Part shown: positions 1 to 46,064 of the stretch, in pieces
How positions within the stretch are numbered: the first letter of the stretch is position 1
How the letters are laid out: each line of letters begins with the position of its first letter
Translations under genes and position numbers: made by a program
Notes under the pieces: generated by a model
The model's input: the letters and a program-made list of their open reading frames with translations, nothing else
Told to the model about the DNA's origin: nothing
Database searches by the model: none
Assembly: GCA_013178155.1 (NCBI GenBank)
Contig: JABLXH010000035.1
Span: forward strand, 1 to 46,064
Direction of reading: 5' to 3'
Source: Armatimonadota bacterium
GTDB lineage: Bacteria > Armatimonadota > Zipacnadia > Zipacnadales > UBA11051
DNA length: 46,064 nucleotides

Positions 1-2
1 TG

Positions 3-206
3 CGACTGGAACCGACATCGGCCCGCGAGGCGCGTCGTCTCGGCGTTGTGGGCCATGACTACTCCCATGAGTGCCTGCATGTCGCCCCTGATGCCCGGCT
101 CGACCCCGATGCCGGTGCGCGCGCCATCACCATGGTGGCTGAGCGCGTGGCTGCCGCCCTGGACGACCTCGGAGCCTACGTCCGCTCGCTGCCCGACACG
201 CCGTGA
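3..206 (+). CDS. C-terminal fragment of an unrecognised protein, possibly creatininase-like
   Basis: The frame is open from the window edge to a TGA at 204-206, giving about 67 residues that begin before the window. The visible part reads as a normal protein end: a short segment around LGVVGHDYSHE, then an amphipathic helix rich in Ala, Val and Arg (AITMVAERVAAALDDL). A final helix with this spacing is seen at the C-terminus of creatininase-family amidohydrolases, but no metal ligands lie in the visible part, so that is only a suggestion. It ends 21 bp before the ligase gene, so the two are probably co-transcribed. Frame 1 also holds a short Met-started ORF here, but its Trp/Pro/Thr/Ser-rich composition looks like a shadow. 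Confidence 0.55.
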   Translation, partial: RLEPTSAREARRLGVVGHDYSHECLHVAPDARLDPDAGARAITMVAERVAAALDDLGAYVRSLPDTP

Positions 207-227
207 GCTATCCGTCCGGAGAGTGCC

Positions 228-1775
228 ATGAAGACCTCGCTGCCGCATGTCGCCGCCTATTGGGACAACACGGTCGCCAAGCTGCCGAACGCCACAGCCG
301 CGGTCTATGAGGGACAGCACCTCAGCTACGCGGAAGCCGACGGCCTGGTGTCGCGGTTGGCCGGGTACCTCGCAGATGTCGTTGGGGTCGGGAACGGTGA
401 CCGCGTCTGCCTGGCACTGCCCAACTGTCTGGAGTTCCTTCTGGCCTACTGGGCCACTCTCCGCCTGGGGGCTATCGTGGCCCCGGTCAATACCCGTCTG
501 CGGGCCGACGAACTGCAGTATGTTCTGCGCAACTGCGAGCCCAAGGCGGTCGTGCTGCATGAGCAAACGGAGGCGGCAACGGTGGCGGCCCTGCAATTGG
601 AGAGGTTGCGCCCGCATCTCCTGGGGGTGAACCCGGGCTTGGGAGGGGTCTCCGACCCCGATGTCGCCACTCCCTTCTCCACCGCCCTCGCTTGCGGCAC
701 GCCCCGCCCTACCGCCGCCATCGCCAGTGACGACCTGGCCGTCATCCTGCACACCTCCGGCACTACCGGGGTGCCCAAGGGCGCCATGATGCGCCACGAG
801 GACCTGCGCTTCAACGTCGCCCAGGCGATCCTCGCCCATTCCTTCCGCCACGAGGACCTGCACCTGCTGGCCATCCCCTGCTTCGCGCCCACGGCGGCTT
901 ACAGCCTGCTGCCGACCTGCGCCTACCTCGGCAGCGGCCTGGTCATCGCGCCGCGCCCGCAGGCCGGCGAACTGCTGGAGCTGATCGCGGCCCATCGCTG
1001 CACTACCTTCATTGGCGTGCCAACGTTGTTTCATCTTCTCCTGCAGGATGGGCGCCTCGGGGCAACGGACGTGTCCAGTCTGCGGCTCATCGCCTACAGC
1101 GGCTCGCCGATGCCCCCGCGCACCATCCAGGAGCTGCGCCGACGCTTCCCCCATGTGGCCTTGCACAACTTCTTCGGCCTGACCGAGACAATCTCCATCA
1201 CCCACGTCCTGCCCAGCCGTGACGCGCTGGACCATGCCGACTCCATCGGCAAGCTGCTGCCAGAGGTTCATGCCCGCATCGTGGACGAGGCCGGCTGCGA
1301 AGTACCCATTGGCGAGGTGGGGGAGCTTTGCCTGCGGCGCGACTGTGTCATCCCCGGGTACTGGAACCGGCCCGGATTGCTGGAAGAGAGCATTCGCGAC
1401 GGGTGGTTTCACACCGGCGACCTGGCCAGCGTCGATGCGCAAGGGTTCTTCTATGTACAGGGCCGGAAGAAGGAGATGATCATTGTCGCCGGGCAGAACG
1501 TGTACGCCCCGGAAGTCGAGCGCGTTATCCTGACCCACGACGCGGTGCTGGAGGCGGCGGTGGTCGGCGTGCCGGCCACCGGCGTCAGGGCCGCGCTGGG
1601 CGAACTGGTGAAGGCGGTCGTGGTGTTGAGACCCGGCGCGGAGGTGGGGGAGCGAGACATCAAGCGGCATTGCGCGGCCGCCCTGCCTAGCTATAAGGTC
1701 CCCCAGATCGTGGAGTTTCGCCCGGAGCTGCCCCGCAACGCCGCCGGTAAGGTCCTGAAGCGCGACCTGGTCTGA
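228..1775 (+). CDS. AMP-binding acyl-CoA synthetase (fatty-acid CoA ligase-like)
   Basis: Member of the ANL superfamily, which adenylates a carboxylate with ATP and usually transfers it to CoA; cytoplasmic or membrane-peripheral. At 515 residues it is a normal length for short/medium- to long-chain acyl-CoA ligases. Visible core motifs are the phosphate loop HTSGTTGVPKG (about 175-185), FFGLTET (315-321), GWFHTGD with the ribose-binding Asp398, the hinge region GRKKE (412-416), and the C-terminal lid ending in AAGKVLKRDLV with the catalytic Lys about 508. There is no carrier-protein or condensation domain, so it is a stand-alone ligase. The ATG is preceded by GGAGAG at good spacing. The acyl substrate cannot be read from sequence. 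A strong hairpin follows the stop, so the unit ends here. Confidence 0.93.
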   Translation: MKTSLPHVAAYWDNTVAKLPNATAAVYEGQHLSYAEADGLVSRLAGYLADVVGVGNGDRVCLALPNCLEFLLAYWATLRLGAIVAPVNTRLRADELQYVLRNCEPKAVVLHEQTEAATVAALQLERLRPHLLGVNPGLGGVSDPDVATPFSTALACGTPRPTAAIASDDLAVILHTSGTTGVPKGAMMRHEDLRFNVAQAILAHSFRHEDLHLLAIPCFAPTAAYSLLPTCAYLGSGLVIAPRPQAGELLELIAAHRCTTFIGVPTLFHLLLQDGRLGATDVSSLRLIAYSGSPMPPRTIQELRRRFPHVALHNFFGLTETISITHVLPSRDALDHADSIGKLLPEVHARIVDEAGCEVPIGEVGELCLRRDCVIPGYWNRPGLLEESIRDGWFHTGDLASVDAQGFFYVQGRKKEMIIVAGQNVYAPEVERVILTHDAVLEAAVVGVPATGVRAALGELVKAVVVLRPGAEVGERDIKRHCAAALPSYKVPQIVEFRPELPRNAAGKVLKRDLV

Positions 1776-1794
1776 GTGTACTGGTGCGCAGATG

Positions 1795-1835
1795 ACCAGC
1801 GGGGAAGCCTCCCTGGCAAAGGCTTCCCCGCTGGT
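1795..1835 (+). terminator. Strong hairpin after the acyl-CoA ligase gene
   Basis: The arm at 1795-1809 (ACCAGCGGGGAAGCC) is the exact reverse complement of 1821-1835, giving a 15-bp perfect stem with an 11-nt loop, starting 19 nt after the ligase stop. No U-tract follows (the next bases are GGCTCCCC), so it is an intrinsic-terminator-like or transcript-stabilising hairpin rather than a textbook terminator. Confidence 0.65.
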
Positions 1836-1872
1836 GGCTCCCCCTCAGATTCGCTCTGCGTCTAAGCCTTTG

Positions 1873-1926
1873 GGGTTCGGGGAGGGCGTCAGAAGTCTCT
1901 CCCACTCCCTGACCGTCCCCGAACCC
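1873..1926. repeat. Second inverted repeat in the 1776-2092 gap
   Basis: GGGTTCGGGGA (1873-1883) and TCCCCGAACCC (1916-1926) are perfect reverse complements 11 bp long. Inside the loop GTCAG (1888-1892) can pair with CTGAC (1909-1913), giving a two-stage stem. It lies between two convergent genes, so it may serve as a terminator for either strand. The rest of the gap, 1927-2092, shows no ORF with coding character, no tRNA-like fold and no clear promoter. Confidence 0.5.
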
Positions 1927-2092
1927 ACTGCCTGCTCCCCCGCGTCGCTTTGCTCCCCCTGCCGTGATACGCTGTGATTATACCGGGCCTAGACTCTGCT
2001 TTTCCGCAACGGAGGCTCAGAAGCCACAAGAGCCATCTCAAGACCCAGAGGCCCTCTCGAGGCAATCCAGCGCGCAGGTCCAGGGGTGCACG

Positions 2093-3451
2093 TCAGGGGG
2101 TGGGCGCCTCCACCGGCTCAGGAACGGAGGTCACCCGGCGGACACGGCACTGGCGCCAGTCTCTCAATGCGCTCACCGCAGCGCTGAGCACCGCGCCATC
2201 GGCCAGGCCCCAGAAGGCCACCGGCCAGTACCAGTAGTGCGGACCGATGCGGTTGATGTTGGGCAGCGCGACGATGAAGAGGCAGGTCACAAAGAGCAGG
2301 GCTGGTTGCCGCGGCCAGGTGAGGAGCGCCAGGGCGAAGCCGGCATAGACCAGCAGCAGCCGTCCCAGGATGCCCAGGTCCCGACCCACCGTGGCCAGCA
2401 TCGGGTTACCCGCCACCACGCCGGCACAGACCAGCGGCCACACCAGACAGATCAAGACGATGTACAGCGGGTCGAGCTTCGTCCGGCGTAGCAACAGCAC
2501 CAGGGGAATGAGGGTGATCACCGTCACCCAGTGCCAGATCTCCCCGGCAACCAGCAGGTTGGCCGTCTCGAGGTGCACAAACAGCAGGTACTTGTAGAAC
2601 GTGGCCCCGCCCAACCATTCCGGGTTCGATGCCCCCGGGACCGCGATGGCGCGGATGACCAGTAGCAGTACCCCCAGAGCGGCGTAGGCCAGGGTGTAGC
2701 GCAGCCACGGTCGCCCCCGATAGAGACCGAAGAGCGGGACCATGAAGATGAGCGTCAGCGGGGTCTCTTTGAAGAGGATGGCGGCCAGAAAGCACACCAG
2801 CGCCCCGGTCGGCAGCCTCGAGCCGAAGCCAATCCGACCCGCGCCCTCAACCTCCTCGCCGTCGGCAGGAGCTGTCCCCTGGCCGCGACCATCAGCCACC
2901 AGCCATCGGTCCAGCAGAATCAGCGACAGCAGTGACATGAACAGTGAGCAGATGTCGGTCTGCACCGGCCACCAGGGCATCACTCCCCAGGTCACGCGGG
3001 CGCGGATCCAAAGCCCATCGGGTCCCGGAGGGTGGTGGCCTCCGACGAAGCACCCTGCGGCGACCAGGCCCGACAGGGCCCGTTGCCACTCGGGCCCGGG
3101 ACAGACGCGGAAAAGCAGGAGGAAGACGAGGGCTGCAATGCCTGCCTGGATAAACCAGGAGATCAGGTTATAGGGCAGGAAGTTCCAGCCAAAGAGCCGT
3201 GCCTCCAGCCACATGAACATGGAGCTCAGGGGACGGTAGTACATCTCCCCCTCGATCCACGGCCCATACCACCACGAGGCGACCTTGCCGGCATCAGCCG
3301 CCAGCCCCTCCTTGGTGATGGCCACGCTGTCGGGGCTGTCGGCCCACTTCTCCCGGGCCGCTGGATCAAAGATCAGCTCATAGTTGGCGCCCAGGGCGAC
3401 AAGCGCCGACAGTAGCATCCCGATGATCAGCAGGGGCCTGTGGCTGGACAT
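2093..3451 (-). CDS. Polytopic membrane protein, GT-C / protein-mannosyltransferase-like
   Basis: A 452-residue integral membrane protein with about ten hydrophobic segments. It begins with a signal-anchor (PLLIIGMLLSALVALGAN), followed by an acidic extracytoplasmic stretch and then the YYRPLSSMFMWLEA motif. A YRP motif just before a transmembrane helix is typical of lipid-linked-sugar-using GT-C transferases and TMTC-like proteins, so a role in extracytoplasmic glycosylation is likely but not proven. A charged cytoplasmic loop (DGRGQGTAPADGEEVEG) sits mid-protein. Longer upstream starts (to 3847) would be antisense to the DUF6785 gene and read as shadow; the ATG at 3451 has GGTGGAGG just upstream. 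Divergent from the DUF6785 gene across 171 bp. Confidence 0.8.
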   Translation of the reverse strand: MSSHRPLLIIGMLLSALVALGANYELIFDPAAREKWADSPDSVAITKEGLAADAGKVASWWYGPWIEGEMYYRPLSSMFMWLEARLFGWNFLPYNLISWFIQAGIAALVFLLLFRVCPGPEWQRALSGLVAAGCFVGGHHPPGPDGLWIRARVTWGVMPWWPVQTDICSLFMSLLSLILLDRWLVADGRGQGTAPADGEEVEGAGRIGFGSRLPTGALVCFLAAILFKETPLTLIFMVPLFGLYRGRPWLRYTLAYAALGVLLLVIRAIAVPGASNPEWLGGATFYKYLLFVHLETANLLVAGEIWHWVTVITLIPLVLLLRRTKLDPLYIVLICLVWPLVCAGVVAGNPMLATVGRDLGILGRLLLVYAGFALALLTWPRQPALLFVTCLFIVALPNINRIGPHYWYWPVAFWGLADGAVLSAAVSALRDWRQCRVRRVTSVPEPVEAPTP

Positions 3452-3576
3452 GCTGGCCTCCACCAAGCGCATGGTGCCTCGGCACGTTCTCCGGACATGG
3501 CGGCCACTCCTCCTGAGAATCCCCATGTCCGTCGGCGGCAGGTGCGAAGGCATCGGACGACGAACAACCTGTCCCA

Positions 3577-3597
3577 ACCCGGGAGCACCTCCCGGGT
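3577..3597. promoter_or_regulatory. Hairpin in the leader of the DUF6785 gene
   Basis: ACCCGGGAG (3577-3585), loop CAC, CTCCCGGGT (3589-3597): a perfect 9-bp GC-rich stem ending 25 nt before the DUF6785 start codon, inside the 171-bp divergent intergenic region. A CTTTTC tract follows within 6 nt on the plus strand. It could be an attenuator-like leader structure, a dyad operator serving both divergent genes, or neither; the sequence does not decide. Confidence 0.4.
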
Positions 3598-3622
3598 GAC
3601 CGCTTTTCGCAGGTTTCCTCTC

Positions 3623-5620
3623 ATGGCCACAGCGCCTCAGGCCATCGCCAGCCCAACCGCCACGGCCGAGCGACCCGGCGGAGTCACCGTCCGGGCCGTC
3701 GCCGTCTCCGTGGTGCTGCTCTTTCTCATCAATGTGGCGGTCAGTCGTCTGGAGCTGGTCGTGGGGCGCTATATCGCCAGCGGCATCCCGCCCATCCCTG
3801 TCGTCCTGATCCTCTCCCTGCTGACAGCCTTCGCGCCCCTCGGCCACAAGCTGCTGCGACGGCAGGCCCTGTCACGGCAGGAGATCCTCGCCATCTACTG
3901 CCTGCTGCTGATCTCGGTCCCCTTCTGCGGAACCTACGGCGTGCGCTCCTTCCTGCCCCGCCTGACGGTCATGCAGTACTACGCCATGCCGGAGAACCGC
4001 TTCGCCGACTACGTCCACCACCTGCCCTCCTGGTACGCGCCCGAAAGCATGCAGGTCATCCAGGACATGTACGAGGGCAGCGACCAGCCCGTACCCTGGC
4101 ACGCCTGGCTGGGACCGCTGAGCGCCTGGACACTGTTCTTCCTGTTTCTCTTTCTCACCGCCCTCTCCCTGATGAACATCTTCTGGAAGCAGTGGTCGCA
4201 GGCCGAGCGCCTGCCGTACCCCCTGGTCCAGTTGCCCATGGAGATGGCCGGCTCGCCCCGCAGCCAGGGCGTGCTGCGCAACTTCTTCGCCAACCCCCTG
4301 ACCTGGATCGGGATCTTCCTGGCCTTCGTCTACAATGCGCTTAGCATCGCCCATGCCTTCAATCCGGCCATCCCCTACATCGAGCAGTCCAAGAGCCTCG
4401 ACGACCTGCTGACCGAGGAGCCCTGGACTGCCCTGCGGCCCCTGGTGCTCAACACCTACCCCGGCTCCATCGGCTTTGGCTATCTGGTCTCGCAAGAGCT
4501 CTGCGCCAGTGTTGTGGTCTTCACCTTCGCCACCAAGTTCCTGGGTGTGGGCGCGCACATGGTCGGTTACGAGCCGCCGGACTTCCCGTACTGGCAGGAG
4601 CAGAGCGCCGGCGGTTATGTGGCGCTGGCGCTGTTCATGCTCTACGCCGCCCGGGGGCATCTGCGCCATGTCTGGCGCAAGGTCTGGGGCGATACCGCGG
4701 TGGACGACTCGCAGGAGGCCGTGCCGTACCGCTGGTCAGTGATCGGCCTGGGTGCGGGAGCGCTGTTCTTCCTGGGGTGGTGTCAGGCTTCCGGGATGTC
4801 CCTGGCCCTGGCTATCCCCTTCTTCCTCCTGGTGATGTTCTTCGCTCTCACTTACGCGCGCATCCGCGCCGAGGCCGGGGTACCGCAGGACTTTGTGTAC
4901 CCCTATCGCCTGCCGCAGTACATGATCATCAACGCCCTGGGGCCGCGGGCGATGCTGGGAATAGGCGGAGCGCGCTCGGTCGTCATCCTGGAAGTCATGT
5001 CCTTCCTCTCGCGCTTCCACCCCACTCAGATCATGACCGCCTTCCAGACCGACATCCTGGAGATCTCCCATCAGGGCCGGTTGCAGCGCCGCCGCCTGGC
5101 CGCCGCCATGACGCTCGTCTTCCTCGCCGGGATGGTGTTTGCGTTCTGGGGGCATTTCACGACCTTTTACTCCCTGGGGCTCAACGTCCTGGAGGGCAAT
5201 CCGCGCAACGCCGACTGGCGCACCTTCGACACCGTCGGCGCCTTCAAGGACATGGTGACACGCATCGAGACCCCGACTGGGCCAAACACCGCCCGCACCG
5301 CCTGGACCATCGGCGGCGGTCTCTTCACCTTGGCCATGGCGCTGGCGCGAACGGTCTGGCTCCGCTTCCCGCTGCACCCGCTGGGCTACGTCGTGGCGCT
5401 GGCCTATGGCCCGTCAACGTACCTGTGGTTCCCGTTCCTGCTGGTCTTCCTGATCAAGTGGGCCCTGCTGAAGGTGGGCGGCATCGGCTCCTATCGCCGC
5501 CTGATTCCGCTGTTCATCGGTCTGGTGGTGGGCCATTACCTCTTCGGCGGGGTGGCCTGGCCCATCATCAGTCTCTTCCACGACAGCGCCATCTCACAGC
5601 GATACTATACGGTCTTCTGA
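3623..5620 (+). CDS. DUF6785/DUF6784 polytopic membrane protein
   Basis: A 665-residue multi-spanning inner-membrane protein of the DUF6785 (N-terminal) / DUF6784 (C-terminal) type, recurrent in Armatimonadota- and Planctomycetota-like genomes. About 12 or more hydrophobic helices are visible, from the first (VAVSVVLLFLINVAVSRLEL) to the last (PLFIGLVVGHYLFGGVAWPI). Conserved-looking interhelical stretches include LSRQEILAIYCLLLISVP, the WSQAERLPYPLVQLP loop and the ARIRAEAGVPQDFVYPYRLP loop. The layout resembles oligopeptide-transporter-like permeases, so transport is possible, but function is unknown to me. ATG 3623 starts the hydrophobic protein; the upstream in-frame Met at 3440 adds a low-complexity stretch antisense to the neighbour. 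The next gene is convergent (DUF4838). Confidence 0.88.
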   Translation: MATAPQAIASPTATAERPGGVTVRAVAVSVVLLFLINVAVSRLELVVGRYIASGIPPIPVVLILSLLTAFAPLGHKLLRRQALSRQEILAIYCLLLISVPFCGTYGVRSFLPRLTVMQYYAMPENRFADYVHHLPSWYAPESMQVIQDMYEGSDQPVPWHAWLGPLSAWTLFFLFLFLTALSLMNIFWKQWSQAERLPYPLVQLPMEMAGSPRSQGVLRNFFANPLTWIGIFLAFVYNALSIAHAFNPAIPYIEQSKSLDDLLTEEPWTALRPLVLNTYPGSIGFGYLVSQELCASVVVFTFATKFLGVGAHMVGYEPPDFPYWQEQSAGGYVALALFMLYAARGHLRHVWRKVWGDTAVDDSQEAVPYRWSVIGLGAGALFFLGWCQASGMSLALAIPFFLLVMFFALTYARIRAEAGVPQDFVYPYRLPQYMIINALGPRAMLGIGGARSVVILEVMSFLSRFHPTQIMTAFQTDILEISHQGRLQRRRLAAAMTLVFLAGMVFAFWGHFTTFYSLGLNVLEGNPRNADWRTFDTVGAFKDMVTRIETPTGPNTARTAWTIGGGLFTLAMALARTVWLRFPLHPLGYVVALAYGPSTYLWFPFLLVFLIKWALLKVGGIGSYRRLIPLFIGLVVGHYLFGGVAWPIISLFHDSAISQRYYTVF

Positions 5621-5675
5621 GGGCTCGAGGCCCGGGGTGGCTGAGGAAGCACACCGTATGTGCCCCGCGTTGGCC

Positions 5676-8027
5676 CTACTCTGCCCTGACCAGCACCACC
5701 CGTTCCACATAGATGGCATCCGGCTCATCCTCGCGCCCATGCGGGAACATCGGCCCCTCGAACTTGATCCGCGCCCAGATATCGAACTCCTGGTCCGGGC
5801 GGCGGGGATCCACCGCGTTGTCGAGGTCCAACTGGATGATCCAACTCCAGAAGAAGTACAGATAGTACCCCGGCCGGACCTTGAACCTGCCCATCCTGTA
5901 CCAGTGGTAGCCCCGCCCCGGCACGTCCTGCACATCAATGGGCGTGCCGACAAAGCCCACCTTGCTGATGGTGTCGTACAGCCCCCACGGCATCGGCAGC
6001 TTGTATCGCTCCACATTGGCTGGTTTCTCGTCCCTAAGCAGCAGGCGGTTGGTGACACCACTCTCCGCCTCCGGGTCGGCCACCACCTTTACAATGTTGT
6101 CCCAGTTCCGCGTCATGATGGCCGTGTAGTCCAGGAGGCGCTGACGCGGCACGTCCCGGAACTTCTCCGGCAAAGGCATGACAGCCCGCAACTGTGTATA
6201 GCGCCCGATCTCTCCGGCAGCCCTCATCTTCTCCTCGGCCCGCCGCCCCTCTGGCAGTCGGAAGTCGGCCTCGGCTTCCCACGTGCTCAACGCCCGTCGG
6301 GCGATGGCGTCGCGGTTCAGCGGGAACCGCTCCGGATCGCCGCCCCGCCCCATCCAGGCCGTCACCAGACTCGGGGTCAGCGCCAGCGTGGCGCGGTCCA
6401 GCGGCAGGCGCGCGTGACGCACCCGGCGCAGCAGAACCGGGTCGTCGCGGACGGCTCGCTCGGCCTGGGCGAAAAGGCGGTGGGCTGCCAGAACGAAGTC
6501 CAGGTGCAGGTAGCTCAGTTGCTGCGGCGAGCCGGCCCAGCAGTTGCTGCGGCTACCCAGCCGCCGGGACTCGCTTTCCAGGGAGGTCAGGTACTGGCGG
6601 ATGTAGGCCCCCGCGGGCCCATAGAATCCGTCCATGAACGTCCGCACCAGGGTCCCATAGTCGGCTCGCGGGTCCTCGAGCGACTTCATCATCATCCAGA
6701 CCTTGAAGTCACGCATGTCCGCCAGGATCTCGTACTCCAACTCGGTGAACACGCCCTCGACATTGTGCGCGCCATAGAAGCGATAGTCCGGCCCGAAGGT
6801 ATGGGCAGTCGGCAGAGGCATCCCATTGGGACTACCATACGTGACCGCATAGTCCCAGATGCGCAGGTTCCTGGCGATACGGGCCCAACTCAGCAGCACC
6901 TGGCGGAAGTGCCGGTTGGTCGGGTCCGTGATGGGCTGCAGCATGTTGGCCTCCGTGTCGCAGAGGCGGATGATAACATTGTCTCGCGGCCGGATGGTCT
7001 TCGGCGGCTCCTGGGTGTACATGTAGGCCAGTGTATCCAGGAAGACCTCTGGATACTGGTCCCTGATGCTGTCAGCCAGGAAGTTCACAAAGTCCAGGAG
7101 CGGCCCGGCCTCCGAACCCTCAGCCTTGGCGATGGCCTGGCAGGACTCGCACTGACACGGGTTGGCCCAGTCGTTCTGGGAGACGCTGAACACCAGTGGC
7201 GGTGGCAGACCGCGGCTCTTGGCCTCAGCCCAGGAAGTCTCAATGAAGCCCCGTAGCTTGGCAAGAAAGGCCTGGCGCAGCTCCGCGTTGGTGAGGCAGA
7301 GCTGCGAACGCTCCGCCAGGCGTTTGCCATCAATGAGCGAGTACCACTCGGGATGGCTGGCAAAGTACTGCGCCGGGGGGAAGTAGCTCTCGAAGGTGTG
7401 GACGGGGTAGGGCGGGCCGTAGTCGAGGGTGCCGCCGTACGCGCTGCTCATGGCCGCGTCGCCCTGCCGGTTGAGGCGGTTACGCGCTGCGAACCGCCCC
7501 TCATCGTAGCCGTAGAGCATGTAGATGTCGCGGTATCGGAAGAAAGGCTGCCCTCGGCGATTCAAGGCTCCGAGCGTCAGCGTCGGCGCCTGCGGCACGC
7601 TCTCCTCCCACGGGTTCCACCAGTGCACCCCCACCACGTCCTCCAGGAAATGGTAGGCGGCATAGAGCGTTCCCCGGGGACGACCACCCACGAGGAGCAG
7701 GTTGCCACCCACCGTTCGCACGATCCACTCCTCGGCCCCCAGCTTCGCCGCGTCTATCCCGGCGGCCGCCGCGGCCTGCGTCGGGCCCACCAGCACCCGT
7801 GGCGAGCCGCCCGCCCTGGCCTCCTCGCCCACCACCCCAAACTGCCCGCCGGTCACCTTGGTCAGGTACTCAGCGACTTCGCGCGCCGCAGTTGCCTCGG
7901 CCTCAGTCGCGTCCTTCGCCAGCACCACGGTCGCCACCGCCTGGCCTTCACGGGCCAGCACCATCGGGTACGCCGTGGCCCCCACCATCAGGAGACCGAG
8001 CGCCAACGGCCAGAAACCACCTCGCAT
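5676..8027 (-). CDS. Secreted DUF4838 protein (alpha-glucuronidase-N-terminus-like glycan hydrolase)
   Basis: A 783-residue exported protein with a signal peptide of about 26 residues (hydrophobic core GFWPLALGLLMVGATAYPM). The following block resembles the non-catalytic N-terminal fold of GH67 alpha-glucuronidase: AREVAEYLTKVTG, then RVLVGPTQAA, then the highly characteristic RGTLYAAYHFLEDVVGVHWW. The DUF4838 core follows (FRYRDIYMLYGYD, FVFVxDNV-like acidic segments, SVSQNDWANPCQCESC, DTLAYMYTQEPP), consistent with a TIM-barrel glycosidase. The C-terminal 150 residues form a beta-rich module (GYHWYRMGRFKVRPGYYLYF). AGGAGG lies 7 nt before the ATG. Substrate unknown; uronic-acid-containing glycans are a guess from the GH67 relationship. 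Divergent from the histidine kinase across 211 bp in which I see no convincing promoter. Confidence 0.88.
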   Translation of the reverse strand: MRGGFWPLALGLLMVGATAYPMVLAREGQAVATVVLAKDATEAEATAAREVAEYLTKVTGGQFGVVGEEARAGGSPRVLVGPTQAAAAAGIDAAKLGAEEWIVRTVGGNLLLVGGRPRGTLYAAYHFLEDVVGVHWWNPWEESVPQAPTLTLGALNRRGQPFFRYRDIYMLYGYDEGRFAARNRLNRQGDAAMSSAYGGTLDYGPPYPVHTFESYFPPAQYFASHPEWYSLIDGKRLAERSQLCLTNAELRQAFLAKLRGFIETSWAEAKSRGLPPPLVFSVSQNDWANPCQCESCQAIAKAEGSEAGPLLDFVNFLADSIRDQYPEVFLDTLAYMYTQEPPKTIRPRDNVIIRLCDTEANMLQPITDPTNRHFRQVLLSWARIARNLRIWDYAVTYGSPNGMPLPTAHTFGPDYRFYGAHNVEGVFTELEYEILADMRDFKVWMMMKSLEDPRADYGTLVRTFMDGFYGPAGAYIRQYLTSLESESRRLGSRSNCWAGSPQQLSYLHLDFVLAAHRLFAQAERAVRDDPVLLRRVRHARLPLDRATLALTPSLVTAWMGRGGDPERFPLNRDAIARRALSTWEAEADFRLPEGRRAEEKMRAAGEIGRYTQLRAVMPLPEKFRDVPRQRLLDYTAIMTRNWDNIVKVVADPEAESGVTNRLLLRDEKPANVERYKLPMPWGLYDTISKVGFVGTPIDVQDVPGRGYHWYRMGRFKVRPGYYLYFFWSWIIQLDLDNAVDPRRPDQEFDIWARIKFEGPMFPHGREDEPDAIYVERVVLVRAE

Positions 8028-8238
8028 GGATGTGCCTCCTCACGGCATCAGGTCCACAGTCTCAGCCCGCATATTGCCCGCACGTGGCCAGATTCCTGCC
8101 AACGCCTGCCCCCTCAGGTGTCAGGAAGTTCCACGTAATGTCGCAATTCTTTCATAACACGATGAAGGGAAACCGCCCACAGGTCGCCAATACTCAGGCA
8201 CAACCCGGGGCGGCCGCTGCTGGAGGGGGGAACACCCC

Positions 8239-8979
8239 GTGACTGAGAGTCTGTGCATGCAGCCGCAGATGCCTGGCGAACTGGACCGTGAGGCGCTCGC
8301 TCAGTTTCTGTCCGATATGGCTCACGAGATGCGCGGGTCCCTGAACGCCATTATCGGCTTCTCGGACCTGCTGCACGCCGAGGCCTACGGCGAACTGAAC
8401 CCGGAGCAGCGACAAGCAGCGACCGACGTCCTGGTGGCCGCGCGCCGTCTTGGGCAGATAGTGGATCGCGCTCTGGAGATTGCGCGCATCGAGACCGGAC
8501 GGCTCGCTGTGCATCCGGAGCCGCTCTCGGTCGCGGGTATTGTGGAGCTGGCGGTGGCTCAGATGGGCGAGGTGGCCCGGGACCGTGTGGTGCAACTGTG
8601 CGCCCAGGTGCCGCCGGAACTCGCGATCCTCGCCGATGAGAAGCACACCGGACGCCTGCTGTGCGAACTCCTGGATAACGCTATCAAGTACAGCCCAGAG
8701 GGTTGCGCGGTGACCCTCACGGCGCAACCCCAGGGCAACGTGGTGCACATCACCGTGACCGATCAGGGTTGCGGCATAGACCCTGCCCACCTCGACCGGG
8801 TCTTTGATGACTTCTTCTCCTTGGACCCCTCGGATCAGCCCCAGGCAGGCACGGGTCTGGGCTTGGCGCTGGCCCGTCGCCTGGCGCACGCCATGGGCGG
8901 CGACATTTCCATCGCCAGCGCGCCGGGGACCGGAACGACAGTCACCCTGTGCCTCCCCCGCTGCGAACCGCCCGCCTAG
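8239..8979 (+). CDS. Small soluble sensor histidine kinase (HisKA-HATPase_c only)
   Basis: A 246-residue kinase made only of the transmitter. HisKA has the phospho-accepting His29 (DMAHEMRGSLNAIIGF). HATPase_c has an N-box with Asn147 (LLDNAIKYSP), a G1 box DQGCGID (175-181) and a G2 box GTGLGLALARR (about 204-214). There is no transmembrane helix, PAS, GAF or HAMP domain, and no response regulator lies next to it, so it is an orphan cytoplasmic kinase whose signal must come from a partner or from the short N-terminus. The start is GTG with a GGAGGGGGG ribosome-binding site. Its stop overlaps that of the convergent URO-D gene within the palindrome CTAG. Proximity suggests, but does not show, a role with the divergent DUF4838 gene. 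Confidence 0.92.
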   Translation: MTESLCMQPQMPGELDREALAQFLSDMAHEMRGSLNAIIGFSDLLHAEAYGELNPEQRQAATDVLVAARRLGQIVDRALEIARIETGRLAVHPEPLSVAGIVELAVAQMGEVARDRVVQLCAQVPPELAILADEKHTGRLLCELLDNAIKYSPEGCAVTLTAQPQGNVVHITVTDQGCGIDPAHLDRVFDDFFSLDPSDQPQAGTGLGLALARRLAHAMGGDISIASAPGTGTTVTLCLPRCEPPA

Positions 8980-9914
8980 CCGGCGCCGTACTCCTCCCGC
9001 AACTCCAGCATGTACCGGTAGTTTTCCAGCGGCACGCCGCGGAAGATGCAGTTGCTGGTGCAATAGACATATCCTCCGCTGGCGACGCCGCCATGTTCCA
9101 GGCAATACAGCGCGCTTGCGCGGATCCCCTCCCGGGTCCCGGCCTGCACCTGCGAGCAGTCGACGTTCCCCATCAGACACACCCTGTCGCCCACCAGCCG
9201 CTTCACCTCGGCAATGTCCACCCCTGCCATCGGGTCCAGCGAATGGAGGGCGTCTATGCCCGTGCTCACGAGCTGATCGAGTATCGGCATGATCTGCCCA
9301 TCGGTGTGCTTGACCGCGTATAGGCCCAGCTCGTGGATTCCCTCCACCTGTTTCTGCAGGAAGGGTGTGACAAACCGCGCGAACATGGCGGGGGATAGGA
9401 ACGGGCCGTCATTGAAGCAGTAGTCTGAGCACATGAACACGATCTCGGCCCCGGCGTCCGCCGCCATGCGCACCTGCTCCAGTGTGCTCTCGACACGTCG
9501 CTCCGCCTCCTCCAGAACCGCCTGGGGCTCCTCCGCAATCCGCACCGCGAAGTCATACATCCCCTGCCCATTGGGAATCGCGTAGGTCCCGTCCAGGAAG
9601 ACCGACAGCATGTAGGTGTCACCAGACATCTCACGCAGGTACTCTATGCAGCGGCACTGGTCCTCCAGGGGTAGCGAGTTCAGGCTGGTGATGCAGCACC
9701 AGTCGAACTCCTCAGCACACTGCAGAATGGCCTCGCAGTAGCCGCGGAGCACCTCCTGGCGCCACGCGCCGGTGGTCCCCTCCAGGTGGGAGCCCTGCAG
9801 CCACGGCACCCCCGGCCACTCCTCGAACAACTGATAGACCAATTCCAGGTGCGGCGGCAGTCCCGGCGGCTTCTCACCGCGCAGGGCCATGATGAGCTTC
9901 TCCCGTGGAGTCAT
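8976..9914 (-). CDS. Uroporphyrinogen-decarboxylase-family protein (non-haem paralogue 1)
   Basis: A 312-residue URO-D-fold protein. It begins MTPREKLIMALRGEKPPGLP, the usual opening of the MtaA/URO-D-like group, and lacks the RQAGRY-type motif of true HemE. The mid-region motif is KHTDGQ with His203, where zinc methyltransferases have H-x-C-G. GNVDCSQVQAGT follows, and two Cys lie in the C-terminal GYVYCTSNC. A methyltransferase or decarboxylase on an unidentified substrate is possible. A GTG at 9926 overlaps the stop of the upstream MBL gene (GTGA), but ATG 9914 has GAGTGAGGA five bases ahead and is the better start. Either way it is translationally coupled to the MBL protein. Confidence 0.88.
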   Translation of the reverse strand: MTPREKLIMALRGEKPPGLPPHLELVYQLFEEWPGVPWLQGSHLEGTTGAWRQEVLRGYCEAILQCAEEFDWCCITSLNSLPLEDQCRCIEYLREMSGDTYMLSVFLDGTYAIPNGQGMYDFAVRIAEEPQAVLEEAERRVESTLEQVRMAADAGAEIVFMCSDYCFNDGPFLSPAMFARFVTPFLQKQVEGIHELGLYAVKHTDGQIMPILDQLVSTGIDALHSLDPMAGVDIAEVKRLVGDRVCLMGNVDCSQVQAGTREGIRASALYCLEHGGVASGGYVYCTSNCIFRGVPLENYRYMLELREEYGAG

Positions 9915-9922
9915 TGCTGTCC

Positions 9923-11464
9923 TCACTCTACAGTCCGTAGTCGCAGCGTAGCCTGGGCCCGGACGATGTCGCGGACGCAGTAGTAATCACGCTCCAGGTC
10001 GCCGGACGGGCACAGGTCACGCACTGCCCCCTCCGCCCGCCGCGCCCAGCCGATGATCTTGCGGAACTTGCTCGGCCGGAAGGCATAGTAGTTGCCGTGG
10101 CCGGCGGCTACGATATCTGGTCGCCAGTCCAGCGCCAGTTGTGCGCTGGGAACGAACCCGTCAGCAAAGCGGCTGTGGTTGTAGGCGCAGAAGCCACCGG
10201 TGCCATTCCAGCGACTGGTGGGGACGAAGCTGTCCCCGCCGAAGAGCACCCGCCGGCCGTCTAAGTCGGCCATAAAGGCGCAGTGCCACCACGTCTGTCC
10301 CGGCCACGGCGCCACCCGGAAGCGGTACTCCTCCCAGGTCCACTCCCCCGCTTCCGGCCACAGGTGGTCAGCGGTGATGGGATAGTCATGCGTCCACGGC
10401 CGGAAGGCCCGCTCGGGGCGCTTCAATATCTCGGCGATCCACGGATGCAACCACGCCTCCGCGCCATGCCGCTCCCGCAGGGCCGCGATCCCGTCGCAAT
10501 GGTCGTAATGGTAGTGTGAGACCACCATGGCCGTGGGACGCACGCCTCCCAGTTCCGCCAGGAGCGCCTCCAGTGCCGCCAGGTCCGGCAGATAGGGGTC
10601 CACCACCAACCCGGTCCCCTGCTCGGACACCAGTAGATAGCCGTTGGCCCCGAACTGGTACAGGTGCGGCAGGTACTGCAGCGCGCCGCAGCCCATGACC
10701 TTCAGCGGCGACGGGAAGTGATCGGGCTCACCCGGGCTGATCTGCCCCTTGGCCTCGTAGAAGCGCATCAGCCGTCGGGCCAGCATTCGCAGCATCGGCC
10801 GGGGCTGCTGGTCCACCACCGGCCCGTGGGCGGGGCAGAGCAGGTCCACTGCCAGCCCGGCCAGGCGCACGACCCCTTCCCACGCTGCCAGCGCACCCGT
10901 GCCTGTCCAGTGGTCCCACTCCAGGTGAAAGGGCTGCCACACGGTCGCTCCCGCGTGAGCCGCGTCGCCGCAGAAGACTACCTGCTTCCCCGCATGCTCC
11001 AACACGAACGAGCAGGCGTTTGGGCCGTGGCCCGGCGTATGAATGATGCTGATCTTGCGCCCGCGCCACAGCAGGTTGCCAAAGCCGGTCAGGTCGTAGT
11101 GGATGCCCGGTACGCGCCGGCGCGGCGGCAGGTAGCTCTCCGGACAGCCGATCTCATACCAGGGTGGACCGTGGTACTCACTGGCCCGCGCCGGGTCCAG
11201 ATACCTCTGCTCGCCAGCCGGCGCGTGGATTGCAAAGGGCCATTCCGATCGCCTGGCCAGTCCGGCCACCTGGTCATCGTGGTGGTGCGTGAGCAGCACA
11301 CGCTCCAGTGTTCGGACACCCAGCGCCGGTAGCTGCTTCAGCCATCGTCCGCTCCCGAAGTCAACGGCCAGGCCTGCAGCGCCGTCACGCAGGACGTAGA
11401 CGTTGCAGGAGTCATCGAATCGGAACAGGTCGGGAATCAGCTCCGCGCAGACGGGGCCGTGCAT
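9923..11464 (-). CDS. Tandem metallo-beta-lactamase-fold hydrolase
   Basis: A 513-residue cytoplasmic protein with two MBL folds. Domain 1 (about 1-260) carries THHHDDQ (His60, His62, Asp64) with Gln65 in place of the usual final His of HxHxDH, plus HTPGHGPNAC and FCGDAAHAG. Domain 2 (about 270-500) carries the complete motif SHYHYDHCDG (His317, His319, Asp321, His322) and later FGGDSFVP. The second domain therefore looks fully competent for a two-metal site and the first looks altered. There is no signal peptide. ATG 11464 is preceded by GAGGTG; an upstream Met at 11512 adds a Gly/Ala-rich leader without a ribosome-binding site. It overlaps or abuts the URO-D gene, suggesting a shared pathway. 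Substrate unknown. Confidence 0.87.
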   Translation of the reverse strand: MHGPVCAELIPDLFRFDDSCNVYVLRDGAAGLAVDFGSGRWLKQLPALGVRTLERVLLTHHHDDQVAGLARRSEWPFAIHAPAGEQRYLDPARASEYHGPPWYEIGCPESYLPPRRRVPGIHYDLTGFGNLLWRGRKISIIHTPGHGPNACSFVLEHAGKQVVFCGDAAHAGATVWQPFHLEWDHWTGTGALAAWEGVVRLAGLAVDLLCPAHGPVVDQQPRPMLRMLARRLMRFYEAKGQISPGEPDHFPSPLKVMGCGALQYLPHLYQFGANGYLLVSEQGTGLVVDPYLPDLAALEALLAELGGVRPTAMVVSHYHYDHCDGIAALRERHGAEAWLHPWIAEILKRPERAFRPWTHDYPITADHLWPEAGEWTWEEYRFRVAPWPGQTWWHCAFMADLDGRRVLFGGDSFVPTSRWNGTGGFCAYNHSRFADGFVPSAQLALDWRPDIVAAGHGNYYAFRPSKFRKIIGWARRAEGAVRDLCPSGDLERDYYCVRDIVRAQATLRLRTVE

Positions 11465-11566
11465 AATACACACCTCATGGATCGGGCCGGAGGCCGCGCC
11501 GCCGCCGTGCATGGTTCGCGCCGGCGCGGGGCAAGCCCTTCTCGGCGGCCGTCGCCACCATAGACC

Positions 11567-11595
11567 TTGACGGCTCCCCTGGAGTCATGTTTCAT
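11567..11595 (+). promoter_or_regulatory. Possible sigma70-type promoter
   Basis: TTGACG (11567-11572, five of six to consensus), a 17-bp spacer, then TTTCAT (11590-11595, four of six), ending 58 nt before the ATG of the secreted protein at 11654. It fits the divergent arrangement, but the -10 is weak. Confidence 0.3.
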
Positions 11596-11653
11596 GGAGC
11601 CGCCGCGCGCCACGACCCGACCCTGCGCCCTGCCCGGCAGAAAGGCCCCGCCC

Positions 11654-13207
11654 ATGCGCTGGACTCCTGTCTCCCTGACGCTCGCCTTCGCCGCTGCTTT
11701 GGCATCCGGTGACCCGATCCTCTTCACCCGTGAGCGCTTCGATGCCATGGATGAAGTCATAGACCGTCAGCGCGACTTCACCAGGGTCTCCTGCGAGGAC
11801 TACGCCTGGGGCGAGAGCTACATGCTGCGGGCCTATGTGGAGATGTATCAGGCCACCAGCGACCGCGATTACCTGCGACGGCTGGTGCGCGTGGCCGACG
11901 CCATCATTGCGACCCGCGACGACCGTCGCCCGCGCCCGCCAGGAACGCCGAAGCCGCCCGCCGTGTGGGGTCTGGGTGGACGCATGACCGTGGCCAGACT
12001 GGTGCTCAAGGACGCCGCTGGACGCGACTGCATCCTGCTGCGTTCCATTCGCTACGCCTACAACGACCAGACAGTGGTAGACGTCGTCCCTGGCCCCGAC
12101 AGCACTTTCACCCTGAAGACCAGCAACGAGTTCTGGCAGGAGTATGGCCCCGCCGAGGCCACCTTCGCTGACCTGAGCCTCGACCCGGCCTCGCCACGGT
12201 ACTTCGAGCGCGTCGTCAATGACCCGCAATACATCCCTGACCCGGCCTTCCGCCGCATTGAGGGTGTGGCTGACAAGCCGTCGTTCCTGCTGGTCGCCAC
12301 CGACTTGCGCCGCGACCGCACCGTCCCTACGGTCCTGGCTCCGATCAGCGGGGCGAAACTGGTGCCCGGCATCATCCCCTACTACGGCTACATCGGCCCC
12401 ATCTACTCCGGCATGACACGCTTTGCGAGCCTGGTGCATCGCAATCCGTCGCTGCAGGCGGAGTTTGGCGCCGCCGCACGGCGCTTCGTTCGTGCGGCCC
12501 GGGAATCCCTGGCCGCCTGGGACTTCTGCTGGCGCGATGGACCCGGCCCGGACGAGGGGTACTACCTGTTACAGCCCAGGGGCGCCGACATGTGGTGCGA
12601 CGGAGTGGTCGCGCCGCTGAACTACCTGGGTTCAGCGGGGCAGGTCATCCTCGGCATATGGGACTGCACCGGCGACACCCGGATGCTGGACCGCGCCCGC
12701 CGCATCGCCAACCTCTACAAGCGCGCCTGCACCGTCACCGACAAGGGCGGATACACCTGGCCCTACTGGGGACCACCGGCGGACCGCGGCTGGAGGCGAG
12801 AGTACCGATGGAGCCTCAACACGCCCGACTACCAGGCCGCCTCGCCACCCGATGACCTCAGCCACGCCGCCTGGGAGTTGGAGTTCGCGGTGATGTGCCA
12901 TGAGCGTGGGATTGTCTTTGACCGCCGCGACATGCGCCGTTTTGCTGCCACCTTCACCCGGCAGCTATGGACCGGCGACACAGGGAACCTGGCGCTGCGT
13001 GTGGACGGCAGCGGCGGTTCGGCCGAGGGCAACAGCATGGCAGGAGCGCGGTGGCTGGACCTCTGCGCCATCGAGCCGCGCATCTTCGACCTCAACCGCG
13101 AACTGTGGACCAGCAACAACTGGGCCCAGGGGGTCTATGGGCACCTGACGGGCTGCTACGCCCGCATGTTCCGGTGGCAGGAGGAGTTGGGGAGAGGGGG
13201 GCGGTAG
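11654..13207 (+). CDS. Secreted (alpha/alpha)6-barrel-like protein, glycoside hydrolase/epimerase type
   Basis: A 517-residue exported protein with signal peptide RWTPVSLTLAFAAALASG. The fold reads as an alpha/alpha toroid: repeated helix pairs such as WGESYMLRAYVEMYQATSDRDYLRRLVRVAD, then a beta insertion (WGLGGRMTVARLVLKD to FEFxxE-like segments), then NYLGSAGQVILGIWDCTGD, LNTPDYQAASPPDDLSHAAWELEF and EGNSMAGARWLDL. This pattern resembles D-glucuronyl C5-epimerase and six-hairpin glycosidases acting on polysaccharide ends, but I cannot name the catalytic residues. ATG 11654 is chosen because it begins the signal peptide and has AAAGG upstream; the in-frame Met at 11567 would put 29 residues before it. 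Followed by a palindromic repeat cluster. Confidence 0.8.
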   Translation: MRWTPVSLTLAFAAALASGDPILFTRERFDAMDEVIDRQRDFTRVSCEDYAWGESYMLRAYVEMYQATSDRDYLRRLVRVADAIIATRDDRRPRPPGTPKPPAVWGLGGRMTVARLVLKDAAGRDCILLRSIRYAYNDQTVVDVVPGPDSTFTLKTSNEFWQEYGPAEATFADLSLDPASPRYFERVVNDPQYIPDPAFRRIEGVADKPSFLLVATDLRRDRTVPTVLAPISGAKLVPGIIPYYGYIGPIYSGMTRFASLVHRNPSLQAEFGAAARRFVRAARESLAAWDFCWRDGPGPDEGYYLLQPRGADMWCDGVVAPLNYLGSAGQVILGIWDCTGDTRMLDRARRIANLYKRACTVTDKGGYTWPYWGPPADRGWRREYRWSLNTPDYQAASPPDDLSHAAWELEFAVMCHERGIVFDRRDMRRFAATFTRQLWTGDTGNLALRVDGSGGSAEGNSMAGARWLDLCAIEPRIFDLNRELWTSNNWAQGVYGHLTGCYARMFRWQEELGRGGR

Positions 13208-13436
13208 GCCAACCCTCACCCCGGTAGGCGGGACGGCTGCAGGTCAACCCTCTTCCCGGTAGGCAGGGCATCCTGCCCCGCCGTCGTTGTCCATGCCGGA
13301 CTGGACCGGGCGGTAGAGGATACCCCCGGCACCGGGGGGGCGGGGCAGGATGCCCCGCCTACCAAACGTGGGGCACACGGGGCAGGATGCCCCGCCTACC
13401 GAGGGTAAGGGACATGGGGCAGGATGCCCGCCTACC
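13203..13436. repeat. Cluster of GC-rich palindromic repeats between convergent genes
   Basis: The gap 13208-13478 holds a family of short hairpin repeats with core GGGGCAGGATGCCCC followed by GCCTACC. Direct copies lie at 13341-13363, 13378-13400 and 13415-13436 (the last lacks one C). An inverted copy at 13258-13282 (GGTAGGCAGGGCATCC...) pairs with 13339-13363 over 25 bp with one mismatch, spacer 56 bp. Degenerate GGTAGGC starts lie at 13203 and 13223. Each core is itself a perfect 6-bp stem with a 3-base loop. This looks like a REP/BIME-type element cluster; its position between two 3' ends is typical, and it may also terminate both transcripts. Confidence 0.75.
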
Positions 13437-13478
13437 GAGGGCAGGAAACAGTCGAACGGATGTTTCACGTGCAACAAC

Positions 13479-16400
13479 TTACGGAGTCGCCCGGAACACC
13501 ACCACCCGCCGCTCGCCGAAGTACGCCCGACCCCGCGCCTCCAGCTCGAACGAGACTCGTGTGTCACCGGCCGCCAGCGATGGGACCAGCGTGAACTCAC
13601 GGACCTCGGCATCGCCCAGGTAGGGTGTGTCGGCGGTAATCGGCGCGCGGAACGGAAGGCCATACTCCGCCCGGCCCGCCAGGTAGACGCCGCCGGCCTC
13701 GTCGCCCCGCGGCGCCAGCCACTTCGCTTCGCCCAGATTGCCCGCCGACGCCCGGCACAGCACGCGACTTCCTGCCGCGCCTTCCACCGTCTCGCCACCG
13801 CGAACCTCACGCCAGGGCCCCTCGCCGACCTTGACCTCAAGCCGGTTGAACTCGGCGTTGAGGTATAGCGGCGGGTTGTGACCATTGTACTCACCGCCGC
13901 CGACCGCCGTCAGCGGGCATGTGGCGGAGTCGGTGTCCGTACCCGCCGTCCGCACCTGCGGCACCTTACCGGCCTTCACCAGGTCCAGGTACTGCTGCGA
14001 GTACAGCGGCCAGGAGTCCGGGTAGTGGGTCTCCAGGTCAAACAGGATGGTGTCTGTGGCCGGCAGGTGCCGCACCCGGTCGAACTGCGGCAAGTACCGG
14101 CGCAGCACCTCTACCGCCGGCCGCTCGCTGCCGTCGGGTTCGATGAGGCCGAAGTCGCTGTTCTCCCCCAAGCGGAAGCCGCCCGGCAGCCACCACGGCG
14201 CCGCGCCCCGCGCCCCCGACTCGATGAACATCCGGTAGAACGATTCATACTCGCGTTTCTGGTTCTGGAGCTGCTCCGGGTCAATATGCACGCGCTCGGG
14301 TGTCCACGAGCCCTGGATGCCGTTGACGGTGTAGCCGAACTCCATCCACACCACCGGCTTCTCGCGTGAAGTGAAGCGGAAGAACAGCGTAACCAGCCCG
14401 CCCTTGCGGATGTCGTCGTCCGGCGTCGGCGTGTCCCAGCCGCCGGTCTTGAGGTTGTACCCCTCAGGGTTCATGAAGTCCATGTGCTTGGGTGCCGCCG
14501 TGCCGTGGATGTGCGCAAAGGCGTCGCGGTAGGGAATTCCGCAGGCCCCGCCGCGGAAGGAGATCAGATGTCTGGGGTCCCAGGCCCGCAACGGCTCGGC
14601 AATGTCCCGGTACCCGGCGCAGATGAGGTCGCTGTGCGCCCGGCGGAAGGCGGCGACGTACTTGTCCCAGGCCCCGTGGCTGGTGCACTGCTCCGTGTTC
14701 GGCGGCGGTACCTTGCCCTCAGACAACTCCGGCGTGAAGCCCCAGTCAGCGAAGGCGTTCTCCAGTGACCCATATCGCTCCACGATCCACCGGTTCCATG
14801 GCTCGATCAGGTAGTCCAGGCGCCCCTGCCAAGGGCTGTCAATGGGCTCCCACGCTAGCTCCCAGCACATGATGGCCGGATGGTCCTTCAGCCCTGCCTT
14901 CGTGATGTACTCCTTGAGCTTCTCGACATCCCCACCCCGGTACGGCCAGCCGTTAGCCATGAACATGAAGACCTTGATGCCGTGGCGCTCGCAGCGCTCC
15001 AGGAAGTCAAGCTGGTCGCGAAACGCCCCTGGCGCGTCGGGGTCGGGCGGTTGCAGCGACTGCACCGCGCTGAGGGCATTGACGCCGATAGACTCCAGCC
15101 AGGCCAAGTCGCGTTCGATGATCTCCGGGTCATAACGGCCTCGCTGATAGAGCTGCAGGTCCGGATAGCCTGCGACCCAACTGGCCCAGTAGTTGATGCC
15201 CTTGAAGTACCAGGGCTTGCCGCCCAGCATGAAGTTGCTGCCCTCGACGCGCACGAACTCGTCGGGGCCGGCGGGAGTGGTGCGTAAGGCCTCGAGACGG
15301 TGGACGATGCGGTCACGCACGCTGTCGCCCGACAGGAGCGACGTTTCGACCTCGTAGCCGCGCGGGTCGAAGCGTTCCGGCTCCCAGCGCCAACTCACGG
15401 ACCGGGTTTCCGACGGAGCGAGACGAACGGTCTCACTGCGCTCAAAGACGCTTCGCTTGTCGGCGTCGCGCACGGTCAGGCGGAGCGTCAGGTCCTGCTC
15501 CGTGCGGCCCGAGTTCAGCACGGTCCCTCCCAGCAGCACGCGCTCTCCAGGCTTGTAGGAGAAGAACTCCGCCCCGCCGTCCAGCAAGAAGCAGCCCTGC
15601 ACCATGGCTTCGGCCGTGCGCATCAGTGCCGCCAGCAGGTCGCGTTGCAGTGCCTGGGCCGGGTCGGCCACCGACACATTGGCCCAGATGGCATTCGGCG
15701 CCACGCTGTCCCCGAGCATCAGCGAGATCAGCGCCCCGCGGCTCCTGCCGCCGCGGTCGAAGGCCTCCAGGACCGGCACCCAGCGCCAGGACCGGTTCCG
15801 CTGAAAGCCCCGGCCACGCTCCCGCCAGACCGGCGAGTAGGCCGCCCCCGACCACCGCAGGCGTGTTGCTGCCGGCAGAATCGGGGACTCCGCGGCCGCC
15901 CGCAGGGAGGTGGCCTCATCCATGGGGTAGAGCTTGTAGGACGGGCAAAGGGCCTCCAGGCTGGGGACGGTGAAGTTGGGTTCCGGCATGCCCCGATCGG
16001 GCGCGGTTGCCAGGTTGCGGAACCAGTAGGAATGCCGCCCGTCCCGGACCTTCGGCGTGTGGCTTGACGCCAGGCCCACGGTGAGGTAGGCCGTGCGCTC
16101 CGGCCGCAACCGGTCCCCCGGCCCCCCGCGGTTCTTCGCCGGCGAGTCGAACCAGTACGCGAAGTCTATCGGCCGCAGGACGTAGCCCTGCCACTCCGGG
16201 CTCAGCTCCACTACCGCGATCCATCGCGACCCGTCGTCCTCGGCGCACTCAATGGAAAGCTGCTTCGTGTTCTCATCCCCCCGCGCCTCGAAGGTCAGCA
16301 GCGGATGCTCGGTGTCGAAGGCGCCGCTTGCCGCCGTGCGGTAGGTGTCCCAGCCCTTGAGGTCTGTGGTCACCTTCCAGGCCGTATCGCCCCCTGCCGG

Positions 16401-17492
16401 GTCGCGCTCGATGCTGGCGGGCTGCTCCGGAAACTGGGCTGCCCGCTCCCACGGGTCGTCGCCCAGCACGATAGGCCGGTGTTCCAGGGCATCATAGTAC
16501 GACCGCGCCCACTGTTCCTGGCTATACCAGCCACCGGGCCCCGGGGCTTGCAGCTCGCTGAGCGCCGGGGCGCCGATGCACATGACCTTGCCCCCACAGT
16601 GCAGCGCCTCCAGGAGCTGGTCCCGGCCTGCCGTGGGCAGCGTCCGCGCCTCGGCAAAGACCAGCAGGTCGAGCTGGTCCCAGGGGAGGGCACCTGCCAT
16701 CTGCTCCCAGGACACGACCGTGGCGCCAAACCCTGCTTGCGCGAAGGCAGCCGCCAGGGCTTCTGCCACCCTCCCCGTCGGGTCGCGCAGGATGGCCACG
16801 GTCCCCTGCGGCCCGGGCTGGAGCCGCAAACCGGGAGACGGCTCGGGCGGGGTCCCCTCCACGGCCAGCCGCGCAAAACTGCCCTTCATGCCGTTGACCA
16901 TCAGTGCCGCTCGTCCCGTGCGCACCGCCCGCGCCTGACCGAAGGTAAACTCCTTGCGCCACCAGGCGCCCGTGGCGGGGTCGGTAACGGTCCCGGTCAG
17001 GCTCTCGGGGGTCAAAGACAGGGTCAGTCTGTACGGCCTGCCATACTCCCATTTCAGCAGCTCACCGCTGAAGGTGGCCTCCACCCGCGTCACGGGTGAG
17101 TTGCTGCCAAGCTGTGCCTGGTGCTCGCCGTTGAACGTCTCGATTAGCTCCATATAGCGTGTGCCGTCGGGGCCCTCCACCAGGAGCAGACGCCAGTGGT
17201 TGGTCGGGTCCGCATAGAGGCTAAGCCCCGCCAGTGTCCAGCCAGTGCCGGTGCGCTCCTCCAGCGTCAGCTCGGTTTCCGCGCTCATCTGCGTAACCTG
17301 TGGACCCAAGACCACCAGGTAGCCGTCCTCGCTTCCCGCCCGGAAGGCGGCCATGCCTTCGCCCAGCGTCCACAGCACCGAACCCCAGCGCTCATAGCGT
17401 CGGGTGGTGACAAAGTCGTCCTGCCAGAGGGTAGCGCCGCAAGCCGGCAGGGCCACGGCCGCAAGCAGAAGCGAAAGTGTGCAGCGCATCAT
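13479..17492 (-). CDS. Giant secreted multidomain glycosidase (clan GH-A-like)
   Basis: A 1337-residue exported protein; signal peptide RCTLSLLLAAVALPACG. Domain order by eye: concanavalin-like sandwich (about 20-220); a Rossmann-like ThuA/GATase-type segment (TVAILRDPTGRVAEALAAAF, 225-310); beta-sandwich binding region (about 340-540); Ig-like module (GERVLLGGTVLNSGRTEQD, about 650-740); TIM-barrel beginning at GKPWYFKGINYW. The barrel has acid/base candidates Glu878/Glu882 (CWELAWEPID) and a nucleophile candidate Glu1051 (PVVWMEFGY), as in GH2/GH5/GH42-type retaining enzymes. A C-terminal beta domain completes it. The usual NEP motif is WEP here. GGAGG precedes the ATGATG start. It faces the GH123-like gene across 90 bp, so the two may share regulation. 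Substrate not deducible. Confidence 0.87.
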   Translation of the reverse strand: MMRCTLSLLLAAVALPACGATLWQDDFVTTRRYERWGSVLWTLGEGMAAFRAGSEDGYLVVLGPQVTQMSAETELTLEERTGTGWTLAGLSLYADPTNHWRLLLVEGPDGTRYMELIETFNGEHQAQLGSNSPVTRVEATFSGELLKWEYGRPYRLTLSLTPESLTGTVTDPATGAWWRKEFTFGQARAVRTGRAALMVNGMKGSFARLAVEGTPPEPSPGLRLQPGPQGTVAILRDPTGRVAEALAAAFAQAGFGATVVSWEQMAGALPWDQLDLLVFAEARTLPTAGRDQLLEALHCGGKVMCIGAPALSELQAPGPGGWYSQEQWARSYYDALEHRPIVLGDDPWERAAQFPEQPASIERDPAGGDTAWKVTTDLKGWDTYRTAASGAFDTEHPLLTFEARGDENTKQLSIECAEDDGSRWIAVVELSPEWQGYVLRPIDFAYWFDSPAKNRGGPGDRLRPERTAYLTVGLASSHTPKVRDGRHSYWFRNLATAPDRGMPEPNFTVPSLEALCPSYKLYPMDEATSLRAAAESPILPAATRLRWSGAAYSPVWRERGRGFQRNRSWRWVPVLEAFDRGGRSRGALISLMLGDSVAPNAIWANVSVADPAQALQRDLLAALMRTAEAMVQGCFLLDGGAEFFSYKPGERVLLGGTVLNSGRTEQDLTLRLTVRDADKRSVFERSETVRLAPSETRSVSWRWEPERFDPRGYEVETSLLSGDSVRDRIVHRLEALRTTPAGPDEFVRVEGSNFMLGGKPWYFKGINYWASWVAGYPDLQLYQRGRYDPEIIERDLAWLESIGVNALSAVQSLQPPDPDAPGAFRDQLDFLERCERHGIKVFMFMANGWPYRGGDVEKLKEYITKAGLKDHPAIMCWELAWEPIDSPWQGRLDYLIEPWNRWIVERYGSLENAFADWGFTPELSEGKVPPPNTEQCTSHGAWDKYVAAFRRAHSDLICAGYRDIAEPLRAWDPRHLISFRGGACGIPYRDAFAHIHGTAAPKHMDFMNPEGYNLKTGGWDTPTPDDDIRKGGLVTLFFRFTSREKPVVWMEFGYTVNGIQGSWTPERVHIDPEQLQNQKREYESFYRMFIESGARGAAPWWLPGGFRLGENSDFGLIEPDGSERPAVEVLRRYLPQFDRVRHLPATDTILFDLETHYPDSWPLYSQQYLDLVKAGKVPQVRTAGTDTDSATCPLTAVGGGEYNGHNPPLYLNAEFNRLEVKVGEGPWREVRGGETVEGAAGSRVLCRASAGNLGEAKWLAPRGDEAGGVYLAGRAEYGLPFRAPITADTPYLGDAEVREFTLVPSLAAGDTRVSFELEARGRAYFGERRVVVFRATP

Positions 17493-17582
17493 CGAAGGCC
17501 TCCGGTTGGGTGTAGTGAAGGATTCGGCGTGGCCATGGCGAAACCCTGCCAGGACAGTTACCTCGCGCGCGGAGGCGAGTCC

Positions 17583-19832
17583 ATGCGAAACCTAACCCTC
17601 GTGCTGCTTTGCTTCTGCTCCTCTGGCGTCCTCGCCCAGGACCTGCCAAACCTGCTGCGGAACCCGAGCTTCGAGGCCCTCGGCGAGGGAGGCTGGGCGA
17701 CCGACTGGGTCATCTGGCCCCACCCCCCGCCCGAGCCTGGCGCCGTCACGGTTGACACCGGCGTGGCCCACAGCGGCGGCAACTCCCTGCGTCTGCGCCA
17801 CCATCACCTTGGCAGCTACAGCCGCGCCCAGCAGGTGCTGCCAGTGGAACCTCACCAAAAGTACTACTTTACGGTCTGGATGAAATGCCAGGACGTGGTG
17901 GCCGGGGCGGAGAGCCAGGGCGCGCGCCTGTACATCGAGGGCCTTGGTGGATCCGACCACGCGAGCTACGCCCTTGTCGGCACCTCAGACTGGCAGCAAC
18001 TCAAGATCGGACCTGTGGACTCCGGCAACGGTGGCGTCATCACGGTTATGTGCTACCTGCACATGGCCACCGGGACGGTATGGTTCGACGACGTGCAGGC
18101 CGTAAAGGTCACTCCCGGATGGGAACATGCCCAACAGCAGCGCCAGGTACACCGTCGGCTGGAGGTGGACCTGGAGCAGGCCATGGCTGCCGCCCGTCTC
18201 GCCGGCGACCTCATGGCCCAGGAGGAGCTGACGGACCTGCGCGAGCGGGCCGCCGGCGCCGACGTGCCCGACAGGCTGAACTTCCGCGCCGGGCCGCCCT
18301 ACTTCCCCCTGCAGGCCGAGATCTTCGCTGTCATGGCGCGCCTCAACGCGCGGCGCACGCCAGGCCAGGGCCCACTGCTGGCCTGGAGCGCCGACCCCTT
18401 CGCCGCCGTGCCTGCCCTGGGGCTTGTGCCCGCCCGCCGGGCCCTGGCGCTGCGGGCGATGGCAGGAATCGGTGAGCGCGAACAGGTGGCGCTGAACCTC
18501 TGCTACACCGGCGACCTTCCGTTGCCGCTGCGCGTGCGCTGGAGCGGCTTTGGTGGCTCGCAGCCGCCGGCCGTGACGCTCCGGGAGGCGGTGCACGTCC
18601 AGAGCCGCCTGGGCCAACTCCTGGCCGACCCGTTGCCGCGGCTTCGCCCCAATGCCGGCACGCCGGGCGTCTACCGGATGACGCTCACGCCGGGCCTGTT
18701 CCGGCAGTTGTGGCTGGACATCGCCACCGACGGCACGGCGCCCGGACAGTACCGGGGGACCGTGACCCTGCAGGCGACCGGCCAGCCGGAGCTGGAGGTG
18801 CCGGTCACGGTAAGGGTGCTCCCGGTCGAGTTGCCGCGTGAGCTACCCATCGCCACCTGGAACTACTCCTATCAGACCTGGAAACTTTTGCAGGGCCGGT
18901 GGCCTCAGGCTCTGGCTGACCTCCAGGCTCACCACATCAACAGCTACTGCTGGCCGTCCGACACCCTCCCCTGGCCGCGGTTCGACAACAGTGGCGCCCT
19001 CCAGCCTCTTGACTGGACGCGGTTCGACCGGGCCCTGGCCGACCACGGCCCGGTGCAATGGCTGCTGCTGTGGCCAGGGTTCGAGTCGGAGCACAACCTG
19101 CGGCTGCGGCAGGACCTCAAGCCCGGATCAGAGCTCTGGGAGCAGCGGTTCATCGCCTGGTTCCAGGCCCTCATTGCCGGGCTGCAGGACCGGGGCCTTG
19201 GGCCTGACCGCATCGCCTGGTACCTGGCCGATGAGCCCTGCAACCGCGAGCGGGCCGAAGCTGTGCGCCTGACCGGCGCAGCGGTGCACAAGGCCGATCC
19301 GCGGGCCCTGGTCACCGCCAATCCGTACTACGCCGCCACCCAGGACCTGCTGGACCTGATGGCGCCGGTGGTCGACATCTGGTGCCCTTCTTTGCCTTGG
19401 GCCACGGGTGACCTGTTGTTCTGGTTCCAAAGCCGGTCCAAGATACTCTGGAGTTACCAGGTGCTGCCCAGGGACGCGGACGCCTTCGGAGCCTACCGGC
19501 TTTCCTTCTGGGAGTGCTGGCACAAGGGCATGACCGGCCAGGGGTTCTGGAACTACGCCGACGGCGAGGGCGACAACTGGACCGAGACGATAGACGGCCG
19601 GCCGGGTTATGCAGTCGTCTACGGGGGCGACCCGGACGAGTTGATCCCCAGTCGCCGCTGGGAGGCCTGGCGGGAAGGCACCGAGGACTACACCTACCTG
19701 GCGATGCTCAAGCAGGCCGGCAGGCTGTCGGCGACGTTCGAGCAGCGAATCGCCACTCTGTTGCAGAACCCGTCGCCGGGGGCGCTGCAGGCCCTGCGCA
19801 ACGAGCTGCTGCTCGCTCTCGCGCGCCAGTAA
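17583..19832 (+). CDS. Secreted GH123-like (DUF4091) glycosidase with N-terminal carbohydrate-binding module
   Basis: A 749-residue exported protein with signal peptide NLTLVLLCFCSSGVLA. Residues about 22-180 form a CBM4/9-like jelly roll (LLRNPSFEALGEGGW ... GTVWFDDVQAVKV). After a helical linker comes a beta domain (LWLDIATDGTAPGQYRGTVTL) and then a DUF4091/GH123-type barrel. The key motif is WYLADEPCNRE with the Asp550-Glu551 pair, equivalent to the Asp-Glu dyad that GH123 enzymes use in substrate-assisted hydrolysis of beta-N-acetylgalactosaminides. SRRWEAWREGTEDYTYL near the C-terminus is also typical. Activity on N-acetylhexosaminides is thus plausible. ATG 17583 has GGAGG upstream; the longer ORF to 17196 is antisense to the neighbour. 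Confidence 0.9.
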   Translation: MRNLTLVLLCFCSSGVLAQDLPNLLRNPSFEALGEGGWATDWVIWPHPPPEPGAVTVDTGVAHSGGNSLRLRHHHLGSYSRAQQVLPVEPHQKYYFTVWMKCQDVVAGAESQGARLYIEGLGGSDHASYALVGTSDWQQLKIGPVDSGNGGVITVMCYLHMATGTVWFDDVQAVKVTPGWEHAQQQRQVHRRLEVDLEQAMAAARLAGDLMAQEELTDLRERAAGADVPDRLNFRAGPPYFPLQAEIFAVMARLNARRTPGQGPLLAWSADPFAAVPALGLVPARRALALRAMAGIGEREQVALNLCYTGDLPLPLRVRWSGFGGSQPPAVTLREAVHVQSRLGQLLADPLPRLRPNAGTPGVYRMTLTPGLFRQLWLDIATDGTAPGQYRGTVTLQATGQPELEVPVTVRVLPVELPRELPIATWNYSYQTWKLLQGRWPQALADLQAHHINSYCWPSDTLPWPRFDNSGALQPLDWTRFDRALADHGPVQWLLLWPGFESEHNLRLRQDLKPGSELWEQRFIAWFQALIAGLQDRGLGPDRIAWYLADEPCNRERAEAVRLTGAAVHKADPRALVTANPYYAATQDLLDLMAPVVDIWCPSLPWATGDLLFWFQSRSKILWSYQVLPRDADAFGAYRLSFWECWHKGMTGQGFWNYADGEGDNWTETIDGRPGYAVVYGGDPDELIPSRRWEAWREGTEDYTYLAMLKQAGRLSATFEQRIATLLQNPSPGALQALRNELLLALARQ

Positions 19833-19899
19833 CAAGGGGAGTGGGCACTCACGCCAAGGCCTTTCTCCCATCTGTCCTCATCGCGAGGAGGAGACGGTC

Positions 19900-20688
19900 A
19901 TGCCAACATTCTCAGACGGCCCTGCTTCGCCCGCCTTTGCGCCCGTTGCTCTCCCGGGCAATGTCACTTTCCGCAAGCTCCCGGATGCCGCGCTCTCCCC
20001 GGCCCTGCGGGAGGCCCTGCCCAATGCCCCGCGCGGCGAAGGCGTGGCCTTTGGGTTGCCCTTCCGTCTGGGGCGGCCGGTTCTGCTTACCGACCGGCCC
20101 GTGACTGTCAAGCTCGGCGAGCTGAGGGCGCAGTGGCTCGTTTTCATGCACACCTCCGACCTGCGCCACGGTGACCCGGATGTGACCGACGATCCCCACA
20201 ACCGGGGCCAGGGCCGGCTGGGGGAGGTCGCGGCGAGGTATGTGGTCATCTACGCTGACGGCACCGAGGTCGTCACGCCCATCCGGCGCCGCTATGAGGT
20301 CGGCATGTTTGGGCGCGGCTGGGGTGAAAACTGCTTCGCGGCCGTCGCTCACCGCAAACCGATCCCGGTGCCCGCCAACCACGAACACCCTACCCGCAGT
20401 TGGGGCCAAAGCCAAACCCGGGTGGACACCCGCGACGGCGGCCCTTGGGTCAACTGGCTCTGGGCCTGGGAGAACCCCACCCCGAACCAGGCCATCGCCG
20501 CCTTGCGCTTCGAGCCGGTCAGCGGTCGCGTCCTGGTCTTCGGGCTGTCCGCCGGGAAGGCCTCCGCCAACCCGCTGCGCTGGGAGGCCCGCCGCAAGGC
20601 GGTGCTTACTCTGGACCCGGACTCGCCCCTGGTCTTTGTTCCCGATGACAACGGCCTCCTGCCGCACTTACAGCTGGACCTGGGCTAG
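19900..20688 (+). CDS. N-terminal part of a CehA/McbA-family metallohydrolase, ended by an in-frame amber
   Basis: 262 residues of beta-rich sequence (LRAQWLVFMHTSDLRHGDPD, YVVIYADGTEVVTPIRRRYEVG, GPWVNWLWAWENPTPNQAIAALRFEP) with no signal peptide and an excellent ribosome-binding site (GGAGGAG, 6 nt spacing). The frame meets TAG at 20686-20688 (codon 263) and then continues as clearly coding sequence (VISVRPRFVYPNEQWPK...) into the metallohydrolase domain in the same frame. The parts together (19900-22452) would encode about 850 residues, suggesting one gene split by a single-base nonsense change, for example CAG or GAG to TAG. It may be a genuine pseudogene, a sequence error, or two proteins with the second started internally. 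Confidence 0.75.
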   Translation: MPTFSDGPASPAFAPVALPGNVTFRKLPDAALSPALREALPNAPRGEGVAFGLPFRLGRPVLLTDRPVTVKLGELRAQWLVFMHTSDLRHGDPDVTDDPHNRGQGRLGEVAARYVVIYADGTEVVTPIRRRYEVGMFGRGWGENCFAAVAHRKPIPVPANHEHPTRSWGQSQTRVDTRDGGPWVNWLWAWENPTPNQAIAALRFEPVSGRVLVFGLSAGKASANPLRWEARRKAVLTLDPDSPLVFVPDDNGLLPHLQLDLG

Positions 20689-20838
20689 GTCATCTCCGTT
20701 CGCCCGCGGTTTGTCTACCCCAACGAGCAATGGCCTAAGACCTCCAACAACGCTCCGCCGGCGGTCTCGGAGCGCGAAGTCATCGTCGAGTACACCGCCC
20801 ACCCCGACGCCTGCTTCCACCTGGGCGACGGGAAGACC

Positions 20839-22452
20839 GTGCCGGTGGCGAAGGTACAAAAGCAGGCCCAGGCCGGGCCGCTGCGGGCCATCGCCCCCGC
20901 CACTCAGCGCGTGGTCCTGCGCACAGTGGAAAAGGGCAGCCGGCGTCCGGTGCCGGTGAAGCTGCACCTGCATGGCGAGGCGGGGGAGTACCTGGCCCCG
21001 GTGGACCGCCACCGCCTGCCCAACCCGGCCTGGTACGAGGACTGGAGTGTGGACTTCCTCAACCAGGGCACCCACTGGTGCACCTACGTCCCCGGCGAGA
21101 CGACGGTGGACCTGCCGTTGGGGCGCGTGTATCTGGAAATCTCCAAGGGCTTTGAGATCAAGCCCATCCGCAAGGTGCTGCAGGTTACCCCGGCCACGCG
21201 TGAGATTACTGTCGAGATCGAAAAGGTCCTGCCCTGGCGGGAACGCGGCTGGGTCAGCGCCGATACCCATGTGCACTTCCTGTCGCCCACCTCGGCGCTG
21301 CTGGAGGGCTCTGGCGAGGGCGTCAATGTCGTCAACCTGCTGGCCAGCCAGTGGGGCGAGTTGATGACCAATGTGGGTGACTTCGACGGCCATACCACCC
21401 ACGGCTCCGTAGAGGCCGGAGGCGATGGCGAGTACCTGGTGCGGGTAGGCACCGAGAACCGGCAGCATGTGCTGGGGCATATATCGCTGCTGGGCTACGA
21501 AGGCCGCATCATCGCCCCAATGACCACGGGTGGGCCCGACGAATCTGCCCTGGGCGACCCGGTGGAGTGCCTGCTGACCGAGTGGGCGCAGCAGTGCCGC
21601 CGCCAGAAGGGCGTCGTCGTCCTGCCTCACTTCCCCAACCCCCGCGCCGAGCACGCCGCCAGCATCGTCAGCGAGGCGATTGATGCCGTGGAGATGACCT
21701 CCTGGGGCGACCTCTACAGCGGCATCAGCCCCTACTCGCTGGCCGACTGGTACCGCTATCTGAACTGTGGCTACATGGTCGCGGCGGTGGGTGGGACCGA
21801 CAAGATGTCGGCCAACACCGCCGTCGGCGCCGTCCGGACCTACGCTCGCATTGCCGACGGGCAGCCCTTCACCTACGACGCCTGGAAGGAGGCGGTGCGC
21901 GCTGGCCGGACCTTTGTCACCTACGGCCCGCTGCTGGAATGGCAGGTCGAAGGCCAGCTCCCGGGCTCGCGCATCAAGATGCACAAAGGCGGCGGTACGG
22001 TGTCTGTGGCCTGGAATCTCGCCAGCGTTACCGTCCCGATGTCCCGCCTGGAGCTGATCGTTAACGGTGAAATCCGCGAAAGCAAGGCCCTGCGCAAGTG
22101 GGAGGACGCCGGCGAGTGGACCGTGAAGGTGGACAGGACCTCGTGGCTGGCGCTGCTGGTCCGGGGGCAGCACGCCGGCCGGCCGGAGATGATCGCGGCC
22201 CACTCGTCGCCCGTCATGGTCGAAGTTGCGGGGACGCAGGTCATCCCGGCGGCCGACGCCATCACGATCCTGGAGCAGATCGAGGGCGCCCTGGCGTACC
22301 TCGATACCATCGGCACACGCGCCGAGACTGAGGCCTACCGACGCATGCGCCTGGTCCTGACCAGTGCCCACCGCAGCCTGCACAACCGCCTGCACCAGCA
22401 AGGATCCTTCCATGAGCACTCGCCGCTCACGGACCATCCGGAGCACCACTAG
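20839..22452 (+). CDS. CehA/McbA-family PHP-like metallohydrolase domain (3' part of amber-split gene)
   Basis: The track-independent internal start shown is a GTG at 20839; coding similarity actually continues upstream to 20689 without a stop. The C-terminal domain carries the metal motif WVSADTHVHFLSP (His457/His459 if counted from 19900), GDFDGHTTHGS, LPHFPNPRAEHAA and AVGGTDKMSANTAVGAVRTY, as in CehA/McbA carbaryl-hydrolase-like phosphoesterase-fold proteins of many environmental bacteria; the natural substrate is unknown. No ribosome-binding site precedes 20839, so independent translation of this part is doubtful. The C-terminal tail is helical (AITILEQIEGALAYLDTIGTRAETEAYRRMRL). It stops with TAG 22 bp before the giant LamG protein, implying co-transcription. 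Confidence 0.78.
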   Translation: MPVAKVQKQAQAGPLRAIAPATQRVVLRTVEKGSRRPVPVKLHLHGEAGEYLAPVDRHRLPNPAWYEDWSVDFLNQGTHWCTYVPGETTVDLPLGRVYLEISKGFEIKPIRKVLQVTPATREITVEIEKVLPWRERGWVSADTHVHFLSPTSALLEGSGEGVNVVNLLASQWGELMTNVGDFDGHTTHGSVEAGGDGEYLVRVGTENRQHVLGHISLLGYEGRIIAPMTTGGPDESALGDPVECLLTEWAQQCRRQKGVVVLPHFPNPRAEHAASIVSEAIDAVEMTSWGDLYSGISPYSLADWYRYLNCGYMVAAVGGTDKMSANTAVGAVRTYARIADGQPFTYDAWKEAVRAGRTFVTYGPLLEWQVEGQLPGSRIKMHKGGGTVSVAWNLASVTVPMSRLELIVNGEIRESKALRKWEDAGEWTVKVDRTSWLALLVRGQHAGRPEMIAAHSSPVMVEVAGTQVIPAADAITILEQIEGALAYLDTIGTRAETEAYRRMRLVLTSAHRSLHNRLHQQGSFHEHSPLTDHPEHH

Positions 22453-22474
22453 CTGATCGCCACGGAGCACAACC

Positions 22475-25400
22475 ATGCGAGCCTGTTGCCTGCCCATCAT
22501 CATGGCCCTGGCCCTGAGCTGGGGCGCCGCCTGGGCCCAGCCAGCCCCCGGCCCCTTCGCTCCCGACGAGCATACGCTGCTGCTGTACCACTTCGATGAG
22601 GGCGAGGGCACCGTCGCTCACGATGCCAGCGGCCGCGGGCAGGACGGCCTGCTCAAGGGCGCGCAGTGGGCCAAAGGCAAGTTCGGTGGCGGACTGTGGT
22701 TCGACGGGACCGACGATTCCGTCTTCCTGGAGCATCCGGATGCGCTGCGCAATCTGCCGCAGATCACCGTGGAGTGCTGGTTCAACCAGGAAGCCACCTG
22801 GGGCCGGCGCTTCCTGGTGGGGCATGACGTGGGATTCCATTTCGAGGTGGATGATGCCGCCGGCATGTCCATCTCGCTGTACAACCAGGGGGGCGCGGTC
22901 AACAATGCCGAGGGCAAGCCCCACCAGCAGGTCGCCATGGGCGGCGTCTCCATCCGCCCCGGCCGCTGGCACCACCTGGCCATCACCTACAACGGCCGCG
23001 AGGTCGCCTACTTCCTGGACGGCGTGCTGCGCGGCCGTCGCACCGATGCCCCGAAGGACTTCCTGCTCGGCGCCCAGTCGCGGGGTCTGTGGGTGGGCTG
23101 CTATGTGGACATGGACTACTACTTCAGCGGGCTGATTGACGAGGTGCGCGTGTCCGATGTCGTGCGCTATGACCCCGAGGGGGCTCTCCAGCCCGGAGGC
23201 AAGGTGTTTGACATGCCCCAACCCACCCACCCGCTGCGCGCCGCGTCCGCCGTGCGAACCCCGCAGACCACCGGCCAGGCCACGCTCAAGCTGACCCTCA
23301 AGCAGCTCTGGGGCGACAGCGCCGAGGGCTGGGTCTGCCTGAAGCCCCCTGGCAAGCCCGCCGCCATCGTAGGGCAGTACCAGTGGACCGAAAAGCCAGC
23401 CGGCCCGGTGGAGCTGAGCTTCGACGTGTCCGATGAGGCGACTGCCGACGGCACCTACCTCGTGGGTTTGAAGCATGTGAAGGGGTGGTACTACGCCCTG
23501 ACTGCCGCGGAGCTGGTGCGTGCCGGGAAGACGGTCGGGAAGTGGACTGGCGAGGCGAGGGTGCGCTGGACCTTCCAGCCACCGGTCCTGGCGGCGGTCG
23601 AGGTCGGGCCGCCGCGCGGTAGGAGCGCTCACCAGAGCGCGATGCCTTCCGCCAGCCACGCGGCTAGTCGCGCTCAGGTGAGCGCTCCTACCGACGGCCT
23701 GCTGCTCCTCCCCGCTGATGCCGACTGGGTCACCGGGGCCCTGGAGCTGGACCCGGGCGAGGCAGGCGAGACACCGCTGATGCTGGGCGATGGTTCCTGC
23801 GAATGGTGGCTGCACGTGCCGGAGGACACCATCTACCGCGTCCACCTGCGCTATGCCGCTGCCGCGGCCCGTCCCTGCGACATCGTCATTGATGGCGACG
23901 ACCTCAATGACTACAACATGTGCGCCCTCAACGTCACCGGGCGCAGCACCGCTCGCGACGCCTTCTGGGAGTACCAGGGCACCGTCAGCCTGAAGGCCGG
24001 GACGCATTGGCTGCGCCTGCAGGACGTGCTGCCGGACGTGGTGGCGCTGTGGCTGGAGCCGACGGACCGCCGGCCGGAGCGGAAGGTGCCGTGGGCGCGG
24101 TTCTCCTCCTGGGACACGCTGCCCGGCGCTGCAGACTGGCAGGTGCATCCGGAGTTTGGCGACGCCTCGGGGCGGGTCGAGGCCCGAGGCGAGGCGCTGG
24201 TCTTCGCCGCCGAGTTTCGCAACACGGACCCCGGGCATCTATTCGCCGGCGACCGCGTTCGCTTCACCTGTCCCGGCAAATGGGACCTCGAGCCCTGCGG
24301 CCGGCTTGACTTCACCTTCCAGGGCACGGGGAGTGGGCATGTCGCCGCGCTCTCGGCGGTGGACGCCAAGGGCGATGAGAAGCTGCTGTGGCGACACCGC
24401 GACACCCAGACCGAGCCAGTGGAGGTCGCTGCGCCGCTGAACTTCGAGGGCAACAATGTGTTCGATCCGGCCCGCGTGGTGGCCCTGTGCCTGGACCTGG
24501 ACGAGGGCAACGAGCAGCCTGCCACGCCCCATAGCTGGCAGGTAACGCTGGGCGATCTGGCTTTCGTCCGGCGGGACGTGCTTGCCGAGCCGCCCGACCT
24601 CCGGGAACGCCAGCGGACCGCTCTGCAGGCTGTCAGCGCGCACCAGCAGCGCCTGTTGCCACTCACCTATGACCTCACTCCTGCGAAGGTGCGACGCTGG
24701 GCCCGGCCCGTCATTCCCGAGCAGCACCCGCTCTTTGCGGCCACCGAGCCCAGACCCGTCACCCGCGCCACCATGGGCATGAATCTGGAGTTCACCGGGG
24801 CCCGCGACATCTCGGCGGGCGCCATGAAAAGCTTCCACGAGGACTACGACTTCGGCCGCGTCTGCTGGCCTCATATCGGCATCCTGCCCCAGCGCCGGAA
24901 CTTCCAGACCGACGAGCAGTACCAGGCCGCCCTGGCGCAGATGGAGGAGCGCCTGCGCGATGTGGAACGACGCGGGCTGTGGCTCTTTGACATCTGGGGC
25001 TATGTGCCCTTCGGCGAGGCCGGACCGACGCCCCGCGTGGAGCCTGAACACCATGCGGCGCTGCTGCGCGTTTTCGGGCATCGGTTCCTGGGCTATGACA
25101 ACGGCGAGCAGGATGGGCGGTACATCGGGTCCTACGCGGACCGGGGCAGCTTCACCGACCGCCGCGGCGGCTGGGAGGACTTCGTCAAGTGGGATGAGGG
25201 CATCTGCAATGACAGCATGAACTACATGAACGCCACTGGGTCGCTGAACTACTCGCATTACTACGGTGAGCGCGGGGCGCGGATGCTGGGCCTGGAAACC
25301 GCTCAGGGCCTGCCCAGCGACACCCTCATGTTCGCCTTCCTGCGTGGCGCGAGCAAGCAGTACGGCCGCCTGACCTATCAGGCCACCTCCATCTGGAACC

Positions 25401-26626
25401 GCTTCGGGTACAACATGTACCACGAGCGCCGGACCGAGGGCGGCGGGGGTTACGGCCAGGGCCCCCACAAGGGCTGCTCGCTGTCGCTGCACAAGCGGCT
25501 GTTCTTCCAGAGCTACACCGGCGGCGACAGCATCGTCGGCACGGAGACCGCGCAGTTCACCGGCGACCAGCTACCAAACGGCGCCCAGGAGCTGAGCCCC
25601 CTGGGCCGGCAGCACCTGGAGATCAAAGAGTGGGTGGAAAAGCACCCCGACCGTGGGGTCCTCTTCACACCGGTAGCCTTCATGCTGGATTTCTACAACG
25701 GCTGGAACATGCCGCGTCACCTGTACCGGAGCGACAAGTACAAGATCTGGGGCAAGCTGCCCTATGAGAAGGAGGACTACGCCATTGACCAGTTCTTCCG
25801 CCTGGTCTGGCCGGGGTATGAGGACTGCAGCTACCTGCGCAACGAGCGCGGGTTCATCACTCCGACACCCTATGGCGACATCTTCGATGTGGTGACCAAC
25901 CGCTGTCGTCCCGACATCCTGAAGCAATACACGACCCTGATACTGCTGGGCGAGGTCGAGATCACCCCGGAGGTGGCGGCGAACCTGGAAGGCTTTGTCC
26001 GCGACGGCGGCGATGTATGGGTTGACGCCCGCGGCGCGGCGCAGCTACCGGCGGCGCTCACCGGGCTGACGCTGGGCGAGCAAGCCCAGGCCTGCACCAC
26101 GGCCTGGCTGGGGAACACCACGCCCTTCGCCGAGCGGCCCTACACCTACACGGTGGCCACCCTGGCGGGCGCCCAGCCCAAACTCATCAACGAGGCCGGT
26201 CATCCGGTCATCACCGTTCAGTCCGTCGGCGAGGGTCGGGTGTTTGTCTGTCTGGCCGACCACTGGATGACGGACAGGCTGGAATATGCCGAGCCGAAGC
26301 TGGTCAACATGGAGCCGCCGTACCGGCTGCTGAAGGGCGTGGAGCGCTATCTGGACTACTACCTGCGCCAGTTTCTGCCGGTCACGGTGGAGCCGGCTGG
26401 GCTGAACGTGCGGGTCAACTGCTATGGTGACGACCCGCAGCGCCTCCTGGTCTCGCTGACCAACAACGAGCTGTTTGCGGATTGGGAGGGTCAGGTCCGG
26501 CTGCGCAGTGGCACGGTGACCGCGGTGCGCGACCTGCGCCGCGAGCAGGCGCTGGAGCCAGCCGCCCTAAGCAAGATGCGCGTCCCGGCGGGGGATGTGG
26601 CCCTTTTGGACGTGCGGGTGGAATAG
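22475..26626 (+). CDS. Giant secreted LamG-containing glycosidase-like protein with in-frame palindromic insert
   Basis: A 1383-residue exported protein; signal peptide ACCLPIIMALALSWGAAWA. Residues about 25-240 are a LamG/concanavalin-like lectin domain (LLLYHFDEGEGTVAHDASGRG ... SGLIDEVRVSDVVRYD). A beta domain follows (265-380), then the 25-residue product of a palindromic DNA insert (382-406), then a CBM6-like sandwich (about 413-535, VPEDTIYRVHLRYAA). Residues about 750-1100 look like a TIM-barrel hydrolase (FGRVCWPHIGIL, DIWGYVPFGEAG, GYDNGEQDGRYIGSY). A Rossmann-like trimerisation-type domain comes next (TTLILLGEVEITPEVAANLEGF, about 1150-1260), then a C-terminal beta module. The overall plan resembles GH42-like enzymes, but I cannot assign catalytic residues. 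It probably forms an operon with the upstream CehA gene. Confidence 0.85.
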   Translation: MRACCLPIIMALALSWGAAWAQPAPGPFAPDEHTLLLYHFDEGEGTVAHDASGRGQDGLLKGAQWAKGKFGGGLWFDGTDDSVFLEHPDALRNLPQITVECWFNQEATWGRRFLVGHDVGFHFEVDDAAGMSISLYNQGGAVNNAEGKPHQQVAMGGVSIRPGRWHHLAITYNGREVAYFLDGVLRGRRTDAPKDFLLGAQSRGLWVGCYVDMDYYFSGLIDEVRVSDVVRYDPEGALQPGGKVFDMPQPTHPLRAASAVRTPQTTGQATLKLTLKQLWGDSAEGWVCLKPPGKPAAIVGQYQWTEKPAGPVELSFDVSDEATADGTYLVGLKHVKGWYYALTAAELVRAGKTVGKWTGEARVRWTFQPPVLAAVEVGPPRGRSAHQSAMPSASHAASRAQVSAPTDGLLLLPADADWVTGALELDPGEAGETPLMLGDGSCEWWLHVPEDTIYRVHLRYAAAAARPCDIVIDGDDLNDYNMCALNVTGRSTARDAFWEYQGTVSLKAGTHWLRLQDVLPDVVALWLEPTDRRPERKVPWARFSSWDTLPGAADWQVHPEFGDASGRVEARGEALVFAAEFRNTDPGHLFAGDRVRFTCPGKWDLEPCGRLDFTFQGTGSGHVAALSAVDAKGDEKLLWRHRDTQTEPVEVAAPLNFEGNNVFDPARVVALCLDLDEGNEQPATPHSWQVTLGDLAFVRRDVLAEPPDLRERQRTALQAVSAHQQRLLPLTYDLTPAKVRRWARPVIPEQHPLFAATEPRPVTRATMGMNLEFTGARDISAGAMKSFHEDYDFGRVCWPHIGILPQRRNFQTDEQYQAALAQMEERLRDVERRGLWLFDIWGYVPFGEAGPTPRVEPEHHAALLRVFGHRFLGYDNGEQDGRYIGSYADRGSFTDRRGGWEDFVKWDEGICNDSMNYMNATGSLNYSHYYGERGARMLGLETAQGLPSDTLMFAFLRGASKQYGRLTYQATSIWNRFGYNMYHERRTEGGGGYGQGPHKGCSLSLHKRLFFQSYTGGDSIVGTETAQFTGDQLPNGAQELSPLGRQHLEIKEWVEKHPDRGVLFTPVAFMLDFYNGWNMPRHLYRSDKYKIWGKLPYEKEDYAIDQFFRLVWPGYEDCSYLRNERGFITPTPYGDIFDVVTNRCRPDILKQYTTLILLGEVEITPEVAANLEGFVRDGGDVWVDARGAAQLPAALTGLTLGEQAQACTTAWLGNTTPFAERPYTYTVATLAGAQPKLINEAGHPVITVQSVGEGRVFVCLADHWMTDRLEYAEPKLVNMEPPYRLLKGVERYLDYYLRQFLPVTVEPAGLNVRVNCYGDDPQRLLVSLTNNELFADWEGQVRLRSGTVTAVRDLRREQALEPAALSKMRVPAGDVALLDVRVE
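23618..23692. repeat. 75-bp palindromic element inserted in frame in a coding sequence
   Basis: Left arm GGTAGGAGCGCTCACC (23618-23633) and right arm GGTGAGCGCTCCTACC (23677-23692) are perfect 16-bp reverse complements. Inward of a single A/A mismatch, GAGCGCGA and TCGCGCTC (8 bp) pair too, leaving a 25-nt loop region. The element is exactly 75 bp, begins on a codon boundary (codon 382) and adds 25 Ser/Ala-rich residues (GRSAHQSAMPSASHAASRAQ...) without a stop. No obvious target duplication flanks it. Its GGTAGG...CCTACC ends match those of the repeat cluster near 13.3 kb. Confidence 0.85.
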
Positions 26627-26629
26627 GCG

Positions 26630-26965
26630 TCAGGTGCTCTCCGGCTTCGCGGCGAGGGTCGCGACCACCATCCCGGCTGCCACCGCCGCGAAGCCCAGCC
26701 ACTGGACGCCCGTGGGGCGCGAGTGAAACACCAGCGCCAGGGCTAACTGCGTCACCAGAAATGCCCCGCCGCCCGCCAGCGCCAGCGCCAGATTCGGGTT
26801 CATGCGCGTGTAGAGCTTCATCATCAGCCAGATGCTGGAGGCGCCAAACAGGTTGCCGAGGATGAAGCCAGGCAGCCAGCGCCCATCAGTAGCACTGCCC
26901 CACTTGAAGAACAGTTGGGCCACCACCTGCATGGCCCAGAAGGCGGAGAGCAGAACAAGCGTCAT
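26630..26965 (-). CDS. Small four-helix membrane protein, EamA/SMR-like
   Basis: 111 residues with four hydrophobic helices (LVLLSAFWAMQVVAQLFFKWG; LPGFILGNLFGASSIWLMMKLY; ALALAGGGAFLVTQLALALVF; WLGFAAVAAGMVVATLAA), the size and topology of small multidrug resistance or half-EamA transporters. A Gly-rich helix 3 and a SRPTGVQWLG turn before helix 4 match the EamA pattern. It is the last gene of a minus-strand unit, 15 bp after the URO-D gene. Its cargo is unknown; by context it could export or import a product of the URO-D enzyme. Its stop nearly touches that of the convergent LamG protein. Confidence 0.82.
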   Translation of the reverse strand: MTLVLLSAFWAMQVVAQLFFKWGSATDGRWLPGFILGNLFGASSIWLMMKLYTRMNPNLALALAGGGAFLVTQLALALVFHSRPTGVQWLGFAAVAAGMVVATLAAKPEST

Positions 26966-26980
26966 GGCGGGCTCACCTGG

Positions 26981-28153
26981 CTAGCGGTAGGGGTAGTACT
27001 TTGCTGCCGTGTCAAAAAGGGCGACGATGTTCTCGGGCGGCGTGCCCGCCTGAATGGCATGGCTGGGGCCCAGGACGTAGCCCCCGTCGTGTCCCAGCAC
27101 CTCTATCAGCTCTCTGACCTCTGCCGCCACGTCCTCCGGTGAGCCGAAGGGCAGGGTCTGCTGCACACTGACCCCGCCTTGGAAGCACAGTCGGTCCCCG
27201 AAGCGCCGCTTCAGGTCCGCCGGATCCATACCCTCGGCGTCGAACTGCAGCGCCTGCAGCACATCAATGCCCATGTCCAGCAGTCCCGGCACCGCTTCGG
27301 CCACAGCGCCGTCCGAGTGGTAGATGACCCGGGCCCCATGCTCGTGAATGACCCGATTGAGGCGGACATGGTGGGGCTTGAGGTGCTCCTCCCACAGCGG
27401 CAGGGACATCAGCAGGCCCTGCTGGCCGCCGATGTCGTCGGCGGTAAAGACCAGGTCCACCGCGCCGGGCAGCGCGGCCAGCGACCGCTCCAGGTAGGCG
27501 GCAAAGAAGTCCGTGACGTGGCTCAGGATGGCTTGCGCGAGGTCCGGCGCTGTCAGCAGGTCCAGCAGCATCTGCTCAAAGCCGCGCAGATACCACGCGC
27601 ACTCGAAGGGGTTGCCGTTGGCGAGCATGAGGCAGTACTCGCCCTCCACCTGGGCCGCGCCGGCCAGGGCCGGCAGTGCCCCATAGTCAAACCAGTCCGG
27701 CGACGGCCACGGGTAAGCAGCGACGTCCGCCACCGTCTGCGCTCCCGCCAGGGGGTGGCGGTCTATCTCGTGATAGGCGTCGGCGCCGTAGCTGACCGGA
27801 ACGCGGTGCACCCCCCAGTAGTCCGTCCCGTCCTGGAGGTTCGGTCCGATGTACGGGGGGCCGATCCCCTTGATGTCCAGCAGCGGCTCCAGGTAGGCCT
27901 CGACCGTCAGGCCTCGCTCACGGCGCAGGTGCTCCTGCAGCGCCTGGTAGGCAGGACGGTTGATCCCGGAGCACACCATGGCGATGGGTACCCGGTCCGT
28001 GGTCTGGTGATCAAGGGCCAGCAGGACGCGTTCGCGATGGCTCAGGGCCGAAGCAAGCACGGGTTGCTCATCCTTACGGAAGCGTGCAGTCGCCTGCTTC
28101 GCGCCCGACCACCGTAAGTCCTGCCCAGGGTCACGGTCCTTCGAGGGGGTCAT
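26981..28153 (-). CDS. Uroporphyrinogen-decarboxylase-family protein (paralogue 2)
   Basis: A URO-D-fold protein of 390 residues if started at ATG 28153, which overlaps the upstream CARDB gene by 23 bp. The conserved opening, SHRERVLLALDHQTTDRVPIAM, begins only about residue 38, so the preceding residues are poorly characteristic; a GTG at 28060 (residue 32) with AAGGA upstream is an alternative start. The active-site region has IYHSDG (His279, Asp281), DVLQALQFDAEGMDP, LCFQGGVSVQQTLPFG and GPSHAIQ. There is no Cys in the zinc-ligand positions seen in MtaA-type methyltransferases and no HemE signature. Function unknown. Middle gene of a three-gene minus-strand operon. Confidence 0.87.
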   Translation of the reverse strand: MTPSKDRDPGQDLRWSGAKQATARFRKDEQPVLASALSHRERVLLALDHQTTDRVPIAMVCSGINRPAYQALQEHLRRERGLTVEAYLEPLLDIKGIGPPYIGPNLQDGTDYWGVHRVPVSYGADAYHEIDRHPLAGAQTVADVAAYPWPSPDWFDYGALPALAGAAQVEGEYCLMLANGNPFECAWYLRGFEQMLLDLLTAPDLAQAILSHVTDFFAAYLERSLAALPGAVDLVFTADDIGGQQGLLMSLPLWEEHLKPHHVRLNRVIHEHGARVIYHSDGAVAEAVPGLLDMGIDVLQALQFDAEGMDPADLKRRFGDRLCFQGGVSVQQTLPFGSPEDVAAEVRELIEVLGHDGGYVLGPSHAIQAGTPPENIVALFDTAAKYYPYR

Positions 28154-31100
28154 ACATCCGCGGCTCGAAGCGCAACCAGTTATCCTCCGAAGGCTTCCAG
28201 ATCAGCACATTGCGTGAGTTGGCGTAAAGCGGGCCGGGCGACAGATCCTGGTTAAGGACCTGGATGTAGAAGATGACCTGCAGCTTGCTCAGGTCCATCT
28301 CGCGACCGATCGGGTAGACCGCCATGCGCGGGGAGTACCATTGCCGGCGGATGGTGGCGGTGTTCGTGCCATCCGTGACCTGCACGATGTCGCAGCGAAC
28401 CACCGTCTGGCCGCCGCCGAACTCCAGGCCAACATCCATGGTGGTCACGTCCAGGTCAATCAGCGAGGCACTCTGGTACTTGTCCCCGGTGTGGCTTGTG
28501 AACGTGCCCACGACTTCCCCGTCATGGAGCTGGGACGGGTCAATGTCAGCCGTCAGGTAGTCGTAGACCTCATTAATGGGATCCGCCAGCTTCGCCAGTT
28601 GCAGGGCCGCCTTGCCGGCCTTGGTGCCCAGCGCCGCGGTCGCGATGCCCTCCTTCACCGTGTCCACCGCCTCGCTGATAAGGTCCAGGGGATCGTATTC
28701 GAAGCTGCAGGAGGACCGCCAGAACATCCCAGGCTTGAAGGCAACCACCACCTCATCCACAATCGCAGTGTCCTGACCCTGCACGGTGTGGTAGATCAGG
28801 CCCATACTGCCCTTGAACTCGCCGAACTGAGCGTTGACCTCGTAGCCCGACGAAGCGACACCAAAGAAATCAAAGCCCGGCCAGCTTTCGATCATGGCCC
28901 AGGTCACGGCGTCGAAGCTGAGCGACTTGTGGGCCAGATTGACTTGCGGCAGCGACAGGTTAGCGGTGCATGTTCCCCCGCCTGCCACGACCCCGCTCAT
29001 GGTCCGTCCGGTCAAGTACCCGCTCTTGCAGGCCAGAACCTGGTAATCCCGTCCGGCCTCTACTTCGGTCAGTGTGTATTGGCCCTGCGCGTCGGTGGAC
29101 GTGGCCCGGGGAGCGCCATTGAGCCACACCTCCGCTCCGCTGAGCGCCTTGCCAGCGGCATCTGTCACCCGTCCGCTGATGCTGCCCCTGGGCTTGCGCG
29201 GCACACGCACATCCAGGTGACACTCGCCCTGGGCGTCGCGGTGGACGTCTACGGCTTCGGTTCGCGTCTCAAAGCCGTAAGCACCGGCGGTGACCTCGCA
29301 CCTCCCCGGCGGAACGTTGGCGAAATGCACTCCGCCGGGGCCCAGGGCCGGCGTCAGAGCGCCCCCGGTGTCGTCTCCGGAAGCGCCACTGCCCAGGGGG
29401 CGTAGACTGGCCGACATGGGTTCGCTCACCGGCTGCCCTGTCTCGGCGTCCAGTACGCGCACCACCACGTGTACGGGGCGCTCGAGTTGAACCTGTGCCG
29501 TCGTCTCCTGTCCGCGCACGATCCGGAAGGCTGCAGTGGCCCGCTGACGAGCGTAAGTGGGGTCCGGGTAGGGGCGAGAAGCGGAGAGTTGACCGGCTTG
29601 ATAGGCGCCGGGTGGCACATCGGCGATCTCCAGCACTCCGGCGTCGTCGCAGACCCCGAAGTACAGGTCTTCCAGCAGCACGTGGGCCCGTGCCACCGGT
29701 GCGCCGCTGTCACGGTCCAGCACCTTCACCCGCAGCACCCCGCCCGGCTCGCGGACATTGAAGTTCAGGGTGGCCACGTTGTTGGCTCGCACGAGATCGG
29801 AGAAGATGTCCTCCGGGTCCACGCAAAGCTGCAGGGAGTGCCGGCCGGGATTGGTGTTTGTCAGGTCAATCGTGGCGGTGACAAAGCCACCGCAGATCTC
29901 TGGTCCACTCCGGCGCGGTGGTCCCGCATAGCCGAACTGTGCCGTCTCCCGGTTGTAGAGCCGGCGTTCGTCGTCAATGAGCGGGATTGTCTCTCGCCAG
30001 ACCTCCCGACCATCGAGCAGCGCCACCAGCGGCACGTTCTGGAACCAGTTGGCCCGGCCCGGGTTCCCCACAATGAACCGCACGGTCACGGGTTTCTGCA
30101 CCAGGCCGGGGCCAGCAATGTCCGTGTTGGGGATGAGCAAAGGCTGCCCCAGAATAGCCAGGTCGTTACGGCCACAGGTCTGGCTTTCGTCGGCCCCCTC
30201 CAGACGGACGCGGTCCTCTTCCTCACCTCCGTCGGAGACCGAGAACTCCGCGCTCGCCTGATTGTTGCTCTCGTCAGCTTCGTCAACCTCATTGCCCGGG
30301 TCAACGGTCACCGTCATCCGCTTGCGACCGAGACCGGTGTAGACTTCCACGGTCTGGGACCTCGCCGGGTAGACGGTGCTGACCTCCGGTGGCTGCCAGC
30401 CTGGCTGCGGTCGCATTAGTTCATAGCGCACGGCAGCGGGCTGGTGGAAGGTTCGGCTCTGGCCACGCTGCAGCATGGGTTGCTTGTGGCCCGAGGTGTC
30501 CGGGTAGCGGTAGTGAAAGAGCACACCGTCAATGTTAATGTCGCAAGTCAGGTCGCCGTAGTACTCGGCGCCCTGGTTCGTGACCACCACGGTTGGTCCC
30601 ACAAAGCGGTCATATCGCCAATACCGCACCATCTGTCCGCCCTGGTAGTTGACCGGCTCGCGATTCAGCTTGATCGCCACTACGAGGTCGGGCTTGGCGG
30701 TCTGGGTCTGCTGGCCACCGGGCTGTGTGTCGTCTGGCTGCGCGTCGCTCGTCCCCGGTGGCTGGTCGTCGCCCTGCATAGTCTGCGTCCCTCCGGCAAC
30801 GTCCGGCTCTTCACGGCTCACTGGCCCTCCGGGGATGCGGGCATAGTACACCCGTTCCAGATTGGCTGGCTCCTCGCCGCGCTTGCGACCCACCATGAAG
30901 AAATGTGCAATACCGTTGGGCCCGACCACGAGGTTGAAGCTGCTGGCGGCGTAGGAGGAGAACTCGCAGGATTCCGTCTGGGTGCCCGGACGGCCCACCA
31001 GCACATCGCTGCCGGGTCCAGCGGGCGACAACCAGCGGAAATGAAGCTCTCGCCCGCCGTCGCTGTTGTACACGAGATAGATGATGCCCGCGGCTCCGGT

Positions 31101-31985
31101 CACGCTGGCGGCCAACCGGTGGGTGGACAGCTTCATCCTGTCCGGCAGGGGGATCTCCCAGCTCTGCCAGCCCTCAGACTGGCGCGTTCCCAGGGGCGCC
31201 GACGCCACGTAGAGTCGGTCGCTTTTCTCATAGGTATACCAGACGCGCTGTCGGGCCCAGTCCAGCGCCATGCGCAGGTTCGTGCTGGGTAGGCCAAAGG
31301 AGTTGGTGGTGTCTGGGGGCGGCCGCATGGACCAGGCACTGGCCTGCGTGGGGTCGGCGCCAGCGGCCAGAGAGACGCAGGTGGGAACGGTCCGCACGCC
31401 GCGGCCCAACAGGTGCAGCGAGCCGCCCCGTGTCAGGTAGAAAGCTTGGGTGTCAGAGAGCACGTCCAGAGTAGAGGGGAGCTTCACAGCGATCGTGTCT
31501 TCACCGCGCAGGAGGTACAACTCATGGCTGGTCTCGCGGTAGAAGACCAGCCTTCCGGAAGCGGTCAGTCCCACGTGGCCGAAGCTCTCCCCACCCGGCA
31601 ACTCCTTGCCCCGGCCCCAGGTGCCATCATGGTACACCGCATACCGGTAGTCGCTGCCGTAATATGCCAGCGCGAACTTGCCGCCGTGCCCTGCCAGTGA
31701 GCGCAGTTCGGTAATCTTGCTTACGTCGGTCTGGCCCTCGGGCGGCGGCAGGTCGCGCACTTCCCAGCCCGTCCCCGACCGTCGGAAGCTCCGGATGCAC
31801 TTCTTTCCGCCCACGTCTCCCTTCGCTACGCACATGAGGTCACCGTCATCGGTGGCCGTGGCGGCGATCCAGCTGTTCTTGCCCTCGAAGTCGAGGTCAG
31901 AGATCGGCTCCAACAGCACCTGCTGCGCTTCGGCGGCTGTCAGCACCATAGCGAGCGCAGCGGCCACCACGTAGCTTCTGCGCAT
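28131..31985 (-). CDS. Giant secreted CARDB / carboxypeptidase-regulatory-like repeat protein
   Basis: 1284 residues; signal peptide RSYVVAAALAMVLTAAEA. Regions in order: a beta-propeller-like N-terminal half (about 21-390, repeats such as GHGGKFALAYYGSDYRYAVY); a Gln/Pro/Asp/Thr linker (about 395-430); two CARDB domains (about 433-590, ending NEVDEADESNNQASAEF, and 610-745, ending DLVRANNVATLNF); three carboxypeptidase-regulatory-like beta modules (about 755-1025; the clearest is SISGRVTDAAGKALSGAEVW); and a 250-residue C-terminal domain that I do not recognise. No catalytic motif or sorting signal is visible. A surface adhesin, binding or scaffold role is likely. AGGAGGGG precedes the ATG, and a candidate promoter lies 59-88 bp upstream. 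Confidence 0.85.
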   Translation of the reverse strand: MRRSYVVAAALAMVLTAAEAQQVLLEPISDLDFEGKNSWIAATATDDGDLMCVAKGDVGGKKCIRSFRRSGTGWEVRDLPPPEGQTDVSKITELRSLAGHGGKFALAYYGSDYRYAVYHDGTWGRGKELPGGESFGHVGLTASGRLVFYRETSHELYLLRGEDTIAVKLPSTLDVLSDTQAFYLTRGGSLHLLGRGVRTVPTCVSLAAGADPTQASAWSMRPPPDTTNSFGLPSTNLRMALDWARQRVWYTYEKSDRLYVASAPLGTRQSEGWQSWEIPLPDRMKLSTHRLAASVTGAAGIIYLVYNSDGGRELHFRWLSPAGPGSDVLVGRPGTQTESCEFSSYAASSFNLVVGPNGIAHFFMVGRKRGEEPANLERVYYARIPGGPVSREEPDVAGGTQTMQGDDQPPGTSDAQPDDTQPGGQQTQTAKPDLVVAIKLNREPVNYQGGQMVRYWRYDRFVGPTVVVTNQGAEYYGDLTCDINIDGVLFHYRYPDTSGHKQPMLQRGQSRTFHQPAAVRYELMRPQPGWQPPEVSTVYPARSQTVEVYTGLGRKRMTVTVDPGNEVDEADESNNQASAEFSVSDGGEEEDRVRLEGADESQTCGRNDLAILGQPLLIPNTDIAGPGLVQKPVTVRFIVGNPGRANWFQNVPLVALLDGREVWRETIPLIDDERRLYNRETAQFGYAGPPRRSGPEICGGFVTATIDLTNTNPGRHSLQLCVDPEDIFSDLVRANNVATLNFNVREPGGVLRVKVLDRDSGAPVARAHVLLEDLYFGVCDDAGVLEIADVPPGAYQAGQLSASRPYPDPTYARQRATAAFRIVRGQETTAQVQLERPVHVVVRVLDAETGQPVSEPMSASLRPLGSGASGDDTGGALTPALGPGGVHFANVPPGRCEVTAGAYGFETRTEAVDVHRDAQGECHLDVRVPRKPRGSISGRVTDAAGKALSGAEVWLNGAPRATSTDAQGQYTLTEVEAGRDYQVLACKSGYLTGRTMSGVVAGGGTCTANLSLPQVNLAHKSLSFDAVTWAMIESWPGFDFFGVASSGYEVNAQFGEFKGSMGLIYHTVQGQDTAIVDEVVVAFKPGMFWRSSCSFEYDPLDLISEAVDTVKEGIATAALGTKAGKAALQLAKLADPINEVYDYLTADIDPSQLHDGEVVGTFTSHTGDKYQSASLIDLDVTTMDVGLEFGGGQTVVRCDIVQVTDGTNTATIRRQWYSPRMAVYPIGREMDLSKLQVIFYIQVLNQDLSPGPLYANSRNVLIWKPSEDNWLRFEPRMYDPLEGP

Positions 31986-32043
31986 GCTTAACCCCTCCTT
32001 GCGCCAGGCAAAGATTGCAGCGAAGTCCTACCTCATGGCCGGG

Positions 32044-32073
32044 ATGATAGTACTGCCGACAGGAACGAGGCAA
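32044..32073 (-). promoter_or_regulatory. Candidate promoter for the CARDB operon
   Basis: Read on the minus strand: TTGCCT (32073-32068), an 18-bp spacer, TATCAT (32049-32044, five of six to TATAAT). The implied start near 32037 leaves a leader of about 52 nt to the ATG at 31985. Moderate match only. Confidence 0.35.
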
Positions 32074-32172
32074 GTCCCGCAGGCATTCTTTGACCGAAAC
32101 AGGAGTATTCCATGAAGGTGCAGTGACCCTCCGGCCCGAATCGGCCCCTAGCGCTTCGCGAGGGGGTCAGCC

Positions 32173-33111
32173 GTGAGCCTGTGCCAACTGCGACAACGCT
32201 TCGACAGCTACCAGGTCGTGCTGGAGCCGGACCAGGACACGCCCGAGTGGTGGGCCGGGGCGCCGTCGGTGTGCCGGGACGCCGAAGGGGTCTTCTGGAT
32301 GGCCTGCCGGATGCGGGAGGGCAACTCCCCCCGCGGCCGGCGCGGCTATGAGATCCGCATTCTGCGCGGCGATGACGGTGTGCACTTCTCCGCCGTGCAC
32401 AGACTGCGGCGCGAGGACGTGCCGATTCCGGGCTTCGAGCGGCCGGCGCTGGTCTACAACCAGCGGGAGGGGACGTTCAGTCTCTATGGCTGCGGTCCCT
32501 TCGCTGACGGGCCGTGGTGCATTCTGCGCTTCGACGACGCAGCCAGCCCGACCGAGTTTGCACCCTCCACCTGCCGGCCGGTCATCATGCCGGACCCGGT
32601 GCCGGAGGACACCGTCGTGAGCCGGGTAGTGGGTTACAAGGACCCCTTCATCTTCGATGAGAGCGGCCTGAGGCACTGCTTCGCCATCGGCTTTGACAAG
32701 GTGGAGCGTGCCTACCACTTCGTCTCGGCCGATGGCGAGACCTGGGAACGCGTCGGTGACGGCCCGTGCTTTGATGTCGGCGGCTGGCACTCGTTCTTCA
32801 CCCGCCCGGCAGCGGTCCTGCCGGTCGGTGCGGGCTATCTGCTGGTCTACGAGGGGTCGCATCCCACCTGGCATGACCCGGTCTACAACATCGCGACGGG
32901 CCTGGCCTGGACACCGGACCTGCAGGAGTTCGTGGACCTGACTCCCGATGAGCCCCTGTTGACCAGCACCACGCCCGGGGACTACCTGACCTGGCGCTAC
33001 TCCCACTGGATGTGGGTGGAGGGCGACCTGTTTGTCTACGCCGAGGTCGCCCGGCCCAACAACACCAACGAGATCCGCATGTGGCGGCTCCCCGCGCGTT
33101 TCCTGCCGTGA
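32173..33111 (+). CDS. Five-bladed beta-propeller glycosidase-like protein
   Basis: 312 residues without a signal peptide, so probably cytoplasmic. Blades are recognisable from repeated strand-turn-strand patterns: WWAGAPSVCRDAEGVFWMACRM, YEIRILRGDDGVHFSAV, GFERPALVYNQREGTFSLYGCG, GYKDPFIFDESGLRHCFAIGF, FTRPAAVLPVGAGYLLVYEGS and WRYSHWMWVEGDLFVYAEV. Early KDP- and RP-type turns and acidic residues near blade starts are as in GH43/GH130-type five-bladed propellers, but no unique catalytic set can be named. The start is GTG, preceded by GAGGGGG. It is convergent with the heparinase fragment, 7 bp apart. A sugar-processing role suits the neighbours. Confidence 0.78.
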   Translation: MSLCQLRQRFDSYQVVLEPDQDTPEWWAGAPSVCRDAEGVFWMACRMREGNSPRGRRGYEIRILRGDDGVHFSAVHRLRREDVPIPGFERPALVYNQREGTFSLYGCGPFADGPWCILRFDDAASPTEFAPSTCRPVIMPDPVPEDTVVSRVVGYKDPFIFDESGLRHCFAIGFDKVERAYHFVSADGETWERVGDGPCFDVGGWHSFFTRPAAVLPVGAGYLLVYEGSHPTWHDPVYNIATGLAWTPDLQEFVDLTPDEPLLTSTTPGDYLTWRYSHWMWVEGDLFVYAEVARPNNTNEIRMWRLPARFLP

Positions 33112-33118
33112 CCGTGCT

Positions 33119-34548
33119 TCAGGGCTCGGCTGTGACCTCGGCCAGTTGGGCCGGGTCTCCGGCTACGACCTCGGGTTGTCTTCCGACCAGGCTGATCTGG
33201 ATGAAGTCGGTTCGGCCCTGCAGGCGCAACTCCACATCCCCGATGGCCAGCCGCTCGCCCTGCCAGAGTGCAATCGCGCGCACCCGGCCCTGGGCATCGA
33301 GCCGCACCCAGCAGGCGCGGGCGTCGGTGCGCAGATTCCAGTCGGGCTGAACGGCCACATGGCCGTCGAAGGCCAGCGGGTTCTGGGGGTCCAGCGAAAG
33401 GAACAGGTCTCGTCCGCCCGCCGCGAGGGCAATCTCCAGCGCGACGTTGCCCTGCGGGAAGGCCTCGCCGCTCATGGTCTGCACACCCAGGCGCCGAGCC
33501 GAGGCGATGCCTGGCTGCTGTTCATAGGGCTCGACAAGGCTGACAAAGGTGGACGCCAGCGGCGCCTCCCCACTTCGGCGCACCATCACCCGCGGCACCC
33601 AGGCCTCCTCGTTGCCCGAGTAGCCGCCGATAGAGACCCACCCCTCCGCAGTGCACGCTTCGGCATCGGCCGTGAAGTCCGTGTAGCGCAGCCGCACCTG
33701 TTTGCCCTCGGGGAGCAGGTCCTGGCGGTCCTCAATCTCCCAGTCCACCGTCCAGCCGGGCCGGGCTGGAGTTGTGCCATCGGGCTCGAGAAGCTGCTGG
33801 AAGTTGCGCATCTGCGCCCCCCGGCCATACTCCTGGGCGGCCTGGAGTGCGTAGTTGCCGGTGTTCAGCGTGCCGAAGTGGCTGTGCTGAAACTTGACGT
33901 GCTCGGCTCCGCCCACGACCCGAAACAGGTCAATGACATACGAGTTTGCCTCATCGAGGTCCACCAGGGCCACGGTCCGGTCGTACTGCCGGGCTTTGGC
34001 GGGCTGTGGTGCCTCGGCCTGGATGAGGCGGATGCCCTGCCCCTCGCCCCATAGCAGCGTCTTGCCGTTCCCCCCAACCTGGCTGTTGCCATCAATGACC
34101 ACTGTGTTGTGGGACGCTGTGGCCACGTACCAGCTGAACTTCGGCCCACCCCAGCCGCCATACTGCACCGGCGGATAGCCCAGGTCGGGCATCAGGTCCA
34201 GGCCCTTGGCGAAGAGCCCCAGGTTCAGGGCATCGTAGTGGGCATGACCACCCCCGGCGTCGTAGTCCAGCCACAGCGCCCGCGCGTTGGCTCCCGAACC
34301 TGAGCGCAGCACCGCCAGGTGCCACTGCTGCTTGTTAACACTGCTGACCTTCGGCTCCGGCCCGTACTCGGCAACAGTCTGCTGAATCCGCTGCTGGAAG
34401 GCGGCGGGGTCGGTGGTGAACAGGTCGTAGGGCAACCCCTCCACCTTCCGGCCATTGGCCAGGTAGGCCACCTGCGCATACGCCGGATCACCCGTGAGTT
34501 CGGTAAGGCGCCACAGAAAGCTGAAACTCGACGGCTCCGCTGCTTCCG
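33119..34548 (-). CDS. Heparinase II/III-like polysaccharide lyase, 5'-truncated at a junction
   Basis: About 475 residues of the C-terminal half of a heparinase II/III-type lyase. Visible features: the end of the helical toroid (AAEPSSFSFLWRLTELTGDPAYAQ), the diagnostic DAGGGHAHYDALNLGLFAKG with DLGYPP, then SHNTVVIDGNSQVGGNG, and the long beta-sandwich C-terminus (HFGTLNTGNYAL..., GYSGNEEAWVPRVMV). Family members are usually several hundred residues longer at the N-terminus and secreted; here the signal peptide and most of the toroid are missing. Upstream of about 34,550 the minus frame stays open to 35518, but that sequence is antisense to the Gfo/Idh gene and has no lyase character. No start codon with a ribosome-binding site is evident, so it is probably non-functional as it stands. 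Confidence 0.75.
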
Positions 34549-34562
34549 GCAGCTCGGTTATA

Positions 34563-35554
34563 TCGGTGCGGCGGAGCTGGTGGCCGCTGCCGACCTGAAC
34601 GAGCAACTGCTGGAAGAGCGGACCAGGGAGTTCAACTTCAAGCCCTACAAAGACTACCGTGAGATGCTGGAGAAGGAGCAACTCGACGGCGTTACCGTCG
34701 TCACTCCCGACCCCTTCCACAAGCAGATCGTCCTGGACGCGGCCGAGGCCGGGGTGCACGTGCTGTGCGAGAAGCCCCTGGACGTCACCGTCGAGGGCTG
34801 CCAGCAGATGACCGACGCTTGCGCCGCAGCCAACGTGCTGCTGCAGGTGGACTTCCATAAGCGGTATGACGAGTACCATATCGCGATGAAGCAGAAGCTG
34901 GACGCCGGCGACCTGGGCAGGATCCAGTACGGCTACAGCCACATGGAGGACCGCATCGAGGTGCCCAAGGACTGGTTCCCCAACTGGGCCCCCAACTCGT
35001 CGCCGGCCTGGTTCCTGGGCATTCATTTCTACGACCTGGCGCGGTTCCTGATGAACGCGAACGGTGTTGCGGTCTGGGCCACGGGGGCCAAGGGGCGCCT
35101 GAGCAGCCTCGGTGTAGACACGTGGGACTCGATCTCCGCCAAGGTCCTGTTTGACAACGGGGCGACGGTGGCCTTTGACAACTCCTGGATCCTGCCCTAT
35201 GAGTTTGAGGCGGTCGTCAACCAGGGCATCCGCCTGGTGGGTGAGCTGGGTATGCTGGAGTGCGACAGCCAGGATCGCGGCACGGTCACCTGCTGTGTGA
35301 ACGACAAGCCTGGAATGCAGACCCACAACAAGAGCTTCCTGCGCCAGCGCTTTGACAAGCAAGGCCGCGAGGTGTTCGACGGCTACGGGATGGAATCCAT
35401 CGCCGACTTCGCCTACAACGTGAACGTACTGCTGGACGGTGGCACCATCGCCGGCCTGGGGAGCTATCCATCGGGTGTAGATGGAATCGAGGCCACGAAG
35501 ATCGCCGCCGGCGTGCACAAGAGCCTGGAGACTGGCGGCATCGTTCAGCTCTGA
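34563..35554 (+). CDS. Gfo/Idh/MocA-family oxidoreductase lacking its N-terminal GxGxxG segment
   Basis: About 330 residues of an NAD(P)-dependent sugar or inositol-type dehydrogenase. It starts abruptly at GAAELVAAADLNEQLLEERT, i.e. at the second strand of the Rossmann fold. DYREMLEKEQLDGVTVVTPD, the signature CEKPLDVTVE and DFHKRYDE follow, then the C-terminal domain with the catalytic-type GIHFYDLARFLM. The first strand and the dinucleotide-binding GxGxxG loop (about 25-30 residues) are absent. The open frame extends upstream to an ATG at 34319, but that part is antisense to the lyase and has no oxidoreductase character. The only nearby in-frame start is a GTG at 34580. The missing piece and the truncated lyase next door point to one rearrangement or assembly joint. 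Confidence 0.8.
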
Positions 35555-35572
35555 GCCGAGGTGACCCGAGTC

Positions 35573-35598
35573 GGGGCGTGGTGAAACGGCCGCGCCCC
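35573..35598 (+). terminator. Hairpin between Gfo/Idh and cyclase genes
   Basis: GGGGCGTGG (35573-35581) pairs with CCGCGCCCC (35590-35598) over 9 bp with one G-T wobble and an 8-nt loop, starting 18 nt after the oxidoreductase stop. No T-run follows, so termination would be partial or factor-dependent. Confidence 0.4.
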
Positions 35599-35617
35599 AG
35601 TTGTGGACGGTGCGATC

Positions 35618-36286
35618 ATGCCTGAGGACCCCGACGTCTTCGCCATAGACTGGACGCGCTACCGGCTGGTAGACCTGTCATATGCAGTCATCCCGCCGGG
35701 CACACAGGAGCGCCCCTTCGTCACCGAGCGTAGCTTCCTGGCCGACAACAGCTTCAAACACGACGTGCAGACGCACACCCACGTCGGCACACACGTGGAA
35801 GCGCCAGCACACTTCTTCGAGGGCGGGAAGACGGTGCTGGACCTGCCCCTGGAGACCTTCATGGGCCGGTCCGTACTGCTGAAGGTGACCGCTGCCGCTG
35901 CCCACATCCCTCTGACTGCCGAGGGTTGCAGGGCGCTACTGGGTGATGTCATTCAGCCGGGCGATATTGTGCTCTGCACCAATGCAGACCAGGCGAGTCG
36001 CGCCGCTGGCTCCGACGCCTGGCCGTCCCTCTCCCCCGCCGCCGCCCACTGGTTCCTGGAGCAGGGAGTGAAGATAGCGGGCATTGACAACTACTTCCGC
36101 CTGGGCCTGGATGTCGCGATGACGCGCGAGGTGCACGACATCCTGATGTCACGCGACGTCTGCTTCGTGGAGTTCCTGGATCACCTGGACGAGTTGAAAC
36201 AGCCTGTCTTCTACTTCATGGCACTGCCCTTCAAGGTCAGTTCCGATAGCGGCTGGGCGCGAGCCGTGGCCATTGAGGCCCGCTGA
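35618..36286 (+). CDS. Cyclase-family (kynurenine-formamidase-like) metal hydrolase
   Basis: 222 residues, full family length. The metal motif is HDVQTHTHVGTHVEAPAHFF, fitting the HxGTHxxxPxH pattern that binds Mn or Zn in this family; SYAVIPPGT and a C-terminal GIDNYFRLGLDVAMTREVH support it. These enzymes hydrolyse formamides, lactones or cyclic amides; the substrate here is unknown. ATG 35618 is the family-like start; a GTG at 35603 would add five residues and has no better ribosome-binding site. It is followed after 15 bp by the NagB-like gene (AGGAG before its ATG), so the two are likely co-transcribed, suggesting a sugar-derived substrate. Confidence 0.87.
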   Translation: MPEDPDVFAIDWTRYRLVDLSYAVIPPGTQERPFVTERSFLADNSFKHDVQTHTHVGTHVEAPAHFFEGGKTVLDLPLETFMGRSVLLKVTAAAAHIPLTAEGCRALLGDVIQPGDIVLCTNADQASRAAGSDAWPSLSPAAAHWFLEQGVKIAGIDNYFRLGLDVAMTREVHDILMSRDVCFVEFLDHLDELKQPVFYFMALPFKVSSDSGWARAVAIEAR

Positions 36287-36301
36287 CTCAGGAGAACGAG
36301 C

Positions 36302-37288
36302 ATGCCCTCCCTGGACCCTGCTTTCGAGATCAGAGCCCCGCAGCCGGTAGCCCTCGTTCCGGCTGGCAGGCTGCAGGTCGCGGTGTATGAGACCGCGGAA
36401 CAGATGGGTCTGGCCAGCGCTCTGGCTATCGCCGGCGAGCAGTGCCGTCTGGTTGATGAGCAGGGCGAGACCAGTATCCAGTTGATGGCTGCCCCATCCG
36501 CCTTTGCTTTCTACAGGGCGTATGCGGGTCTGGCGAGGCTTTCTCCCCGGCTCCAGCAGGCCATCGCTCAGACGCACTTCTTCCAGTTCGATGACTACAT
36601 GCTGCCCGCGCATCACCAGGCCTCGTTCCGCTTCTTACTGACCCATCACTTCTTCGCTCACCTGGCGGACTGGTACGACAGCGCCAAGGTGCACTTCTTC
36701 CAGCCGGACGTGCTGGGTCCCGAACAAGCTTGCGACGACTACGTGGCTCTGCTTACGGCCCACGGCCCCGACCTGATGCTGAAGGGACAGGGAGAGGACG
36801 GCCACTGGGGCTTCCACCAGCCGGGCATACCTATCGAGGGTGAGCCGCGGTTCATCACGGTCGAGATGAACGAGATGAACCTGGCGCAGCAGATGCGGGA
36901 CCATCCGAGCCTCTTCCGCCGCCGTGAGGACGTGCCGGCTTTCGCCTACACGGCCAATGTGCCACTGTTCATGCGCACCCGTGTCCTTATCGAGGACAAC
37001 GTCCCGCAGGCCGCGAAGGCCTACGCGGTTCTGGCCGCCTATGGCAACGACGTGGTGGACGCCTGCTGTCCTTCCGGGGCGCTGAAGCGACACGCGTCGG
37101 CTGTGGCGCGGACAACCCTGGCAGCCGCCTGGGCCCTGCTGGAGTACCGCGAACGCGGCTGCCTGTCTGCCGATGCCATGGCCCGTCTGGACGCTATCTG
37201 GGATACCCCCGGCGACCCTGCGGCCACCGATGCCAAGCGCCGCTTCATGCGACAGTCCCTGGCCACGCTGGGGATACAGCACGAGTAG
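36302..37288 (+). CDS. Glucosamine-6-phosphate deaminase (NagB)-like protein
   Basis: 328 residues, somewhat longer than NagB (about 266). The fold signature is present: AEQMGLASALAIAGEQ at the N-terminus, HFFQFDDYMLP with Asp97 at the position of the NagB base (NLDEY), SFRFLLTHHFF, and GEDGHWGFHQPG with Asp166 and His168. The Glu of the NagB relay (HIAFNEP) is Gln173 here, so deaminase activity cannot be assumed; an isomerase, lactonase or altered sugar-phosphate specificity is possible. The family acts in the cytoplasm on amino-sugar phosphates, which would suit the GH123-like enzyme in the window. AGGAG precedes the ATG. It shares an operon with the cyclase gene. Confidence 0.82.
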   Translation: MPSLDPAFEIRAPQPVALVPAGRLQVAVYETAEQMGLASALAIAGEQCRLVDEQGETSIQLMAAPSAFAFYRAYAGLARLSPRLQQAIAQTHFFQFDDYMLPAHHQASFRFLLTHHFFAHLADWYDSAKVHFFQPDVLGPEQACDDYVALLTAHGPDLMLKGQGEDGHWGFHQPGIPIEGEPRFITVEMNEMNLAQQMRDHPSLFRRREDVPAFAYTANVPLFMRTRVLIEDNVPQAAKAYAVLAAYGNDVVDACCPSGALKRHASAVARTTLAAAWALLEYRERGCLSADAMARLDAIWDTPGDPAATDAKRRFMRQSLATLGIQHE

Positions 37289-37304
37289 CGGGCTGGTGAT
37301 GGGC

Positions 37305-37333
37305 TTCACATCGCCAGCAGGACACGGTATAAT
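37305..37333 (+). promoter_or_regulatory. Near-consensus sigma70-type promoter for a small secreted protein
   Basis: TTCACA (37305-37310, five of six to TTGACA), exactly 17 bp, then TATAAT (37328-37333, perfect). It is the best promoter match I find in the window. The implied start near 37340 gives a leader of about 17-23 nt with AACAGGGGG before the ATG. Confidence 0.75.
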
Positions 37334-37356
37334 GTCGCTGCAACGGAACAGGGGGT

Positions 37357-37680
37357 ATGGCCATGTCGAGGCAGTATGTGGTGTTCCTGACGTTTGCGGT
37401 GGTGGCGCTCGCACTGGCGGCCGCTGTTGCCATGGCAGAGCCGATCAGTGCCGGTACCGCGCCCGGCAAGGTGGCGCCCGCAAGCAAGTCCTACGTCACG
37501 GGCAAGCACTACCCGCTGGGCGGCAGCATAGCGGGCATGTTCTCTATCGGCGGCCCGTGGACGCAACCGTTCAACGGCACTCGCCCCTATTCCGAGTGGC
37601 CGGACCGCGCGCTGGTCTCCGGACGCAAGCCCGCGATGTCAAGGGAGTACGTCATCCTGGGTTCTCGGCGGCGCGAGTAG
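37357..37680 (+). CDS. Small secreted protein of unknown function
   Basis: 107 residues: basic start (MSRQ), hydrophobic core YVVFLTFAVVALALAAAVAMA and a probable cleavage after AMA, leaving about 80 mature residues. The mature part contains SKSYVTGKHYPLGGSIAGMF, GGPWTQPFNGTRPYSEW and a basic end (GSRRRE), with no Cys, no repeat and no enzyme motif. A start two codons downstream (ATG 37363) is equally possible. The gene stands alone between its own strong promoter and a GC-rich terminator hairpin, so it is probably expressed highly and independently. I do not recognise a family. The absence of a lipobox argues against a lipoprotein. Confidence 0.75.
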   Translation: MAMSRQYVVFLTFAVVALALAAAVAMAEPISAGTAPGKVAPASKSYVTGKHYPLGGSIAGMFSIGGPWTQPFNGTRPYSEWPDRALVSGRKPAMSREYVILGSRRRE

Positions 37681-37707
37681 GTTCTGCACCCCGCAAGTAG
37701 CTCTATC

Positions 37708-37742
37708 AGCCCCCGGCCGGCCTTGGCGTCGGGCCGGGGGCT
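37708..37742 (+). terminator. Terminator hairpin after the small secreted protein
   Basis: AGCCCCCGGCC (37708-37718) and GGCCGGGGGCT (37732-37742) form a perfect 11-bp stem with a 13-nt loop, 28 nt after the stop, followed by TGCTTACC. The lack of a full T-run makes it imperfect, but stem strength and position fit a terminator. Confidence 0.65.
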
Positions 37743-37805
37743 TGCTTACCGTGACTCGACGGAGGCCACGGTGGGACTCCGGTACTGACACAGGATGTGA
37801 ACCCG

Positions 37806-39128
37806 ATGCCGAGGATCGTGACCGAACTGCCAGGACCCAGGGCGCAAGCCTTCCTGGCGAAGTCCAAGCAGTATGAGCCGCAGTCCATGAGCGACCAGGT
37901 GCCTCTGGTGTGGGACCATGCCCAGGGCTGCACCATCTGGGATGTGGACGGCAACGAGTTTCTCGACTGGTCCAGCGGCGTGCTGGTCACCAATTGCGGC
38001 CATTCGCACCCGCAGTACGTTGCCGCTGTGCAGGATCAGGCCGGGAAGCTCATCAACTGCTATGACTTTCTGTCTCAGCCCCGCGCGGAGCTGGCGGAGA
38101 AGCTGGTGAGCATCACTCCGCCGCATCTGGACCGCTGCTTCCTGGTCACGACCGGCACCGATGCCACCGAGGCCGCCCTGCGCATGGCGCGCCGGGCCTC
38201 CAAGGGGTGGGAAGTGCTGTCTTTCCACAACGCCTTCCATGGTCGCACCTATGGTGCGGCCTCGGCAGGTGGTACCCAGGGCGTCAAACTGGGCTTCGGC
38301 CCCATGGTCCCTGGCTTCATCCACGCCCCCTTCCCCTACTGCTATCGCTGCCCCTTCGGACGCTGTCTGGACGAGTGTGGGCTCTTCTGCCTGGAGTACC
38401 TCGACTACCTCGTTTCCAAGGAATCCTGCGGGGAGCTTTGTGCCGTCATCACTGAGCCCTACCAGGGGGGCGCCGGCTCCATCACCCCCCCGCCGGGGTA
38501 CTTTGAAGGCCTTGAGCGGTGGGCACGCAGCCGCGGTATGTACTTCATCTTCGATGAAGTGCAGTCGTCCTTTGGTCGCACCGGCAAGATGTTTGCTTTC
38601 GAGCACTTCGACATCAAGCCGGACCTGGTCACCCTGGGTAAGGGCCTGGGCAGCGGTGTGCCGTGCTCGGCGGTCATGGGCACCAGCGAGATCATGGATA
38701 TCCTGCCACCGGGGAGCATGGGCAGCACCAATGGCGGCAATCCGTTGTCCTCGCGCGCCGCGCTGGCGGCGATTGACATTATTGAGAAAGAGGGCCTTGT
38801 TGCCAACGCCGCTCGCATCGGTGAGGTCTTCAAGGCCCGCTTCGAGGCGATCCAGCAGCGTCACTGCCAGCTTGGCGACATCCGGGGTTACGGTCTGGTC
38901 TACGGCCTGGAGTTGGTCACCGACCCCGAGTCCAGGACGCCTGACGCCGACCTGACACGCCGTACCATCAACGCCGCCTTCCGGCGCGGCCTGTGCATCA
39001 TCGCGCCCATCGGCGTGCACAAGAACGTCATCCGGGTGGCTCCCCCCCTTGTCATCACCGAGGCCGAAGCCAGGGAGTCCCTGGATATATTCGAGGCCGC
39101 TTTTGAGGCAGCCCTGGCAGGTGAGTAG
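37806..39128 (+). CDS. Class-III PLP aminotransferase (GabT-like) with a cysteine cluster
   Basis: 440 residues, full length. Fold-type I motifs: WDVDGNEFLDWSSGVLVTNCGHSHP near the N-terminus, TTGTDATEAALRMAR, FHNAFHGRTYGA, the cofactor Asp in YFIFDEVQSSFGRTGKMFAFEH and the Schiff-base Lys279 in VTLGKGLGSGVP. Families with this pattern transfer amino groups from 4-aminobutyrate, ornithine-like or other omega-amines; the exact donor is unknown. An insertion, CYRCPFGRCLDECGLFC, holds five regularly spaced Cys, a pattern seen in some archaeal and thermophile relatives. A GTG at 37797 is three codons upstream; ATG 37806 has AGGA at about 10 nt. It heads a five-gene plus-strand unit. Confidence 0.9.
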   Translation: MPRIVTELPGPRAQAFLAKSKQYEPQSMSDQVPLVWDHAQGCTIWDVDGNEFLDWSSGVLVTNCGHSHPQYVAAVQDQAGKLINCYDFLSQPRAELAEKLVSITPPHLDRCFLVTTGTDATEAALRMARRASKGWEVLSFHNAFHGRTYGAASAGGTQGVKLGFGPMVPGFIHAPFPYCYRCPFGRCLDECGLFCLEYLDYLVSKESCGELCAVITEPYQGGAGSITPPPGYFEGLERWARSRGMYFIFDEVQSSFGRTGKMFAFEHFDIKPDLVTLGKGLGSGVPCSAVMGTSEIMDILPPGSMGSTNGGNPLSSRAALAAIDIIEKEGLVANAARIGEVFKARFEAIQQRHCQLGDIRGYGLVYGLELVTDPESRTPDADLTRRTINAAFRRGLCIIAPIGVHKNVIRVAPPLVITEAEARESLDIFEAAFEAALAGE

Positions 39129-39158
39129 GCACTCTTGCAGCCGGCCGCAGGGGTGGCG

Positions 39159-39821
39159 ATGGACGACGGGTGGCTCTATTGGCTCGGTCTGATCGCGCTG
39201 CTGTTGGTGCTGCTGGCCCTGGCGCCGCGGCTCTTGGCGAGGCTGGTGCGCCGACTGGCAGATGTGGAGAGCCGACGTCTTGGTCGTAAGCTCCGTCGTC
39301 GCCTGAGCGCCGTCAACCAGCGGCGACGCGAACTGGGACTGGAGCCGTTCCCCTCGCTGGAAGAGTTCGAGCGCCTGACAGTGGAGTACGTCAGGCAACT
39401 GATGCCCCGGGAAGCCGGTGTCCGCCGCAGGGAGCCGTTCTATGGTGGCGCGCTGGACATTTCGTTCGACGGGGTTGTCGTGCTGGGAGATGTGCAGCCC
39501 GACCCGGAACTGCGCGATGTGGTGCACCTGGGCGAGTTCGTCCAACATGCCGAGCCTGGCGCTCTCTTCCTTGCCGATCTGGGCACCGGGCACACCTGGC
39601 AGGTCCACTGCGGTATCGTGATCTACTACGGCTCCTTCCTGCAGTGGTTCGCCGAGGCGCCAAGAGAGCAAGTGCTGGCCGAACTGCGCGAGACCGTGGC
39701 CCACGAGCTTCGGCACCTGCTGGATGAAGAGGAGCATGTGCCCTTGCGGAGTTCGCTGGCCTGGTCCGACCTCAAGCAACACCATCGCTGGCAAAGGTGG
39801 CTGCAAGAACATGAGCCATGA
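39159..39821 (+). CDS. Membrane-anchored minimal zincin metalloprotease-like protein
   Basis: 220 residues: one N-terminal transmembrane helix (YWLGLIALLLVLLALAPRLL), an Arg-rich juxtamembrane helix (RRLADVESRRLGRKLRRRL), then a compact globular domain ending in the zinc motif ETVAHELRHLLDEEEH (His182, Glu183, His186). The third ligand is likely in the downstream acidic/His stretch. It resembles the metallopeptidase-fold family (possible zinc metalloprotease, PF06262-like), here fused to a membrane anchor. Target unknown. ATG 39159 has AGGGGTGG upstream; the TTG at 39135 is less likely. It overlaps the GNAT gene by 11 bp, implying coupling. Confidence 0.8.
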   Translation: MDDGWLYWLGLIALLLVLLALAPRLLARLVRRLADVESRRLGRKLRRRLSAVNQRRRELGLEPFPSLEEFERLTVEYVRQLMPREAGVRRREPFYGGALDISFDGVVVLGDVQPDPELRDVVHLGEFVQHAEPGALFLADLGTGHTWQVHCGIVIYYGSFLQWFAEAPREQVLAELRETVAHELRHLLDEEEHVPLRSSLAWSDLKQHHRWQRWLQEHEP

Positions 39822-40761
39822 CGTCACTCCCGAGCCGAGGGACGCACTCATCGCCAGCACGTTGAACGCCGCCTGGCAGGCCGCGCGCTCCCTCCCGCGG
39901 GTAGTGGCCTTCCTGGACGAAATATCGATTCTGACTGCCCAGGCAGTCGCCGCACGCCGCCATAGGGGCGGTGACGACCACGCCTGGTTCTGCGACGAAG
40001 TCGCCGGGGAGCCCGTGGCTCTGGTGGAGGTGGGTGTAACCGGAGAGGGTCGGGGTGAACTGGGATGGTTTGGCACTCACCCTGACTACCGGCGCCAGGG
40101 ACGGGCGTCTGAGTGTCTGCGTCGGGCCCTCGCGTGGCTCCGCGAGCGTGGAGTCCGCGAGGTTCAGACGGCCGATTTCGTGGACTCGCGTCTGAGCGAC
40201 GCGTGCGGCTTCCTGGAGGCCCACGGCTTCCAGTGGCGTGACAGCGACCAGCAGAACATGGTCATGCAGATAGACCTGGCTGCCTACACCCCTCGACCGA
40301 TCACGCTGCCACCGGGTTACTCCTTTGTGACCCTGACCACTGCCCTCGTGCCGGCGTGGTGTGCTGTCAAGGATGCCGTCTTTGGAGGGAAGACCGAGGC
40401 CGAGTGGTTCGAGCAGACCTTCGGGCGACGCTGGGATTTCGACCCGACGGGCTGGTTCCTGCTGGAGCACCAGGGAGAAATGGTCGGCATCTCCGGTGCC
40501 GACATCTTCCGCGACCCTGCCGACCCCTCACGTCTGACCGGCTGTCAGATCGAGTACGTGGGGGTGCTCACCGAGCACCGCGGGAAGCGTCTGGGCGAGG
40601 CCCTGGTGGCGCACTGTCTGAACTACGCCAAGGCGCTGGACGCCCGGCCCTGCCAACTCATCACCCAGCCCTTCCGCATTCCGGCAGTCACGCTGTATGA
40701 GAGCCTAGGCTTTCGCATTGTCAGACACAACCGAACTTACTCCCTGACCCTGCAACTGTGA
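39811..40761 (+). CDS. Tandem-domain GNAT N-acetyltransferase
   Basis: 316 residues with two GNAT folds. The first (about 1-160) has GWFGTHPDYRRQGRASECLRRALAWLRERG, matching the acetyl-CoA-binding RxxGxG/A loop. The second (about 165-316) has EYVGVLTEHRGKRLGEALVAHCLNYA and ends in ALYESLGFRIVRH-type strands (VTLYESLGFRIVRHNRTYSL). Both domains keep a recognisable CoA loop, so either may be active. Tandem GNATs include mycothiol synthase and aminoglycoside acetyltransferases, but nothing here points to either. ATG 39811 is used; the longer ORF from 39724 overlaps the protease. The next gene starts within its stop codon. Confidence 0.87.
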   Translation: MSHDVTPEPRDALIASTLNAAWQAARSLPRVVAFLDEISILTAQAVAARRHRGGDDHAWFCDEVAGEPVALVEVGVTGEGRGELGWFGTHPDYRRQGRASECLRRALAWLRERGVREVQTADFVDSRLSDACGFLEAHGFQWRDSDQQNMVMQIDLAAYTPRPITLPPGYSFVTLTTALVPAWCAVKDAVFGGKTEAEWFEQTFGRRWDFDPTGWFLLEHQGEMVGISGADIFRDPADPSRLTGCQIEYVGVLTEHRGKRLGEALVAHCLNYAKALDARPCQLITQPFRIPAVTLYESLGFRIVRHNRTYSLTLQL

Positions 40762-41432
40762 ACGAGCGCGAAGCCGCCGTGGAGCGGCTCTTCTCCCGGA
40801 TCGCCCCGAACTACGGCGTGCTGAACACCGTACTGACCTTCGGGCTGCACCGCCTGTGGCGGCGCTTCGCCACGCGCAAGGTGCCCCAGGGGCAGGGGAC
40901 CACGGCGCTTGACCTGTGTGCGGGTACGGGAGACTTCGCGGTCGCGCTGCGGCGGACAGGCACCACAGTCATCGCCGCCGATCTGTCAGCCCCCATGTTG
41001 ACCATAGCGCGCCACCGCTCACACGGAGCCCTGCCGGTGGTGGTGGCCGATGGCTTTCAGTTGCCCTTTGCGTCGGGCTGTTTCGATGCCGTAACCGTTG
41101 GCTTCGGCCTGCGTCACGCCCAGCAGGACCTGCCGGCGCTGCTGCGTGAGGTCCGACGGGTGCTTCGGGACTCCGGAAAGCTGGTGGTACTGGAGTTGTC
41201 CCATCCCCCCGCGCCTCTGTGGCGCTGGCTCACCGGCCTTTACATCCAGGCCCTGATACCGCTCATAGGCGCAGTGGTTGATGCTGAAGCGTACCGGTAC
41301 CTGGCACAATCGCTGAGAGGCTATCCGGATGCACCGACGTTGCAGGCAATGCTGTTGGCCAGTGGCTTTGCCGCCTGTGAGTACCATCTGCTGACCGGGG
41401 GGATCGTGGCCGTCCATGTCGCGACGGCCTGA
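40758..41432 (+). CDS. menG: Demethylmenaquinone/ubiquinone C-methyltransferase (MenG/UbiE type)
   Basis: 224 residues, family length. N-terminal VERLFSRIAPNYGVLNTVLTFG is the UbiE/MenG start motif; SAM motif I is LDLCAGTGDFAVAL (Asp52 to Gly58 onward); then VIAADLSAPML, VVADGFQLPFASGCFDAVTVGFGLRH and the C-terminal VDAEAYRYLAQSLRGYP. It would methylate demethylmenaquinol with S-adenosylmethionine, the last step of menaquinone synthesis. The short C-terminus and GLRH (GLRN in typical members) are minor deviations. The GTG start overlaps the GNAT stop (GTGA), so translation is coupled. No other men genes are in the window, so the symbol rests on motif resemblance. Confidence 0.85.
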   Translation: MNEREAAVERLFSRIAPNYGVLNTVLTFGLHRLWRRFATRKVPQGQGTTALDLCAGTGDFAVALRRTGTTVIAADLSAPMLTIARHRSHGALPVVVADGFQLPFASGCFDAVTVGFGLRHAQQDLPALLREVRRVLRDSGKLVVLELSHPPAPLWRWLTGLYIQALIPLIGAVVDAEAYRYLAQSLRGYPDAPTLQAMLLASGFAACEYHLLTGGIVAVHVATA

Positions 41433-41473
41433 GACTCCAACGGCAACTGCCCCCGGGTGCGAATCGGGGACGG

Positions 41474-41485
41474 GGTCCGCGGACC
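41474..41485. promoter_or_regulatory. 12-bp perfect palindrome before the third URO-D gene
   Basis: GGTCCGCGGACC reads the same on both strands and lies just before the ribosome-binding site (AAGGAG) of the gene at 41498. It may be an operator or a small RNA hairpin; a chance palindrome in GC-rich DNA is also possible. Confidence 0.25.
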
Positions 41486-41497
41486 AAGGAGCAAGCA

Positions 41498-42607
41498 ATG
41501 ACCCAGCGCGAGCGCATGCAGCGGACTATTGCCCACGAACTCCCAGACCGGACCCCGGCAGTACTCGCCGGTCGCCCGGAGATGGACCGCGCCCTTCTGG
41601 AGTGGTATGGCGTCAGCACCATGAGTGAGGTGCACCAGATCCTCGGTACGGACGGCTGGGGCGGGGTTGGCGTGGGCCTGGACTGGGGCGACTACTGGCA
41701 GCGCTGCAACGGAACCCGGGAGGGCGACTGGCCCGGGGCTGGCCGTCCCTACATCTGGCATGACCGCGATACCTACGAGGATGAGTGGGGCGTTGTGCGT
41801 CGGGTGGGTAGCGATGAGAAGTATGTGCAGTGGGTAGATGGTCCGCTGTCCGCCGCCGACAGCGTCGAAGCGGCCAACCTGCCCGGGCCAGAGCGCCTCG
41901 TTGTGCCCCCGAACCTCGCAGACATAGTGCAGGATCAGAAGAGCCGGGGCATGTGGGTAAGCGCGGGCGTCACCCAGCCCTTCAAGCAGGCCTGGGAGCT
42001 TTGCGGCATGCAACGCCTGTTCAGCGCCTACTTGCTGGAGCGCGACTTCCTCGAAGAGCTCTATGACCGCCTCTACGCCCTGGGGACCGCGATTCTGACG
42101 ACCTGCACAGCGGCGGGGGTGGACATGGTCAGTGTGGGTGGGGACATCGCCATGCAGGACCGCGTCATCGTGGGACCGCGGCTGTGGCGTGAGGTGGATA
42201 AGCCGCGTCTCGCCGCCATGATCGCCGCCTGCAAGCGCATCAACCCCGGGGTGCATGTCTTCATCCATAGCGACGGCAAGCTCGATGACATCATGCCCGA
42301 CCTGATCGAGATCGGCTTCGACATCACTGATCCCATCCAGCCGGAATGTATGGACCCCTTTGAGATCAAGCGGCTGTATGGGGACCGTATTGTCCTGCAC
42401 GGCTGCGGGAGTTTGCAGAAAGTGCTCCCCTACGGCACGATCGAGGACGTGCGACGGCATGTGGTGGACCTGATCCAGGGCTGCGGCTACAACGGTGGGC
42501 TGGTGCTTCGCGTCTCCAACGCCATCGGCTTTGATGTGCCTGTGGCCAATGTGGTCACGTTCTTTGAGACGGCCCGCGACTATGACCTGTCAAGCCTTCG
42601 GTCCTAG
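41498..42607 (+). CDS. Uroporphyrinogen-decarboxylase-family protein (paralogue 3)
   Basis: 369 residues, URO-D fold. Opens MTQRERMQRTIAHELPDRTPA, the MtaA-like start; a Trp-rich N-terminal region (GLDWGDYWQRCNGTREGDW) suggests a different substrate pocket from the other two paralogues. Active-site region: GVDMVSVGGDIAMQD, VFIHSDGKLDDIMPDL (His257, Asp259), DPIQPECMDP, and HGCGSLQKVLPYG. The region aligning with the second zinc Cys of MtaA reads RVSNAIG, without Cys. It is not a haem-pathway HemE, which would show the RQAGR motif. AAGGAGCAAGCA precedes the ATG. Last gene of the plus-strand unit; its stop overlaps that of the convergent GH42-like gene within CTAG. Confidence 0.88.
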   Translation: MTQRERMQRTIAHELPDRTPAVLAGRPEMDRALLEWYGVSTMSEVHQILGTDGWGGVGVGLDWGDYWQRCNGTREGDWPGAGRPYIWHDRDTYEDEWGVVRRVGSDEKYVQWVDGPLSAADSVEAANLPGPERLVVPPNLADIVQDQKSRGMWVSAGVTQPFKQAWELCGMQRLFSAYLLERDFLEELYDRLYALGTAILTTCTAAGVDMVSVGGDIAMQDRVIVGPRLWREVDKPRLAAMIAACKRINPGVHVFIHSDGKLDDIMPDLIEIGFDITDPIQPECMDPFEIKRLYGDRIVLHGCGSLQKVLPYGTIEDVRRHVVDLIQGCGYNGGLVLRVSNAIGFDVPVANVVTFFETARDYDLSSLRS

Positions 42608-45012
42608 GGGGCGGGGGTAATGACCAGGGTGTCGAGGCGGTAGGCGCCGGACAGATCCAGCTCACCCTCGGGGCTGGCGATGAGCGTCGCAGTCTGGCTC
42701 TCGCCGGCACGCCACGTCAGCGTGACTGTGTGCCGTGACCCGGGACGCACGGCGTAAGCCCCGTTGCGCAGCAGCAGGCGTACCTCGCAGGGTCTGCTCG
42801 CGACCATCTCAAGCCTGCGGTCGCGCCAGGAGCGGACGGTCGCATCAGAGCCGCCGACCACCAGCTCGACACGCTGCGGCGTGTACTCCACAACCTGTAC
42901 CATCGCCTCGCCCGACAGCGGCTGCACAAGCACGGGACGGCGCTGCAGATGAACGGTCCCTCGCCCCGGCACCAGCGCCAACAGCCGGGCCGTACCCGGA
43001 GGCAGGCCAACCTGCGTGGGCGCCGCTGTGAACTGCGTGCAGCCGCCCTGGTAGGCCAGACCTTCGGCGTCGAAGGCGAGGACCTCGGCAACTTGAGCGC
43101 CGCGCTCGCGGTTGAACAGCAACACATCGTCTGCGCTGCCGGCGAAGTGCAGGTTCTCCTGCAGCAGACCAGTCTGCGTCAGCGCGTACCTGGCGCGGCG
43201 TGCCAGCAGGTCGCCGTGCAAGGCCTGGCTCAGCGCGTCAGTGAGGGGCCAGCGGGACCATAGGGCGTGCGTGGCAAAAACAGCGAGGCCGGCCCCGTAG
43301 CGGTTGGCGATCAGGCCGCGGAAGCAGGCTTGCCGCTGCTCGTCGAACCGCAGAGCGAGATGGGCAAAGGCGAGGGCATCGGCGTTGGCGCGGCCTTCGG
43401 CAGTCTCGCCGATCACCGAGAAAGGCCGCCTGTCGGTGGCCACGGCTGTCGAGCGGTACAGACCCTCCACGCGTTGCCTGGGCATCTCGGGGGCGTGGGA
43501 ACGCATCCCCGGCTGCACCGAGGGCAGTTCGGGGACTTGCGCCGCGACGGCCAGATCGCCGGCCTTGCCCTCCAGGTTTCCCAGCCATTGCAGCCCACAG
43601 ACCTCCATCCACGGTTTGGGCAACTGGACCCAGGAGTTGGATTGGTACATGCCAAGTCCAAGGTCAGCCAGGACGGCCCCGCCACTGCGTACGTACCCGG
43701 CCAACAGCTCCGCCTCCGCGGGCCCGAGCTTGAGGCAAGCTGGGGCCATGACCACCCCATACCGTCGCAGGTCGGCATCGGCGAGGTCCTCCAGGGTCAG
43801 ATAGTCCATCACTCCGTAGCGGGTACCCAGACGCAAAGCGTAGGCAAGACTTGACGGCTCGCCGGGCAACAGGTCACGCAGGTAGCCGTACACGGGCTGA
43901 TTGGTGACCTGCAGGCCCTCGGCGTAGGGTTCGTATAGAACCGCTGCCGTCGGCTGGGGCTGTATGCCAAACGGCAGGTTCGCAGTTTCGCGCAGGGCCT
44001 CGGTGAGGCGCCGATGGCCGTCCTGGCGCACTTCCCCCGCATAGGCCACCTCCAGCAGGCTCCAGTCCTCGACCGCTATGCCCGCTGCGCCGTGAACTGC
44101 CGCCAGCTGCAGCCAGTCACGGAAGGCGTCGGTAGCGTAAGCATCGCTGGAGGGGTGGGGGCAGCGCAGGACCTGCAGGACCCGGAACCTGCCGCCGCGA
44201 CGTGCTATGTCCAGCGCGTGGACGTTATGCGCATACAGGTCAGGCTCCAATATGTCCGGCGGCATGGAGACACAGACCATGTCATAGCCGTCCGGAATGG
44301 AGACCAGGCTACGGTAGAGGGTAACGCGTCCCGTCAGCACGGGACGATCCGGGTCCAGGCTCCGGATCGTCTCCAGCCAGTCCCGCATGACCTCACGGAA
44401 GGCCCAGACCTGGTAGTCCGCAAGGTCAACGCTGGCGCGTCCCACGCCATGGGACTGAGCCTCGTCAGCGGCCCGCGCGCTGTCCATCGTGACCTGCATC
44501 CACGTCTGCAGGTTACTGCCCCAGCTTGCGTTGAGGTGGTCGAGAGAGGGGTAACCGAGCTGCAGGTAGGCACGGAAGTCCTGGTCCGAGTACTTGAGAG
44601 TGCGTTCCAGCGAGTGTCCGGTCGCCCAGGCCGTTACCGCCGGCTCGCTCCGGAGCCGGCTCACAGCGAATGTGATGATCTCCCGGACACTCTCCCGGTA
44701 CGGGGTGTCACAGGGCCCCACTCGGCCAGCTACGGGCTCGGTGGTAGGCAGACCGACGATCACCTGCAGTCCTTCACTGTGGGCCGCCCTGATGAGGGTG
44801 CGGCATGGCTCGAGATCCGCCAGGTCAGCAGGTCGTAGGTCCACGTAGAGGGTATTCAGGCCGAGATCCCGCACGACCGGCAGGTCGCCCAGACGCTCCA
44901 GCCCATAGACGAACGTAAAGGGACCCGCGGAGCGAGAGGTCATCGGGGCAGCGAGGACGGCCCAACTGGACGCCACACAGGCGAGGGCAGCCGTTAGGAG
45001 CCGATGGCCCAT
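42604..45012 (-). CDS. Secreted GH42-like glycosidase
   Basis: 802 residues; signal peptide HRLLTAALACVASSWAVLAA. A TIM-barrel like that of GH42 beta-galactosidases: LGLNTLYVDLRPADL, GLQVIVGLPTTEP, RSEPAVTAWATGHSLERTLKYSDQDFRAYLQLGY with a following NASWGSN (the run before LNASWG is typical of GH42/GH5 insertions), then YDMVCVSMPP and GIAVEDWSLLEVAYAG. A trimerisation-like Rossmann domain follows (YGVVMAPACLKLGPAEAELLAGYVRSGG), then a beta-rich C-terminus. The acid/base position shows HSLER, so an unambiguous Glu pair cannot be fixed; activity is not certain. It lies 3 bp after rnc on the same strand, so transcription with rnc and fabF is likely. Confidence 0.82.
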   Translation of the reverse strand: MGHRLLTAALACVASSWAVLAAPMTSRSAGPFTFVYGLERLGDLPVVRDLGLNTLYVDLRPADLADLEPCRTLIRAAHSEGLQVIVGLPTTEPVAGRVGPCDTPYRESVREIITFAVSRLRSEPAVTAWATGHSLERTLKYSDQDFRAYLQLGYPSLDHLNASWGSNLQTWMQVTMDSARAADEAQSHGVGRASVDLADYQVWAFREVMRDWLETIRSLDPDRPVLTGRVTLYRSLVSIPDGYDMVCVSMPPDILEPDLYAHNVHALDIARRGGRFRVLQVLRCPHPSSDAYATDAFRDWLQLAAVHGAAGIAVEDWSLLEVAYAGEVRQDGHRRLTEALRETANLPFGIQPQPTAAVLYEPYAEGLQVTNQPVYGYLRDLLPGEPSSLAYALRLGTRYGVMDYLTLEDLADADLRRYGVVMAPACLKLGPAEAELLAGYVRSGGAVLADLGLGMYQSNSWVQLPKPWMEVCGLQWLGNLEGKAGDLAVAAQVPELPSVQPGMRSHAPEMPRQRVEGLYRSTAVATDRRPFSVIGETAEGRANADALAFAHLALRFDEQRQACFRGLIANRYGAGLAVFATHALWSRWPLTDALSQALHGDLLARRARYALTQTGLLQENLHFAGSADDVLLFNRERGAQVAEVLAFDAEGLAYQGGCTQFTAAPTQVGLPPGTARLLALVPGRGTVHLQRRPVLVQPLSGEAMVQVVEYTPQRVELVVGGSDATVRSWRDRRLEMVASRPCEVRLLLRNGAYAVRPGSRHTVTLTWRAGESQTATLIASPEGELDLSGAYRLDTLVITPAP

Positions 45013-45015
45013 GTT

Positions 45016-45732
45016 TCAGCCCTCTCGACCGAGCTTGGGCAGCCATTGGTCCACCGTAGCGAGCGCCTCAGCCGCGGCCTGCTGCTCAGATTCCCGTTTG
45101 CTTCGCCCCGTGCCGCGCCCCAGCAACAGGTCGCCAGACCAGACCTCCGTTCGGAAGGTCGTAGCGTGCGGTGGCCCGCTGGTGTCCACAATGCGATAGC
45201 AGGGCGGCCGGCGGCCATGGGCTTGCAGCAACTCCTGGAGGTGCGACTTGCTGTCCATGTGAGCGCGTGGCCCCGTCGCGACAGGGAGGGGTATGTGTTT
45301 CAGCACGAACTCGCGCGCCGCCTCGAAGCCACCCGCGAGATAGATGGCGCCGATCAGCGCCTCAAGGGTCTCGGCCAGTAACGAGGTCTTGTCCCTTCCG
45401 CCGGTGGCAGCCTCGCCATGACCCAGGAGCAGATACTGGCCCAGACCCAGCGCTCTCGCGGTGGCAGCCAGGGCGTCGGCGCGCACCACGGAAGCCTTCT
45501 GGCGCGTCAACAGGCCCTCGGAGGCCTCGGGGTGGTGGCGAAAGAGGTGGTCAGCGACGATCAGATCGAGGACGGCATCACCCAGGAACTCAAGCCGCTG
45601 GTTGCTGGCCAGCGGCTCGAGTCCCTGCTCCCTCACGTAAGAACCATGCTGGAAGGCCTGCTGCAGGAGTGGTTCAGGCAACGGCGGCAGGGACAGCTCC
45701 GCTCGCAGCTTCCTCCACGGGTTCCTGGACAT
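45016..45732 (-). CDS. rnc: Ribonuclease III
   Basis: 238 residues, standard length. The RIIID signature is NQRLEFLGDAVLDL with catalytic Glu48 and Asp52; SLLAETLEALIGAIYLAGG supplies the second acidic pair, with Glu where many enzymes have Asp. The C-terminal double-stranded RNA-binding domain reads DSKSHLQELLQAHGRRPPCY ... GRGTGRSKRESEQQAAAEAL. It processes rRNA precursors and cleaves structured RNA in the cytoplasm. The start ATG shares one base with the fabF stop (TGATG), indicating translational coupling; a fabF-rnc order is common in bacteria. Confidence 0.95.
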   Translation of the reverse strand: MSRNPWRKLRAELSLPPLPEPLLQQAFQHGSYVREQGLEPLASNQRLEFLGDAVLDLIVADHLFRHHPEASEGLLTRQKASVVRADALAATARALGLGQYLLLGHGEAATGGRDKTSLLAETLEALIGAIYLAGGFEAAREFVLKHIPLPVATGPRAHMDSKSHLQELLQAHGRRPPCYRIVDTSGPPHATTFRTEVWSGDLLLGRGTGRSKRESEQQAAAEALATVDQWLPKLGREG

Positions 45733-45986
45733 CAGTCACCGGTAGGCTTCTTGACAACCAGGACGGCGTTGTGCCCACCAAATCCAAAGGAGTTGCTCAT
45801 ACCATAGGTGCCCTGAAATTCACGGGGTTCGTCCATGACCACGTCGCAGACCACTGCTTCGTCCGGTTCGTGGCAGTTCAGCGTCGGCGGCACGACACCT
45901 TCGACGAGCATCTTCAACGTCAGGGCTAGCTCCGAGGCGCCAGTGGCACCGAGCTGGTGACCGTGGATGGACTTGGTGGAGCTCAC
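45732..45986 (-). CDS. fabF: 3' part of beta-ketoacyl-ACP synthase II (FabF)
   Basis: 84 residues that match the FabF C-terminus: SSTKSIHGHQLGATGASELA contains the catalytic His of the second His motif (STKSxxGH), followed by PPTLNCHEPDE and the end NSFGFGGHNAVLVVKK. Upstream of the GTG at 45986 the same frame stays open to the window edge, but its 26 codons (PGGPLV preceded by Gly/Arg-rich sequence) lack the expected NAHGTSTPLND and the preceding region. The gene is therefore interrupted near 45,986-45,992 by a rearrangement or an assembly joint, not merely by the window edge. The GTG start is the first available one and is probably not genuine. Confidence 0.8.
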   Translation of the reverse strand: MSSTKSIHGHQLGATGASELALTLKMLVEGVVPPTLNCHEPDEAVVCDVVMDEPREFQGTYGMSNSFGFGGHNAVLVVKKPTGD

Positions 45987-46064
45987 CAGCGGCCCACCAG
46001 GCCTCTTTCCGCCGCGGCCAGATAAGCTGCGATGTGCTCCGGCTGGTGGGAGTAGGAGAGATAG
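45983..46064 (-). other. Unassigned C-terminal reading frame at the window edge
   Basis: A second minus-strand frame enters from the edge and ends with TGA at 45985-45983, overlapping the GTG of the fabF fragment. Its last residues, SYSHQPEHIAAYLAAAERGL, have protein-like helical composition, unlike the fabF-frame sequence over the same bases. It may be the end of a different gene joined to fabF. Too short to name. Confidence 0.3.

Follow-up and report, generated by a model that had tools for sequence, protein, structure and literature searches.

The 75-bp palindrome at positions 23618-23692 of the window (the whole stretch of 46,064 nucleotides that was analysed) is a REPIN of a low-copy GTAG-type REP family. 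The reading that we prefer, with a probability of about 0.93, is that this REPIN was moved by a RAYT, that it was inserted in a linker of a large LamG protein, and that it belongs to a small number of frame-preserving intragenic survivors of its family. Judged from the sequence, the element is most probably an in-frame mobile-element insertion in its host gene, because the orthologues do not have the 25 residues that it encodes and because the REP family is linked to a RAYT.

The element (no strand assigned) consists of two head-to-head 26-bp GTAG-type REP units separated by a spacer of 23 bp. The left unit, GGTAGGAGCGCTCACCAGAGCGCGAT, occupies positions 23618-23643 on the plus strand and is identical to the consensus (0 mismatches), and the right unit, GGTAGGAGCGCTCACCTGAGCGCGAC, occupies positions 23667-23692 on the minus strand with 1 mismatch; the unstranded spacer lies at positions 23644-23666, and its sequence varies among the copies. 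The 26-bp consensus unit is GGTAGGAGCG[C/G]TCACCAGA[G/C]CGCGAY. Each unit is an imperfect palindrome composed of a small hairpin, GCGSTC-ACCA-GASCGC, that adjoins a GTAG tag; GGTAG opens both arms of the 75-bp element, so GTAG forms the outer end of each unit. Among 48 units, most keep the GTAG tag, and the stem pair 10/19 covaries (C-G in 26 units, G-C in 18). The inverted doublet folds as a single hairpin with a DNA folding energy of -34.7 kcal/mol (z = -9.05), and none of 200 shuffled sequences folded as well. The paired stretch comprises 26-nt arms at positions 23617-23642 and 23668-23693, 25 nt apart and complementary at 25 of 26 positions, including one extra C-G pair just beyond the element. 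The start of the element is at a codon boundary, as (23618-22475)/3 = 381, and it encodes residues 382-406 (GRSAHQSAMPSASHAASRAQVSAPT). The perfect 16-bp arms, the length of 75 bp, the coordinates and the in-frame placement between codons given in the earlier note were thus all right.

At ≤3 mismatches, the 5.53-Mb genome contains 45 copies of the REP unit, 14 of them exact matches to the consensus, whereas a reversed-pattern control returned 0; the palindrome is therefore not a product of chance, and the proposal of a dispersed, evidently mobile palindromic family is borne out. Nine head-to-head pairs spanning 63-95 bp were identified in the genome. As the other units are mostly singlets, the family looks like a decaying population. 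A pattern for whole REPINs, made of two 9-bp ends without mismatch and an intervening gap of ≤40, matched only one short 30-bp element; the chance expectation of the 9-mer GTAGGAGCG within the window, one mismatch being allowed, is uninformative. Only one of 100 other genomes contained the REP unit; this genome belongs to the same family and has 2 copies at ≤2 mismatches. A second GTAG-type REP family (GGTAGGCGGGGCATCCTGCCCC) was also observed. It forms a cluster at positions 13214-13445 of the window, between convergent ORFs, and has 35 copies in the genome at ≤3 mismatches (control 0); no second RAYT for this family was found in the genome.

The host gene, located at positions 22475-26626 on the plus strand and encoding 1383 amino acids, was delimited with the open reading frame, Pfam, orthologues and codon statistics. 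The latter favour the plus frame in both flanks of the element (0.34 and 0.44 per codon), the best antisense scores being -0.02 in the left flank and 0.10 in the right one. A LamG domain (Laminin_G_3) was detected by Pfam at residues 77-231, and two further beta-sandwich regions flank the insert. The protein has a conserved C-terminal region, and its C-terminal half gave no Pfam match. As regards the description of this product as a giant secreted protein, its size and its LamG domain are established, and its secretion is suggested by a signal-like N-terminus recognized by eye.

Between conserved motifs, the linker measures 36 residues here and 14-17 residues in the orthologues that cover it, which come from records of Armatimonadetes, Planctomycetes and Lentisphaerae; the named orthologue records are mostly from Armatimonadetes, one Candidatus Zipacnadia among them, and on this evidence the genome very probably belongs to Armatimonadota. 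In one further protein, returned by both orthologue searches, the linker is 23 residues long. The alignment across residues 382-406 that the earlier note had called for thus shows the 25 residues to be missing from all the orthologues covering the linker. With 25 residues encoded by the element but 4-5 residues fewer in the rest of the linker, the linker has gained about 20-22 residues in all; at this divergence, the shortening may reflect either a small loss at insertion or drift. It is important to mention that the closest orthologues are only about 53-66% identical and include no near-identical empty site, so that, given also the shortening, the junction can be placed only approximately. 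Residues 255-560 were modelled using AlphaFold2 with 14 orthologues. Two beta-sandwich regions were predicted with confidence, and pLDDT dropped to values under 50 over fragment residues 130-151 (residues 384-405 of the protein), a stretch that almost coincides with the insert (fragment residues 128-152). In the model, the 25 residues are predicted to be disordered and to link the two beta-sandwich domains, in agreement with the proposal of an insertion in an interdomain linker.

Two Y1-transposase genes were found in the genome. The first, at C130:18250-18726, is a RAYT according to the NCBIfam equivalog model NF047646 (106.8 bits, cut-off 80) and is the sole RAYT of the genome above that cut-off; it is related to the E. 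coli TnpAREP of solved structure 4er8 (E = 1.6e-10). One REP unit lies 13 bp downstream of this gene and a 95-bp REPIN lies 23 bp upstream, an arrangement that constitutes a REPtron. The tyrosine region (YLEYMLGNPVRAG) is present in the predicted protein, whereas the position of the HUH motif reads H-L-R (PDHLRL) where 4er8 and the genes of two relatives have H-x-H. Because H-L-R replaces HUH, the RAYT may be inactive now, perhaps only recently so; the change may also be a consensus error in the assembly. The second gene, at C113:66448-66783, encodes an IS200-like TnpA with an intact H-x-H. It is bracketed by a GC-rich hairpin repeat (GGGGGTTGAAACCCCC... / GCGTCCCTGCGGGACGC) unlike the REP family, in a TIRtron-like arrangement.

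The missing second histidine of the RAYT, together with the presence of an IS200-like TnpA with an intact motif, could suggest that the palindrome is a MITE-like element moved by a transposase other than the RAYT, for example the TnpA at C113. We consider this very unlikely, since the repeats around the C113 gene are of another kind and the RAYT is bracketed by units of the REP family at 13 and 23 bp. Moreover, no consistent target-site duplication was seen in the flanks inspected.

A home-made codon-usage gene caller, which called 88% of the fetched stretches as coding, yielded 34 REP loci, and a locus was regarded as internal when both of its flanks were coding in one shared frame. As the earlier note implied, other in-frame intragenic copies exist: a gene of glycosyltransferase family 9 (GT9) carries a 68-bp REPIN, and single REP units lie in a GH38 alpha-mannosidase gene, in an ABC-F ATPase gene and in a GT2-like gene (the first three assigned with Pfam, the last by eye). 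Orthologues of the GT9, GH38 and ABC-F proteins do not have about 25-27, 26 and 20 residues, respectively, at the REP site. The frame of the GT9 gene is kept, even though 68 bp is not a multiple of three. The GH38 and ABC-F inserts each show a single clear REP unit, the 3' one, and inspection by eye gave no convincing 5' partner. A tail-to-tail REP pair was also observed at C135:33514-33580, between two amidohydrolase-like modules that share one open frame; this sixth internal case is possibly a fusion of two adjacent genes across the REP. The intragenic calls at C116, C143, C5, C90, C2 and C130 lie at about ≤35 codons from the predicted N-terminus and were set aside as likely start mis-calls, and those at C32 and C168 were set aside as well, being weakly coding on one side.

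Only 5-6 of the 34 loci are thus internal, against about 30 expected at 88% coding. The binomial probability of this depletion is about 1e-20, and still 1e-10 with the 14 loci that the caller placed inside genes, figures that give its direction and rough size only, given the home-made caller and loci that are not fully independent. The head-to-head pairs (63-95 bp) occupy all three length classes modulo 3. The REP unit is free of stop codons in two of the three frames on each strand, and the start at a codon boundary therefore means little, being one of two surviving phases. The suggestion that the family prefers frame-preserving insertion is contradicted by these data, as the family is strongly depleted from genes and multiples of three are not enriched among the lengths. 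Chance insertion followed by purifying selection suffices for the in-frame pattern.

Two related proposals can be weighed against the same data. In the first, REPINs would serve as linker-making DNA, the LamG, GT9, GH38, ABC-F and GT2 inserts being kept since disordered residues help, and the RAYT either having an atypical H-x-R metal site or being domesticated; we give this little credence. The second, in which insertion into linkers is itself directed or preferred so as to preserve the frame, is more improbable still: at least five in-frame internal copies are known, the best resolved of them in linkers, but the rarity of internal loci and the absence of a bias to multiples of three oppose it, and survivorship accounts for the pattern. 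Finally, the 25 residues could be read as a long-conserved coding insertion whose DNA is palindromic by coincidence or because of a role in RNA structure. This reading fits an intact, in-frame protein but can be practically dismissed, since every orthologue covering the linker is without these residues and since the genome has 45 copies of the unit, most of which lie outside genes.

Under the preferred reading of a RAYT-moved REPIN, the element would have been moved in trans by the single RAYT of the genome, the C130 gene being the presumed mover, through single-strand transposition as proposed for REPINs. It would have entered the linker that joins two beta-sandwich domains in the large LamG protein, and the gene would have stayed open because 75 bp is a multiple of three and the arms have no stop in the frame used. 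The host protein would have gained a Ser/Ala-rich disordered stretch and probably retained its function. Most intragenic insertions would have been purged by selection, leaving a few frame-preserving survivors in linkers.

REPINs have been described as RAYT-mobilised REP doublets (PMC3116915), and TnpAREP recognises GTAG (PMC8266576). Di Nocera and co-workers reported GTAG REPs in 2013 from several phyla, the PVC group among them; more than half of the intragenic ones are dimers or groups, encoding 20-30 residues, and the authors suggested that linkers can make intragenic REPs neutral and drew a comparison with Rickettsia RPE (PMC3733652). The view that in-frame palindromic elements are rare is dated, as several species are known to carry GTAG REPs inside genes (PMC3733652). 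The present element resembles the GTAG REP dimers or REPINs with RAYTs of Pseudomonas, Xanthomonas and Opitutus terrae (PMC3116915, PMC3733652) in its outer GTAG, palindromic units and head-to-head pairs, as well as in a RAYT flanked by cognate units and in a mostly intergenic distribution with some in-frame copies coding for 20-30 residues. It differs from them in its new sequence family, its low copy number, its very probable occurrence in Armatimonadota and the altered HUH motif of its RAYT. Like the Rickettsia palindromic elements RPE-1, RPE-4 and RPE-6, it is palindromic, in frame and adds a peptide. RPE-4 and RPE-6 have been assigned to the CGTC superfamily and have no transposase of their own (PMC3733652), whereas the family described here, compared by tag alone, has GTAG ends and a linked RAYT; the CGTC tag is absent from the consensus unit. 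None of the papers searched linked Armatimonadetes with RAYT or described a REPIN-RAYT system from that phylum.

The element is a clean new example of a type of event already described, not a new phenomenon. It adds a REPIN-RAYT system, very probably of Armatimonadota, and a series of REP insertions that keep the frame and are confirmed by their absence from orthologues. A codon-boundary, in-frame position need not imply targeting, and these insertions provide test cases for the tolerance of proteins to mobile-element peptides in linkers.
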